Shown here piece by piece: positions 1 to 64,000 of a DNA stretch of 64,000 nt (position 1 is the first letter of the stretch; each line of letters begins with the position of its first letter). The notes below the pieces were generated by a model that saw nothing but the letters and a program-made list of their open reading frames with translations, had not been told where the DNA came from and did no database searches. Both the position numbers and the translations under genes were made by a program. Origin of the DNA: Tannerellaceae bacterium (GTDB taxonomy: Bacteria > Bacteroidota > Bacteroidia > Bacteroidales > Tannerellaceae); the NCBI GenBank assembly GCA_031271045.1, contig JAISWO010000017.1, positions 158,306-222,305 on the forward strand. The letters are read 5' to 3'.

Positions 1-480
1 GACGATACGGTCATAGCGCCGGGCGGCTTTCAGCATCAGATCACATTCTTCGATGGTGTTGGACAGAGGCTTTTCCACGTATAGATCTTTCCCTGCCTGG
101 GCGGCTTCTACCAGAGGCAGACAGTGCCAATGATCCGGCGTAGCGATGATGACGGCATCGACGTCTTTGTTGTCTATCACCCGCCGCCAGTCTTTGTAGA
201 GATACGGTACTTTCTTTTCTGTTTTTTTCTCGACGTCGGCCGCACGTTTGTTCAGCCATTCATCGTCCACATCGCATAAGGCTACACATTCCACTTCGGG
301 ATAGTCGAGAAAGACATTCAAATTGGAATACCCCTGACTACGGCAGCCGATGAGAGCTACCTTGACTTTGTTGCCGGGCGCCGTTGGCCCATAAATAGAC
401 TGATGGGCGCTGATTAAAGGCGTTACACCGAGTCCTGCTGCGGATAAGGCAGACTTTTGAATGAAAATTCTTCTGTTCAT
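1..480 (-). CDS. Gfo/Idh/MocA-family oxidoreductase with N-terminal secretion signal (truncated by window edge)
   Basis: Minus-strand frame opens at ATG 480: MNRRIFIQKSALSAAGLGVTPLISAHQSIYGPTAPGNKVKVALIGCRSQGYSN; Rossmann-type start and IATPDHWH-type motif. Confidence 0.85.
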   Translation of the reverse strand, partial: MNRRIFIQKSALSAAGLGVTPLISAHQSIYGPTAPGNKVKVALIGCRSQGYSNLNVFLDYPEVECVALCDVDDEWLNKRAADVEKKTEKKVPYLYKDWRRVIDNKDVDAVIIATPDHWHCLPLVEAAQAGKDLYVEKPLSNTIEECDLMLKAARRYDRIV

Positions 481-588
481 TTTGACCATTTTTTAAAGCT
501 GAATTATTGGTAATTCGAATAACAACTGTATTTTTGCGCAATGTAACAAAAAAAACACATTCAAAAACTTAGTCTACCCGTTAAAATT

Positions 589-1107
589 ATGACAGAAAAC
601 GAGCACTATAATGATAATGAAAACCGGCATATCTATTGGTTTGTCTTATACACACTACCCCGGGCGGAAAAACAGGTGGCCAAACGAATCAATCAGCAGG
701 AGTTCGAATGTTGGTTACCTCTGCATCTCTGTCCCCGCGCATGGTCCGACCGGGTAAAGACGGTTGAAGTTCCCCTTTTTCATTCGTATGTTTTTGTCAA
801 ATGCCTGGAGAACCAGTTACACACATTATTAAGGATATACGGCGTGTCTCGTATCGTTTACTACAACGGCAAACCGGCCGTCGTCCGTCAGCAAGAAATA
901 GACGCCATCCATGATTTCTTGCAACAATCGGCCAACCATCCTCTTCTGGTAGGCGATGAAGCAGAGATTCTGGTCGGAGCCATGAAGCACGTTTCGGGAA
1001 AGGTAACGATGATAAACAAGAACTATATCGTATTATATCTCGAACAATTAGGCGCCACCGTAATCACGAATCTAGACCACGTTGCCCCGGTTAACAGGTT
1101 AAAATAA
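589..1107 (+). CDS. NusG-family transcription antiterminator (UpxY-like)
   Basis: YWFVLYTLPRAEKQVAKRINQQEFECWLPL N-terminal NGN signature and C-terminal KOW-like segment. Confidence 0.85.
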   Translation: MTENEHYNDNENRHIYWFVLYTLPRAEKQVAKRINQQEFECWLPLHLCPRAWSDRVKTVEVPLFHSYVFVKCLENQLHTLLRIYGVSRIVYYNGKPAVVRQQEIDAIHDFLQQSANHPLLVGDEAEILVGAMKHVSGKVTMINKNYIVLYLEQLGATVITNLDHVAPVNRLK

Positions 1108-1127
1108 CACAACATAAACAACAAGCC

Positions 1128-2102
1128 GTGGAAAAGAGTAAGAAAAAGAAACAAATCAGGCATCTGTGGGAAGCCGTCTTCGACGATTCCGACAGGTTTA
1201 TTCAGCTCTATTTCAAACAAGTCTACAGAGATGAAAACGCATTGGTGGTAGAAAAAGACGGAAGTATCGTCTCAGCCTTGCAGATACTGCCTTATACGAT
1301 GACTTTCTGCGGCAAGGAAATAACCGTTGCCTATATCTCCGGCGCCTGCACTTTACCCACCGAACAAGGGAAAGGGTGGATGAGCGAACTCCTTCACCAG
1401 GCTTTCGACGAAATGAAGAAAAGAAAGATAGCCCTCAGCGTCCTGATACCGGCAGAAAAAAGCCTTTTCAACTACTATCGCTCATACGGTTATACGGAAA
1501 CATTCGAATACTCGCTGAAGATTTACACCCGCAACGAATATTTCATCCCCAGCCCGGATCGTATCTATGTACAACGCAGGCGAAAAGCGGACGAAGCGAT
1601 CTACGCTTATTTCCAGCGCAAAACTGGCGAACGTCCCATAGCTATCCAACATACGCTTGAGGACTTTCGCATCATCCTCAAAGATTTAAAAACAGCCGGT
1701 GGAGAATTTTTTGTCGCATACAATTCCTGTGACCAACCCGTAGGAATGGCCTTTGCTTCCTCTCCCGATATCAAAGCGAACGCCGAAGAAAGCAGCGTAC
1801 TGATCAAAGAGATACTATACGACAGCGAACAGGTAAAAACGCGCCTGCTATACGAAATAACCAAACTATACGACCTCCTTAAAGCCGTTTACAGAATACC
1901 CTACAACAACAGCTTCATTACCTATCCCTACGGCATGGCAAAGATTATTGATGCGGAACTGCTGATTCATCTCTGGATCGAGGCTCATCCGGAAAGCGCC
2001 TTGTCGGCCGACAAGCTGAGGGCAATGAATATACACGAACTGACACGTCTTCTATTCGCCTATTCCGACCGTCTGGCTTATATGAGCCTGATGCTTGACT
2101 AA
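1128..2102 (+). CDS. GNAT-family N-acetyltransferase (Eis-like)
   Basis: GTG start; VAYISGACTLPTEQGKGWMSELLHQAF acetyl-CoA binding-like motif. Confidence 0.75.
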   Translation: MEKSKKKKQIRHLWEAVFDDSDRFIQLYFKQVYRDENALVVEKDGSIVSALQILPYTMTFCGKEITVAYISGACTLPTEQGKGWMSELLHQAFDEMKKRKIALSVLIPAEKSLFNYYRSYGYTETFEYSLKIYTRNEYFIPSPDRIYVQRRRKADEAIYAYFQRKTGERPIAIQHTLEDFRIILKDLKTAGGEFFVAYNSCDQPVGMAFASSPDIKANAEESSVLIKEILYDSEQVKTRLLYEITKLYDLLKAVYRIPYNNSFITYPYGMAKIIDAELLIHLWIEAHPESALSADKLRAMNIHELTRLLFAYSDRLAYMSLMLD

Positions 2103-2140
2103 GCCTCGCAGCTCTGACTGCAAACATGAAAGCAGAAGGA

Positions 2141-2156
2141 GTTGATTTAAATCAAC
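2141..2156. promoter_or_regulatory. Perfect 16-bp palindrome GTTGATTTAAATCAAC upstream of Lrp/AsnC gene; contains TTGAT-N4-ATCAA
   Basis: Direct reading; equal to its own reverse complement. Confidence 0.55.
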
Positions 2157-2221
2157 ATTTATACGATTTTGATTATTTTTGATTACATTTGTCGCATAAT
2201 GTAATTTTAACATATAATACT

Positions 2222-2704
2222 ATGGCCCACCATCAGTTAGATGCATTGGATGAAAAAATATTGAAGCTAATTATCAACAATGCCCGTATGCCCTTTCTCG
2301 AAGTTGCAAGGGAATGTAATGTTTCCGGTGCAGCAATCCATCAGCGTATTCAGAAACTCACCAATTTAGGTGTGATAAAAGGATCTGAATTCATCATCGA
2401 CAACACGAAGGTTGGATACGAAACCTGCGCTTACATCGGATTATTCTTAAGCTCTCCCGGAGAGTTTGCCGCCGTGTCGGAAGCTTTGGAGAAGATCCCC
2501 GAAGTTGTGGAATGTCATTACACAACCGGGCGCTACGATTTGTTTATTAAGATTTATGCCCGCAACAATCAACATTTGATGAATATCATTCATCAGAAAT
2601 TGCAACCTCTCGGATTGGCCCGCACCGAATCGCTGATTTCTTTCAAGGAAGCTTTCAAGAAACAGATTCCCATTGACCTGGATGAAAAAGAAAACACCAT
2701 ATAA
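2222..2704 (+). CDS. Lrp/AsnC-family transcriptional regulator
   Basis: LDEKILKLIINNARMPFLEVARECNVSGAAIHQRIQKL HTH and RAM-like C-terminus; ATG at 2222 preferred over TTG at 2189. Confidence 0.9.
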   Translation: MAHHQLDALDEKILKLIINNARMPFLEVARECNVSGAAIHQRIQKLTNLGVIKGSEFIIDNTKVGYETCAYIGLFLSSPGEFAAVSEALEKIPEVVECHYTTGRYDLFIKIYARNNQHLMNIIHQKLQPLGLARTESLISFKEAFKKQIPIDLDEKENTI

Positions 2705-2769
2705 GCGGTACAAAAACCGTATATGGTGTCGATGACTGCAACATGAGCAACCCGGGGGAAGTGCGGTTA

Positions 2770-3381
2770 TCAGTTCGCGAGCGAGGGAGTATAGCTCTTG
2801 TTCAGGTATTGAATCAACTCTTTGGTGATATCATAGACGTCGTCAGCCAGTAAGATATTGTCGTTGGAGACGTTGCTGAAGATAATCTTGTATTTCTTTT
2901 CTACATTGAAGACCTTTAGCTGAGCGGACAGGGTGTCGCGCAACTGTTCCATCAGCCGTTGTTGTTCGGCTATCAGTTCCTGGGTGAGGCGGTTGTCCAA
3001 CGCTTCGAGTTCCTGACGTTTTTTGACCAATCGTTGTTGCTCCTGTTCCGCCCGTTCGCGCGTCAGGAAGGCGTTATTGTTTACTTTGCGTTCGAAGTCC
3101 TGTATTTCTGTCTGGAGCTGGTTCCCCTGCTGGTTGACATTTGCACGGGCATTTTCTTCCTTGCGCATGATGATCTCGTTCAAATCATTATAATAATGGT
3201 AGCTTTGGAGCAGGGAATCCATGTTGACATAAGCAACCGGCAATATGAGCGGCGCTTCGCCTTCGGTCACAAGCGAAGGTTTTTCTTCTTCCTGCGTCTT
3301 TTTCCCTGTGAATTGCATTATAAATAAAATGATAACAGCCACGGCGAGCACGCCATGAATAATGTAGTTGATATTCTTCAT
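2770..3381 (-). CDS. OmpH/Skp-family periplasmic chaperone-like protein
   Basis: Signal anchor followed by coiled-coil VAYVNMDSLLQSYHYYNDLNE. Confidence 0.8.
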   Translation of the reverse strand: MKNINYIIHGVLAVAVIILFIMQFTGKKTQEEEKPSLVTEGEAPLILPVAYVNMDSLLQSYHYYNDLNEIIMRKEENARANVNQQGNQLQTEIQDFERKVNNNAFLTRERAEQEQQRLVKKRQELEALDNRLTQELIAEQQRLMEQLRDTLSAQLKVFNVEKKYKIIFSNVSNDNILLADDVYDITKELIQYLNKSYTPSLAN

Positions 3382-3398
3382 AAAATTCTATTTATTAT

Positions 3399-3605
3399 TT
3401 ATTTTAATCGTTCTTCCAGATTCTTGCGGTGTTGTTGTTCTGCATGCTGCGCTTTGGCGCAGGTGATTCCTTGCTTACGTAACGCAGGGTTGGCATCTAT
3501 GTGCAGGGACGGGAATGTCCCGTTCTTTTTCAACAGGATACCGGTTGAAAGTAGGGCAACACAGACTGCAAGAATTATTATTGTCATTAATACTATGGTG
3601 AGCAT
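3399..3605 (-). CDS. Small membrane protein of unknown function
   Basis: N-terminal TM segment; KKNGTFPSLHIDANPALRKQGITCAKAQH. Confidence 0.65.
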   Translation of the reverse strand: MLTIVLMTIIILAVCVALLSTGILLKKNGTFPSLHIDANPALRKQGITCAKAQHAEQQHRKNLEERLK

Positions 3606-3613
3606 TTTTCGTT

Positions 3614-3635
3614 TATATTTGTGGACGCAAATATA
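3614..3635. promoter_or_regulatory. Overlapping divergent promoter elements TATATTTGtggacgCAAATATA
   Basis: Bacteroidetes -7 motif TAnnTTTG on + strand (3614-3621) and on - strand (3628-3635), between divergent genes 3605(-) and 3666(+). Confidence 0.5.
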
Positions 3636-3665
3636 AGAACTTATCTCTATAAAACAATATAAGCA

Positions 3666-5117
3666 ATGAAGATTACAGACTTAAAACCGCAAATCGTATG
3701 GGATTACTTCCATCTGGTGACGCAAGTGCCCCGCCCTTCGAAGAAAGAAGGACAGATGATTGCTTTTCTCGAATCATTCGCCGACAGCCAGGGGCTCAAG
3801 TACAAAAAAGACGCAGTGGGCAATATCCTGATCTCGAAGCCGGCCACGCCGGGATATGAGGACCGTCCGGTCGTCATCCTCCAGTCGCACATTGACATGG
3901 TCTGCGAGCAGAACGAGCCGAAGGTCTTCGACTTTAATAAGGATGCGATCCGCACCGTCATAGACGGCGACTGGCTGCGCGCCGAGGGGACGACTCTGGG
4001 CGCCGACAACGGGGTCGGTGTGGCGGCCGAGCTGGCTATCCTGGCCTCGGACGAGATCGAGCACGGCCCCATCGAATGTCTTTTCACCGTCGACGAAGAG
4101 ACCGGGCTGACGGGAGCCAAAGCGCTTGAGGCCGGCTTTATGACCGGAAAGATACTGCTCAACCTCGACAGCGAGGACGAAGGCGAAATCTTCATCGGAT
4201 GCGCCGGTGGGAAGGGCACGCAGATCGAACTGAGGCCCTATCAGATGCCGTCCATTGTCGGTCTTGATTATTTCCGCATCGACGTCAAGGGCCTCAACGG
4301 AGGACATTCCGGGAGCGAGATCCACAAAGGACTGGGCAATGCGATCAAGATACTGGCACGTTTCCTCTACCTGCTGACCCCAAACACCTACTTTGAACTT
4401 TGCGCCATCGAAGGCGGCAACCTGCACAACGCCATCGCCCGCGAAGCCTATGCCGTCGTCGGCTTGCATCCGGAGTCGAAAGAAAAGGTGATCGCCTTGC
4501 TGAACAGCTTCATCCCCTTGATCGAGAATGAACTCAAGCACGTCGACCCAAAGGTGCAGATACGGATGCAATCGGTTGAACAACCCAAGACGCAGATGGA
4601 CCGTGAAAGCGCCCTGAAACTGATCCGTGCACTCTACGCCTGCCCGCACGGCGTCGCCGGCATGAGTCACGACATCGAAGGCCTGGTCGAAACATCCACC
4701 AACCTGGCCTCCGTCAAGATGCAGGACGGCCGCATCCTCGTCGGAACCAGCCAGCGCAGCTCCATCGAATCGGCCAAGGATGCCATCGCCGGCCAGGTGG
4801 CGGCGACCTTCCTGCTGGCTGATGGTACCGTAACGCATAACGACGGTTACCCCGGATGGGCGCCCAATCCCAACTCCCGGATCCTGAAGGCAGCGAAGGA
4901 AACCTATAAGGAGCTCTTCGGCCGGGAACCGGAAATCAAGGCTATCCATGCCGGCCTGGAATGTGGCCTCTTCCTCGAAAAGTATCCTTACTTGGATATG
5001 ATTTCTTTCGGCCCGACTTTGCGCGACGTTCATTCTCCCAACGAACGGATTCTGATTCCTTCAGTAGATTTATGGTGGCAGCATCTGCTCCATCTACTGA
5101 AAAACATTCCCGCATAA
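3666..5117 (+). CDS. pepD: Aminoacyl-histidine dipeptidase (M20)
   Basis: VWDYFHLVTQVPRPSKKEGQ, LQSHIDMVCEQN, LGADNGVGVAAELAIL, DEETGLTGA. Confidence 0.92.
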   Translation: MKITDLKPQIVWDYFHLVTQVPRPSKKEGQMIAFLESFADSQGLKYKKDAVGNILISKPATPGYEDRPVVILQSHIDMVCEQNEPKVFDFNKDAIRTVIDGDWLRAEGTTLGADNGVGVAAELAILASDEIEHGPIECLFTVDEETGLTGAKALEAGFMTGKILLNLDSEDEGEIFIGCAGGKGTQIELRPYQMPSIVGLDYFRIDVKGLNGGHSGSEIHKGLGNAIKILARFLYLLTPNTYFELCAIEGGNLHNAIAREAYAVVGLHPESKEKVIALLNSFIPLIENELKHVDPKVQIRMQSVEQPKTQMDRESALKLIRALYACPHGVAGMSHDIEGLVETSTNLASVKMQDGRILVGTSQRSSIESAKDAIAGQVAATFLLADGTVTHNDGYPGWAPNPNSRILKAAKETYKELFGREPEIKAIHAGLECGLFLEKYPYLDMISFGPTLRDVHSPNERILIPSVDLWWQHLLHLLKNIPA

Positions 5118-5143
5118 GCTTCTCACAAACGTTGGCAGAAAAG

Positions 5144-5489
5144 ACCGGGGCTGGTTTTTCCTGCCGGCGTTTGTCCGCTGACCATACCGGCCCCGGTTGG
5201 ATCTGCCGACATTTGTCCGCTGACCATACCGGGGCCAGTTTTTTATGCCGACGTTTGTCCACTCAATTTACCAAGCTTGGTAAAGTGTCCCGACGTTTGT
5301 CCGCTCAACTTACCAAACTTGGTGAGTGTGCCGACATTTGTCCGCTTAACTTACCAAACTTGGTGAGTGTGCCGACATTTGTCCGCTCAATTTACCAAGC
5401 TTGGTAAACTGTGCCGACATTTGTTCGCAGACCTTACCAAGCTTGGTAAACTGTGCCGACGGTTGTTCGCAGACCTTACCGGGGCCGGT
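5144..5489. repeat. Array 1: nine 41-42-bp units, palindromic core ACC-N6-GGT plus spacer ~TGCCGACATTTGTCCGC
   Basis: ACC cores at 5144, 5186, 5228, 5270, 5312, 5353, 5394, 5436, 5478 (spacing 42,42,42,42,41,41,42,42). Confidence 0.95.
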
Positions 5490-5550
5490 TTTTGCTATCG
5501 GGATGTGTGGGGAGGAAGCACGGTATGTGAGGGAGGGAGGGGAAAGAAAA

Positions 5551-5585
5551 CGGGCGGTCTTTCCGGTTTAAGGGAAAGCCGCCCG
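5551..5585. terminator. Hairpin between convergent genes
   Basis: CGGGCGG-T-CTTTCC..GGGAAAG-CCGCCCG inverted repeat. Confidence 0.6.
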
Positions 5586-5611
5586 CACGAAAAAGTTGGC
5601 TCCCAACCAAC

Positions 5612-6499
5612 TTATTCTTCTATTTCACCCGGCAGGTCAGGATCTTCCAGGTCGGGGTCTTCCAGGTCAGGATCTTCTGCATCGGGGTTTTGGTCTTTGC
5701 CTTTGGCATGGCGACCGAGGCGCTGGGCAATCATCAGACGATAGCGGGCAGCTATTTCGTTCCAGATTATGACGAAATTATAGTTGATGTTGCCATGCTT
5801 GATGGGGTCAAACGCTTCGTTGCCTTCGTGGATACTGGTGTCGAGCGATTCGCGGGATCCGTGGAAGTCGCCCCCCAGTCCGTCGGCCAGCAGTCGCCCG
5901 TCGGCGTAATTCAGGATGGCGGTGACGTAGAGGTCTCCCGAACGGCGCACCTGGACGATTTCGCCTTTGGGCTTCTTGGCCTTTTCTTCCTGCCTTTCGT
6001 TCAGGATGGAGGCAAAGTTCTGTTCTGCCGTATCGAGCGCCGTGACCCAATCGGTCAGAGCCAGCAAGGTAATGTCGGCAGCATATTCGCCGCGAAGATC
6101 TTGCAGCAGATTGTAAACTGCAGCGGATTCCTTGGCATAGGTTGCCTTCAGGACATTGTTGTGGTACCTGTCAAGCAGGTTGAAGAGACGATCGGCGGCG
6201 ACTTCCTTGGCCGGGACGGGCTGCTTTTGAAGATTCTTCACAATGTTGTAGAAGGCTCTGAAGAGGTCGTCCCGCTTTTGGTCGATTTCTGCCAGTTTCA
6301 CAGTATGCACGCTCCTGCGCAACAGCTCAAGCAATCCGTCGGCCTCGTCTAAGACAGGGAGGAAACGCATGTATAAATCTTCGATCCCAAGCTTTTCCGA
6401 CCCAAAACGTTCAATAAGGTCTTTCAATTCAAGCGCGATACTCAGCCATTCTTCATTCTGGAGGTAATGCATCTGTACTCGTAGTACTTTCATAGGCAA
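5612..6499 (-). CDS. DUF6261-like hypothetical protein with C-terminal DPDLE repeats
   Basis: MKVLRVQMHYLQNEEWLSIALELKDLIERFG; tail DPDLEDPDLEDPDLPGEIEE. Confidence 0.6.
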   Translation of the reverse strand: MPMKVLRVQMHYLQNEEWLSIALELKDLIERFGSEKLGIEDLYMRFLPVLDEADGLLELLRRSVHTVKLAEIDQKRDDLFRAFYNIVKNLQKQPVPAKEVAADRLFNLLDRYHNNVLKATYAKESAAVYNLLQDLRGEYAADITLLALTDWVTALDTAEQNFASILNERQEEKAKKPKGEIVQVRRSGDLYVTAILNYADGRLLADGLGGDFHGSRESLDTSIHEGNEAFDPIKHGNINYNFVIIWNEIAARYRLMIAQRLGRHAKGKDQNPDAEDPDLEDPDLEDPDLPGEIEE

Positions 6500-6680
6500 T
6501 TTGTTTTAAAGGTGAATATTAAATACGGATCAAATGTACGCATATTTTTAATATTCCAACACTGTGACCATATTTTTTTCTCACAAATATCAAAATATTT
6601 TATGGTCACACCTTCTGGTCAGCAGATCGTCGCTGCATGCAGGATTCATGGAATGATGGACAGAGATGTAAAGGCTGTCT

Positions 6681-7271
6681 TCAGCCGATCGCGTCGGAGG
6701 AGACGAGGCCGTTCATGATGGCATAAAAGGTGAGGCCGGAGACGGTTTTGATGCCAAGCCTGGCGGTGATGTTCTTCCGGTGGGTCAGGACGGTGTTCAG
6801 GCTGATGTTCAGTTTGTCTGCAATATCTTTGTTGGTATTGCCTTGTGCAATGAGTTTGAGGACGTCTTTCTCGCGCATGGAGAGTTCTTTGTTCCGCTCC
6901 GCCACCGTATTCTGAGTGTCTTCGGAGGAAAAGAACTGTTGCAGTTGTTCGATAAGGGCCTCCTTCGGCGCACCGGTGTCGAGGCAGTTGCATCCGGCGG
7001 CGGGCGAAGCGGCTTTGCCGGCAGTCAGGATCAAGGTACGGGAGCGGCGGGGGAGGAAGAAATCAATATTCAGGGCGAAGGTATCGGCCTGGGTGAGGTA
7101 GTAATGGAAGTCTGTTCCGTTCCCATTCCCGGTGCCGTTCTCCGGCAAATCGTCAAACGCGCGAAAGTCGGCGATGTTGACCGGCGGGAAATAATCCGTC
7201 AGCAGACTGTTCAGGCCGGCGCATTGCAAGGTATCAGAGAGTATGACGGCTATTTGTTTTGTTCTTCGCAT
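6681..7271 (-). CDS. LuxR-type HTH regulator with degenerate receiver-like N-terminus
   Basis: LSMREKDVLKLIAQGNTNKDIADKLNISLNTVLTHRKNITARLGIKTVSGL. Confidence 0.85.
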   Translation of the reverse strand: MRRTKQIAVILSDTLQCAGLNSLLTDYFPPVNIADFRAFDDLPENGTGNGNGTDFHYYLTQADTFALNIDFFLPRRSRTLILTAGKAASPAAGCNCLDTGAPKEALIEQLQQFFSSEDTQNTVAERNKELSMREKDVLKLIAQGNTNKDIADKLNISLNTVLTHRKNITARLGIKTVSGLTFYAIMNGLVSSDAIG

Positions 7272-7281
7272 CGAACGGGCT

Positions 7282-7995
7282 TTACGGGCGGTTGATCTTT
7301 TCCATGGCCTCCACCATCGGCGTCAGGATACGGAAACGGATGCGGTTATGCTGCCTTATGTCCTTCTCAAGGCTACAAATGGCGGAGATGACGGCGTAAC
7401 AGAGGTTCAGGTTGTAGTCGCCCGAAAGGTGTTTCACCAAGATCCGTTTCAGGTCGGCCAGCAAAGCTTCGATGGGGTCGTCGGCCGGTTCTTCCGGGTG
7501 AATCAGTGGAGGCAGCGAGGCGGCGCCGGATAGTTTGTCCTGTAGCTTTTCACTCAGCGCGAGGCAGTAAGAAAACCACTGCCGGTCGTCACATTCAATA
7601 CGCGCCACCAGTTTTGCTTTGAAGGAAAAGAAGAATTTCCCTATCAGCTCAAGTATTGGATTGCCGGGGATGCTTGTCGAGATGAACGAAGTAAGATGTC
7701 TCTCGATATTGGGCAACTGGAAGCGCAGGTAATACTCGTTGGTCTTCACCAGGTAGTCAATGATCTGCGAGGTATGGAAGGTTTGCAGTTTCTTTTCCGG
7801 GAAATACTCTTCGTTCAGGAAGGTGTTGATGACGGTAAGCAGGAAGTCGGTATCCAGCTCGTATTTGTCGCATATTTCTGCGACCGATTGATCTCCCAGG
7901 CCCAGGCGTATGCCGAAGCGACTTATAATCGGGATGAGCGAGGGGTTTTCTTCCACCACCTCGCTCATCTGCATATCAGGGTATATCAAAGGCAT
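7282..7995 (-). CDS. Hemerythrin-domain protein
   Basis: MPLIYPDMQMSEVVEENPSLIPIISRFGIRLGLGDQSV; helical protein with His/Glu ligand candidates (HTSQIIDYLVKTNEYYLRFQLPNIERHL). Confidence 0.7.
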   Translation of the reverse strand: MPLIYPDMQMSEVVEENPSLIPIISRFGIRLGLGDQSVAEICDKYELDTDFLLTVINTFLNEEYFPEKKLQTFHTSQIIDYLVKTNEYYLRFQLPNIERHLTSFISTSIPGNPILELIGKFFFSFKAKLVARIECDDRQWFSYCLALSEKLQDKLSGAASLPPLIHPEEPADDPIEALLADLKRILVKHLSGDYNLNLCYAVISAICSLEKDIRQHNRIRFRILTPMVEAMEKINRP

Positions 7996-8000
7996 CGTCG

Positions 8001-8927
8001 TCAGGCTTCATCCCATTGTTTGCGCAATAATTCGACGGCGGCGGGCACGACTGTGTTGCGGTCGCCCTGGCATCCACATTCGAAGCTCACGTATTTGTTG
8101 TATCCCAGCATTTTCAGGGCTTTGAAGCCGGCAATATAGTTGTCTGCTTCGCCGTCTTCACCCGGCATGCTGCGGCGTTTGCGGCTGGCCACGTGCACAT
8201 GCTGGAGATATTCCCCGGCCGAGAGGAAGGCGCCCATATCGCAGGTTTCTTCCGCCGTCATATGCCAGAAGTCTCCCATACAGCGAACGCCCGGGTTATT
8301 AATGTCGCGGCAGAGGGAAGCGGCATCGGCCACCTGACGCAAGTAGAAAGCTTCCCGGCGGTTCAAAGGCTCGAAGATAACGGTTGTCTGATGAGTAGCG
8401 GCAAAGTTGCCCATCTCTACAAACTGTTCGCAAAGGAAGTCGCGCGTTTCCCTCGTATGCGGGAGTACCGGCGTCTGACTGTTGAAAGCCGGCACGATAA
8501 TCACACCCACCGATTCCAAGGCTCCGGCGGCAGCGATGATTTCCTTCATCGTATCCATACATTGCTTGCGTACTGCTTCGTCTGCCGAGAGGATGAATCC
8601 GTCGAAGCCGGCGCAGATGGCGCTGACGCGGATATTACGTCCTGACAGGGCCTGCCGGATTTCATCTACGCGTCCGGCAAGTCCTTTACCGTTCGGCTCG
8701 AATCCGGTGACTCCGAGTTTCTCCATAAAGTCGAACTTCTCGTTCAGGCTTTCGCCCGGGGCGATTCCTTCCTGGAAAGAGAGGTTCAGTGCGGCGGCGG
8801 TATTTTTTGTTGCATCTCCCTGGGGAGTCTGTTTACCGGCGCAGGCTGTCAGCGCCGGAGCTCCCAGAGCCGCAGCAGCAGCGGCTCCGGAGAGCGTCGT
8901 TTTCAGAAAGTTTCTTCTGTCTAACAT
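8001..8927 (-). CDS. Secreted sugar phosphate isomerase/epimerase-like TIM-barrel protein
   Basis: MLDRRNFLKTTLSGAAAAAALGAPALTACAG twin-arginine/lipobox-like signal; VIFEPLNRREAFYLRQVADAASLCRDINNPGVRCMGDFWHM. Confidence 0.85.
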   Translation of the reverse strand: MLDRRNFLKTTLSGAAAAAALGAPALTACAGKQTPQGDATKNTAAALNLSFQEGIAPGESLNEKFDFMEKLGVTGFEPNGKGLAGRVDEIRQALSGRNIRVSAICAGFDGFILSADEAVRKQCMDTMKEIIAAAGALESVGVIIVPAFNSQTPVLPHTRETRDFLCEQFVEMGNFAATHQTTVIFEPLNRREAFYLRQVADAASLCRDINNPGVRCMGDFWHMTAEETCDMGAFLSAGEYLQHVHVASRKRRSMPGEDGEADNYIAGFKALKMLGYNKYVSFECGCQGDRNTVVPAAVELLRKQWDEA

Positions 8928-8931
8928 AATA

Positions 8932-10314
8932 TTATTTCGTATCAAGAGGTTTGCCGGGGACAAAGACGGTGAATCCTTTCATATCCATCTTTCCTAAGTT
9001 CAGATCGGCGGGAGTATAGTCCAGTGCCGAGGCGGTGAGGGTTTCCCACGTTGTCTTCGCTCCCGTATAGGCCGACTCGCGTCCCATGATAGCCGCCATA
9101 TTGGAGACAGCTGTTTCGGAAGCCTGGTCGATCGGTTTCGCGCTACGGATGTGGTTGATCCAGTTGACATGTTCCAGCGTATAGGGGTCTGTTTGTTTGA
9201 AGGCAGCCTTTTCGGCTTCTTCGTCGAACTTCCAGATTACTTGGCCGGTCAGGTCTTTTATTTCCATCGTTGCGCTGCTCCACGAGCCTTTGGTTCCTTG
9301 TATGAACTCGCTTACGTTGTTGGCACAGCCGTCTATCTGGCGGCACATACTGTGCATGTGGATGCCGTTTTCCATTTCAAAGTCGACGCTGAAATTGTCG
9401 TACTGGTCGCCTGTGACACGACGCTGCCGCGAACCGAACCCGACGGCGCTGACAGGTTTCAATCCGGTAAACCACGTAAACACATCCAGGTTGTGAACAT
9501 GCTGTTCGACGATATGATCTCCCGAAAGCCATTTCCAGTTCACCCAGTCGCGTATCATCCATTCGCAGTCGCTCCATTCCCGCTTGCGTTCTTTGAACCA
9601 GAGCATGCTTTGATTCCAGTAGACCGTTCCTCCGGTGATTTCGCCGATCAGTCCGTTCTGTATCTGTTTGTAGGATTCGACATAGCTGCGCTGGTGATGG
9701 CGCTGTGTGCCGGTAACGACGCAGAGGTTCTTGGCCGCAGCCTGCCGGGCGGTTGCTACGATGGTGCGATAGCCGGCCGGATCGACGCAGATTGGTTTTT
9801 CGAGGAAGGAATGTTTGCCTTTCTCGGTGGCGTACTGGAAATGAATGGGACGGAAATAAGGAGGCGTAGCGATGATCACTACATCCACGCCGCTGTCGAC
9901 GACCTGTTTGTAGGCGTCTAATCCTACGAAGCGACGCTCTTGGGGGATGTCGATGCCTTTGTCGGCTTTCAGATTGGTAGCCAGTTCGTCAACGCGGTCC
10001 TGGAAAGTATCGCCCAGGGCGGTGATCGTGATGCCGTTGGCGGCATTGAGGAAGTTGAACGCTGCGCCCGATCCCCGTCCTCCGCAACCGATTACGCCGG
10101 CTTTCAATTCCTGTCCGTCGGTGGCGAAATCTACCAGGTCGGGCACATAATAGGTACCGGGTTCTTTCAGGGCTTTGATAGCTCCGGCCTTGTCGTCGCC
10201 ACAACAGGATGTCAATACGGCTGCTGCGCCGCCTGTTCCTACAGCGCCTGCGGCGCCTGCCATTGCCGAACTTCTGAGGAAAGTACGGCGGGTCATTTTG
10301 TTTTCTCTTTTCAT
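8932..10314 (-). CDS. Secreted Gfo/Idh/MocA-family oxidoreductase
   Basis: MTRRTFLRSSAMAGAAGAVGTGGAA Tat-like signal; LKAGVIGCGGRGSGAAFNFLN, EKPICVD. Confidence 0.9.
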   Translation of the reverse strand: MKRENKMTRRTFLRSSAMAGAAGAVGTGGAAAVLTSCCGDDKAGAIKALKEPGTYYVPDLVDFATDGQELKAGVIGCGGRGSGAAFNFLNAANGITITALGDTFQDRVDELATNLKADKGIDIPQERRFVGLDAYKQVVDSGVDVVIIATPPYFRPIHFQYATEKGKHSFLEKPICVDPAGYRTIVATARQAAAKNLCVVTGTQRHHQRSYVESYKQIQNGLIGEITGGTVYWNQSMLWFKERKREWSDCEWMIRDWVNWKWLSGDHIVEQHVHNLDVFTWFTGLKPVSAVGFGSRQRRVTGDQYDNFSVDFEMENGIHMHSMCRQIDGCANNVSEFIQGTKGSWSSATMEIKDLTGQVIWKFDEEAEKAAFKQTDPYTLEHVNWINHIRSAKPIDQASETAVSNMAAIMGRESAYTGAKTTWETLTASALDYTPADLNLGKMDMKGFTVFVPGKPLDTK

Positions 10315-10332
10315 GATATATTGATTGATTAA

Positions 10333-11913
10333 TTAATGATTATATTCACATACAACGCGGAAGCCAATTCCTTTGATGTCGGAGTACCACCAGATACTTT
10401 TCGGTTGTTGGGGATCGGTTTTCAGCCAGGCTTCGTGCCGGGTATAGTCGCGGGCGGCGGCGCGCAGGAGGGCGGCATCCGAGGCGTAATTACCTCCGCG
10501 CACGACCCATTCTTCGCCTGCGGTTGCCAGAGGATTCATTACGCTTTCTCCTCCTTTGGCGTAGGCCTGGGGATCGTATTTGTCGGCGCAATATTCCATC
10601 ACGTTGCCCAGCATGTTTTTCAATCCGAAGGGATTGGGCTTCACTGCGGAGGGTTCGTTGGTTTTATTCCGGCTATTTTTGGCATAGATTACGTAGGAGG
10701 CGATGCTGTCGGTTTGGGCATCGAAGAATTTGCGCCAGAATCCGCGGTCGGAGAACGTCGCCGGGTCTCCTCCGAAGAAGTAAGGCGTTTCGGTGCCTCC
10801 GCGCGCGGCGTATTCCCATTCGGCTTCGGTGGGGAGGCGGTATTTTTTTCCTGTCTTCCGGGAGAGCCACTGGCAGAATGTTTCGGCGGCATAATGCGTC
10901 ATGGTGATGGCCGGGCGGTCGCCGACACCCCATCCCTGGTCGGGGAATCCGAAGGGGGGCGTGGGGCCGGAGATAGCGTCGGCATCGGGATTGCTGTTGT
11001 TGGCATAGACGGTTGCCGGGGGCGTGCGTCCTTCGCTCATGGTGTTGGCATAGAAGGCCCAGTAGAGGTTCCACGTTGTTTCTACTTCGGCCATGAAGAA
11101 GGGGCTGAGGGTGACGGTGCGGACGGGCGACTCGTCGGGTTGGTGGAATGTTTCATCTGCGGGGCTGCCCATCCGGAAGGTTCCGCCGGGAAGGGCGATC
11201 ATGCGGAAGGAGTGGGGCGTGCCCGGTATCTGTTCGGTATAGTCGGCAAAGGCGGCGACTGTGGCCGGTTCTTTGAAGTAGAGGCTGGTGTCGACCGGCG
11301 CTGCGCCCGGGGCGTTTGCGTCTGAGATTCCTGGGATGCCGGTCATTTTCGCGTGCGCATAGCGGGGATTGTAATGTCCGGCATCTAAGTGGCAACTGAT
11401 GCACTGGAGGTCTAATTTCTTTTCGTTTTCTTCGTAATAAAGGTGGGCGGTGACGGCATCGGGGGTCATTCCTTCGGGGAAGAGGTTGGGATGACAGTCT
11501 TTGCAGGAAGCGTTGGGAATGTAGGTGGTGGCATGTTCGAGTTCGGAGAGGCGGTCCCAGTCGAAGTCGGCGCTGTCTTTGGCGATCCATCCCCAGAGGT
11601 CTTTCAGTCCTAACCGGGCTTTGGCGGTATAGTGCGCCCAGGTGTCGGTATGGGGGGGGAGGTGGCAGTCGACGCAATGGACTCTCGTTCCGCTCCGGTT
11701 ATTCACGTGTTTGGATAGCTTCCATGTGTTTTCGACATGCGGATGCACGTGGCAGGACATGCAGGAGGCGTCGGTTGAGAAGTAAACGGACGTTTGATAC
11801 AAGCCGATCATGCAGGCGACGCCTGCAATCAGTCCGGCGAGGAAAAGAAACTTATTTCTTTTCCCTGGTTTCTTCTCTCTGAATGAGTAGCGATTCGATT
11901 TGCTTCTTTTCAT
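10333..11913 (-). CDS. Fusion: NapC/NirT-like tetraheme cytochrome c and SUMF1/FGE-like domain
   Basis: N-terminal TM plus four CxxCH motifs (CMSCH, CVDCH, CKDCH, CISCH), then MIALPGGTFRMGSPADE...YRLPTEAEWEYAARGG...NMLGNVMEYCAD...VRGGNYASD. Confidence 0.9.
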   Translation of the reverse strand: MKRSKSNRYSFREKKPGKRNKFLFLAGLIAGVACMIGLYQTSVYFSTDASCMSCHVHPHVENTWKLSKHVNNRSGTRVHCVDCHLPPHTDTWAHYTAKARLGLKDLWGWIAKDSADFDWDRLSELEHATTYIPNASCKDCHPNLFPEGMTPDAVTAHLYYEENEKKLDLQCISCHLDAGHYNPRYAHAKMTGIPGISDANAPGAAPVDTSLYFKEPATVAAFADYTEQIPGTPHSFRMIALPGGTFRMGSPADETFHQPDESPVRTVTLSPFFMAEVETTWNLYWAFYANTMSEGRTPPATVYANNSNPDADAISGPTPPFGFPDQGWGVGDRPAITMTHYAAETFCQWLSRKTGKKYRLPTEAEWEYAARGGTETPYFFGGDPATFSDRGFWRKFFDAQTDSIASYVIYAKNSRNKTNEPSAVKPNPFGLKNMLGNVMEYCADKYDPQAYAKGGESVMNPLATAGEEWVVRGGNYASDAALLRAAARDYTRHEAWLKTDPQQPKSIWWYSDIKGIGFRVVCEYNH

Positions 11914-12099
11914 TCGTATTTAGGGTCGTTCTATTGTCGTGTTTGAAAGGCGGCATAAAAGTAGTATAATCTTAGATAAGAATAAAGAATCGCGCTGTTT
12001 TTTATGCTTGATATGAGAAAAAAAATCGACCGGCGGAGGATGCGGAAACCTTTTTTACGGCGGTATTGCATCGATAATTGGATTGTTAAATAAATGTGA

Positions 12100-12107
12100 T
12101 AACTTTG
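12100..12107 (+). promoter_or_regulatory. TAACTTTG -7-like promoter element
   Basis: Match to Bacteroidetes TAnnTTTG, 26 bp before ATG 12133. Confidence 0.45.
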
Positions 12108-12132
12108 TTCACAAAATTTAATTCCAGATAAG

Positions 12133-13377
12133 ATGAGAAACCTATCTTTTTTTAGCCTGCTGCTTTCGGCGGCAGCAGTATTTGCGGGTTGCGAAAAGGA
12201 AGAAACTGCGATCAAGGTGCAGGATAGCGAGTCGTTGACCCAGGACGTTTTTGCCGAGGAAACGCAAGGAAAAAGCGGCGTGACCTTTACTGCTGCAAGC
12301 GCATGGACGTCGAGCATCACGGAAGCTTCCACAACAAGGGCCGGCTCTCCTGCGTGGATTTTCATTCATCCCGACCACGGCGACGAGGCGGGAGATTATA
12401 CGATTTTCATTTCCCTTCAACCGAACCTTACGGGGGCGGACCGCGCGGCTGTCGTTCATATTGTCTGCGACGATACGGAGATTGCCGTCAATGTCACGCA
12501 AAAGGCAGAAAAGGCAGATGGTACCCTGCCTTCCGTCACGCCGGAGGAAATCATCCGTATGCCGGAGCAGTTGTACGGCCAGGTCCGCGCTGCGTGGCTG
12601 GAGATCGACAGGGAGTATTCTACTCAAGCGTCGCGGCAATCGCTTACTCCGGATAGCCCGTTCCTGTTGGATTTTTGGCGGAAGTCGTACGATTGTATCC
12701 GGTATTGCAACCTCTTGATTGATCAACTGGCCGACATCCGGTTGCCGGAAGCTGATAAAACAATGCTGAGGGGCAGCGCGATTGCATACCGGGCGACGGT
12801 GTATTTCTATCTGAACACTCTTTTTGGCGGAACGCCCCTCTTCACGTCTTACAGAGAGCTGGTAAACGACCTTCCCCGCGCAACGGTGGAGGAAATCAAC
12901 GTCTTTATCCGTTCTGCCCTGGAGGAAGCCATCGGGATGCTTCCGGCGCAGGCGGCTGACAGTCTCCGGCTGATGCTGTCGGTACATTCGTTGCAAGGTT
13001 CCGATTTTTACCATGCGCTATCTCTGTTGGAAGGAATACGGCAGGGCGGACTGGAGGATTTCGATCCGTTGTCTTTCGCCCAATGTTTGTTGCTGTCTGC
13101 CGAGGCGTACGTACAGGTGGGCAATATTGCGAAAGCCCTGGAATCCTTGAATGTGGTGAATGCACGCCACGGATGGGCCATCCTGTTGCAAGGGACGCCG
13201 GACGAGGTCAGCACTGCTATCCGTTACTTCTTTGGCCTGTGGAACGAAGGTTTGCAGTTCCTGAACGCCGTCCGCTGGGGCCAAACCGAAAGTTGGGCAA
13301 TCCATATGCGACTCTTGCCTATTCCGACGAAAGTGATCGAAGAGAATCCCTATATCGCTCAGAATCCCGGCTGGTAA
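12133..13377 (+). CDS. Lipoprotein with BACON-like N-terminus and diverged SusD/RagB-like domain
   Basis: Lipobox AAVFAGC; GVTFTAASAWTSSI...INVTQKA-like segment; YDCIRYCNLLIDQL, GSAIAYRATVYFYLNTLFGGTPL and terminus LLPIPTKVIEENPYIAQNPGW typical of SusD. Confidence 0.7.
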   Translation: MRNLSFFSLLLSAAAVFAGCEKEETAIKVQDSESLTQDVFAEETQGKSGVTFTAASAWTSSITEASTTRAGSPAWIFIHPDHGDEAGDYTIFISLQPNLTGADRAAVVHIVCDDTEIAVNVTQKAEKADGTLPSVTPEEIIRMPEQLYGQVRAAWLEIDREYSTQASRQSLTPDSPFLLDFWRKSYDCIRYCNLLIDQLADIRLPEADKTMLRGSAIAYRATVYFYLNTLFGGTPLFTSYRELVNDLPRATVEEINVFIRSALEEAIGMLPAQAADSLRLMLSVHSLQGSDFYHALSLLEGIRQGGLEDFDPLSFAQCLLLSAEAYVQVGNIAKALESLNVVNARHGWAILLQGTPDEVSTAIRYFFGLWNEGLQFLNAVRWGQTESWAIHMRLLPIPTKVIEENPYIAQNPGW

Positions 13378-13410
13378 TCCTCGCGCTGCTGCGCAGATTG
13401 GCTCTGAAAA

Positions 13411-13450
13411 AAAGGAGGGCGCCTCAACTTTTGGGCGCCCTCCTTTCTTT
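13411..13450. terminator. Rho-independent-type bidirectional terminator
   Basis: AAAGGAGGGCGCC-tcaacttttg-GGCGCCCTCCTTT with T/A runs, between convergent genes. Confidence 0.85.
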
Positions 13451-13484
13451 TCTCCGGCCACGGTTCATTCGCTATGCCGGGAGC

Positions 13485-14657
13485 TTATTCGATCCATTTC
13501 TGCCATTTTTGTTTGTTGTTGTACCCGGCTTCAACCATTGTTTCGATGAATTGCATGCCTCGCACGCCGTCGCGAACGGTGGGGAAGTCGAGCGATTGCG
13601 GCGGCGGCGTTCCCTTGCCGTCGGTAGCCTGGAGGGCGAGGGCGAAGTTGCGGTATATATTGGCGAAGGCTTCGATGAATCCTTCGGGATGTCCGCCGGG
13701 CGTACGGGTGTGCTGTTTGGCTACGGAGCCGCCGAATCCGTTTGTCCCGGTGCGCAAGGTTTCGCGCGGGCGGTCGGGCCATTTCAGCAGGAGGCTGTTG
13801 GGCTCTTCCTGGTTCCATTCCAGTCCGCCTTTTTCACCGTAGACGCGGATCAGGAGTTTATTTTCTTCGCCTACGGCAATCTGGGAGCATGTCAGGACGC
13901 CGGCGACGCCTTTTTCGTAGCGCAGCAGGGCGGCGGCATCGTCGTCGATCGGTCGTCCGGGCGCGCAGGCGCGCAGGTCGGCACAGAGTTCGGTCACTTT
14001 CAATCCGCTGATGTATTCACTCAGATGCCAGGCGTGCGTGCCAATATCGCCGGTGCATCCCCCTTTGCCGGACCGTTTGGGGTCTGTCCGCCATCCGGCG
14101 TTATTGCCTCCGTCGAGTTCGATGCGCTCGGCGAGCCAGCCTTGTGTATACTCGACGTAGATGCGCCGGAGGTTGCCCAGTTCGCCGCGGGCGATGCGTT
14201 CACGGGCTTCTTTGACGGCCGGGTATCCGGTGTAGACGTGCGTCAGGGCCAGCAGGAGCCTGGTCTCATCAACTTTGCGTTGCAATTGCTTCGCTTCGTC
14301 GAGCGAGAAGGTCATCGGTTTGTCCAGAACGACGTGGAAGCCCCGTTCGAGGGCCATCATAGCCGGGGCGAAGTGCCATTTGTTGGGGGTAACGATCGCC
14401 ACGAAGTCCATCCTTTGGTCGTCGGGCAGGGACGCTTCGCGTTCGAACATTTCGTCCCAATTTCTGTAAATCCGGTTGTCGGGCAAGAAGTAAGAGCGTC
14501 CCGATTCCAGGGAGACGTCCGGGTCGGCGCTGAAACAACCGCAAACCAGTTCGATACGGTTATCCATCAATGCGGCGCATCTGTGCACGGCGCCGATAAA
14601 GCCATTGCTTCCACCGCCGACCATTCCCATTCTAAGTTTTCTGTTTCTCATGATCAA
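13485..14657 (-). CDS. Gfo/Idh/MocA-family oxidoreductase
   Basis: KLRMGMVGGGSNGFIGAVHRCAALMDN, VLDKPMTFSLDEAK, GDIGTHAWHL. Confidence 0.9.
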   Translation of the reverse strand: MIMRNRKLRMGMVGGGSNGFIGAVHRCAALMDNRIELVCGCFSADPDVSLESGRSYFLPDNRIYRNWDEMFEREASLPDDQRMDFVAIVTPNKWHFAPAMMALERGFHVVLDKPMTFSLDEAKQLQRKVDETRLLLALTHVYTGYPAVKEARERIARGELGNLRRIYVEYTQGWLAERIELDGGNNAGWRTDPKRSGKGGCTGDIGTHAWHLSEYISGLKVTELCADLRACAPGRPIDDDAAALLRYEKGVAGVLTCSQIAVGEENKLLIRVYGEKGGLEWNQEEPNSLLLKWPDRPRETLRTGTNGFGGSVAKQHTRTPGGHPEGFIEAFANIYRNFALALQATDGKGTPPPQSLDFPTVRDGVRGMQFIETMVEAGYNNKQKWQKWIE

Positions 14658-14842
14658 TTAATTTTTAAGGTCATAAATGTACGACAAAAATTCCGCGCAA
14701 ACGGGCTCCGATTTGAAAAAAAAATCATCAGCGAAAAATCCATTGGTATCGAATAACATTCCGTCGTGCTAAGCATTCACATCATTTATTTTCGCAACGA
14801 TCCGGCGAGAGGGCCGATTCGCGATCAGTACGCCGCGCCATT

Positions 14843-14965
14843 CCGGAGCTTTCGCAACTCTGCAAAACCTTCCCCGCGACGCGCCGGAGCTTTCGCAAGT
14901 CTGCAAGACCTTCAGCGCGTCGCGCCGGAGCTTTCGCAGATCTGCAAAAGCTTCACAATGTCGCG
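14843..14965. repeat. Array 2: three exact-length 41-bp units (ccggagctttcgcaNNtctgcaaNa...)
   Basis: ccggagctttcgca at 14843, 14884, 14925; third unit carries perfect GCAGATCTGC palindrome. Confidence 0.9.
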
Positions 14966-14995
14966 CCAACGAGAGCGTCGCTCATCCGCAGACTC

Positions 14996-15019
14996 CCCTC
15001 TCCTTGTGGAGAGGGGCCG
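14996..15019. repeat. Hairpin CCCCTCTCC-ttgt-GGAGAGGGG followed by CCGGGG
   Basis: Direct inverted repeat downstream of ltaE stop. Confidence 0.6.
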
Positions 15020-15058
15020 GGGAAAGATCAAAGGGGATGGAGAAAAGGAGGACGGCGT

Positions 15059-16081
15059 TCAGGAAAAAATCTCATGCAGCGATTCCTGCAGGCGGTCGAT
15101 GTCGGCGGCGCTGGTGTCCCACGAAGTGACTAAGCGGACTTCGGAGGAGGCTTCGTCCCAATAATAGAAGAAGTACTTTTCCGCCAACCGGCGGGCGGCC
15201 CAGGCGGGCATGGTGAAGAAGAGCTGGTTCGATTCGGGCTTCTGCGTGAAATGAATATCGGGATACGCCCTCAGGATGGCGGCCAAACGGGCGGCCTGAC
15301 GGTTGGCATGGCTGGCATTGGTCAGCCACAGGTCGCCCTCGAGATAGGCCAGGAACTGCGCCGACAGGTAGCGCATCTTGGAGGCTAACTGCGCCGATTG
15401 CTTGCGGAAATACGGCAAACCGGCACTTAGCTCCGGACGGAACGAGACGATGGCCTCCCCCATCATCATCCCATTCTTGGTGCCGCCAAAACTGAGGATG
15501 TCGACGCCGGCGTCCGCCGTCAGCTCCTTCATCGAGCAGCCCAGCGAGGCGCAGGCGTTGGCCAGCCGGGCGCCGTCCATGTGCAGGTACATATCGTGCC
15601 GGTGCACGAGCGTGGCGATCGCCCGGATCTCGTCTGCCGTATAGACGGTGCCCAGCTCGGAGACCTGCGAGATATAAACGGCCCGGGGCTGCGAATGGTG
15701 GCATACGCCGAAGTGGTGCAGGTGAGGAAGAAGCTGCTCCGGCGTCAGCTTGCCGTCGGACGAGGGAATGGCCGTCAGCGCGCAACCGCTCATCCGCGTC
15801 GGCGCCCCACATTCGTCTACGTAAATGTGCGCCGTCTGCGTGCATAAAATAGTATGATACGAACGGGTGACGGCCTGCAAAGCGACCGAATTGGCGCCCG
15901 TCCCGTTGAAGACAAGGAAGGGATCGGCCGACGGCCCGAACACCTCCTTCAGCTTCTTCTCCGCCGCCCGCGTATACGGATCGTCGCCGTAGCCTACCGT
16001 ATGGTCGCGATTTACTTCCACTATGGCATCCATTATCGAGGGATGCACGCCCGAATTGTTGTCACTGGCAAAACTTCTCAT
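15059..16081 (-). CDS. ltaE: Low-specificity L-threonine aldolase / beta-eliminating lyase family
   Basis: MRSFASDNNSGVHPSIMDAIVEVNRDHTVGYGDDPYT; HMDGARLANACASLG; SFGGTKNGMM. Confidence 0.88.
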   Translation of the reverse strand: MRSFASDNNSGVHPSIMDAIVEVNRDHTVGYGDDPYTRAAEKKLKEVFGPSADPFLVFNGTGANSVALQAVTRSYHTILCTQTAHIYVDECGAPTRMSGCALTAIPSSDGKLTPEQLLPHLHHFGVCHHSQPRAVYISQVSELGTVYTADEIRAIATLVHRHDMYLHMDGARLANACASLGCSMKELTADAGVDILSFGGTKNGMMMGEAIVSFRPELSAGLPYFRKQSAQLASKMRYLSAQFLAYLEGDLWLTNASHANRQAARLAAILRAYPDIHFTQKPESNQLFFTMPAWAARRLAEKYFFYYWDEASSEVRLVTSWDTSAADIDRLQESLHEIFS

Positions 16082-16130
16082 GGTCTGTATATTGTTTTTC
16101 GATTCAACGCCAAAAGTAATAAATAGTGAT

Positions 16131-16138
16131 TACATTTG
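16131..16138 (+). promoter_or_regulatory. TACATTTG -7-like promoter element
   Basis: TAnnTTTG match 46 bp upstream of GH26 ATG; opposite-strand element CAAAAGTA at 16111-16118 for ltaE. Confidence 0.5.
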
Positions 16139-16183
16139 CACCACAGGCATTCCTGTTCACAATGAACCTCTAAATTTTATATC

Positions 16184-17194
16184 ATGAAAACAAAAACAAT
16201 CCTTCTCCTGATTGCAAGCGCCCTCCTCTTGTCGTGCCAAACGCAATCGAAGTATCCCAATCCGGTAAACCCCAGCGCCACACCCGAAGCCCGCGCCTTG
16301 CTGGCTAACCTCTACCAGTCGGTCGAAGATGGCAACATCCTCTCGGCCCAGCAGCACAACGAATACCAGATGATGCGCCCCGAATGGTACGAACAAGACC
16401 GCGACCGTATCCTCGAAGCCTCCGGCAAAGTTCCCCTCATTTGGGGCGGGGACATGGGATGGGAAAGGCAAACCGTCGTCGACCGGGCCATCGAAGAGTT
16501 TGAAAAAGGACACATCATCACCCTCATGTGGCACTCGCAACGTCCCCTGGACGAAGGACCCACCATCTTCAAGGATCAATGCCAGGGCGAACTGAGCAAC
16601 GAAGAATGGCAGCAGCTTGTCACCCCCGGCACCGACGCCCACAACGGATGGCTGGCCAAAGCCGACGAAGTGGCCGGATACCTCAAACAACTAAAAGATA
16701 AAAACATCCCCGTCCTGTGGCGACCTTACCACGAAATGAACGGCGAATGGTTCTGGTGGGGAGACCGCCGCGGCGAAGACGGCTTCGTCAAACTCTGGAA
16801 AATGATGTACGACCGCTACGTCAACCATCACCATCTCGACAACCTCCTCTGGGTATGGAACGCCAACGGTCCCCGCGACATACCCGGCGATACGGCCTAC
16901 GATTACGCCCTTTTCTTCCCCGGCACAGAATACGTCGACGCTCTGGCAACCGACATTTATAATAATGATTGGAAACAAAGCCACCACGACCAGCTCATCG
17001 AACTGGGCGGAGGCAAACTCATTGCGCTCGGCGAAATAGGCAACGTACCCACCCCCGAAATCCTCCGGACGCAGAACAAATACGCCTGGTTTATGATCTG
17101 GGCCGGCTTCACATCCCCCCGCCTCAACACACCGGAAGCCATCCGCGCCCTGTACGACCGCCCCCAGACCATCTCCTGGGAACCCAAACCCTGA
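16184..17194 (+). CDS. GH26 beta-mannanase-like lipoprotein
   Basis: Lipobox LLLSC; VLWRPYHEMNGEWFWWG acid/base motif; LIALGEIGNVP nucleophile motif. Confidence 0.88.
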   Translation: MKTKTILLLIASALLLSCQTQSKYPNPVNPSATPEARALLANLYQSVEDGNILSAQQHNEYQMMRPEWYEQDRDRILEASGKVPLIWGGDMGWERQTVVDRAIEEFEKGHIITLMWHSQRPLDEGPTIFKDQCQGELSNEEWQQLVTPGTDAHNGWLAKADEVAGYLKQLKDKNIPVLWRPYHEMNGEWFWWGDRRGEDGFVKLWKMMYDRYVNHHHLDNLLWVWNANGPRDIPGDTAYDYALFFPGTEYVDALATDIYNNDWKQSHHDQLIELGGGKLIALGEIGNVPTPEILRTQNKYAWFMIWAGFTSPRLNTPEAIRALYDRPQTISWEPKP

Positions 17195-17309
17195 AGCAGC
17201 ACACAGAACAACAAATTCTGCGATTCATTTGCTTTCTATCTGCGCATCCCTTACTTTTGTGTCGATTTTTTAAGATCAAACAACAATTAATCATTAAACA
17301 CAGTAACGA

Positions 17310-18521
17310 ATGCCTCACATCTCCAAACGGGGAGTCAGCATGCCTGCCTCCCCTATCCGCAAACTTGTGCCGCTTGCCAACCAGGCCAAAGCCCGGGGAA
17401 CCAAAGTTTATCACCTCAACATCGGACAGCCCGACCTGCGTACGCCCGAAGTAGCGCTCGACGCCCTGAAAAACGTCGACCGCCAGGTGCTCGAATACTC
17501 GCCCAGCGAAGGCATCCGCAGTTTCCGCGAAAAACTGACAGCCTACTATGCGAAGTTCAACATATTGGTAGACGTGGAAGACATCATCATCACCACCGGA
17601 GGATCCGAAGCCGTACTCTTCTCCTTCATGGCCTGCCTCGACCCGGGCGACGAAATCATCGTCCCCGAACCAGCCTACGCCAACTATATGGCCTTCGCCA
17701 TCTCCAGCGGAGCCGTCATCAAGACCATCCCCTCCACCATCGACGAAGGATTTGCCCTCCCCTCACTCGAGAAGTTCGAACAACTCATCACACCCCGCAC
17801 CAAAGCCATCCTCATCTGCAATCCCAACAACCCGACGGGATATCTCTACACCCAGAAAGAAATGAGCCAGATCCGCGACATCGTCGCCAAGTACGACCTC
17901 TTCCTCTTCTCCGACGAAGTCTACCGCGAGTTCTGCTACACCGGCGCCCCCTACATCTCGGCCTTCCACCTGAAAGGAATCGAAAACAACGTCGTGCTGA
18001 TCGACTCCGTCTCCAAACGGTACAGCGAATGTGGCATCCGCATCGGCGCCATCATCACCAAGAACCGGATGATACGCGAAAACGTCATGAAATGGTGCCA
18101 GGCGCGCCTCAGTCCTCCACTGATCGGCCAGATCATAGCCGAAGCCTCGCTCGAAGCGCCCGAAGAATACATGCTCGAAGTATACAATGAATACGTCGAA
18201 CGGCGCAAGTTCCTGGTCGACGGACTGAATCGTATCCCCGGATGCTACTCCCCTATCCCGATGGGAGCCTTCTATACCGTAGCCAAACTCCCGGTCGACG
18301 ACGCCGACAAGTTCTGCGCCTGGTGCCTCTCCGACTTCGAATACGAAGGACAAACCGTCATGATGGCCCCCGCTTCCGGCTTCTATACCACCCCCGGCCT
18401 GGGCAAAGACCAGGTGCGCATCGCCTACGTATTGAAAAAGGAAGATCTCGCCAAGGCCCTCGAAGTACTGGCTAAGGCGCTCGAAACCTACAACAACACA
18501 TGTCCGTCGAGTTTTTCATAG
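17310..18521 (+). CDS. Class I/II aminotransferase
   Basis: LNIGQPDLRTPEVALDAL; CNPNNPTGYLY; SVSKRYSECGIRIG. Confidence 0.9.
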   Translation: MPHISKRGVSMPASPIRKLVPLANQAKARGTKVYHLNIGQPDLRTPEVALDALKNVDRQVLEYSPSEGIRSFREKLTAYYAKFNILVDVEDIIITTGGSEAVLFSFMACLDPGDEIIVPEPAYANYMAFAISSGAVIKTIPSTIDEGFALPSLEKFEQLITPRTKAILICNPNNPTGYLYTQKEMSQIRDIVAKYDLFLFSDEVYREFCYTGAPYISAFHLKGIENNVVLIDSVSKRYSECGIRIGAIITKNRMIRENVMKWCQARLSPPLIGQIIAEASLEAPEEYMLEVYNEYVERRKFLVDGLNRIPGCYSPIPMGAFYTVAKLPVDDADKFCAWCLSDFEYEGQTVMMAPASGFYTTPGLGKDQVRIAYVLKKEDLAKALEVLAKALETYNNTCPSSFS

Positions 18522-19744
18522 CCCGGAGAATCTATTCCCAGACCGAAGGAAACCGCCGGACCATGCCCCCCGCCGTCCGCGTAGCCCTCATCGGCATAGC
18601 CCTGGGAATGGCCGTCATGATCCTCGCCGTAGCCATCATCACAGGTTTCAAGAAAGAAGTAAGGAATAAGGTCATCGGATTCGGTTCGCACATCCGCATA
18701 ACCAACTTAGATAATAACACATCCTACGAAACAGCGCCCATCACCCTGAGCGACTCCTTGCTACACCTCCTGCGCTCGCACCCGGACGTTCGCCACGCCG
18801 AAGCCTTCGCCACCAAACCGGGCATCCTCAAGACCGATACCGACTTCCAGGGTATCGTCCTCAAAGGCGTTGACGAACGCTTCGACTGGACTTTCTTCCG
18901 CGATAACCTGCGCGAAGGCGACGTCTTCCATATCGACACCGCAGAGATATCGACCCAGGCACTCATCTCGCGCTACTTGGCCAACCTGCTCAGATTGGAG
19001 ACCGGCGATACGTTCCTTACTTATTTCGTGCAAGACAACGTTCGCGCCCGGCGTTTTACCATCAGCGGCATTTACGAAACCGGCTTCATCGACTACGACA
19101 AGCTCTTCGTCCTGACCGACATCAGGCAAATCCGCCGCCTCAACGGCTGGGCAGGCAACGAGGCCAGCGGATTGGAGCTCCGGGTAAGCGATTACGAACA
19201 GGTCGACCGCATAGCCGAAGACCTGTTCTATGCCCTCTCCGAGCGCCCCGACGAGAGGGGAAACATCCTCTACGTCCGCTCCATCAAAGAGTTGAATCCG
19301 ATGATATTCAGTTGGCTCGACGTCCTGGATACGAACGTCGCCGTGATACTTATACTCATGCTCGCCGTCGCCGGCTTTACGATGATATCCGGACTGCTGG
19401 TCGTCATCCTCGGACGTATCCGCATGATCGGCATCCTCAAAGCGTTGGGAGAAAGCAACCGCAGTATCCGGAAAATCTTCCTCTACATCTCCTTCTTCCT
19501 CATCGGCCGGGGAATGATATGGGGCAACCTCACCGGCATCTCCCTTTGCCTCTTGCAGTCCACCTTCCGTCTCTTCCGCTTAGATCCTTCGACGTATTAC
19601 CTCGACGCCGTCCCCATCGACCTCAACCTTCACTCCCTGCTACTACTCAACCTCGGCGCCCTCGCAGCTTCCATGCTCATGATGCTTGCCCCCTCCCACC
19701 TGATCACCAAGGTAGAGCCTTCCCGCAGCATCCGCTTCGAATAA
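18500..19744 (+). CDS. ABC transporter permease, LolC/LolE (FtsX-like) family
   Basis: VEFFIARRIYSQTEG N-terminus and C-terminal FtsX-like TM block; overlaps aminotransferase by 22 bp. Confidence 0.85.
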   Translation: MSVEFFIARRIYSQTEGNRRTMPPAVRVALIGIALGMAVMILAVAIITGFKKEVRNKVIGFGSHIRITNLDNNTSYETAPITLSDSLLHLLRSHPDVRHAEAFATKPGILKTDTDFQGIVLKGVDERFDWTFFRDNLREGDVFHIDTAEISTQALISRYLANLLRLETGDTFLTYFVQDNVRARRFTISGIYETGFIDYDKLFVLTDIRQIRRLNGWAGNEASGLELRVSDYEQVDRIAEDLFYALSERPDERGNILYVRSIKELNPMIFSWLDVLDTNVAVILILMLAVAGFTMISGLLVVILGRIRMIGILKALGESNRSIRKIFLYISFFLIGRGMIWGNLTGISLCLLQSTFRLFRLDPSTYYLDAVPIDLNLHSLLLLNLGALAASMLMMLAPSHLITKVEPSRSIRFE

Positions 19745-19808
19745 GCCCCTCTACTCTACCCTGCCTTGCCTTGCGTATTTATCGCTATTAGTTTGGTGGC
19801 GACGCACG

Positions 19809-20990
19809 TCATTTGCCGCCGCCGAGGGTGAAGGTGTAGTCGCGTTTGCGGTGGAAGAGGTGATAGATGCGAAGGTAAAGGCTGATGGAGAGATCCACTA
19901 TTTCGAGGAAAGGCAGCCAGGCGGTGAAAGGGGGTTGTTGCAACATCGTTGCCGTCTTTTTCCAGACTATGGCTTTCACGATGTAGAGGAGGGTGTACAG
20001 CAAGGCGCCCAACAGGATCGCTTGCAGATGAGCGCCAAAGGCTCCCGCCGTGATGAGGGCTGCAACGGAGACGAGGAAGAGGGCGGCGCTCAGCTTCTCC
20101 ATCCGGTAAAAGAGCAAGCGGTTACCTTTGAAATAAGCCTGTGTGGCAGCGCGTGCTATCCGCATTTCTTTCCATGCTGCAAAACAATCGAAGGGTGCCA
20201 TCCCGGTTATGCTGGCCGGAGTGTATGTGACGCAAGTGTTCCGTCCGGTAGCCGATTCGTTGATGAAGAGGTTGTCGTCGCCAGCATGAAGGCCTAAGGA
20301 ATGACTGTATCCTTTTTGCTCGTAAAAGAGCGTTTTGCGGTATGAGAGGTTCTTTCCGTTCCCGCTGTACGGGCGGTTGACGAGGGCGGCCGAGATGTAT
20401 TGCACGCCGGCTATCAGGTTGTCATAGGCGGCGAGTTTGTGGAAGAAGCCTGCGTGGGTACGGTAGGCGCAAAATCCCAGGACGATGGACGTCTGCCCGG
20501 TGTAGTTGCGTACCATCGCCCGGATCCATTGGTCTGTAAGGGGGCAGCAACCGGCTTCGGTGAATAGCAGGATATCGTTTTTGGCTGCCTTGACGCCTAT
20601 CATGAGCGAGAGTTTGCGGCGACTCAAGTATTTGGATTCCTGGGGGGTGAAGGTGTGATAGAGATGGGGATAGTCGTTGGCGAAGAGTTTCAGTATGTCG
20701 TCGCTTTCGGTCGTAGAGCCGTCGTTGACAACGATTACTTCGTATTGCGGATAGTCCTGCTTGAGCAATGCAGGGAGATTCTCTTTCAGATAGAACGATT
20801 CCTTGTTGGCATAGACAATGACGGAGACCGGCGGCCAGGCGTCCGGTTCCTCCGGTTTGGGTTGCAGGGGCGCTTTGCGGCAGGGGCGCAAATACGTAAT
20901 CCGGTAATAGAGCAATTGTATGACAAAACATACGGCGGCGGCTCCGGCCAATAGCAGCTCAAGCATGGAGAAGACAGCGAAACGATCCAT
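19809..20990 (-). CDS. Family 2 glycosyltransferase, membrane-associated
   Basis: PPVSVIVYANKESFYLKENLPALLKQDYPQYEVIVVNDGSTTESDDIL; TEAGCCPLTDQWI. Confidence 0.88.
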   Translation of the reverse strand: MDRFAVFSMLELLLAGAAAVCFVIQLLYYRITYLRPCRKAPLQPKPEEPDAWPPVSVIVYANKESFYLKENLPALLKQDYPQYEVIVVNDGSTTESDDILKLFANDYPHLYHTFTPQESKYLSRRKLSLMIGVKAAKNDILLFTEAGCCPLTDQWIRAMVRNYTGQTSIVLGFCAYRTHAGFFHKLAAYDNLIAGVQYISAALVNRPYSGNGKNLSYRKTLFYEQKGYSHSLGLHAGDDNLFINESATGRNTCVTYTPASITGMAPFDCFAAWKEMRIARAATQAYFKGNRLLFYRMEKLSAALFLVSVAALITAGAFGAHLQAILLGALLYTLLYIVKAIVWKKTATMLQQPPFTAWLPFLEIVDLSISLYLRIYHLFHRKRDYTFTLGGGK

Positions 20991-20998
20991 TGGCTTCG

Positions 20999-22156
20999 TT
21001 ATAGGGTGTCGGAAAAGTATGCGGAAGGAAGTTTGCGGCAGTTGTATTGCGAGGCCATGACTTCGCCGTAGGCACCGGCGCTGCGGAGCGCCAGCAGGTC
21101 GCTGCGGCGGACTTTGTTCAGCTTTACGTCGCGGCCGAAAACGTCGGACGATTCGCAGATGGGGCCTACAACGTCGTAAGTTTCCGCTTCTTCGTCGCTT
21201 GTGATGTTTTCGATCCGGTGGTAGGAATCGTACATAGCGGGGCGGAGCAGTTCGGTAAAACCGGCGTCGAGGATGGCAAAGCGTTTTGTCTCGCCTTCTT
21301 TTACGTACAGCGCCTTGGAGATGAGGGAGCCGCATTGGGCTACGATAGAGCGTCCGGGCTCGAAGTGGACGTGTTGTCCGTCGCGCCGACGGAAGAGTTG
21401 GTGGATGAGTGCAAAGTAGTTTTCGAAATCGGCTACCGGTAGATGGTCCGGATGGTAATAGTCGATTCCCAGTCCTCCGCCGAAGTTGACGTTTTCCAGG
21501 CGTATGCCGCGGGCTTCGAGGTTGTCCTGTATGTCGTTGGCGCGGAAGACGAGGTTTTGGAAGGCGGAAAGGTCTGTGATCTGCGATCCGATGTGGAAGT
21601 GGATTCCCTTCAGTTTTATTTCCTGCATGGCGGAGAGTTCGTCGAGGACTCCGTTTAATTGTCCGAGATTGATGCCGAATTTGTTTTCTTTCATGCCGGT
21701 GGTGATTTTGGCATGGGTATGGGCGTCTACTTCGGGGTTGATACGGAGGGCGACGGGGACTGTTGTGCCTTTGGTGGCGGCTATGTCGCGGATGACTTTC
21801 AGTTCGGCAATGGACTCAACGTTGAAGCATGAGATGTTGTTGTCTAAGCCCAGGATGATTTCCCAGTCGGCTTTGCCTACGCCGGCGAAGACTATTGTTG
21901 CAGGGGGGAATCCGGCGTCCAGGGCGGCCTGTATTTCGCCTCCGCTGACGCAGTCGGCTCCCAGTCCGCTTTGGGCGATGAGCGAGAGGATGCGGGGGTT
22001 GGCATTGGCTTTTACGGCGTAATGGATGTGGTAGTTGTATTTTGCGGCTTCTGTTTTTACGACGTTCAGGGTTTCATTCAGCAGGGCGATGTCGTAGTAA
22101 TAGAAGGGGGTTGGGAGGGTCTTCAATTTTTCGACCGGGAAGGTTCCTTTCAGCAT
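20999..22156 (-). CDS. lysA: Diaminopimelate decarboxylase
   Basis: PFYYYDIALLNETL; HYAVKANANPRIL; GGGLGIDYYHPDH; CESSDVFGRD. Confidence 0.95.
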   Translation of the reverse strand: MLKGTFPVEKLKTLPTPFYYYDIALLNETLNVVKTEAAKYNYHIHYAVKANANPRILSLIAQSGLGADCVSGGEIQAALDAGFPPATIVFAGVGKADWEIILGLDNNISCFNVESIAELKVIRDIAATKGTTVPVALRINPEVDAHTHAKITTGMKENKFGINLGQLNGVLDELSAMQEIKLKGIHFHIGSQITDLSAFQNLVFRANDIQDNLEARGIRLENVNFGGGLGIDYYHPDHLPVADFENYFALIHQLFRRRDGQHVHFEPGRSIVAQCGSLISKALYVKEGETKRFAILDAGFTELLRPAMYDSYHRIENITSDEEAETYDVVGPICESSDVFGRDVKLNKVRRSDLLALRSAGAYGEVMASQYNCRKLPSAYFSDTL

Positions 22157-22165
22157 GATTGTTTG

Positions 22166-23476
22166 TTAATTAAAAAGGTTTTTACTCAGGGACTGTAAGG
22201 CTCTTTGTTTGTCTGTGGATTTGACCAGCAGGGAGACGTTGTAGTTGCTTCCGCCGTAGGAAATCATCCTCAGGGGGATGTTTTTGAGGGCGTTTACGAT
22301 GCTGGCTTCGAAGCCTACGTTTTCCCATTCCATATCGCCGACGACGCAGATGATGACCATGTCGGCGTCGACGCTGACGGCTCCGAATTTTTTCAGGTCG
22401 TCGACGATTTCGTCCAGCCGTTTGCAGTTGTCGATGGTGCAGGAGATGCCGACTTCGGAGGTGGTTACCATGTCGATGGGCGTCTGGTAGTTTTCGAATA
22501 TTTCGAACACTTTACGCAGGAAGCCGGTGGCCAGCAGCATGCGTCCGCTTTTTATTTTGATGGCTGTGATATTGTCTTTGGCGGCGACGGCTTTGATGCG
22601 TCCTTTTTCCGTCACGTTGGAGATGAGGGTGCCTTGTGCGTCGGGTTGCAGGGTATTGAGCAGACGGACGGGGATATTGTTGAGTTTGGCCGGCAGGATG
22701 CAGGTGGGGTGGAGTATTTTGGCTCCGAAGTAGGCGAGTTCGGCGGCTTCTTCGAAGTGGAGGCGCCGGACGGGGGAGGTGTTTTCGACGAAGCGGGGGT
22801 CGTTGTTGTGCATTCCGTCAATGTCGGTCCAGATCTGCACTTCTTCGGCGTGTATGGCGGCGCCGATGAGGGAGGCGGTATAATCGCTTCCGCCGCGCTG
22901 GAGGTTGTCTACTTCTCCGTAGGCGTTGCGGCAGATATATCCCTGGGTGAGGTAGAGGTCGGCATCCCGGTGTTCGTCGAGCAGTTTGTTGAGTTTTTCC
23001 CGGATGTAGACGGGGTCGGGTTCGGCGTTTTTGTTGGTGCGCATATAGTCGAGTGCGGGGAGGACGACGGAATTGATGCCCGATTCCTGAAGGTAGAGGT
23101 TCATCATACCGGTGGAGAGGAGTTCACCTTGTGCCAGGACGACACGTTCTTCAAAGAGGGTGAAGAGGTCTTTGGCGAAGGTGCGGATGTAATCAAAATG
23201 GCAGGCGATGAGTTCGTTCCCCCTTTGTTTATATTCGGAGGTGCGATAAAGTTGTTCTGCATGCTCGTAATATTTGATGGCGAGTTTGTTGATAATCTCA
23301 CTGGCTCCGTCGGGGTTTTTCCGGTAGAGGTATTCGGAGATTTCGACTAATGAGTTGGTTGTTCCCGACATGGCGGACAGGACAACGATATTGCGGTTTC
23401 CTTCGATCAGGTTGGCCACATCGATCATTCGTTGCGCCGAGCCTACGGAGGTACCGCCAAACTTTAACACTTTCAT
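22166..23476 (-). CDS. lysC: Aspartate kinase
   Basis: MKVLKFGGTSVGSAQRM; GGSDYTASLIGAAIHAEEVQIWTDIDG; ACT domains. Confidence 0.95.
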   Translation of the reverse strand: MKVLKFGGTSVGSAQRMIDVANLIEGNRNIVVLSAMSGTTNSLVEISEYLYRKNPDGASEIINKLAIKYYEHAEQLYRTSEYKQRGNELIACHFDYIRTFAKDLFTLFEERVVLAQGELLSTGMMNLYLQESGINSVVLPALDYMRTNKNAEPDPVYIREKLNKLLDEHRDADLYLTQGYICRNAYGEVDNLQRGGSDYTASLIGAAIHAEEVQIWTDIDGMHNNDPRFVENTSPVRRLHFEEAAELAYFGAKILHPTCILPAKLNNIPVRLLNTLQPDAQGTLISNVTEKGRIKAVAAKDNITAIKIKSGRMLLATGFLRKVFEIFENYQTPIDMVTTSEVGISCTIDNCKRLDEIVDDLKKFGAVSVDADMVIICVVGDMEWENVGFEASIVNALKNIPLRMISYGGSNYNVSLLVKSTDKQRALQSLSKNLFN

Positions 23477-23535
23477 TTTTGTTCGTTCTATTAAATTGTT
23501 TTTTGTATCAAAAGTGGGCAAAGTTACGGTTTTTT

Positions 23536-24216
23536 TCAGTCTTCCACATCGCTGAGGTCTCCATTCTCGCACTTTACTATGCGGGCAGGGAAGTCTCGCA
23601 CCATATTATAGTTGTGCGTTGTCATAATGACGGCTGTTCCCCGGCGGCAGATGTTGTGGAGGAGTTGTACGATCTGGGCGCTTGTTTGGGGGTCTAAGTT
23701 GCCGGTTGGTTCGTCGGCCAGTATGAGTTTGGGTTCATTCAGCAGGGCGCGGGCTATGACGATGCGTTGCTGTTCGCCGCCTGAGAGTTCGTGGGGGCGT
23801 TTGTAGCCTTTGTTGGTCATACCTACGCGGTTAAGTACGTCGTTGATGCGGGTTTCGATTTCATCTTTTTGGGTCCATCCGGTGGCTTTGAGGACAAATT
23901 CGAGGTTGCTGTTGACGGTGCGGTCGGTCAGCAGTTGGAAATCCTGGAAGACGATGCCTAATTTCCGTCGCAGGAAAGGTATCTCGTTGTATTTGATTTT
24001 ACGCAGGTTGTATTCCATCAGCCGTGCGCGTCCGTGGAGGATGGGTATTTCGCAGTAGAGGGCTTTCAGGAGGCTGCTTTTTCCGGAGCCGACTTTTCCG
24101 ATGATATAGACAAATTCTCCGTTGCCGAGCGTCAGGGAGGCGTTGTGGAGGATCAGGTTTTCGTCGCGCTGGATGTCGATGTGTTCCAGGCGCAGCAGCG
24201 AGGATTCGGTTGCCAT
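23536..24216 (-). CDS. ftsE: ABC transporter ATP-binding protein, FtsE-like
   Basis: [17 protein letters not shown] Walker [34 protein letters not shown]. Confidence 0.85.
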
Positions 24217-24221
24217 GGGTT

Positions 24222-24821
24222 TTATGCTTTATGTCTTTTCTGTAATTCGCGGCAGAGGTCTTCGAGGCGGAGGCCTTTGGCGGTGAGGAGCACCATGAGG
24301 TGATACATCAGGTCGGCGGCTTCGTAGACGAGTTGTTCTTCTGTCCCGTTGGTTGCTTCGATGACGGTTTCGACGGCTTCTTCGCCTACTTTCTGCGCCA
24401 TACGGTTGATGCCTTTGAGGAAGAGGGTGGTAGTGTACGAGCCTTCGGGCATTTCCTGGCGGCGTTGTTCGATGAGGTTTTGCAATTGGCGGAGGAAGAG
24501 TATATCGTCTTCGGTATTGCTTTCGCCGAAGCAGGTGTCGTCGCCCGTATGGCAGACCGGGCCTGCCGGACGGGCTTTCAGGAGCAGGGTATCGCTGTCG
24601 CAATCCAACAGTATGCCGGTTACCTGCAAGGTATTCCCGCTTGTTTCTCCTTTCATCCACAACCGTTTCCTGGTCCGGCTGAAGAAGGTTACTTTGCCGG
24701 TCTCTTTTGTTTTCTCAAAAGCTTCTTCGTTCATATAGCCGAGCATCAGGACTTTGCCTGTTTTGTCGTCCTGGATAACGGCGGGCACTAAGCCACCCGT
24801 TTTTTCAAAATCTATTTTCAT
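24222..24821 (-). CDS. hisIE: Bifunctional phosphoribosyl-AMP cyclohydrolase / phosphoribosyl-ATP pyrophosphatase
   Basis: VLMLGYMNEEAFEKT; FFSRTRKRLWMKGETSGN; KVGEEAVETVIEA. Confidence 0.95.
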   Translation of the reverse strand: MKIDFEKTGGLVPAVIQDDKTGKVLMLGYMNEEAFEKTKETGKVTFFSRTRKRLWMKGETSGNTLQVTGILLDCDSDTLLLKARPAGPVCHTGDDTCFGESNTEDDILFLRQLQNLIEQRRQEMPEGSYTTTLFLKGINRMAQKVGEEAVETVIEATNGTEEQLVYEAADLMYHLMVLLTAKGLRLEDLCRELQKRHKA

Positions 24822-24863
24822 GCTGTTTTCTATTTTATGTTTCAAATACTTATTGGTTTCTAT

Positions 24864-25050
24864 GCGTTAACCCTAACGAGAGGCGCGTTAACCCTAACGA
24901 GAGACGCGTTAACCTTAACGAGAGGCGCGTTAACCTTAACGAGAGGCGCGTTAACCCTAACGAGAGGCGCGTTAACCTTAACGAGAGGCGCGTTAACCCT
25001 AACGAGAGGCGCGTTAACCTTAACGGAAGGTGCGTTAACCTTAACGGGGA
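24864..25050. repeat. Array 3: nine 21-bp units GCGTTAACC(C/T)TAACGAGAGGC between hisF and hisIE
   Basis: Units start every 21 bp from 24864; CGTTAA-CC-TTAACG palindromic core. Confidence 0.97.
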
Positions 25051-25072
25051 TTGGTTTCAGGTTCATTTTGTT

Positions 25073-25843
25073 TCAAATTGTTTGTGTTTCCCGGCGGAGG
25101 GGGATGCCTTCGGAGGAAAGGTAGGTCTTCAGGTCGGGGATGTCGATTTCTCCGAAGTGGAAGACGCTGGCAGCGAGTGCGGCATCGGCTTTTCCGAGCA
25201 GGAAGGCGTCGCGGAAATGTTCTTTCCGGCCGGCGCCTCCGGAGGCGATGACAGGGATGCGTAGCGAAGTGGACAGGCGAGCGAGGGCTTCGTTGGCGTA
25301 ACCTTCTTTTACGCCGTCGTGCGTCATGCTGGTGAAGAGGATCTCGCCGGCGCCGCGTGCCTGGGCTTCGGAGGCCCATTGGAAGAGGTCGCGCCCGGTG
25401 GGGATGCGCCCACCGTTGAGGTAGCAGAGCCAGCGGCCGTCCTCGTAATTGGCGTCGATGGCGACGACGCATACCTGGACGCCGTAATGGGTGGCGATGT
25501 CTTCGATCAGTTGGGGGTTGCGCAGGGCGGAGGAGTTGATGGATACTTTGTCGGCGCCGGCACCGAGCAGACGGTCTACATCGGCAAGTTCGTTAATGCC
25601 GCCACCGACGGTGAAGGGGATCGACAGCCGGGCGGCGACCCGGCGGACCAGCTCGGTAAACGTTTTCCGTCCTTCGTGCGAGGCGGTGATGTCTAAGTAA
25701 ACCAGCTCGTCGGCGCCCTGGCTGCTGTAACGGGCGCCGAGTTCGACGGCGTCGCCGGCATTGCGGAAATTGACGAAGTTGACGCCTTTGACCGTCATGC
25801 CGTCTTTCACGTCTAAGCAGGGTATGATTCTTTTAGCAAGCAT
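25073..25843 (-). CDS. hisF: Imidazole glycerol phosphate synthase, cyclase subunit
   Basis: [31 protein letters not shown]. Confidence 0.97.
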
Positions 25844-25845
25844 AG

Positions 25846-26577
25846 TTAGTTTGTTTTTGTGGTGAAGCGAAGCAGTTCGGCGCCCCGGATGCGTCCTTCG
25901 TAAAAGGCTTTGCCGAAGATCACGGCCGGTATGCCGGCTTCTTCCAATTGTTCGATGTCGGCCACCGACGCTACTCCGCCGCTGGCAATGACATAGAGGT
26001 CGGGCATTGCCCGGCGGATCTCCCGGTACATTTCGATGGACGGGCCCCGCAGGGTGCCGTCGCGGGAGATGTCGGTACTGATTACTTGGGTGATTCCTTT
26101 CCTTTGCCAGGTTTGGATGAAGGGTATGAGGTCTTCGCCGGTGGTTTCTTCCCAGCCGGCGACGGCTATTTTCCCGTTCCGGGCATCGGCGCCGAGTAAG
26201 ATGCGGTTGCTTCCGAAGGTCGCGATCCAGGTGGCAAAGGCCTCGGGATCTTTTACGGCGACGCTTCCGCCTGTTGCCATCTGCGCTCCGCTGTCGAAGG
26301 CGATCCGGAGGTCTTCTTCCTGTTTCAGGCCTCCGCCGTAGTCGATCGTTAAGGAGGTTCGTGTGGACAGGCGTTCCAGGACTTTATAATGGATGATGCG
26401 TCCGGCGCGCGCTCCGTCGAGGTCAACGACGTGAAGGCGCCGGATACCGTAATCTTCGAATCGCCGGGCTACTTCGAGGGGGTCTTCGTCGTATATTTTC
26501 TTCGTCTCATAATCGCCTTGCGTCAGGCGGACGCAATGACCGTCTATCAGGTCAATGGCGGGGATCAATTCTATCAT
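25846..26577 (-). CDS. hisA: ProFAR isomerase
   Basis: [23 protein letters not shown]. Confidence 0.97.
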
Positions 26578-26587
26578 CTGAGGGGGG

Positions 26588-27178
26588 TTAGAGGTTAAGG
26601 AAATTCTTCAGTATCGCTTCGCCCACGGCGCCGCTTTTTTCGGGGTGAAACTGTGTGGCGTAGAAATTGTCTTTCTTCAACGCGGCGCTGAAGGGGAGGA
26701 TATAATCTGTCACGGCCGCCGTCGATTCATTTACCGGTACGTAATAGCTGTGGACAAAATAGACGTACTGTCCTTCCTGTCTGTGGTCGAAAAGCCCGTC
26801 TTTGACGTTGCCGAGCGTATTCCAACCCATATGCGGCACTTTTTCCTGCTGTTTCCCGGCAGGAAAGCGTTTTACTTCCGCATCAAAGATACCGAGGCAA
26901 TCCACCCCGCCTTCGTCTGAGAAGCGACACATCAGTTGCATTCCCAGGCAGATACCGAGCGTCGGCTGGCGCAGTGCGGCAATGACGCGATCCAAGCCTT
27001 GCTGCCGGAGGTGTTGCATGGTCGTATGCGCTTCTCCTACGCCGGGGAAGATAACCTTATCCGCTTTCTGCAGCAGCTCTGCATCTGCCGTCACAACGGC
27101 TTCGATTCCCAACCGCCTGAGCGCATAATCGACCGAGCATATATTCCCGGCATTGTATTTCACGATTGCTACATTCAT
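26588..27178 (-). CDS. hisH: Imidazole glycerol phosphate synthase, glutaminase subunit
   Basis: MNVAIVKYNAGNI; LGICLGMQLM; ATQFHPEKSG. Confidence 0.95.
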   Translation of the reverse strand: MNVAIVKYNAGNICSVDYALRRLGIEAVVTADAELLQKADKVIFPGVGEAHTTMQHLRQQGLDRVIAALRQPTLGICLGMQLMCRFSDEGGVDCLGIFDAEVKRFPAGKQQEKVPHMGWNTLGNVKDGLFDHRQEGQYVYFVHSYYVPVNESTAAVTDYILPFSAALKKDNFYATQFHPEKSGAVGEAILKNFLNL

Positions 27179-27246
27179 TTGTGTCACGTTAAAATATTTC
27201 ACCGCAAAAATACGATAAATCCGGCACGGACATCGAAATTTACTTA

Positions 27247-27254
27247 CTTTTGCG
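27247..27254 (+). promoter_or_regulatory. TACTTTTG -7-like promoter element
   Basis: TAnnTTTG match upstream of ATG 27291. Confidence 0.5.
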
Positions 27255-27290
27255 GCATTTACAAATTACAATATTTATAAATGAGTTGAT

Positions 27291-28694
27291 ATGAAAATAC
27301 GGAAATTGTTTTTGTTATTTATAGTATGTCTTGCCTTCCCGGCGTTGTGGGGGCAGGAAATTACGGGAGACTGGAACGGCATCCTCAAGGTGCAGGGCAT
27401 TCAGTTGCGGGTCGTTTTCCACATCAGTCAAACGGGCGACGCTTATTCGGCAACGATGGACAGTCCCGACCAAAACGCTTTCGGCATCCCGGCGACGGCA
27501 GCGAGCTACGGGCGTCCGGCCTTGAAGCTGTCCATTTCGAATCTGGGCGTCGAGTACGAAGGAACGCTCCAGGAGGATGGGAACATCAAAGGTACGTTCC
27601 GGCAAATGGGACAATCCTTCCCCCTGGATTTGCAGCGGGCAACCGTTGAGAAAGAAAAGCCTTCCCGGCCGCAAGAGCCTTCCCGGCCGTATCCGTACGC
27701 AGAAGAAGACGTCGCGTTTGAAAACCGCGACGCCGACATTCAATTGGCAGGGACCTTATCCCTGCCTCGCCGGGAAGGACGCTTCCCGGCCGTTGTCCTG
27801 ATCAGCGGCAGCGGAGCCCAAACCCGCGACGAAGAAGTGATGGGGCACAAACCCTTCCTGATCATCGCCGATTACCTGACGCGCAACGGGATCGCCGTCC
27901 TCCGCTTCGACGACCGCGGAACGGCCGCCTCCACAGGCAACTTTGCAACGGCCACTACGCTCGATTTCTCGACCGACGCAGAGGCGGCCGTCCGTTATCT
28001 GCTGACAAGGCCGGAAATCGACCACCGGAAGATCGGACTAATCGGGCATAGTGAAGGAGGCGTTATTGCGCCGATGGTGGCTGTCCGTTGCAAGGACGTC
28101 GCCTTTATCGTCCTGCTGGCAGGATTGGGAATACCGGGAGACGAACTCCTCCTGCTCCAGAACGAAGCCCTGAGCCGGGCCGCCGGTATGGGCGAAGAGG
28201 ATTTGCAGACACTGTCGGCTTTCTACCGGGGCCTCTTTGACGTCATCCTTCAGGCGGCCGACGTGGAAGAACTGCAAGCCGGAGCGACAACACGCATCAA
28301 AGCATTAGTGGCCGAACATCCGGACGTCAAACCGGAAGGTGTGAGCGAAGAGACATTCATCAGCGCGCAAGTGTCGCAACTGGTGACTCCCTGGGTGAAA
28401 TACCTCCTGGCCTACGACCCTGCCCCGACGCTGGAGCAAGTCCGTTGCCCCGTCCTGGCTATCGGCGGGGATAAGGATCTGCAAGTCCCGGCCAACGTCA
28501 ACCTCGAAGCCATCCACGCCGCCCTCCTCCGGGGAGGCAACCATGCCGTTACTGTGAAAGAACTCCCCGGTTTGAATCATCTCTTTCAGGAATGTACCAC
28601 CGGCCTGCCCTCCGAATACGCAACCATCGAACAAACCTTCTCGCCCGTAGCCTTAAACGAAATCCTTTCCTGGCTCGCTTTACAAATACCATAA
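27291..28694 (+). CDS. Secreted alpha/beta hydrolase
   Basis: Signal peptide; VVLISGSGAQTRDEE; IGLIGHSEGGVIAPMVA nucleophile elbow. Confidence 0.88.
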   Translation: MKIRKLFLLFIVCLAFPALWGQEITGDWNGILKVQGIQLRVVFHISQTGDAYSATMDSPDQNAFGIPATAASYGRPALKLSISNLGVEYEGTLQEDGNIKGTFRQMGQSFPLDLQRATVEKEKPSRPQEPSRPYPYAEEDVAFENRDADIQLAGTLSLPRREGRFPAVVLISGSGAQTRDEEVMGHKPFLIIADYLTRNGIAVLRFDDRGTAASTGNFATATTLDFSTDAEAAVRYLLTRPEIDHRKIGLIGHSEGGVIAPMVAVRCKDVAFIVLLAGLGIPGDELLLLQNEALSRAAGMGEEDLQTLSAFYRGLFDVILQAADVEELQAGATTRIKALVAEHPDVKPEGVSEETFISAQVSQLVTPWVKYLLAYDPAPTLEQVRCPVLAIGGDKDLQVPANVNLEAIHAALLRGGNHAVTVKELPGLNHLFQECTTGLPSEYATIEQTFSPVALNEILSWLALQIP

Positions 28695-28702
28695 TCACGG
28701 TA

Positions 28703-28732
28703 TTTGCAGGATAAACACCGGAACTAACTTTG
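28703..28732 (+). promoter_or_regulatory. Promoter: TTTG (28703-28706) - 18 bp - TAACTTTG (28725-28732) for the susCD operon
   Basis: Both -33 TTTG and -7 TAnnTTTG present with near-canonical spacing. Confidence 0.6.
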
Positions 28733-28759
28733 CCCCCATAATTTTAACAAAATAAGTTT

Positions 28760-31700
28760 ATGGGTAAATTAGTTTATCAAGGCATTCGATTGTTGCCGGT
28801 TATCTTCTTCTTTCTACATGCACCCTTGTTCCCGGCCTACGGACAGACCGTCGTGGAAGGCTCCGTCCGGGACGACAAAAGTCGCGAGCCGCTCGCCGGA
28901 GCGACTATCGTGCAAAAGAACACCACCAACGGCGTATCAACCGGACCTGACGGAACCTTCCGTTTCACTGTCCAGGGCAGCCTGCCCCTTACGCTCTCAG
29001 TCAGCCTGATCGGCTATCATCCGGGAGAAATAGACATCTACGATGCATCCGAACCGCTCGTCGTATCCCTCAGAGAAGCGACCAACTTCCTCGATGAAGT
29101 CGTCATCACCGGCTACACCGTGCAGCAGCGGAAGTCGATCAGCGGTTCGATCGTCTCTCTCAATGTAACCGACGCCATCACCGATTCGCCCGACCAGGAT
29201 ATCAACAAACTCCTGCAAGGAAGGGCTTCGGGCGTCCAGGTGCTCTCCAATGACGGGGTGCCCGGCGGAGGTGTCACCTTCCTCATCCGCGGAAATAATT
29301 CCATCAACGGAAGCATAGATCCGCTCTACGTCATCGACGGGGTCTTTGTCGGAACAGGCGGAGGAGTCAGCTATCCCGGAGGAGGACAGGCCGCTTCCAA
29401 CCCCCTGGCCGACATCAATCCGGCCGACATCGAGAACATCTCCATCCTCAAAGACGCCAACGCTACCGCCATCTACGGCTCGCAGGGCGCCAATGGCGTC
29501 GTCATCATTACGACTAAAAGGGGCAAGGTGAACACAAAGGCAAAGATCGCCCTCAATGTATCCCGCGGATGGAGCGAAGCCATACGACAGTTTCAGGCCA
29601 TCACCGGCCCGGAGACAGGACAGTTGGTTAATGAGGCGGTCTACAATACGGCGGTCGACCGGGGCATTGATCCATCTACGGTGACGCTGCCTTTCCCCGA
29701 CTATGCCTCGCTGCCGACGTACGACCGCATCAGCGACCTCTTCCGTACGGCTGCTTCGTCGACCTACGAACTGTCCGCCAGCGGAGGTACCGCCGGCAGT
29801 TCATATTACATCGGACTGGGATACACCTCGCAGGAATCGATCGTCAAGCCCTCCGGCTTTGAACGCTACTCGGGACGTCTTAACTATGACACCAATCTGA
29901 GCGAGAAACTCAAGGTCGGAACCAGCCTGAGCCTCGTCCGCACCTATCGCAACGTGAGCAATAGCGACAACGACCCGACGGGCGTCATCAACTCCGCCAT
30001 CTTTGTCCGTAGCTACCTGCCCGTCTTCAAGGACGACGGCAGCTACGCCCGCTACGGAGCTTTCGACAATCATCTGGCCCTGATTGAGCATTTGGATAAT
30101 AATGCCGTCAACTGGCGCACGATCGGCAACCTTTATGCCGAGTACGCCTTCCTGCCCGACTTGAAGTTCCGCTCAAGCTGGAGCGTCGACAATTCCGAAC
30201 TGACCGAGCATAATTATTCCGACACCTTCGTCAATGCCGGCGTCGCCGCCAAGGGGAGAGCCACGGCCCGCTCCACCCGCTCGCTTGTCTATACCGCCGA
30301 ACAACTGCTCACCTGGATCCGGTCCTTCGGCAGTCGCCACAGCCTCAACGCTCTGCTGGGAAATACCGTCAATGCCCGCCTTCGCGAGCAGGCGACTGTC
30401 ACCGGCTCCGGCTTTGCAACGAACGATCTGCGCGATATCTCCGTCGCCGCCATCACTTCCGGCTCGGCTACGACCAGCGAAAGCCGCCTGCTGTCTTTCT
30501 TCGGCAAAGCCGGCTATACGTATAACGGACGCTATACCCTCGAGGGCAGCATACGCGCCGACGCCTCCTCGCGCTTCGGCAAGAACAAGCGCTGGGGATA
30601 CTTCCCCGCCACAGGCTTCACCTGGAACGCAGGGACGGAGGAATTTATCAAGAAACTGCGTATCTTCGACGCCCTCAAAGTACGCGCCAGCTTCGGATAC
30701 TCCGGCAACCAGAACGGCATCAGCGACTATGCCGCCCTCGGTCTTTGGGGGGCTAACGCTACCTACCTGGAGATTGCCGGCACCTCGCCCTCGCAACTGG
30801 CCAACCCCGACCTGACATGGGAAACAACCCGCCAGTTCGACGCCGGCGTCGAGTTCACCGTCCTCCAATCGCGCTTGAATGTCAACTTCGACTATTACGA
30901 CAAGTACACTTACGATCTGCTGTTGAATGTTCCGGTACCCTTCCGGTCGGGCTTTGAGTATTACCTCCAGAATTACGGGGCGATCAGTAACCGGGGCGTG
31001 GAACTTACCTTGCAATCCGTCAATGTGCAGACCAAAGACTTTACGTGGACTACCGACTTCAACATCTCACACAACAAGAACAAGATCGTCAAGCTGGCTT
31101 CCGACATCACCATGGGCGCCTCGGGGCGCAATGCCTCTATCCTGCGCGAGGGCTATCCGGTGAACTCTTTCTTCCTGTATAAACAATTATACGTCGATCC
31201 TCAGACCGGTAATGCCGTTTACGACGACGTCAATGATGACAAACTCATCACCTTTGCCGACCGGCAGATCGTAGGCAATGCGCTCCCCGATTTCACCGGA
31301 GGGCTAACCAACGAGCTGACGTGGAAGAATGTTTCACTCAATCTTTTCTTCTACTTCCAACAAGGAAACGAAATCCTGAACATGCAGGACTTCTTCCTCG
31401 TTCATGGAGGTACGCAGAACAACATCGGCTTCTGGCCTCGTCAGCTTGAGCGATGGCAGAAGGCAGGCGATGTGACCGACATACCGCGTTTGACAACCTT
31501 CAGCGGCAACCCGAACGAGAACGGAGGGGCGGCCAACAACTACGGAGGTACGGTGGCCAACCTCAGCAGCCGCTACGTCGACGACGGCTCCTTCATCCGC
31601 CTGAAGAATATCTCCCTCAGTTACCGCCTGCCCAAGACGCTTGTCTCCCGCCTCCGTCTGGGCGACGTCAAACTCACGGCCTCGGCCTCGAACCTGCTTA

Positions 31701-31831
31701 CCTTCACCCGCTACGGAGGCCTCGATCCGGAAGTAAGCGCCCAAAGCTCCAACCAGAATACGGCCGGCTACGACTGGGCAACCGTCCCGCAGCCCCGCAC
31801 CTATCAGTTTATTTTAAATATTACCTTGTAA
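28760..31831 (+). CDS. SusC/RagA-family TonB-linked outer membrane protein
   Basis: VEGSVRDDKSREPLAGATIVQKNTTNGVSTGPDG; plug GRASGVQVLSNDGVPGGGVTFLIRGNNSI; DANATAIYGSQGANGVVIITTKRG. Confidence 0.97.
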   Translation: MGKLVYQGIRLLPVIFFFLHAPLFPAYGQTVVEGSVRDDKSREPLAGATIVQKNTTNGVSTGPDGTFRFTVQGSLPLTLSVSLIGYHPGEIDIYDASEPLVVSLREATNFLDEVVITGYTVQQRKSISGSIVSLNVTDAITDSPDQDINKLLQGRASGVQVLSNDGVPGGGVTFLIRGNNSINGSIDPLYVIDGVFVGTGGGVSYPGGGQAASNPLADINPADIENISILKDANATAIYGSQGANGVVIITTKRGKVNTKAKIALNVSRGWSEAIRQFQAITGPETGQLVNEAVYNTAVDRGIDPSTVTLPFPDYASLPTYDRISDLFRTAASSTYELSASGGTAGSSYYIGLGYTSQESIVKPSGFERYSGRLNYDTNLSEKLKVGTSLSLVRTYRNVSNSDNDPTGVINSAIFVRSYLPVFKDDGSYARYGAFDNHLALIEHLDNNAVNWRTIGNLYAEYAFLPDLKFRSSWSVDNSELTEHNYSDTFVNAGVAAKGRATARSTRSLVYTAEQLLTWIRSFGSRHSLNALLGNTVNARLREQATVTGSGFATNDLRDISVAAITSGSATTSESRLLSFFGKAGYTYNGRYTLEGSIRADASSRFGKNKRWGYFPATGFTWNAGTEEFIKKLRIFDALKVRASFGYSGNQNGISDYAALGLWGANATYLEIAGTSPSQLANPDLTWETTRQFDAGVEFTVLQSRLNVNFDYYDKYTYDLLLNVPVPFRSGFEYYLQNYGAISNRGVELTLQSVNVQTKDFTWTTDFNISHNKNKIVKLASDITMGASGRNASILREGYPVNSFFLYKQLYVDPQTGNAVYDDVNDDKLITFADRQIVGNALPDFTGGLTNELTWKNVSLNLFFYFQQGNEILNMQDFFLVHGGTQNNIGFWPRQLERWQKAGDVTDIPRLTTFSGNPNENGGAANNYGGTVANLSSRYVDDGSFIRLKNISLSYRLPKTLVSRLRLGDVKLTASASNLLTFTRYGGLDPEVSAQSSNQNTAGYDWATVPQPRTYQFILNITL

Positions 31832-31843
31832 CAAACAGACTGC

Positions 31844-33208
31844 ATGAAAACTATACATACTATCCTGACAACGCTGTCATTCATCCTGTCGGCCATCCTG
31901 TCGGTCATCCTTCTTCCTTCCTGCGAAGACTTCCTCGACCTCTCGCCCAGCAATTCGATCCCTTCCGACCGGGCCATTACCGATGCCGGGACGCTGCGGG
32001 CGGCCGTTGTCGGCGCTTATAGCCAGTTACAGGATTATTATTCCGGCTCCTATGTGTCGCTGGGCGTGATGCCTGCCGATTTTGTGTCCTACAACGGCAC
32101 CCTGAGCCAGTATCTGCAATTGGACCAGAACGCGATACCGAACGACAACGTCATCACCGTCGGCGTCTACCGGACCATCTACCGCGCCATCAATAGCGCC
32201 AACTCCATCATCGCATCCGTTGCTTCCATCGACGACCCCCTGCTCACGCAGGCCGAGAAGGACAATATCCTGGGCGAAGCTTATTTCATCCGGGCCTTGG
32301 CGTATTTCGACCTCGCACGCGGCTGGGGTGGCGTACAGATACAATTGAAGCCGACCGAAACCTTAGATGTACTCAAAGGGATCCAACGCAGCAGTCAGGC
32401 CGGGACCTACGACCAGGTCGCCGCCGACCTTGCCGAGGCGGAACGCCTCCTGACGGACGACGCTTCTACCCGCAACCGCGCCCAGAAGGCCACAGCCCTC
32501 GCCCTGCGCGCCCGCCTGCATCTCTACCGCGAGCAGTGGGACGAGGCCGAACGCTACGCCACGCAGGTGATCAACAACCCCAAATACGCGCTGGTGGAAC
32601 CTTACGAGGCCTTCTTTACGGCGCCTTTCCTGACGGAAGAGTCGGTCTTTGAGCTTACCTTCTCGCTCAACGACCGCAATTCATACTGGAACATGTGGTT
32701 CCCCGCCTCCCTCGGAGGACAATATACCCTCAAGCCTTCGGACAAGGCCGTCGAACGCCTCAGCGACCCGGACACAGGAGGCTCCCGCAACGCCGCCATC
32801 GCCGGAACGGGTAGCAACGTCTACGGCCGGCTCTATAATACAGCCGGACAGGCCATCGACCCCGCCTACGTGATCCGCATTGCCGAACTGTACCTCATCC
32901 GGGCCGAAGCGCGGGCCAAGAAAGCGTCTCCCGACCTGGCGGGCGCAACGGAGGATATAAACAAAGTACGTGCGCGTGCCGGCGTACCGCCGCTGACGGG
33001 CGTCACAGGGGCTCCGGCCCTGATCTTCGCCATCGAGGAGGAGAACGGCGTCGAGTTTGCCTTCGAGGCGCACCGCTGGTTCGACCTGGTACGCACCCGT
33101 CGCGCAGGCGAAGTGTTGGGCATCACCAATACGGACTTCTGGCTCTTCCCCCTACCCTCGTCCGACATTCTCTCCGATCCCGACGTGACGCAGAATCCGG
33201 GCTACTGA
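31844..33208 (+). CDS. SusD/RagB-family lipoprotein
   Basis: Lipobox LLPSCEDFLDLSPSNSIPSD; GEAYFIRALAYFDLARGWGGVQI; C-terminal SDPDVTQNPGY. Confidence 0.96.
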   Translation: MKTIHTILTTLSFILSAILSVILLPSCEDFLDLSPSNSIPSDRAITDAGTLRAAVVGAYSQLQDYYSGSYVSLGVMPADFVSYNGTLSQYLQLDQNAIPNDNVITVGVYRTIYRAINSANSIIASVASIDDPLLTQAEKDNILGEAYFIRALAYFDLARGWGGVQIQLKPTETLDVLKGIQRSSQAGTYDQVAADLAEAERLLTDDASTRNRAQKATALALRARLHLYREQWDEAERYATQVINNPKYALVEPYEAFFTAPFLTEESVFELTFSLNDRNSYWNMWFPASLGGQYTLKPSDKAVERLSDPDTGGSRNAAIAGTGSNVYGRLYNTAGQAIDPAYVIRIAELYLIRAEARAKKASPDLAGATEDINKVRARAGVPPLTGVTGAPALIFAIEEENGVEFAFEAHRWFDLVRTRRAGEVLGITNTDFWLFPLPSSDILSDPDVTQNPGY

Positions 33209-33220
33209 CCTTTATAGAGC

Positions 33221-33264
33221 CGCCCGTCTGAGAAAGTTCAGTCGCCCGCCTGAGAAAGTTCAGC
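33221..33264. repeat. Array 6 (short): two 22-bp units CGCCCG(T/C)CTGAGAAAGTTCAG(T/C)
   Basis: cgcccgtctgagaaagttcag at 33221 and cgcccgcctgagaaagttcag at 33243; CTGA..TCAG inverted arms. Confidence 0.7.
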
Positions 33265-33310
33265 GGATACAAATAAAGTGCGCGCCGGCTTACCGCCGCT
33301 GACGGGTGGC
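33265..33310 (+). pseudogene. Short relic of a susD-type coding segment (DTNKVRAGLPPLTG)
   Basis: Aligns to intact SusD codons at 32953-33000 (DINKVRARAGVPPLTG) with third-position changes and a 6-nt gap. Confidence 0.65.
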
Positions 33311-33353
33311 GACGGAGGTTTCAACGAAATAGTATCACATAATAATTTGCAAT

Positions 33354-35885
33354 ATGAAAAAGAGTATTTTATTTCTTATCGTTTTCTTCCTGGTAAGCTT
33401 CCGCCCGGCGGCACAGGACGAGTATTTCTTCGCAGGGCACGGGAAGTTGAATCCTTCAATTCCCACCCCGGAAGCCTTCTTTGGTTTCCGGACGGGCGAC
33501 TGGCTCGTACGGTATGACAAAGTGGTGGAGTATTTCCGCCTGCTGGCTGATAAGTCCGACAGAGCTTCGCTGGAAGTTTTCGGCCTCTCGTGGGAAGGGC
33601 GCGAACAGGTGGCCCTGATCATCAGCTCGCCGGAGAATCAGAAAAACCTCGAAAGTATACGCAGCGAACACCTGAAGTTGGTCGACCCCCAGGCACCGGC
33701 AGATTTCGACAGCCAGAAGATCATCCTCCATCTGGGCTATAATGTGCATGGAGGAGAAATAGCCGGCACCGACGCCGCCGTCCTGACGGCCTACTATTTG
33801 GTTGCTTCCGAAGAGCCGGACATCGTGAGCCGCCTCCGGGAGGCTGTCGTCTTCGTAGAGCCTTCGCAGAATCCCGACGGACGCGAACGGGCAACGAACT
33901 ATATCAACGGCTTCCACTCCACCCCGCCGGTCAGCGATCCTTCAGACCGCGAACATGCGGGCGGCTTTACGCCTCACCGGGGCAATCATTTCTGGAACGA
34001 CCTGAACCGCGACTGGCTCCCCCTCTCGCAGGTAGAGAGTCAGAACCGCGTGGCGTATTACCATCGCTGGTATCCGAACGTCTACCTCGACTTTCACGAA
34101 ATGGGCAGCGCCAGCACCTATTACTTCGAGCCTTCACCTCGCTCGAGCTGGAGCGATCATATCGTGCCGGAATCGACGTACAGCGTGCTGAACGACATCC
34201 TGGCCGGCTACTTCTCCAAAGCGCTGGACCGGATCGGTTCGCTCTACTATACGAAGCAGAGTTACACCAACCTCTCGCCTATCTACGGATCTACCTATCC
34301 CGATTACCAGGGTGGCGTAGGCACGACGCTCGAAGTCGGCTCGACGGCTGGCATCGAGATCGAGACTGACGCCGGCATCCGCACCTTCCGCAAGAACCTG
34401 CGCGATAACTTCGAGATCGGCGTGGCCTCTCTCCTGGCCGCCACCGACCGGAAGGACGTCTTCCTCCGCCATCAGAAAGACTTCTTCCAAAGCGCCCTCA
34501 CACAGGCCGGCAAACAGGCCGACAAATACATCGTCTTCGGTAGCCGGGAGGACCGCAACCTGAACCGCCTCTTCATCCACCACCTCTTGCAGCATAAGGT
34601 CGCCATCTACGAACTGACCTCCACCCTGACGCAGGACGGCCAAACCTTCGAGCCCGGCTCGGCCTGGGTCGTCCCCTTCCGGCAGGCGCAATACCGCATC
34701 CTCTACTCCATCTTCGAGACCAACAACGACCTGAGCAACATTACCTATTACGACGTCTCCTCCTGGAGCACGGCGCATGGCTACGGCATCCCCTTTGCGC
34801 GGCTGAAAACCGTCGTGAAGGAAGGCAGCCCCGTCGCCTCCGCTCCCGAAGTAACGGGTGCCGTCGAAGGACAGTCGTCCTACGCCTACGCCTTCGGTCC
34901 CTACGACTACCTCTCGCCCAAAGCGATCTACTACCTCCAGGATAAAGGAGTCATTGCCAGAGTCGCCCAAAAGGCCTTCACCGCCAAGACAACAAACGGC
35001 GACAAACGCTTTGCCGCCGGAACGATCGTCATCCCCGTCCGGTATCAAACGCTGCCGGCCGCCGAAGTCCACCAACGGCTCGCCGAAACAGCCCAACGTA
35101 CCGGCATCCGCATCAGCGCCCTCACCGGCGGCTTCAGTCTCGACGGCATCGACCTGGGAAGTAACGACATCCGCGTGCTGAAGAAGCCCGTCGTCGCTAC
35201 CATCACCGGCGGAAACGCCAACTGGACTTCCGTCGGCGAACTCTGGGCCTTGCTGGGCAATACCCACGGCATACCTTTGACGAAAATAGACGTCCAAACG
35301 GCCGAACGCACCAACCTCTCGCGCTACACCGCCCTCATCCTGACCGGAGGCAATTATTCCGAAGAGCTTCAGAACCGCCTGGCTGATTGGGTCGACAACG
35401 GCGGTACGCTGATCGCCGCCGGACCCGCCGCCCAATGGCTCACCCGCTCGAAACTGTTTCCCGCACCTGCCGCCGCCCCACAGCCGGAAGACGGACGCAG
35501 TAACGCCGCTCCCGCACAACGCGACCGGAGGATCAACGGCGCCCTGCTGACGGGCAAGCTGAATCTGGAACACCCGCTCGCCTACGGTTTCGCCTCGCCG
35601 GAGTTCTACACCTTAAAGACAAGTCTGGAAGGACTGCCCAAATCCCTGCCGGCCGATCAGATTATCCTTGAGACCGGCGACCGGGTGGTCGACGGTTATA
35701 TAGAACCCGAATTGCGCGACCGGTTGAAGCAGCTTACGGTCATCGCCACCACCCCTCGCGGATCGGGCAGCATCGTCCTGTTCGGCGAGTCGCCCACCTT
35801 CCGGGGCTATTTCCTGGCCCCGGGACGTATCCTGACCAATGCCCTCTTCTTCGGCAATCTGAACGCAAACCGCAGGGGGTATTGA
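33354..35885 (+). CDS. M14-family zinc carboxypeptidase, secreted
   Basis: NVHGGEIAGTDAAV; EPSQNPDGRERATN; YLDFHEMGSASTYYFEP. Confidence 0.9.
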   Translation: MKKSILFLIVFFLVSFRPAAQDEYFFAGHGKLNPSIPTPEAFFGFRTGDWLVRYDKVVEYFRLLADKSDRASLEVFGLSWEGREQVALIISSPENQKNLESIRSEHLKLVDPQAPADFDSQKIILHLGYNVHGGEIAGTDAAVLTAYYLVASEEPDIVSRLREAVVFVEPSQNPDGRERATNYINGFHSTPPVSDPSDREHAGGFTPHRGNHFWNDLNRDWLPLSQVESQNRVAYYHRWYPNVYLDFHEMGSASTYYFEPSPRSSWSDHIVPESTYSVLNDILAGYFSKALDRIGSLYYTKQSYTNLSPIYGSTYPDYQGGVGTTLEVGSTAGIEIETDAGIRTFRKNLRDNFEIGVASLLAATDRKDVFLRHQKDFFQSALTQAGKQADKYIVFGSREDRNLNRLFIHHLLQHKVAIYELTSTLTQDGQTFEPGSAWVVPFRQAQYRILYSIFETNNDLSNITYYDVSSWSTAHGYGIPFARLKTVVKEGSPVASAPEVTGAVEGQSSYAYAFGPYDYLSPKAIYYLQDKGVIARVAQKAFTAKTTNGDKRFAAGTIVIPVRYQTLPAAEVHQRLAETAQRTGIRISALTGGFSLDGIDLGSNDIRVLKKPVVATITGGNANWTSVGELWALLGNTHGIPLTKIDVQTAERTNLSRYTALILTGGNYSEELQNRLADWVDNGGTLIAAGPAAQWLTRSKLFPAPAAAPQPEDGRSNAAPAQRDRRINGALLTGKLNLEHPLAYGFASPEFYTLKTSLEGLPKSLPADQIILETGDRVVDGYIEPELRDRLKQLTVIATTPRGSGSIVLFGESPTFRGYFLAPGRILTNALFFGNLNANRRGY

Positions 35886-35926
35886 AAAAGTCATTTCATA
35901 TTCGTTCACATCTCGTCCGAATGATA

Positions 35927-35934
35927 TACATTTG
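35927..35934 (+). promoter_or_regulatory. TACATTTG -7-like promoter element
   Basis: TAnnTTTG match 44 bp upstream of ATG 35978. Confidence 0.5.
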
Positions 35935-35977
35935 CCGGAGTTTACTTGTAAACCATAAAACTTAAAAGAATTATATC

Positions 35978-36778
35978 ATGAGACAGAAAAATTATGTTTC
36001 CGGAATAACCGGAGTTGTTATTGCGAGTATGATCAGTGCCGGCGTTAGTGTTCAAGCGCAGCAGAAAGAGTATCCGAAGCCTGAGCAGATGAAGCCCGGC
36101 ATGTCGGAATACTGGACGCCCCAGCCCTCCATCGTGACGCCGGGTGTCGCCTCAGCCGGTGCGGCGCTGTCCGCCCCCTCCGACGCCATCGTTTTGTTCG
36201 ACGGCAAAGACCTCTCTGCCTGGGAAAGCCCCAAAGGCGGCCCCGCACAATGGTCGGTGCACGACGGCGTCTTCACGGTAGAGAAGCGGACGGGAGACAT
36301 TCAGACCAAACAGAAGTTCGAGAACTTCCAACTGCACATCGAATGGCAGATCCCCGAAAACATCACCGGCACCGGCCAGGCTCGAGGCAATAGCGGCGTG
36401 TATATGCAAGGGCAATACGAAATCCAGATACTGGATTGCTACAACAACGAAACGTACGTGAACGGACAGACCGGCAGCGTGTACAAACAAACGCCCCCCC
36501 TGGCCAACGCAATGCGCAAACCCGGCGAATGGAACGTATACGACATCATCTATTCCGCCCCGATCTTTAAAGAAGACGGCACGTATCGTATTCCCCCGTA
36601 CATAACCGTTATCCAGAACGGCGTCCTGTTGCAGAACCATACCGCTATCCTTGGAACAACCGAATACATCGGCTTCCCGAAAGTAGCTAAGCATGGCCCC
36701 GGCCCGATCCTGCTGCAAAGTCACGGCGACCCCAGCCCAGCCATCAGTTTCCGCAATATCTGGATAAGGGAGTTATAA
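35978..36778 (+). CDS. DUF1080 protein (3-keto-disaccharide hydrolase-like)
   Basis: IVLFDGKDLSAWESPKGGPAQWSVHDGVFTV; NSGVYMQGQYEIQILDCYNNETY; GPILLQSHGDPSPAISFRNIWIREL. Confidence 0.9.
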   Translation: MRQKNYVSGITGVVIASMISAGVSVQAQQKEYPKPEQMKPGMSEYWTPQPSIVTPGVASAGAALSAPSDAIVLFDGKDLSAWESPKGGPAQWSVHDGVFTVEKRTGDIQTKQKFENFQLHIEWQIPENITGTGQARGNSGVYMQGQYEIQILDCYNNETYVNGQTGSVYKQTPPLANAMRKPGEWNVYDIIYSAPIFKEDGTYRIPPYITVIQNGVLLQNHTAILGTTEYIGFPKVAKHGPGPILLQSHGDPSPAISFRNIWIREL

Positions 36779-36815
36779 GAAACAGTGATTGTAAAAGAGA
36801 GTGATCTTAAACAGA

Positions 36816-36850
36816 GATGGAGCCTTCGTCGAGGGCTCCATCTTTTTTTT
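36816..36850. terminator. Rho-independent terminator
   Basis: GATGGAGCC...GGCTCCATC followed by T8, between convergent genes. Confidence 0.85.
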
Positions 36851-36853
36851 GGC

Positions 36854-37939
36854 TTACAGTCCGAATGCTTCGGCAACGGCGGGATAGACGATCTTCCCGT
36901 CTATAATATTCAGGCCTTTCTTCAGGCCCGGGTCTTCCTCGCAGGCCTGTTGCCAGCCTTGGGCGGCCAGTTTCAGCGCATAGGGCAGCGTGGCGTTTGT
37001 CAGGGCAAGCGTCGAAGTCTGCGGTACGGCACCCGGTATATTGGCTACGCAATAATGAATAACACCATCTACCTCATAAACCGGTTCGGCATGTGTCGTT
37101 GGGCGGGAGGTCTCGAAGCAGCCTCCCTGATCAATGGCTACGTCGACCAGTACGCTTCCCCGTTTCAACAGCTTCAACATCTCGCGCGTGATGAGGTGAG
37201 GCGCCTTGGCGCCGGCAATCAATACGGCTCCTATCACCAGGTCGGTGGAAGGCAGTTCCTGCTCGATGTTATGCGCGGAGGAATACAAGGTTTTTACATT
37301 CAGCGGCATCACTTCGTTCAGGTAGCGCAGGCGGGCAAGCGAAAGGTCGGTGATGGTAACGTCGGCTCCCATGCCGGCAGCCATCAAGGCTGCATTGTAT
37401 CCTACGACACCTCCGCCCAGTACCAGTACCTTGGCCGGCTTGACACCCGGAACGCCTCCCAGCAGGATGCCTTTCCCGCCTTGAGGCTTCTCAAGGAAAC
37501 GGGCGCCTTCCTGCACCGACATGCGTCCGGCCACCTCGCTCATCGGAATCAGCAACGGGAGCGTCCGGTCTTTGCTCTCAACAGTCTCGTAAGCCAGACA
37601 GGTGGCTCCGCTCTTCATCATGGCAAGCGTCAGCGTCTTTTCCGAAGCAAAATGGAAGTAAGTAAACAGAAGCTGCCCTTTCTTCACTAAGGGATATTCC
37701 GGCGCTATCGGTTCCTTTACTTTCATGATCATTTCGGCTGTTTGATACACCTCCTCGATTGAGGGAAGCAGCTTGGCGCCGGCTGACTCGTACGCGGCGT
37801 CGGAGAAGCCGCTGCCTTCTCCTGCCGTACGCTGGACATATACGGTATGTCCTCTTTGTACTAATTCTTTAGCGCCGGCCGGCGTCAGGGCAACGCGGTT
37901 TTCATTGTTTTTGATTTCTTTGGGTAGTCCTACAATCAT
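36854..37939 (-). CDS. ald: Alanine dehydrogenase
   Basis: [45 protein letters not shown]. Confidence 0.95.
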
Positions 37940-38105
37940 ATTGTTAGTAATTAAAGTTATTGAAGGCCCAAAAGTAGATATTAATCCGACACTTTGCTAC
38001 TTTTCCGGTCAGGAAAAAAGGATTCATCGCTCTCCTTTTCCTGCACGGTCATTCACGGCCTTTCACGGCCTGTCGGACAGAATGTCGTTTATATGCAAAA
38101 AAGTA

Positions 38106-38113
38106 TATCTTTG
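38106..38113 (+). promoter_or_regulatory. TATCTTTG -7-like promoter element
   Basis: TAnnTTTG match upstream of ATG 38152. Confidence 0.5.
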
Positions 38114-38151
38114 CACGGCATAAACATAATAAAAGTAAAAGATTAGATAGT

Positions 38152-38688
38152 ATGAATGATTTCTCGCAATTAGTGAAAGAAAGAAGAAGTACGCGCAAGT
38201 TTACAGACGAACTTCTGACTCCCGAACAAGTGGAACTGATATTGAAGGCCGGATTGATGGCGCCTTCGTCCAAGCGCAGTACGCCCTGGCAGTTTGTCGT
38301 GGTGGAAGAGAAGGATATGCTCCGGCAATTAGCTGCCTCGAAGCCTACGGGAGCCGGGTTCCTCGAAGATTGCGCGCTGGCCGTCGTTGTGTCGGCCAAT
38401 GTCATGGAGAGTGAAGCCTGGATAGAAGATGCGTCTATCGCCGCTATCCTGATGCAGTTACAGGCCGAAGATCTGGGCTTAGGGAGCTGTTGGTGTCAGA
38501 TTCGCGGGCGGCAGACGGCAAGCGATACCGATTCGGCCCAGTATGTGCGGGACTGTCTGGGGATCCCCTATCAACTGGAAGTCCTCGCCATTATCGGCAT
38601 TGGGCACAAGCAGCAGGCAAACAAACCTTTCGACGAATCCCGCCTGCAGTGGGAAAGAGTGCATACCGAAACCTTCACGTCCTTATGA
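38152..38688 (+). CDS. Nitroreductase-family protein
   Basis: FSQLVKERRSTRKFTDELLTPEQVELILKAGLMAPSSKRSTPWQFVVV. Confidence 0.92.
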   Translation: MNDFSQLVKERRSTRKFTDELLTPEQVELILKAGLMAPSSKRSTPWQFVVVEEKDMLRQLAASKPTGAGFLEDCALAVVVSANVMESEAWIEDASIAAILMQLQAEDLGLGSCWCQIRGRQTASDTDSAQYVRDCLGIPYQLEVLAIIGIGHKQQANKPFDESRLQWERVHTETFTSL

Positions 38689-39470
38689 AAATCGTATTCA
38701 TCGGCGCCGGCAACCTGGCAAGCGGTATGTCAGAGGAGATGCAGCGCGCAGGAATGACTATCGGGCAGATCTACAGCCGTACGCGCGCTCATGCCGAATC
38801 TCTGGCAAGACGGATAAACTGTCGCTGGACGTCCAACCTGCATGAGGTGATTACCGACGCAGATCTCTATGTCTTTGCCGTGACGGACACCGCCTTGCCC
38901 CAGGTCATCGCGCGCATGAAACCCAATGGCGGGCTGTGGGTACATACGGCAGGAAGTCTTCCCGCCGAACTCTTCGAGAGGTATACTTCGCGGTACGGCG
39001 TCTTCTATCCGCTGCAAACTTTTACACGGGGGCTGCGCGTATGCTTAGATAAGACGCCCATCTTCCTGGAGGCAAAGTGGAAGGAGGACTACAAGATGCT
39101 CCGAAGGATAGCCGTCGCCCTGTCGGACAACGTCAGGGAAACAGATTGGGAACAGCGGAAGCGGATTCATCTATCGGCAGTCTTCGCCTGCAACTTCACG
39201 AACCATATGTACGCACTTGCCGCCAGGATTATGGAAGAACAGGGGCTTCCGTACGACCTTCTCCTGCCGCTGATCGAAGAAACAGCCGCCAAGGTGAACG
39301 TCCTCACGCCGGCAGAAGCACAGACAGGCCCCGCCGTCCGCTTCGACAGGAACATAATGGACAAACAGATCGCCATGCTGGAAGAGCAACCCGCCATGCA
39401 GACCATCTACAAGCTGTTGAGCCAAAATATCTACAAAGAGAAAATAATGAATAAGGAAATTGCCGATTAA
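38685..39470 (+). CDS. Rossmann-like / DUF2520 protein
   Basis: MKIVFIGAGNLASGMSEEM; HTAGSLPAELFERYTSRYGVFYPLQTFT. Confidence 0.88.
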   Translation: MKIVFIGAGNLASGMSEEMQRAGMTIGQIYSRTRAHAESLARRINCRWTSNLHEVITDADLYVFAVTDTALPQVIARMKPNGGLWVHTAGSLPAELFERYTSRYGVFYPLQTFTRGLRVCLDKTPIFLEAKWKEDYKMLRRIAVALSDNVRETDWEQRKRIHLSAVFACNFTNHMYALAARIMEEQGLPYDLLLPLIEETAAKVNVLTPAEAQTGPAVRFDRNIMDKQIAMLEEQPAMQTIYKLLSQNIYKEKIMNKEIAD

Positions 39471-39530
39471 ATGGTCTCCGGAAGGAAATCAGACGGACTT
39501 ACAACATAAATGAACTAAAAGAACGAACAA

Positions 39531-40052
39531 ATGAGCAGTATCAATTACGACCTGACAAAGATAAAAGCCTTTGTTTTTGACGTCGACGGCGTCCTGTCGG
39601 GCGAAAGTATCCCCCTGCATCCGAACGGCGATCCCATGCGTACGGTAAGTATCAAAGATGGATACGCCATGCAGTTAGCCGTGAGGAAAGGATTTCACCT
39701 GGGGATTATCACCGGAGGCTATACCGACGCCGTGCAGATCCGCTTCGAACGCTTGGGCGTAGAACATATCTATATGCGCAGCTCGACGAAGATAAACGAC
39801 TTCCACGACTTTATGCAGAAGACAGGCCTCGCGGCAGAAGAAGTAATGTATGCCGGAGATGATATACCGGACTATGAAATCATGTCAATCGTCGGACTGT
39901 CGGTCGCCCCGGCCGATGCCGCACCGGAAATTAAGCAGATAGCGACCTACATCTCGCACCGCAAAGGAGGAGATGGCGTAGCCCGCGATGTGATCGAACA
40001 GACGCTCAAAGCACAGGGCCTGTGGATGTGCGACGAAGCCTTCAGGTGGTAA
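39531..40052 (+). CDS. HAD-family phosphatase, KdsC-like
   Basis: [31 protein letters not shown]. Confidence 0.9.
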
Positions 40053-40067
40053 ACCTTCCCTGTCGCC

Positions 40068-40640
40068 ATGCTCGCACTGTCTTATAAGGTTGTCCTCGGT
40101 TCGCAGTCGCCGCGCAGAAAGGAACTGCTGAAGGAAATAATCCCCTTCGAGGTGAAGGAAGCGATCGAAGTAGACGAAACCTGGCCGCCTTCGCTCCAGG
40201 TAGAGGAGATACCGGTCTACGTAGCCCGCAAGAAGGCGGCCGCCTACCTGCCTTCGCTCGAGGCAGACGAATTGCTGATTACGGCCGATACGATCGTCGT
40301 CCTCGACCGGACCGTCCTGGGGAAGCCCTCCGGCAGGGAAGATGCCGTACGGATGCTCCGGATGTTGTCAGGAAGAACGCACCGGGTGCTAACGGGCGTA
40401 TGCCTGACGGCACGGCAGAAGACAGTCGACTTCTCCGTCGCCTCCACGGTCCGCTTTGCACCAATCGGCGAGGAAGACATACAGTATTATATCGACCGGT
40501 TCCAGCCCTACGACAAGGCCGGAGCCTACGGCATACAAGAGTGGATCGGCTATATTGCCGTGGAAGAAATAGCAGGCTCCTTCTATAACGTCATGGGGCT
40601 ACCCGTACAGAGGCTTTATCAAGAGTTATCCAGGTTTTAA
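40068..40640 (+). CDS. maf: Maf-family nucleotide pyrophosphatase
   Basis: KVVLGSQSPRRKELLKEI; ADTIVVLD; YDKAGAYGIQEW. Confidence 0.95.
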   Translation: MLALSYKVVLGSQSPRRKELLKEIIPFEVKEAIEVDETWPPSLQVEEIPVYVARKKAAAYLPSLEADELLITADTIVVLDRTVLGKPSGREDAVRMLRMLSGRTHRVLTGVCLTARQKTVDFSVASTVRFAPIGEEDIQYYIDRFQPYDKAGAYGIQEWIGYIAVEEIAGSFYNVMGLPVQRLYQELSRF

Positions 40641-40654
40641 AAAAAGAAAACAAG

Positions 40655-41683
40655 ATGAGTAAATTACGATTGGGTGTGGTCGGCACCAACTTCATAACCG
40701 ACTGGGTTATTACCGGCGCCCGGCAAGACGAACGGCTGGAGCTGACAGCCGTTTGCTCGCGCCGTCAGGAAACGGCCGCCGCCTTTGCCAACAAACACGG
40801 CATCCGGCACATCTTTACCTCGCTCGACGACATGGCGCGCAGCCCGCTCATAGACGCTGTCTACATCGCGTCTCCCAACTTCCTGCACGCTTCACAGAGC
40901 AACCTCTGCATGCGCCACGGCAAACATGTCCTCTGCGAAAAACCGCTCGCCTCCAATGCCACCGAGGCAAAGGAAATGATCGCAACCTCCAAGCGCTACA
41001 ACGTCGCCCTGATGGAGGCTATGAAGCCGACATTGACGCCCAATTTCCTGGCTCTGCGCAACAACCTGGAGCGCATCGGTACGCCGCGCCGCTACTTCGC
41101 CTCCTTCTGCCAGTACTCCTCCCGTTACGACACCTACAAGCAAGGAAGCCTGCCCAATACCTTCCGCCCCGACTATTCCAACGGGGCAACGATGGACATC
41201 GGGACCTATACGATCTACCCGATGATTGTCCTTTTCGGACGGCCCCAACAGATCCAAGCCTCCGGCGTACTGCTTTCCTCCGGCGTCGACGGGCAGGCCG
41301 CGGTCAATTTCCTGTACGAAGGCATGAATGCAACAGTTATTTACTCCAAAATCGCCAATTCCGCCCTGCCGACCGAGATCCAGGGCGAAGAGGGTTTCCT
41401 TACGCTGGATCGCATCCACACCATCCGCAGCCTCACCTTTACGCCGCGCTCCGGAACCGCCCCGGGAAAAGGACTGGTCGACAAACCGATCGACCTGAGT
41501 ATGCCGCTCCTGTGGGACGAATACTACTACGAGATAGCCGAGTTTATCAACCTTGTCCGCGACGGACGGTGCGAGTCGGAAATTAATTCGCATGCCAATT
41601 CCCTGGCTACGCTTGAGGTCATCGACGAAATACGCCGCCAGATGGGCGTTGTTTATCCGGCCGATACTTTCATTCGAATCTGA
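40655..41683 (+). CDS. Gfo/Idh/MocA-family oxidoreductase
   Basis: LRLGVVGTNFITDWVITGARQDERLELTAVCSR; VLCEKPLASNATEAK. Confidence 0.92.
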   Translation: MSKLRLGVVGTNFITDWVITGARQDERLELTAVCSRRQETAAAFANKHGIRHIFTSLDDMARSPLIDAVYIASPNFLHASQSNLCMRHGKHVLCEKPLASNATEAKEMIATSKRYNVALMEAMKPTLTPNFLALRNNLERIGTPRRYFASFCQYSSRYDTYKQGSLPNTFRPDYSNGATMDIGTYTIYPMIVLFGRPQQIQASGVLLSSGVDGQAAVNFLYEGMNATVIYSKIANSALPTEIQGEEGFLTLDRIHTIRSLTFTPRSGTAPGKGLVDKPIDLSMPLLWDEYYYEIAEFINLVRDGRCESEINSHANSLATLEVIDEIRRQMGVVYPADTFIRI

Positions 41684-41775
41684 CAGTTGTTTATATTTTC
41701 TCGCGAAAAGGGTAACGGAGGACTTTTTTTCCTCATTTTTTCCTTCTTTTTTCTTGCATATTAAAAACCAATCAT

Positions 41776-41783
41776 TATATTTG
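41776..41783 (+). promoter_or_regulatory. TATATTTG -7-like promoter element ahead of array 4
   Basis: TAnnTTTG match; next annotated + gene starts at 42324, so array 4 would be transcribed. Confidence 0.5.
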
Positions 41784-41919
41784 CCCACGTTTTACAATTC
41801 TTCCGGGGCCGGGTGGTTCTTCTAACAGTTGATGGTTTGCTTTTCACGCCCGTCCCCGGTTTTTCCACTTCCGACAGGAAAAAACGATCTTTAATCTTAT
41901 TGTTTAGAACGGATATATT

Positions 41920-42255
41920 GCAGTCCACCGAGCTTCGGATGCAGTCCACCGAGCTTCGGATGCAGTCCACCGAGCTTCGGATGCAGTCCACCGAGCTTCG
42001 GATGCAGTCCACCGAGCTTCGGATGCAGTCCACCGAGCTTCGGATGCAGTCCACCAGGCTTCGGATGCAGTCCACCAGGCTTCGGATGCAGTCCACTAAG
42101 GCTCGGATGCAGTCCACTAAGGCTCGGATGCAGTCCACTAAGGCTCGGATGCAGTCCACTAAGGCTCGGATGCAGTCCACCAGGGCTCCGGTGCAATCTA
42201 TCCAGGTTCCATTGCAATCCATCGAAGCCCCTTTGCTGTCCATCGAAGCGGAGGG
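41920..42255. repeat. Array 4: sixteen 21-bp units GCAGTCCACCGAGCTTCGGAT, decaying rightward
   Basis: Units start every 21 bp from 41920; six identical, then ACCAGGCTTCGG x2, ACTAAGGCTCGG x4, then diverged. Confidence 0.97.
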
Positions 42256-42323
42256 GTGAAAAAGGAAAGAGAATCTATTAAAATGTTTGAATATACAGTA
42301 TTAACCTCATACAAATTATTGTT

Positions 42324-43016
42324 ATGCCAAGTAATAGAACTGACTGGATGCCGCATGGCTACGTAGAACGGCTGGAGAAAGCCAAAATAACGGTACACTT
42401 TATCGACACGAACCTCGTTCGTCTTGGTATGCAGGATACGACAGTGATTGGAAAATGGTACAAAGGCTTCCGCAACGGATCCTTTGTCAGGTACGATGAA
42501 GCGGTGACGGCATGGAAGAACCCCGCAACACGTACCAAAATCATCATTGACGAAGTGAGAGCGGCCGAGAAGATTTTTGTACCCGAATATCGCAAATTGG
42601 CCGCCCTGATGAAGACCAACCAGGCCGCATCGGACGCCGACCTTGATGCCGCGGGCCTGCCCATGCGCTCCGCCGGCAAACACTCACCCGCCCCGGTAGC
42701 CGCCATGCCTCCCGGATTCGAAATCATACCCTTAGCCGGTCACCGGCTGCACATCGACTACTTCTCGATGGAAGAAAGAAGCAAAGGCAACAAGCCCAAA
42801 GGACAACATGGAGCTGAAATTAAATGGACCTTCTCGGAGGTCGACGTCGACGATCCCGACCTGTACGAACACTCCGGCTTCGACACCGCCTCGCCCGCCA
42901 TCCTGACCTTCCGCGGAAGCGAGATGGGCCACAAAATCCACATCGCTCTTCGATGGGAAAACACCCGCGGCCTCAAAGGTCCCTGGAGTACCCCCGTCGA
43001 AACCGTCATTCCCTGA
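42324..43016 (+). CDS. Conserved hypothetical protein
   Basis: Intact ORF MPSNRTDWMPHGYVERLEKAKITVHFID...; C-terminal GHKIHIALRWENTRGLKGPWSTPVETVIP. Confidence 0.75.
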   Translation: MPSNRTDWMPHGYVERLEKAKITVHFIDTNLVRLGMQDTTVIGKWYKGFRNGSFVRYDEAVTAWKNPATRTKIIIDEVRAAEKIFVPEYRKLAALMKTNQAASDADLDAAGLPMRSAGKHSPAPVAAMPPGFEIIPLAGHRLHIDYFSMEERSKGNKPKGQHGAEIKWTFSEVDVDDPDLYEHSGFDTASPAILTFRGSEMGHKIHIALRWENTRGLKGPWSTPVETVIP

Positions 43017-43044
43017 AAGAATTATAATTTTTTCATGTTCAGTA

Positions 43045-43084
43045 GCCGTCCGTGAGGGAAATTCCCTCCGGGCGGCTTTCTTTT
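43045..43084. terminator. Hairpin terminator between convergent genes
   Basis: GCCGtCCGtgaGGGAaattccctcCGGgCGGC followed by TTTCTTTT. Confidence 0.75.
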
Positions 43085-43097
43085 GACCCGAATCGGC

Positions 43098-44054
43098 TTA
43101 CGCTTCGCTCAGGAGAAGCCTCCGGAGAACGGTCTGGGCGGAAATCTCGCGATTAGCGGCTTCGGGAATAACTAAGCTGCGGGGCCCCTCAATCACATCG
43201 TCGGTAACGATCATATTGCGGCGCACAGGCAGGCAGTGCATGAAGTAGGCGTTGTTCGTCAAGGCCATTGTCCGGGCATCCACGGTCCAGCGCCTGTCGG
43301 CGTGGAGGACCTTGCCGTAGTCCGGACCGGCGTATGCAGCCCAATTTTTGGCATAGACAAAGTCGGCGCCCTCAAAGGCCTTCTCGCGGTCGTACTCGAC
43401 GCGCGCCGGACCGACAAAGGCCGGATCCAGTTCGTAGCCTTCGGGATGCGTGATGACAAAGTCGTAGCCGGCGGCGTTCATCCATTCGGCAAAGCTGTTC
43501 GGCACGGCCTGGGGAAGGGCTTTGGGATGGGGGGCCCAGGTCATCACGACCTTGGGGCGGGGCGTTGTCCGGTACTCTTCGATCGTAATCAGGTCGGCGA
43601 AGCTCTGCAACGGATGGCGGGTGGCTGCTTCCATCGAGAAGACGGGCCTCCCGCTGTAGCGGATAAACTGGTTGAGCGTCTTTTCGGTATAGTCCTCCTC
43701 CTTGCTCTCGAAGCGGGCGAAAGAGCGTACGCCGATGATGTCGCAATAGCATCCCATCACGGGGATTGCCTCGAGCAGGTGCTCGCTTTTGTCGCCGTCC
43801 ATGACGACGCCTCTTTCTGTCTCCAGCTTCCAGGCCCCCTGGTTCACATCGAGGACGATGGTGTTCATGCCGAGGTTCATGGCGGCCTTCTGGGTGCTCA
43901 ACCTGGTGCGCAGGCTGGCGTTGAAGAAGACCATTAACAAAGTTTTGTTCCGCCCGATGTTTGTGTCGGCAAAGCGGTCTCTTTTGATCTCGTAAGCTTC
44001 CCGGAGGGCAGCTTGCAGGTCGCCGAGATCGTGCACGTTGGTAAAGTTTCTCAT
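43098..44054 (-). CDS. argF': N-acetyl/N-succinylornithine carbamoyltransferase (Bacteroidetes type)
   Basis: MVFFNASLRTRLSTQKAAMNLGMNTIVLDVNQGAWKLE; HCLPVRRNMIVTDDVI. Confidence 0.92.
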   Translation of the reverse strand: MRNFTNVHDLGDLQAALREAYEIKRDRFADTNIGRNKTLLMVFFNASLRTRLSTQKAAMNLGMNTIVLDVNQGAWKLETERGVVMDGDKSEHLLEAIPVMGCYCDIIGVRSFARFESKEEDYTEKTLNQFIRYSGRPVFSMEAATRHPLQSFADLITIEEYRTTPRPKVVMTWAPHPKALPQAVPNSFAEWMNAAGYDFVITHPEGYELDPAFVGPARVEYDREKAFEGADFVYAKNWAAYAGPDYGKVLHADRRWTVDARTMALTNNAYFMHCLPVRRNMIVTDDVIEGPRSLVIPEAANREISAQTVLRRLLLSEA

Positions 44055-44075
44055 TTTCTTTCTATCATTATAAGA

Positions 44076-44978
<903 letters not shown>

Positions 44979-44996
44979 GTTTTTTCCTTTCAAGTT

Positions 44997-45656
44997 CTAC
45001 ATATTCATATAATAGAGCAACTCGTCTATCCTGTGTTGCAGGGCCTCGTCGTTCTTTCCCTTTTCCATGAAGTGGTGCAGCACCGTATAGTTGAAACGTT
45101 CGAAGCTGCGGATCACCGGCGTGGCATCTTCGAGGTCAATCTTGATCGTCAGGACGAGCCTCCCGGTGACGGGGTCTGTGTTCGACAGCAGATTGAGCAC
45201 ATGCGCATTGTTGGCTTCCATAATCCGTGCGATGTCTGACAAGGCGTAGTCCCGCGGTAGCAATTCCAGCACAACGACACTTCCCGCCGCCTCCGCATTG
45301 CACAAGCCGGCGAGAACGTCAAACACCTTGTCGCGCGTAATAACTCCCTTGTAATGACCTTTAGGTGAAACCACCGGAAGTATCGTCAAATGATAGCGCA
45401 GCATCCGTTCCATGATCTCATGCAGATGCCCCAATTCGCCAATGCTTAGCGCGTACAGCGTCAATTCATGTACGCTGACCGAAGGATCCGGTAAAGCCAA
45501 CAGATCTTTTTCCAACAATAAACCCTGGTATATATCACCGGCTACAACCGGAAGGTCCCTGACCTTCAAATCATCCATCACCGATAAAGCAAAAGCTGCC
45601 TTATCAGTCTTTTTTAACGCCGGAAACTCTTTCGTTATGAAATCTTTCGTCCACAT
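44997..45656 (-). CDS. CBS-domain protein
   Basis: Two CBS-like motifs, LPVVAGDIYQGLLLEKDLL and LPVVSPKGHYKGVITRDKVFDVL. Confidence 0.85.
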   Translation of the reverse strand: MWTKDFITKEFPALKKTDKAAFALSVMDDLKVRDLPVVAGDIYQGLLLEKDLLALPDPSVSVHELTLYALSIGELGHLHEIMERMLRYHLTILPVVSPKGHYKGVITRDKVFDVLAGLCNAEAAGSVVVLELLPRDYALSDIARIMEANNAHVLNLLSNTDPVTGRLVLTIKIDLEDATPVIRSFERFNYTVLHHFMEKGKNDEALQHRIDELLYYMNM

Positions 45657-45682
45657 TTTATTCTGTATTCCCTAAATACCAT

Positions 45683-45690
45683 TAATTTTG
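45683..45690 (+). promoter_or_regulatory. TAATTTTG -7-like promoter element
   Basis: TAnnTTTG match upstream of exbB ATG 45753. Confidence 0.45.
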
Positions 45691-45752
45691 CCGCAATATT
45701 AAGACAAATGTAATCAAAGAATTAGTATTAACAGAATAAGAGCACAAAAACA

Positions 45753-46463
45753 ATGAGTATTTTACTTTCATTACAGTCCACAGGAGAACAGGCAGCTACT
45801 GCTATGCCGGATCTGACGACAAATATCATCGTAACGCAGGCGGAAATAAACATCCTCGACCTGGCGCTGAAAGGAGGCTGGATCATGATCATCCTGGCCT
45901 TACTGTCGTTCATAGCCGTCTATATATTTATAGACCGTCTATTAATCATTCGGCGCGCCGGAAAGGAAGATGAATCCTTCATGAACCGGATTAAAGACTA
46001 TATCCACGACGGCAAGGTAGAGTCGGCACTAAAGCTCTGCCGCACCACCTATACGCCTTCCGCCCGGATGATAGAAAAGGGCATCTCGCGCCTGGGAAGG
46101 CCTATGAACGACGTGCTGGTCGCCATTGAGAACGTCGGTAACCTCGAAATAGCCAAATTAGAGAAAGGCTTTCCCTTGATTGCCACCATTGCCGCCGGAG
46201 CCCCGATGATCGGCTTCCTGGGGACGGTAACCGGTATGGTCCGGGCCTTCTTCGACATGGCCAATGCCGGCTCGAACGTCGATATAACCTTACTCTCAAA
46301 CGGCATCTATGAAGCCCTGGTGACAACGGTGGGAGGATTAGTCGTCGGTATCATCGCCTTGTTTGCATACAATTATTTAGTCTCCAGCGTCGACAACGTC
46401 GTAAACAAGATGGAAGCCCGTACGATGGAATTTATGGACCTGTTGAACGAACCTGCTAATTAA
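45753..46463 (+). CDS. exbB: MotA/TolQ/ExbB proton channel family protein
   Basis: GFPLIATIAAGAPMIGFLGTVTGMVRAFFDM. Confidence 0.92.
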   Translation: MSILLSLQSTGEQAATAMPDLTTNIIVTQAEINILDLALKGGWIMIILALLSFIAVYIFIDRLLIIRRAGKEDESFMNRIKDYIHDGKVESALKLCRTTYTPSARMIEKGISRLGRPMNDVLVAIENVGNLEIAKLEKGFPLIATIAAGAPMIGFLGTVTGMVRAFFDMANAGSNVDITLLSNGIYEALVTTVGGLVVGIIALFAYNYLVSSVDNVVNKMEARTMEFMDLLNEPAN

Positions 46464-46469
46464 TTACGC

Positions 46470-46880
46470 ATGGCACTGAAAAGACGAACCAAGGTAAACG
46501 CATCCTTCAGCATGGCTTCGATGACGGACGTCATCTTTCTGTTACTGATATTCTTTATGATCAGTTCGACGGTCGTTATCCCGAATGCCATCAAGGTTAC
46601 TTTGCCCCAGTCGCAAAAGCAGACGTCTGCCAAACCGCTCACGCGACTGACGATCGACGCAGACCTGAACTACTACGTAGCCTTTGGGAAACAGCGCGAA
46701 CGAAGAATCACCTTCGACCAAATAACTCCTTTCCTGCAAGATTGCTATGACAAAGAACCGGAACTGTATGTCATGCTTTATGCCGACGAAACCGTTCCCT
46801 ACAAGGAAGTCGTAAAGATCCTGAACATAGCGATCAAGAACAAATACAAAATGGCGCTCGCCACAAGACCGCAAAAATAA
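46470..46880 (+). CDS. exbD: ExbD/TolR family protein
   Basis: FSMASMTDVIFLLLIFFMISSTVV. Confidence 0.92.
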   Translation: MALKRRTKVNASFSMASMTDVIFLLLIFFMISSTVVIPNAIKVTLPQSQKQTSAKPLTRLTIDADLNYYVAFGKQRERRITFDQITPFLQDCYDKEPELYVMLYADETVPYKEVVKILNIAIKNKYKMALATRPQK

Positions 46881-46888
46881 CCGACCCC

Positions 46889-47680
46889 GTGGACACCGAT
46901 AAACTATACAGCCTCTTAGGTACGCTCGCCGTTCATCTGCTGATCCTCCTGATCCTGGGATTCACCGTGCTGCGAACCATCGTCCCCGAAGAAGAGGAAG
47001 GCATCCTGGTGAACTTCGGGAACGTGAACACCTCTACCGGTATGTTCGAACCTTCGTACACAGGAGGCGCTTCCCTGCCGGTTCCTCCCCAACCGCAGCC
47101 TGCCGTCAATCAGGAAGACTTCCTGACGCAAGACCTCGAAGAATCGGTCGCCATCGAAGAAGCCCGGAAAAGAGAAGAACAACGCATAGAAAATGAACGG
47201 CGCATAGCCGAAGAAACCGAACGACGCCGGGAAGAAGAACAGCGACGCCGGGAAAACGCCATCAGCAGCCGCGTAGCCGGCGCCTTCGGTAGCGGCAACG
47301 CACAAGGCAACAATCAAGGCGATGCCTCCACAGGCGCCGGGAACCAGGGCAGCCCCTTCGGCAACTCCGATCGCGGAGCCAACGAAGGAACAGGCGGCGA
47401 AGGCCCCCTATTCACGCTGGACGGACGCCGCCCCGCCGGCATGGGTGGACTGCCCCGACCGGAATACAGCGTACAGGAGGAAGGACGCATCGTCATCAAT
47501 ATCACCGTCGACCCCAAAGGCGCCGTCATCTTTGCCGAGATAGGTCGAGGAACGACCATCGACAATGCCTCCATGCGACAAAGCGCCCTTAACGCCGCTC
47601 GCAAAGCTAAATTCAACAGCATACCAGGAACCAACAACCAGAGCGGCACAATCACCTATAATTACCGGCTGACGCAGTAA
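46889..47680 (+). CDS. tonB: TonB-family energy transducer
   Basis: N-terminal TM, long charged linker, C-terminal GRIVINITVDPKGAVIFAEIGRGTTIDNASMRQSALNAARKAKF. Confidence 0.85.
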   Translation: MDTDKLYSLLGTLAVHLLILLILGFTVLRTIVPEEEEGILVNFGNVNTSTGMFEPSYTGGASLPVPPQPQPAVNQEDFLTQDLEESVAIEEARKREEQRIENERRIAEETERRREEEQRRRENAISSRVAGAFGSGNAQGNNQGDASTGAGNQGSPFGNSDRGANEGTGGEGPLFTLDGRRPAGMGGLPRPEYSVQEEGRIVINITVDPKGAVIFAEIGRGTTIDNASMRQSALNAARKAKFNSIPGTNNQSGTITYNYRLTQ

Positions 47681-47902
47681 GCTAAGTATATACTCAAAAG
47701 GTAGCCCTGCGGGAATATACATAACGAATAGCGCCTCAAACTTTTTCTTAACCTTTTACGTCTGTTCACTAACGACGACAAACTTGCGACGATAACCCTC
47801 TCCTACAGACGAGAAGATGCAGACAGGTGGGAAAAAGATTTCTCGCAAATCAGAAGCATTTGATGACGCTGGTGGTATGATCGGTTTTGCTGATGGTCAG
47901 CA

Positions 47903-47950
47903 GATCACCGTCAACCCCCAGGCGTCATCATCTTCGCCGAGATAGGCGGA
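47903..47950 (+). pseudogene. Short relic of a TonB C-terminal coding segment (ITVNPQGVIIFAEIGG with 1-nt deletion)
   Basis: atcaccgtcaacccccaggcgtcatcatcttcgccgagataggcggag aligns to 47501-47550 of intact tonB. Confidence 0.65.
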
Positions 47951-47958
47951 GTTGCGGA

Positions 47959-50900
47959 TTACAAGTTACCGCATGCCCGTTCCAGTTCGACCATGGCGGC
48001 GGCGCAGTGGTAGAGCGTCTCACTGTGGTTTACCTGTACGTCGTTGTAGGTACGTTGGGCGTTGAGTACTTCGAGAATGGTTGTCTCGCCGCGCTCATAG
48101 CTGTACACTTTCTTTTGGAGAATAACTTCTGCTTCGTCCAGCAGGCCGGCGAACTGCTCTACTTGGCGGCAGGCGGCTGTATAGCGACTGAAGGCTTGCG
48201 CGACTTCCGAAGCGATCTGCAACTCTACGGCCCGGTATTGTTGCTCGCTTTGCGTGGCCGCCAATTGGGCCGCCCGCAATGCGCCCTTGTTGGCGTTGGA
48301 GAATTTCAGCGGGACGCTGATTCCCGCCGTAATTCCCCGGAAGGCAGGCGCGGGCGCTATTTCGTTCAATACTTTCGATGAATACACTCCGCCGATACTG
48401 ATTCCCAGGTCAATCGCACGGTTGGCTTTGGCCAATCGCAGGTTGTTGTACGAAAGCTCCCTCGATTGCAGGGCGGCCTGCAGGTCGGCGCGATTGTTTT
48501 GTGCCGTCGCTATCAGTGCGGGCAACTCCCATTCGCGTTTCGGACAAGACAGTTCCCCCGTTATCGAATCGGGCAAGGCCATGGCGTCGCTTCCCTGGAA
48601 TAATGAGAGTTGAACCAACGCCTGCTTCCACTCGCCTTCGCCCGCATACACCTCATTCAGCATCGTGGCGGCTTCCAGCTTCGATTGCCGGGCATCGACT
48701 TCCATGATCGCTCCCAGGCGAAAGCGCAGGCTGTCGGCGAGCGAGAGCGAGAGCATCTGCCGGTAGGATGTTTTTTGTATTTCGTGCAGCCGCTTTTGTT
48801 TCAAGGCGGCCAGATAGGCCAAGGTGGCGTCGGCCCGGAGGTTGCGGAAATAATCCTCCAGCATGGCGCCGGCCAGTTCTTTTTCGCTTTGCGCCACCCG
48901 TATCCGCGCCCGGCGTTTGCCTCCGAGTTCGAGCGTATAGCTCAATCCGGCGTCGATGCCGTAACCCATTTGCAAGTCCCAGTTCTGGTTGTTGGCATAG
49001 TCGACCGACAGTTCGGGATCGGGGAAGGCCTTGGCGGCTTTCAGGTTGGCCTCGGCGATGTCGACATTGTACTTCTCGGCCAGGTAGCTGACGTTGGAGC
49101 TTCTGACGTTCGACAGGTATTCTTCGAACGTCAGCGTCCGTCCCTGCGCATGCCCGACAAGGCTCACGACGCAGAACAATGCGATCATGGCATATTTCGT
49201 GAGAGGCGTACGTCCGGACGGGGGGGCGGTGGCGGCTCTTTTTTCCATTATGTAATAGAAAGCGGGCAGGACGTAGAGGGTGAGGATGGTGCCGCACAGC
49301 AGGCCGTAAACGATCACCGTGGCCAGCGGACGCTGCACGTCGGAGCCGATACCGGTCGAAAGCGAAGCGGGCAGCAATCCGAGGATCGCTACGGTGGCCG
49401 TCATCAGCACAGGACGCAGGCGATGGGATGCACCGGAAAGGACGGCTTCTTTCAATTCCGTACCCCGCTTGCGCAGGTTATTGATGTGCGAGATCATGAT
49501 GACGCCGTTCTGGATGAAAACGCCGAATAGCGCTATAAAGCCCACCGCCGAGGATACATTGAACGTCATTCCGCGCACTACTAAGGCCAGCATACCTCCG
49601 AAAACGGCCAGCGGCAGCATCCCGATCAGCAAACCCGCCTGGCGGAATTTGCCGAAGGTGAAGAACAGCAGCAGGAACATCACCGCCAGCGTGATGGGCA
49701 TAATAATTGCCAGACGACCGAATGCCCGGCTCTGGTTCTCCAACTGGCCGGCCCAGTGGAAGCGGAACCGGGTGTGATCGTACGGCACCTGGGCTTCGAT
49801 TTTCGATTGGGCTTCACGGACGAAGGAGGTCAGATCCCTTCCGCGCAGGTTCATACGTACGGTAACGAAGCGTTGGTTCATCTCGCGGGAGATCATGCTT
49901 GCGCCCGTCGTCGTCTTGATCTGTGCTACGGCCGAGAGGGGGATCATCGTCCCGGAGGCCGATGTGAGCATCAACGCGCCGATCTTTTCGGGCGTATCGC
50001 GCGATACGTCGTTGTAGCGGCAGATCACATCATACACCTTGCTGCCGATAAATACCTGCGAAACGGCCTTGCCGCCGATGGCTACTTCGATCAGTTCGGC
50101 TACGTCGGCGACATTGAGGCCGTACTGGGCGATCTTGTCGCGGTCGGCCACAATCTGGAGCTGCGGCAGGAAAGGTTCCTCCATAAGACCGACGTCGGCA
50201 GCTCCCGGCACGCCTTCGACCAGCGTTTTCACGGCCTCGGCGATGCGGCGGCTTTCGGTCATATCTTCGCCGTAGATCTTAATCGCCAAGTCGCTATGCG
50301 CTCCGGCAATCTGATCCATCACCATGTCGATGATAGGCTGCGAAAATCCGACGCTGTATCCCGGCATCGTCTCGATCATGGCGGCCATATCGGCGATCAG
50401 GTCCGGCTTCCTCCGGCCGTCCTTCCATGTGTCGTAGGGCTTGAGGCCGATCATTACTTCGATGTGTGAAAAAGAAAAGGGACAGACGCCTTCGTCGTCG
50501 CGCCCGGTCTGGGTCATGACGTAGGTTACTTCGTCGTACACCCGGAGCTTATCGCGGAGCGTCGTGGCCATCTCGGAGGATTTCTCGAGCGACATGCCGG
50601 GAGGCAACTGTATCTGGAGCCAGATGCTGCCTTCGTCGAGCGGAGGCAGGAAGTCTTTCCCGACGTAGACCGAAAGCCCGGCGACGGCAATCAGCACGGC
50701 GGCAATGGGGGCGATGATTTTCCGGGGAGCGGCAATGAGAGCGGCGCTCTGACGCCGGTATATTTCCGTCAGGCGTTCGAGCCAGCGGTTGCGGTAAACT
50801 TTCTGGGGTTTCCGGTACACGGCGTACGCCAGGCCGGGGATCAGGATCAGGGCCGAGGCCAGCGCACCCGCCAGGGCAAAGCTCAAGGTAAAGGCCATCG

Positions 50901-52293
50901 GGGTAAAGAGCTTCTGCTCCACCCTGTCGAAGGCAAAGAGCGGCAGGTAGGCTACGGTGATGATCAGCGTGGCGAAGAAGATGGGGCGGGCTACTTCGGC
51001 GGCGCGTTTGACAATGCCGGCTTCTTCCAGCTCACGGGAGGGATCATCCTCGCGCTTCTTGAGTATCGTCTCCATCATGACGATCGTTCCGTCGACGATG
51101 ATGCCGAAGTCGATGGCTCCAAGCGAGAGCAGATTGGCAGGAATGTCGGTCAGCCACATCAGGATGAAGGCGACAAGCAGCGAGACCGGGATGGTGATCG
51201 TGGCCAATAAGGCGCCTTTCGGACTGCCCAGGAAGATGATCAAGACGCCGACCACGAGCAGGACGCCCAGCAGGAGCGTATGCGAGATGGTGCTCAGCGT
51301 AGCATCAACCAGCTCCGTGCGGTCGTAGAAGGTATGAATTTTTGCGCCTCTGGGGAGGATCCCGTTATTCAGTTCATCGACGGCGCGGTTGATCTCTGCC
51401 AACACCTGGGATGGGTTTTCGTAGCGGAGCAGTTGCACCATACCCTGGACGCCGTCCTCATAATTGATCGCTTCGTCCGTATAGCCCATGATGCCTTTGC
51501 GCTCGAGATTGCCGTACTTCAGTTCGCCCAGGTCTTTGATATAAACGGGGGCTCCGCCGGCTGTCTTGACCACGATGTTGCCCAGGTCTTCGAGATCGCG
51601 CACCAGGCCCACGCCGCGCACCACGTAACTCAGGTCGCCCCGGATGAGCGTGCTGCCGCCGGCGTTGGAATTGTTGCGCTCGATGGATTCGGTTATCTCG
51701 CCAAGCGAAAGATTATACTTTGTCAGTTTGCCCGGGTCGATTTCTATTTGAAATTGCGTGGTGATGCCGCCGAAATTAGATACGTCGGCGATACCGTGGA
51801 TCTGCCTCAGGCGAGGGATGATGAGCCATAAATTGAGCTCGGTCAACTCGCGCAGGCTCTTGTCTCCCGTCACAACGTAGCGGTATATCTCGCCTATGGG
51901 AGATGTCAGCGGATCAAGGCCCGGCTTGGCGTCGAAAGGGAGGTCGATCTCATTGATGCGCTCCAAAACGCGCTGGCGCGCCCAATAGTCGTCGATGCCG
52001 TCTTCAAATACGAGCGTGATTTTGGATATGCCGAAAAAATTCTTGCTCCGCATCACCTTCAGGCCGGGAATGCCGTTTAGCTCGCGCTCCAGGGGGACGG
52101 TGATTTGTTGTTCGATCTCGGCCACGGCAAGGCCGGGGACTTGCGTGGCAACGCCCACCGATACGTCGGCTATATCCGGGTAGGCGTCAATGGCCAACTG
52201 CCGCCAGGCGTATATCCCAACGCCGGCCAGAAGTACGAATATCGTCAGCATCAACCAACGACGCTGAACGAGGGTGTTCATCAGTTTTTCCAT
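47959..52293 (-). CDS. CusA/CzcA heavy-metal RND efflux pump fused to a TolC-like outer membrane factor
   Basis: N-terminal ~1030 aa RND (MEKLMNTLVQRRWLMLTIFVLLAGVGIYAWRQLAIDAYPDIADVSVGVATQVPG); C-terminal LTFEEYLSNVRSSNVSYLAEKYNVDIAEANLKAAKAFPDPELSVDY TolC-like. Confidence 0.92.
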   Translation of the reverse strand: MEKLMNTLVQRRWLMLTIFVLLAGVGIYAWRQLAIDAYPDIADVSVGVATQVPGLAVAEIEQQITVPLERELNGIPGLKVMRSKNFFGISKITLVFEDGIDDYWARQRVLERINEIDLPFDAKPGLDPLTSPIGEIYRYVVTGDKSLRELTELNLWLIIPRLRQIHGIADVSNFGGITTQFQIEIDPGKLTKYNLSLGEITESIERNNSNAGGSTLIRGDLSYVVRGVGLVRDLEDLGNIVVKTAGGAPVYIKDLGELKYGNLERKGIMGYTDEAINYEDGVQGMVQLLRYENPSQVLAEINRAVDELNNGILPRGAKIHTFYDRTELVDATLSTISHTLLLGVLLVVGVLIIFLGSPKGALLATITIPVSLLVAFILMWLTDIPANLLSLGAIDFGIIVDGTIVMMETILKKREDDPSRELEEAGIVKRAAEVARPIFFATLIITVAYLPLFAFDRVEQKLFTPMAFTLSFALAGALASALILIPGLAYAVYRKPQKVYRNRWLERLTEIYRRQSAALIAAPRKIIAPIAAVLIAVAGLSVYVGKDFLPPLDEGSIWLQIQLPPGMSLEKSSEMATTLRDKLRVYDEVTYVMTQTGRDDEGVCPFSFSHIEVMIGLKPYDTWKDGRRKPDLIADMAAMIETMPGYSVGFSQPIIDMVMDQIAGAHSDLAIKIYGEDMTESRRIAEAVKTLVEGVPGAADVGLMEEPFLPQLQIVADRDKIAQYGLNVADVAELIEVAIGGKAVSQVFIGSKVYDVICRYNDVSRDTPEKIGALMLTSASGTMIPLSAVAQIKTTTGASMISREMNQRFVTVRMNLRGRDLTSFVREAQSKIEAQVPYDHTRFRFHWAGQLENQSRAFGRLAIIMPITLAVMFLLLFFTFGKFRQAGLLIGMLPLAVFGGMLALVVRGMTFNVSSAVGFIALFGVFIQNGVIMISHINNLRKRGTELKEAVLSGASHRLRPVLMTATVAILGLLPASLSTGIGSDVQRPLATVIVYGLLCGTILTLYVLPAFYYIMEKRAATAPPSGRTPLTKYAMIALFCVVSLVGHAQGRTLTFEEYLSNVRSSNVSYLAEKYNVDIAEANLKAAKAFPDPELSVDYANNQNWDLQMGYGIDAGLSYTLELGGKRRARIRVAQSEKELAGAMLEDYFRNLRADATLAYLAALKQKRLHEIQKTSYRQMLSLSLADSLRFRLGAIMEVDARQSKLEAATMLNEVYAGEGEWKQALVQLSLFQGSDAMALPDSITGELSCPKREWELPALIATAQNNRADLQAALQSRELSYNNLRLAKANRAIDLGISIGGVYSSKVLNEIAPAPAFRGITAGISVPLKFSNANKGALRAAQLAATQSEQQYRAVELQIASEVAQAFSRYTAACRQVEQFAGLLDEAEVILQKKVYSYERGETTILEVLNAQRTYNDVQVNHSETLYHCAAAMVELERACGNL

Positions 52294-52296
52294 GGC

Positions 52297-53415
52297 TCAC
52301 AGGTTTAGGTAGATGCCACCCTCGACGACCACCTCGTCGCCTTCGCTCAGCCCGCTTGCGATACGTACTTTGCCGTCGCCGGCGGTCTCGGATTCAACCT
52401 CACGGCGCACGAAGCTATACCCGGTTGCATCAGCCGGCCCGGGCGTTTTTATCAGCACATACGCATGGTCCTGCTCCTGCATGACGGCGGTCGAGGGAAG
52501 GATGATCGACCGGACGGGGGAAGAGAGAAAATGTACTTCGCAGAACATGCCGGGCTTGAGCTCGCGGTCGGAATTATTGCATGCCACGATGACTTCGAGC
52601 GAGCGCGTCTCTTCATCCAGCATTTCTCCGATATAATAGATGTGTCCCCAAACGACGTGGCCGGGGTTCGCATCGGTAAAAACTTCCACGCGGTCGCCGT
52701 GGCGGATCGCACCGAAATACTTTTCCTTCACAAGTGCGGCGACCCATACCTCCGACAGGTCGGCGACAACAGCCAGGGGCCCGGCGTCGGCAGCGGCATA
52801 GCTCCCGATCGTGATATTGCTTTTTACGACTTCGCCGGCAATGGGCGAGACGAGCCGCAGCGGTTGCCCCATCTGCAGAGAGGAGGCTTCGGTATGAAAT
52901 AATTGCAGCGTGGCTTCGGCTTCTTCCAGCTCGCGGGCGGCAATCTCGGCTTCGCTCCGGGCTTCTTCCAGATCGCGTTGCGAGGCGACGCCATGAGCTG
53001 CGAGGTCTTTCTGGCGGTCGAAATGCATAGTTTTAAGCTCCTTGGCCGAGCGGGAAGCAAAGTAGGTGCGGGCGGCTTCGTAAAATTCGGCCGAGCCAAG
53101 CTCCACAATTGGCGCTCCGGCGCCGACTGCTTGCCCTAAGCGGACATACGACCGGAGGATCCTTCCGGCAAACGGGGACGCTATCTCCGCCAGACGACCC
53201 TGCACGGGGCGAACGGAGCCAACGGTTCTGAACTCTGCCGAATATTCTTCCGCTCCGGCTTGGCGGGTAAGGATCTGCCTCATGATGGGCGAACCGGCCG
53301 GCACGACGATCGTATCGCCTGCATACCGGATCCCGGCGCCGTCGGCGTCAGGGTTATGTTGTTTGCACGAAGCCGTCAGTAGACACAGCATCGTGACGAT
53401 GAATATCTTATTCAT
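52297..53415 (-). CDS. CusB-like periplasmic adaptor (MFP), lipoprotein
   Basis: MNKIFIVTMLCLLTASCKQ; RTVGSVRPVQGRLAEIASPFAGRILRSYVRLGQAV. Confidence 0.92.
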   Translation of the reverse strand: MNKIFIVTMLCLLTASCKQHNPDADGAGIRYAGDTIVVPAGSPIMRQILTRQAGAEEYSAEFRTVGSVRPVQGRLAEIASPFAGRILRSYVRLGQAVGAGAPIVELGSAEFYEAARTYFASRSAKELKTMHFDRQKDLAAHGVASQRDLEEARSEAEIAARELEEAEATLQLFHTEASSLQMGQPLRLVSPIAGEVVKSNITIGSYAAADAGPLAVVADLSEVWVAALVKEKYFGAIRHGDRVEVFTDANPGHVVWGHIYYIGEMLDEETRSLEVIVACNNSDRELKPGMFCEVHFLSSPVRSIILPSTAVMQEQDHAYVLIKTPGPADATGYSFVRREVESETAGDGKVRIASGLSEGDEVVVEGGIYLNL

Positions 53416-53445
53416 GGATGTGTATGATTTGAAATGAAAATAAAT

Positions 53446-53463
53446 CGTTACGTCGGCGTAACG
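53446..53463. promoter_or_regulatory. Inverted repeat CGTTACG-tcgg-CGTAACG between His-rich ORF and cusB
   Basis: Perfect 7-bp arms, 4-nt loop. Confidence 0.4.
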
Positions 53464-53485
53464 GGGAAATAAATGAAAAAATCGC

Positions 53486-53845
53486 TTATGCGTATGTCGG
53501 CGCTGGGACAGGGGGCGCCCGGGGGGAAGTCTGCCCGGCAGATCGGGAAAGGATCCGGATGGAGCGGATGGGCTGCACAAATACGTGTAGCAGCAAAAAG
53601 AGCGCCGCGATAGCCAGGCATCCGGCGGCTTCCGGCGATTGCAGGATGGAGAGCGCCGCGATCAGCGTCAGCTCGCTGCTGCTGTGCGAGTCTGCCTGGG
53701 CGTGGGCCTTGGTGTGAAAATGAGAATGGACAATGGTCGTTCCATGGATGATGTGAGTATGGTACGAAAAACAGACGTTCGCGTAGTAAAACGCGAAAAC
53801 AGTCAGCAAAATGGTGGCCACAATCTGTTTCTTTCTCCGAGTCAT
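53486..53845 (-). CDS. Small His-rich secreted/membrane protein, likely metal-binding
   Basis: CFSYHTHIIHGTTIVHSHFHTKAHAQADSHSS; upstream promoter-like CAAAGGTA at 53880-53887 (minus-strand TACCTTTG). Confidence 0.75.
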   Translation of the reverse strand: MTRRKKQIVATILLTVFAFYYANVCFSYHTHIIHGTTIVHSHFHTKAHAQADSHSSSELTLIAALSILQSPEAAGCLAIAALFLLLHVFVQPIRSIRILSRSAGQTSPRAPPVPAPTYA

Positions 53846-53958
53846 GGAATTATTCTTTGCCGGAACATCCGGACCAGCGCAAAGGTAGCAAAACATTCAA
53901 TTGAAATTCGTACTTTTGGGAACTAAAAAATATCAACTTAATAATAAACGATACAACT

Positions 53959-54339
53959 ATGCTTAAAAGAGATTTTCTTATGGTACAAATTGAAGAACTG
54001 GGCAAAGTCATTGCCCAGATCGTAGGCCAACGCGACACTGAAGCCGCAAACATGAATCCGGTCCTGGTGCAGGGCGCTTACCAGGCATTGAAAATTGACA
54101 CCAACTACCTGCTGAATACCGCCGTTCCGGACATTATCCTGCGACTTGATGCAGGTGATGGCGGCGGGCTGCAACGGATGGAGATAGCGGCCCGGCTGAT
54201 GATCGAAGAAGCCTGTTTTTCCCCCGACCTTCACACCGCACTCCGCCTGAAAGCGAAAGAAATGCTGCAACACATCCAGGCCAACGATACCACCTTCTCC
54301 ATCGAGCGCAATGCCCTGCTCGACGAACTGGAACAATAA
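53959..54339 (+). CDS. DUF6483-like hypothetical protein
   Basis: MLKRDFLMVQIEELGKVIAQIVGQRD; intact 126-aa ORF. Confidence 0.7.
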   Translation: MLKRDFLMVQIEELGKVIAQIVGQRDTEAANMNPVLVQGAYQALKIDTNYLLNTAVPDIILRLDAGDGGGLQRMEIAARLMIEEACFSPDLHTALRLKAKEMLQHIQANDTTFSIERNALLDELEQ

Positions 54340-54375
54340 ATAATTTTTTCCTTCCCCACAGACCTCGCTGGAGCC

Positions 54376-54935
54376 TTTCACAACGTTGTGAAAACCCCAA
54401 ATAGTTCGCGGGAGCTTTTCACAACATTGTGAAAAGCCCACAGACCGCACCTTGCGATTTTCACAACGTTGTGAAAACGCCACAGACTTCACGGGAGCTT
54501 TTCACAACGTTGTGAAAACGCCACAGAGTTCACGGGAACATTTCACAACGTTGCGAAAAGGCCACAGACTTCATGGGAACATTTCACAACGTTGCGAAAA
54601 GGCCACAGACTTCACGGGAACATTTCACAAGGTTGTGAAAAGACCACAGAGTTCATGGGAACATTTCACAACATTGTGAAAACGTCACAGAGTTCGTGGG
54701 AACATTTCACAATGTTGTGAAAAGGCCACAGAGTTCATGGAAACATTTCACAACGTTGTGAAAAGGCCACAGACTTCGTGGGAACATTTCACAACGTTGT
54801 GAAATGACCACAGACTTTACGGGAGACTTTCCTTTTCCATTTAAAAGCCCCCATAGCTCACGGGAGATGTTCACAATATTATGAAAAGGCCACAGAGTTT
54901 CTGTAGGCTTTTCTTTTTTTATCGAAAAGCTTGGG
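54376..54935. repeat. Array 5: about fourteen 41-bp units built on TTTCACAACGTTGTGAAA
   Basis: Palindrome starts at 54376, 54417, 54459, 54500, 54541, 54582, 54623, 54664, 54705, 54746, 54787; decayed in-phase units at 54828, 54869, 54910. Confidence 0.97.
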
Positions 54936-54973
54936 GGAGATCCGGGAGGTTTGCACATTATAATGCTAACCTC

Positions 54974-56101
54974 TCAGAGGATCGGGTAATTGAAGAATCT
55001 TTTGGTGAGTACGTTCAGGGCGGCGGCTTCGCCAAGAAAATGAAAAACCTGATGATGATGGCTCATGGATGCGCCGGGAACAATAAAGATGGCAGGCGAT
55101 TGACTCTCCAATTCGAGGAAAGGCCCCATGATACTGCCGTCGGCGAGCGGGCCGTCGTTATAGGCGTTGAAAACGTCGCCCACCAGCGGGTCTTTGGCGG
55201 TGTCCCATTCCTGATTCAGGTAGACGGCATCCCGGTCAAGGTCGAAAATAGCAACGGCCAGATGCCCGGAGTCGGGGTCGTAATTCCCGGCAATGGTTTT
55301 GGTTCGCCGGCTGTTCAGTCCGATTTTACTGCGGAAATTCCCGTCTGTCTTCAGGCATGCGCAACCGTCTTTTTCGGCGTAACGTCCGCCGGGGATCTCG
55401 CCGAAATAGGCGGTGGTAGCGACCGGGCCCAAATCTCGCTCGTCACCCTGTACAAAAGGTACGATCGTGAAGGAGCGCGGCGCCGTGCAAAACATATCGA
55501 GGATCCAGATACAGACGGCGCCTGTCTGCGGCGTCCATTCAAAATCGTTCCGGTTGGTCAGGGTGTTTTCGGTTGCATAAGCCACGGCTTGCAGGTTTTC
55601 TTCGGGGAGGCCCCCGCAGGCGGCAGCGATCTCGCCGGCATCCATGAGGCGCACCTTCCGGCTGACGTTCATCCGCAAATGAGTTCCCATGTAGTTCAAT
55701 ATTTCGAGATCTTTCTCCATCCGGATGTCTTTCCTGCCTGCGCCGGTCACCTGCCAGGGTTCCGTATCGAAGGGGCGTGGCGTGCGCCAATTGTCATAAA
55801 CCTGGCGGACGCCCGGCTTGAAAAAGACGGAGAAACGACCTCCTTCGGGCCCTATCCATAGGCGATTTTCTCCTCCGTAACCATTCATGTGTTCGTTGAG
55901 AACGGCGGATTCGAAGGCTTTATAGTTCACAAAGCCGAGGCTCCGGCCTTCTTTTCCTCCGACGGTGGAGGTAAATACTTTGCCCTGGTATTGGGGAGAT
56001 ACGATCACCTGCGCCTGCTCGTCGTCGCTCGCCAGAAGATGCATGCTTCCGCGGCGGGACAGGTACTGCAAATCGTAGCCAAAAGTTCCTTTTGCGTACA
56101 T
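54974..56101 (-). CDS. DUF6786-like conserved hypothetical protein
   Basis: MYAKGTFGYDLQYLSRRGSMHLLASDDEQAQVIVSPQYQGKVFTSTVGGKEGRSLGFVNY. Confidence 0.65.
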   Translation of the reverse strand: MYAKGTFGYDLQYLSRRGSMHLLASDDEQAQVIVSPQYQGKVFTSTVGGKEGRSLGFVNYKAFESAVLNEHMNGYGGENRLWIGPEGGRFSVFFKPGVRQVYDNWRTPRPFDTEPWQVTGAGRKDIRMEKDLEILNYMGTHLRMNVSRKVRLMDAGEIAAACGGLPEENLQAVAYATENTLTNRNDFEWTPQTGAVCIWILDMFCTAPRSFTIVPFVQGDERDLGPVATTAYFGEIPGGRYAEKDGCACLKTDGNFRSKIGLNSRRTKTIAGNYDPDSGHLAVAIFDLDRDAVYLNQEWDTAKDPLVGDVFNAYNDGPLADGSIMGPFLELESQSPAIFIVPGASMSHHHQVFHFLGEAAALNVLTKRFFNYPIL

Positions 56102-56110
56102 GGGAGCGTA

Positions 56111-57004
56111 TCAGCAACGGATGTTCAATTGCTGTAATACGTTGCGGATCTTTTCGAACGTAGTAATGCGTGTCGGCACTAACGGGAGGCGGAGTTTATT
56201 TTCGATATATCCCATAGCATTGAGCATGCTCTTTACTCCTGCCGGATTCCCGTCGACAAAGAGAAGGTCGAAGAGTTCGGTAAAATTGTGGTGTATGGTA
56301 CGGGCGCCTGCATAATCGCCTGCCAGAGCGAGGCGCACCATGCGGCTAAATTCGTGGGGGAATGCGTTTCCGATAACCGAAATGACGCCGACGGCTCCGA
56401 GCGTAATCAGCGGGAAGGTTATCGCGTCGTCGCCCGAGATGACGTTGAATCCTGCCGGCTTGTTTTTGATGATGTCATCTATTTGCGGGAATCTGCCCGA
56501 CGCTTCTTTTATGCCGATGACGTTCTTAAATTCGTGAGCGATGCGCAGTGTCGTCTCGGCCGTCATATTAACTCCGGTACGTCCCTCCACGTTGTAGAGA
56601 ACAATGGGAAGCGGCGAGGCTTCGACAATGGCTTCGTAGTGCCGGAAGATACCTTCTTGCGAAGGCTTATTGTAATAGGGGACGACCGACAGGATTGCGT
56701 CAATGCCCGCGAAGCGGTTTTGCTTGAGTTTCTCGACAACGGCGCGCGTACAATTGCCTCCTACTCCCAGGACTATGGGGATACGTCCTTGCACTTTCAT
56801 CACGACTCTTTCGACTATTTTGTCTTTTTCTTCTTCGGTCAGCGTAGGTGTTTCGGCTGTTGTTCCTAAGACCACCAGGTAGTCCGTTCCATTCTGTAAT
56901 TGGTAATCGACAAGCCTGCCCAGGGTGTCGAAATCCACACTTTCGTCTTCCTTAAAAGGTGTGATGAGCGCTACGCCCATCCCTTTTAGATTGTTATCTG
57001 TCAT
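56111..57004 (-). CDS. dapA: 4-hydroxy-tetrahydrodipicolinate synthase
   Basis: GMGVALITPFKEDESVDFDTLGRLVDYQLQNGTDYLVVLGTTAETPTL; VPYYNKPSQEGIFRHYE. Confidence 0.96.
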   Translation of the reverse strand: MTDNNLKGMGVALITPFKEDESVDFDTLGRLVDYQLQNGTDYLVVLGTTAETPTLTEEEKDKIVERVVMKVQGRIPIVLGVGGNCTRAVVEKLKQNRFAGIDAILSVVPYYNKPSQEGIFRHYEAIVEASPLPIVLYNVEGRTGVNMTAETTLRIAHEFKNVIGIKEASGRFPQIDDIIKNKPAGFNVISGDDAITFPLITLGAVGVISVIGNAFPHEFSRMVRLALAGDYAGARTIHHNFTELFDLLFVDGNPAGVKSMLNAMGYIENKLRLPLVPTRITTFEKIRNVLQQLNIRC

Positions 57005-57056
57005 ACGGGAAAATCCATTTTATTGTTTGCAGGGCAAAAGTAAGAAATATTATCTA

Positions 57057-59626
<2,570 letters not shown>

Positions 59627-59640
59627 TTATCATATATGCG

Positions 59641-61299
59641 TTAGTTTTCCACCGGCTGATAGAGGTAGCGTTTGATGCTCCGCTTGGGTGTTTTTTCAAA
59701 TTCTTCGGCCAGGAGTTTGAAGCTGCTTACTTTGCTGTATTGTGGGAGCTTCCGGTTGAGCGCTTCCAGGTTTTCCTGCATCAGGCTGGCGATTTGTGCA
59801 TCATCTAAGTTTTCACGGTCTATTTTTTCCATATCGGGATAAATGAGGGCCACCAGTTTGCCTTCTTGATAGATGATCAGGGATTCGGTTACGCAGGGCA
59901 TATTATTGAGGAGATCTTCGATTTCTTCGGGGTAGATATTTTGTCCGTTCGAGCTTAGGATCATGGTTTTGCTGCGTCCGCGGATATAGAGTACGCCATC
60001 GGAGTCGAGCAGCCCGAGGTCACCGGTATTCATCCATCCGTCGGGGGAGAGGATGGCTTCGGTGGCGGCGGGGTTCTTGTAGTAGCCCAGCATGATGCTG
60101 GTTCCTTTGACGAATATTTCGCCCACGTTGTCGGCGTCGGGGTGATCGATGCGTACTTCCATCCGGTCGACGATACGTCCGACGGAGCCTTGTTTGAAGA
60201 CGTCCCACTGGGAGTAGGCGACTAAGGGGCCGCACTCGGTCAGGCCGTAGCCTACGGTATAACGGAAGTTTATTTCATGGAGGAAGTTTTCTACTTCTTT
60301 GTTCAGGGCGGCTCCGCCGACGACGACTTCGGAGACGTTACCGCCGAAGGCTTGTTCCAGCTTGGAGGCTATGGTGCGCAGTATGATCTTCCGTACACCG
60401 GGCAGTTTCAGCAGGAAGCGGATGGGGGGCTATAGCAGTTGGGGGAAAACACGGCTTTTGACCATCTTCTCGATAATCAGCGGGACGGCCAGGATCAGGG
60501 TTGGGCGGAGCCTTGCAAAGGATTCGAGCAGGAGCTTCGGACTGGGCGTACGGGTCAGGAAATGGATGTGGCATCCTTTGCCTACGGCATTGAGTATCTC
60601 GAATGCCAGGCCGTACATGTGGGCCATCGGCAGCATGCAGACTAAGTTGTCGCCTGCGTGGATGAAGGGCAGGGCTTCGTTGGCGTATTTCGTATTGCTC
60701 CAGAGGCTGCGGTATGGCAGCATCACACCTTTGGACGAGGAGGTGGTGCCTGATGTATAATTCAGTACGGCCAGTTCGTCGGGTGCTTCGGCGTGGTAGG
60801 CGATATGGGCGGCGTTGAAGCCTCCGGGGTACTTCTTAACAAAGTATTCATCCCAGCGGTTGCGCGCGTCGAAGGCGCTTTGTTCGCTGGCCAGGAGGAT
60901 AGAGAAGTCGTCGAGCAGGATAGCCAGCTTCAGTCCTGGCATGGCTTCGGCTTCGAGATGTTCCCAGTTGGACGATCCGGCCAGTATGGCCTTTGCCTCG
61001 GAGTGGTTGATGATATGATGAATGTTCTCCGGCTTGAAGTCGTGGAGGATTGGGACGGCTACTGCGCCGTAGGTCAGTACGCCGAAGAAACTGATGGCCC
61101 AGTGCGACGAGTTGCGTCCGACCAGGGCTACCTTGTCTCCCTGACGGATTCCAGCTTGTTCGAGCAGGATGTGCAGATAGGCGATCTGCTTTGCCACATC
61201 TTTATAATAATAGGTCTTGCCTTTGTAGTCTGAAAAGCCCGGCAGTTCCCAGTATTCTTTTATACTGTTTTCGATAATGCCCAAGAAACGATTTTCCAT
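59641..61299 (-). pseudogene. Long-chain acyl-CoA synthetase (AMP-binding) interrupted by one in-frame TAG
   Basis: N-part 60430-61299 (YTSGTTSSSKGVMLPYRSL) and C-part 59641-60162 (TGDLGLLDSDGVLYIRGRSKTMILSSNGQNIYPEEIED) share a frame; between them reads PPIRFLLKLPGVRKIILRTIASKLEQAFGGNVSEVVVGGAALNKEVENFLHEINFRYTVGYGLTECGPLVAYSQWDVFKQGSVGRIVDRMEV with only one stop at 60430-60432. Confidence 0.88.
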
Positions 61300-61436
61300 A
61301 ATAATAACATATTACTTTGTTTGCCGCAAAAGTATGAAAAAAAACTATCTCACATAAGAGAATGGAATCTAAATTGCCTGTCCCGACATTCCGCTCTAAT
61401 AAAACTTATGTATAGTTTGGCCAGAGCCGAGACTTC

Positions 61437-61446
61437 GGGGGGGGGG
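61437..61446 (+). repeat. Homopolymeric G10 tract upstream of the peptidase promoter
   Basis: gacttcGGGGGGGGGGaggccgaGGGGG. Confidence 0.85.
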
Positions 61447-61502
61447 AGGCCGAGGGGGACTTGATTTTTATCGCGCGGCGTATAAGAATCCCTTTTATAA
61501 TG

Positions 61503-61510
61503 TATATTTG
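61503..61510 (+). promoter_or_regulatory. TATATTTG -7-like promoter element
   Basis: TAnnTTTG match 29 bp upstream of ATG 61539. Confidence 0.5.
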
Positions 61511-61538
61511 TCGCCTGTTATCTGAAAAATTTGATAGA

Positions 61539-63341
61539 ATGAGAATGAACAGACAAGAACGGATCGATACCCTAAGGGTTGCAATGCTGCGCCACGGAAT
61601 AGATGCGTATATCATCCCCGGCTCGGACGCGCATTTAAGCGAGTATGTGCCGGCGCGCTGGAAAGGACGGCAATGGGTGTCGGGCTTTACAGGGTCGGCC
61701 GGTACAGTAGTCGTTACAGCAGGATCAGCCGGACTGTGGACGGACTCGCGCTATTTCCTGCAAGCCACCGCCCAACTGGATGACTCCGGCATCGAACTGT
61801 ATAAAACCGGATTGCCCGACAGTATCTCCATCCCCGCCTTCCTGCTGCGCGAACTGCCGGAAGGCGCCGTCGTCGGATTAGACGGACAATCGTACAGCGC
61901 CGCCGCTGCGCGCACGCTGGAAGGATTGCTGGCCGGAAAGGCGATCCGCCTGGAGACATCGACCGACCTTCTGGACGAAATATGGGACGACCGCCCTCCC
62001 CTCCCCGGAGGCCCGCTCTTTGAACTGCCCGTCGAGATTACGGGGCAATCCGTACGCGATAAGATAGACGCTATCCGCCGGCGCCTCCGCCAGGCTGGGG
62101 CAGACGCCCTCCTGCTATGCGCGCTCGACGAAGTGGCCTGGACGTTCAATATCCGGGGCAGTGACGTCGACTATAATCCGGTAGCCCTGGCCTACGCCTT
62201 CATCTCGGAGCAGGAAGCCGTCCTCTTCGTCCCGTCCGGCCACCTGACGCCTGAAATAGCAGAACATCTGTCGGCCGAAGGCGTCACCCCGGCCGATTAC
62301 AGTTGTGTGACATCTTACCTCTCCGCCCTGCCCGGCGGCCTCCGTATCTTTGCCGATCCGGACAAAACCAATACCGCCCTCTACAAAGCCATCCCCCCGC
62401 ACTGCCGCATCGTCGAAGGCATCACCCCCGCCAATCATCTGAAGAGCATCAAGAACCCTGTCGAGATAGCCGGCTTCCGCAATGCACTGACAAAAGACGG
62501 CGTCGCCCTGGTCCGCTTTTATATATGGCTCGAAGAACAATTAGCCGCCGGCGAACGACTGACGGAGATAAGCATCACCCAAAAACTCTCGTCCCTGCGT
62601 GCCGAACAACCGCTATACGTATCCGACAGCTTCCACACCATCTGCGGATACGCCGCCCATGGCGCCATCGTCCATTACAGCGCTACACCCGATACCGACG
62701 CCCTGATCCGCCCCGAAGGACTGCTGCTGATGGACTCCGGCGCCCAATACCTGGATGGGACGACCGACATCACGCGCACCATCTCCCTGAGCAAAGAGCC
62801 TACCGAAGCGATGAAAAAAGACTTTACCCGCGTATTGAAAGGACACATCAGTCTGGCCAAATGCCGGTTCCCCACCGGGACGCGCGGCTCGCAGTTAGAC
62901 ATCCTCGCCCGCAAAGCCCTCTGGGATGCCGGCCTCAACTACCTGCACGGCACTGGGCACGGGATCGGCCATTGCCTGAACGTACACGAAGGCCCGCAGA
63001 GCATCCGTATGGAAGAAAACCCTGTCGCCCTGCAACCCGGCATGGTGATGAGCAACGAGCCGGGCCTCTACCGGACCAACGAATACGGTATCCGGACGGA
63101 AAACATAATGGTCGTCGCCAAAGACAGCGAAACGGAGTACGGTGTCTTCCTCTCCTTCGAAACCCTCACCCTCTGCCACATCGACGCCAGCCTGATCATC
63201 CCCTCCATGCTCTCCGCTCGCGAACGGGCCTGGCTCAATACATACCACCGGATGGTGTACGACAAACTAAGCCCCTTTTTAAATGAAGCAGAGCGGGCGT
63301 GGTTGCAATCAAAAACAAGCATAATCGAAGCAGAATCATAA
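61539..63341 (+). CDS. pepP: Aminopeptidase P family (M24) peptidase
   Basis: AYIIPGSDAHLSEYVPARWKGRQWVSGFTGSAGTVVV; LMDSGAQYLDGTTDITRT; GTGHGIGHCLNVHEGP. Confidence 0.94.
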   Translation: MRMNRQERIDTLRVAMLRHGIDAYIIPGSDAHLSEYVPARWKGRQWVSGFTGSAGTVVVTAGSAGLWTDSRYFLQATAQLDDSGIELYKTGLPDSISIPAFLLRELPEGAVVGLDGQSYSAAAARTLEGLLAGKAIRLETSTDLLDEIWDDRPPLPGGPLFELPVEITGQSVRDKIDAIRRRLRQAGADALLLCALDEVAWTFNIRGSDVDYNPVALAYAFISEQEAVLFVPSGHLTPEIAEHLSAEGVTPADYSCVTSYLSALPGGLRIFADPDKTNTALYKAIPPHCRIVEGITPANHLKSIKNPVEIAGFRNALTKDGVALVRFYIWLEEQLAAGERLTEISITQKLSSLRAEQPLYVSDSFHTICGYAAHGAIVHYSATPDTDALIRPEGLLLMDSGAQYLDGTTDITRTISLSKEPTEAMKKDFTRVLKGHISLAKCRFPTGTRGSQLDILARKALWDAGLNYLHGTGHGIGHCLNVHEGPQSIRMEENPVALQPGMVMSNEPGLYRTNEYGIRTENIMVVAKDSETEYGVFLSFETLTLCHIDASLIIPSMLSARERAWLNTYHRMVYDKLSPFLNEAERAWLQSKTSIIEAES

Positions 63342-63856
63342 TGGCTATTATTAAATCGGTAAGGGGTTTTACCCCTCAAATAGGAAAAGACACCTACCTG
63401 GCGGATAATGCCGCCGTGATAGGCGACGTCGTGATAGGCGACGGATGCAGCATCTGGTTCGGCGCCGTCCTGCGCGGCGACGTCAACTCTATCCGCATAG
63501 GCAATGGAGTGAACATACAGGATGGCTCCGTACTGCATACCTTGTATGAAAAATCGGTGATAGAGATCGGCGATAACGTATCTGTCGGCCACAACGTAAC
63601 CATCCACGGAGCGAAGATAGACGACGGAGCGCTGATCGGCATGGGGTCGGTCGTCCTGGATCATGCCGTCGTAGGCGAAGGCGCCATCATTGCCGCCGGT
63701 TCCGTCGTACTGAGTAACACCCTGGTAGAACCGGGCAGCATCTATGCCGGCGTTCCGGCTAAGTTCGTCAAGAAAGTCGATCCCGCCCAATCCAAAGAAA
63801 TCAATCAGAAGATAGCTAACAACTACCACATGTACGCATCGTGGTATAAAGAATAA
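63341..63856 (+). CDS. Gamma-class carbonic anhydrase-like hexapeptide protein
   Basis: FIGDVVIGD-type left-handed beta-helix repeats; SIWFGAVLRGDVNSIRIGNGVNIQDGSVLHT; GHNVTIHGAKI. Confidence 0.92.
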   Translation: MAIIKSVRGFTPQIGKDTYLADNAAVIGDVVIGDGCSIWFGAVLRGDVNSIRIGNGVNIQDGSVLHTLYEKSVIEIGDNVSVGHNVTIHGAKIDDGALIGMGSVVLDHAVVGEGAIIAAGSVVLSNTLVEPGSIYAGVPAKFVKKVDPAQSKEINQKIANNYHMYASWYKE

Positions 63857-63916
63857 TATGAATACCCGCTGTTTCGCCCAGAATGTTTATCTTTACAGCA
63901 AAAAAGCAATCAAGCC

Positions 63917-64000
63917 ATGAATTTATTAAATTTCGTATCACAATATCCGGACGAATCCAGTTGTCGATCCAAGTGGAAAGAATACCGGGATAAACAAGGA
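63917..64000 (+). CDS. IS1595-family (ISXO2-like) transposase N-terminus, truncated by window edge
   Basis: MNLLNFVSQYPDESSCRSKWKEYRDKQG; zinc-ribbon would follow outside the window. Confidence 0.75.
   Translation, partial: MNLLNFVSQYPDESSCRSKWKEYRDKQG

Follow-up and report, generated by a model that had tools for sequence, protein, structure and literature searches.

An intergenic array of fourteen in-register 41-bp units built on an 18-bp dyad in a Tannerellaceae genome

Several groups of bacteria have tandem repeats whose size is constant although their sequence varies. In the description given by Subirana and Messeguer, the units measure 52 nt in Firmicutes and 20–23 nt in many other groups (PMC8161180). 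They are non-coding, abundant in some species, and species-specific in sequence, with several families in a single genome (PMC8161180 and an earlier survey, its ref. 3). The same authors pointed out that 20–21 nt correspond to two turns of the helix and that the repeats can hold a short signal together with its reverse, and they proposed roles as nucleoid protein sites or small RNAs; the word 'palindrome' does not occur in their article (PMC8161180). Closer in taxonomy, P. gingivalis, from the same bacterial order as the genome studied here, has tandem repeats of 22, 23, and 41 nt in its BrickBuilt and 464/PgRS elements, which are intergenic, species-specific, present at several loci per genome, and predicted to form stem-loops (PMC4596501). 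The REP and BIME elements associated with RAYT are a third point of comparison, being dispersed intergenic palindromes.

We analysed an array that lies within a window of 64,000 nucleotides (contig JAISWO010000017.1, positions 158,306–222,305) from a 2.79-Mb draft genome of a Tannerellaceae bacterium, assembled in 74 contigs and 88.5% complete (about 11% is missing). It occupies positions 54356–54929 of the window and consists of fourteen 41-bp units in the gap between two convergent genes. Its features are listed below, with (.) for those that have no strand.

53959–54339 (+): left convergent gene, 126-aa ORF without family match; its stop codon is 17 bp ahead of the array
54356–54929 (.): tandem array, 14 units of 41 bp with one 42-bp step (TRF and walk of box positions)
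54376–54393 (.): palindromic box 1, TTTCACAACGTTGTGAAA
54417–54434 (.): palindromic box 2, 1 mismatch
54459–54476 (.): palindromic box 3, perfect, preceded by the 42-bp step
54500–54517 (.): palindromic box 4, perfect
54541–54558 (.): palindromic box 5, 1 mismatch (GTTGCGAAA)
54582–54599 (.): palindromic box 6, 1 mismatch (GTTGCGAAA)
54623–54640 (.): palindromic box 7, 1 mismatch
54664–54681 (.): palindromic box 8, 1 mismatch
54705–54722 (.): palindromic box 9, 1 mismatch
54746–54763 (.): palindromic box 10, perfect
54787–54804 (.): palindromic box 11, perfect, with symmetry extended outward (CATTTC...GAAATG)
54828–54845 (.): degenerate box 12, 8/18, in phase
54869–54886 (.): degenerate box 13, 14/18, TTCACAATATTATGAA, in phase
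54910–54927 (.): degenerate box 14, 9/18, in phase, retaining the outer inverted repeat GCTTTTC...GAAAAGC
54974–56101 (−): right convergent gene, DUF6786 protein of 375 aa (PF20583, E=9e-133); its stop codon is 45 bp past the array

The initial annotation of this DNA had described fourteen phase-locked units of 41 bp, and both TRF and the walk along the boxes bear this out. TRF gives a period of 41 at 54356–54824 (11.4 copies, 85% matches, 0% indels), and its 123-bp row extends the array to 54899. The boxes lie at 54376, 54417, and 54459, then at 41-bp steps up to 54910, and the sole irregular step is the 42 bp between the second and the third. The start had been placed at 54376, which is too late because periodic units already begin at 54356. 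Each unit joins an 18-bp dyad to a 23-bp directional spacer. The dyad had been called a perfect palindrome; 11 boxes are within one mismatch of TTTCACAACGTTGTGAAA (shuffled windows yield 0.01 matches at up to three mismatches), but the palindrome is perfect in only 5 of the 14. The last three boxes (54828, 54869, and 54910) match it at 8, 14, and 9 of 18 bases and retain both phase and partial inverted repeats, as had been noticed for the degraded terminal units. The spacer is indeed conserved, as claimed, but with a variability of 18.1% it changes about twice as much as the box, at 7.4%.

The convergence of the flanking genes was also correctly read. The left ORF was not found in the DNA of the relatives we compared. 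The closest named relatives of the DUF6786 protein are mostly in Tannerellaceae metagenome-assembled genomes (MAGs), which we take to come from termite guts, given the naming of the isolates. Two other genes of the window, judged from their translations, deserve mention: an apparently split gene resembling an AMP-dependent acyl-CoA synthetase (59641–61299, −; ORFs of 289 and 173 aa), where a frameshift or an assembly error is possible, and a single ORF of 1444 aa (47959–52293, −) that resembles an RND metal efflux pump fused to a TolC-like outer membrane factor.

The array belongs to a large population. We surveyed 518 kb of the genome, window included, in stretches sampled irrespective of whether this palindrome occurs in them. 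All of the 36 intergenic arrays found there have a period of 21–23 or 41–43 bp: 14 of 21 bp, 2 of 22, 6 of 23, 4 of 41, 9 of 42, 1 of 43, and no others. Extrapolating the density of these stretches, many of which begin at contig ends and may be slightly enriched in repeats, gives about 190 arrays genome-wide. The pattern extends to the genus: 97 of the 106 intergenic arrays of 19 congeneric genomes have periods of 21–23 or 40–44 bp, and intragenic repeats show many other multiples of three besides. Species differ in the periods they use (only 40–42 in G018, mostly 22 in G002), and no array was found in the small samples of G004, G012, G015, G016, and G017. Across G000–G018, array density is lower where the estimated genome is larger (Spearman −0.59, p 0.008), a correlation drawn from small samples and confounded by completeness.

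These arrays share sizes and rarely sequences. Only a few were matched across species among all arrays compared, 20 of the 49 compared match no other array, and the one genome holds many unrelated families. The palindrome of the window array occurs in none of 18 congeneric genomes, and any role it has is thus not conserved at this locus. The window itself has four more arrays of the same size classes, at 5161–5460 (42 bp), 14843–14967 (41 bp), 24864–25046 (21 bp), and 41919–42182 (21 bp), each with its own sequence and two with clear palindromes (TTACCAAGCTTGGTAA and CGTTAACCTTAACG).

These traits place the arrays close to the constant-size satellites. Fourteen head-to-tail intergenic units compare with a published criterion of at least four non-coding repeats, and the size classes are shared across many unrelated families in all 36 arrays of the genome. 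Of these arrays, 22 fall in the published range of 20–23 nt; the window array, at 41 bp, has about twice that size, yet units of the 40–46 bp class are not dimeric. Their half-period identity is 0.29, the same as in shuffled sequences, and we rejected across the class the idea that a 41–42-bp unit is a dimer of a 21-bp one. A large second class at 40–44 bp, usually not a dimer of the 21–23-bp class, distinguishes the genus. The 2020 survey by Subirana and Messeguer reportedly names a 22/44 class as well. Two further differences are dyad boxes that are more conserved than their spacers and an in-phase switch of orientation within one array, both described below. The likeness to BrickBuilt and 464/PgRS elements is in size only, with a 41-bp core in the window array and 23-bp cores elsewhere in the genome. 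BrickBuilt has a leader and a tail with terminal inverted repeats, whereas our arrays align only within the repeats; P. gingivalis has few families, and this genome has many. Likewise, REP and BIME elements occur as singlets or pairs, unlike the long in-phase arrays found here in a genome where we detect no RAYT. Matches to both the published satellites and the P. gingivalis repeats make these arrays a rich new case, a variant of a known and unexplained kind. In the satellite and P. gingivalis repeat literature that we compared, we did not find descriptions of box-over-spacer conservation, of the in-phase switch, or of the two size classes in this genus.

Symmetry, phase, and conservation are not peculiar to the window array. 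Inverted-repeat arms of at least 6 bp occur in 38 of 97 arrays, where shuffled units would give 3.0 and intergenic DNA outside arrays 5.9. The arms average 5.2 bp in array units; the corresponding means are 3.4 bp after shuffling and 3.5 bp for the rest of the intergenic DNA. About 60% of the arrays have no clear palindrome. The register is very strict, with 506 of 542 unit steps exactly equal to the period. Among the 27 arrays that have four or more units and arms of 6 bp or longer, variability is 7.6% in the box and 16.1% in the spacer, and the box varies less than the spacer in 24. When ranked among all windows of the same length, the box has a mean rank of 0.20 in these 27 arrays (0.5 expected, z 5.4), and in both the window array and its sister array it ranks first for conservation.

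This sister array (L005, 8923–9370), 130 kb away on the same contig, carries the same palindrome. Its first five spacers repeat those found in the window array, and the remaining ones fit the window spacer only when inverted: 16–17 of 23 positions match in the two clearest spacers, versus 9–10 in direct orientation (shuffled mean 6), and 14 versus 8 in a third. The 41-bp phase is continuous over the junction between the two orientations, which sits at a palindrome. Since orientation flips while phase is kept, the conserved unit is the dyad and not the strand. Other arrays of the genome, with periods of 23 and 42 bp, contain a shorter common core (CACAACGTTGTG or close to it). Similarity between members of one family ends at the edges of the repeat or no more than a few bases from them. 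In a 23-bp array (L007, 7120–7270), the box passes from TCCACAACGYTGTGGA to TGTGCAACGTTGCACA in phase, either by a symmetric change at three adjacent positions or at the junction of two families. Beside the sister array, a DUF5020 protein (L005, 8465–8755, −) matches only the C-terminal part of its profile, and the gene may be truncated.

With a probability that we put at roughly 0.4, we read the window array as a locally amplifying non-coding minisatellite whose dyad sites are in register and probably serve as binding sites for a dimeric protein. Such arrays would arise in short intergenic gaps, where slippage or unequal exchange would lengthen and shorten them, and would spread to new sites. 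Amplification through these two processes, combined with rearrangements at the palindromes, would explain array formation most economically. A putative dimeric DNA-binding protein, or a few such proteins, would load on the boxes at regular steps, and the dyads would persist for this reason; by coating intergenic DNA, it may have a local role in nucleoid structure or as a barrier, and would not act at a promoter operator. Recognition of the box by a dimeric protein is favoured because constraint is stronger on the box than on the spacer, and because neither the strand nor the gene context matters. The description of the site as operator-like in the initial annotation fits the dyad symmetry, the conservation of the box over the spacer, and the exact phase. 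The main weakness of the protein model is that a single genome has so many different boxes: with 20 of 49 arrays matching no other, they cannot all be served by one sequence-specific protein. A broader proposal, that a putative architectural protein system reads regularly spaced dyads (or cruciforms) in the intergenic DNA of hundreds of arrays in this Bacteroidales lineage, with selection on length, symmetry, and phase and not on sequence, seems to us unlikely.

The main rival is a neutral, mutational origin, which we consider quite possible if somewhat doubtful. The array would then be a functionless self-propagating minisatellite, in which palindrome hairpins lead slippage and template switching to duplicate, flip, and spread units, and the mutational machinery sets the size classes. 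Turnover is rapid, as illustrated by the absence of the palindrome from the congeneric genomes and by one pair of empty and filled sites. Two Tannerella MAGs, 76–79% identical across 12 kb, differ at one orthologous intergenic site: in one (L067, 8469–8673) it holds a palindromic array of about ten 21-bp units with CCGATACGTATCGG, and in the other (L063, 8360–8415) the flanking blocks are about 11 bp apart. This indicates that arrays can appear in tiny gaps between genes. Near-direct repeats (TACAGGAACCG and TACAGAACCGG) flank the filled array. In 47 of 73 arrays, divergence is greater in the terminal units than in the interior, as expected for turnover by slippage or unequal exchange. The orientation flip of the sister array falls at a palindrome, and no flanks are common to the arrays of one family. 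Mutation by template switching at quasi-palindromes is moreover documented (PMC7202029; PMC8794818). Three observations speak against neutrality. Spacers vary about twice as much as boxes. Arm-to-arm template copying predicts that compensated double changes are common, and we count 12 of them versus 163 single changes. Finally, to our knowledge no slippage mechanism yields units of 21–23 and 40–44 bp to the near-exclusion of 24–39 bp.

The sizes are also hard to explain by the geometry of the helix. We rejected a filter by promoter phase, in which only whole helical turns are tolerated upstream of promoters, because convergent arrays, which lack a downstream promoter, show the same periods (6 in the genus). 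At 10.5 bp per turn, successive units drift by about 70 degrees for a period of 23 and about 35 degrees for a period of 41. This drift, together with the near-absence of three-turn arrays, means that simple same-face phasing fails to explain the sizes, and pure helical phasing is weakened accordingly. Periods of 31–32 bp are nearly absent in G000–G018, versus plentiful 21–23 and 40–44, and none of the explanations tested accounts for this.

A role at the RNA level, where a transcribed hairpin array would serve as a bidirectional terminator, a stabiliser of mRNA 3' ends, or a source of small RNAs, is improbable. It would suit an array between two converging gene ends, both strands of which have folding scores well beyond those of shuffled sequences (z −11.0 and −18.2), and a multi-hairpin RNA had been proposed on first inspection. 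However, palindromes themselves fold, and an array of them does so by construction. The 31 resolved gene pairs that flank arrays in this genome (12 −−, 8 ++, 8 −+, and 3 +−) track the orientations of all gaps of at least 150 bp (28 −−, 24 ++, 28 −+, and 10 +−). Only 3 of the 31 are convergent, and the convergent setting is incidental to the window array. The RNA reading is further disfavoured by the flip of units within one array and by the arms, in which 20 double changes are seen versus 16.7 expected, 12 of the 20 being complementary; this lack of excess led us to reject compensatory pairing. Terminator-like sites are not in excess of chance, Rfam has no match to the array, and no tRNA lies in it.

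It is very improbable that the array titrates, as a decoy, a regulator whose working operators lie at promoters elsewhere. A dyad of operator size, perfect and in many copies, had suggested such titration, which predicts single copies in the genome. The search for these was negative: every match to the 16-bp core with up to two mismatches, in a genome of which about 11% is missing, is at an array locus. The 12-bp core with one mismatch gave about 5 non-array matches among the matches listed, versus 4 for a reversed-pattern control. Isolated boxes are thus at chance level, and titration away from promoter operators is unsupported. The phage and plasmid collections gave no match, and viral contigs held one exact single copy of the palindrome, outside any array.

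We regard the remnant of a mobile element, either REP/RAYT or a MITE with a tandem core like BrickBuilt, as slightly less credible still, even if one box family occupies several loci of the genome and BrickBuilt MITEs do have 23-nt tandem cores in P. gingivalis (PMC4596501). The absence of Y1_Tnp speaks against REP/RAYT, with 0 matches in the 88.5% complete genome and none in the array-rich G001 and G011. Arrays of one family have only the repeat in common, with similarity stopping at its edges and no shared leader, tail, or terminal inverted repeats between the members compared, which argues against a MITE. A CRISPR-like array, suggested by regular palindromic repeats with spacers, is refuted, as the window array has spacers that are nearly identical to each other, and elsewhere in the genome the arrays likewise repeat the whole unit head to tail.

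Why bacterial genomes carry tandem repeats of fixed size but differing sequence is an open puzzle. The genus studied here pairs array-rich species (G000, G001, G011, and G018) with array-poor ones (G004, G007, and G013). Together with the two size classes, the conserved symmetric box, and the in-phase switch of orientation, this makes the choice between selection and a mutational mechanism testable. The same features argue that it is the double-stranded DNA, rather than a transcript, that matters.
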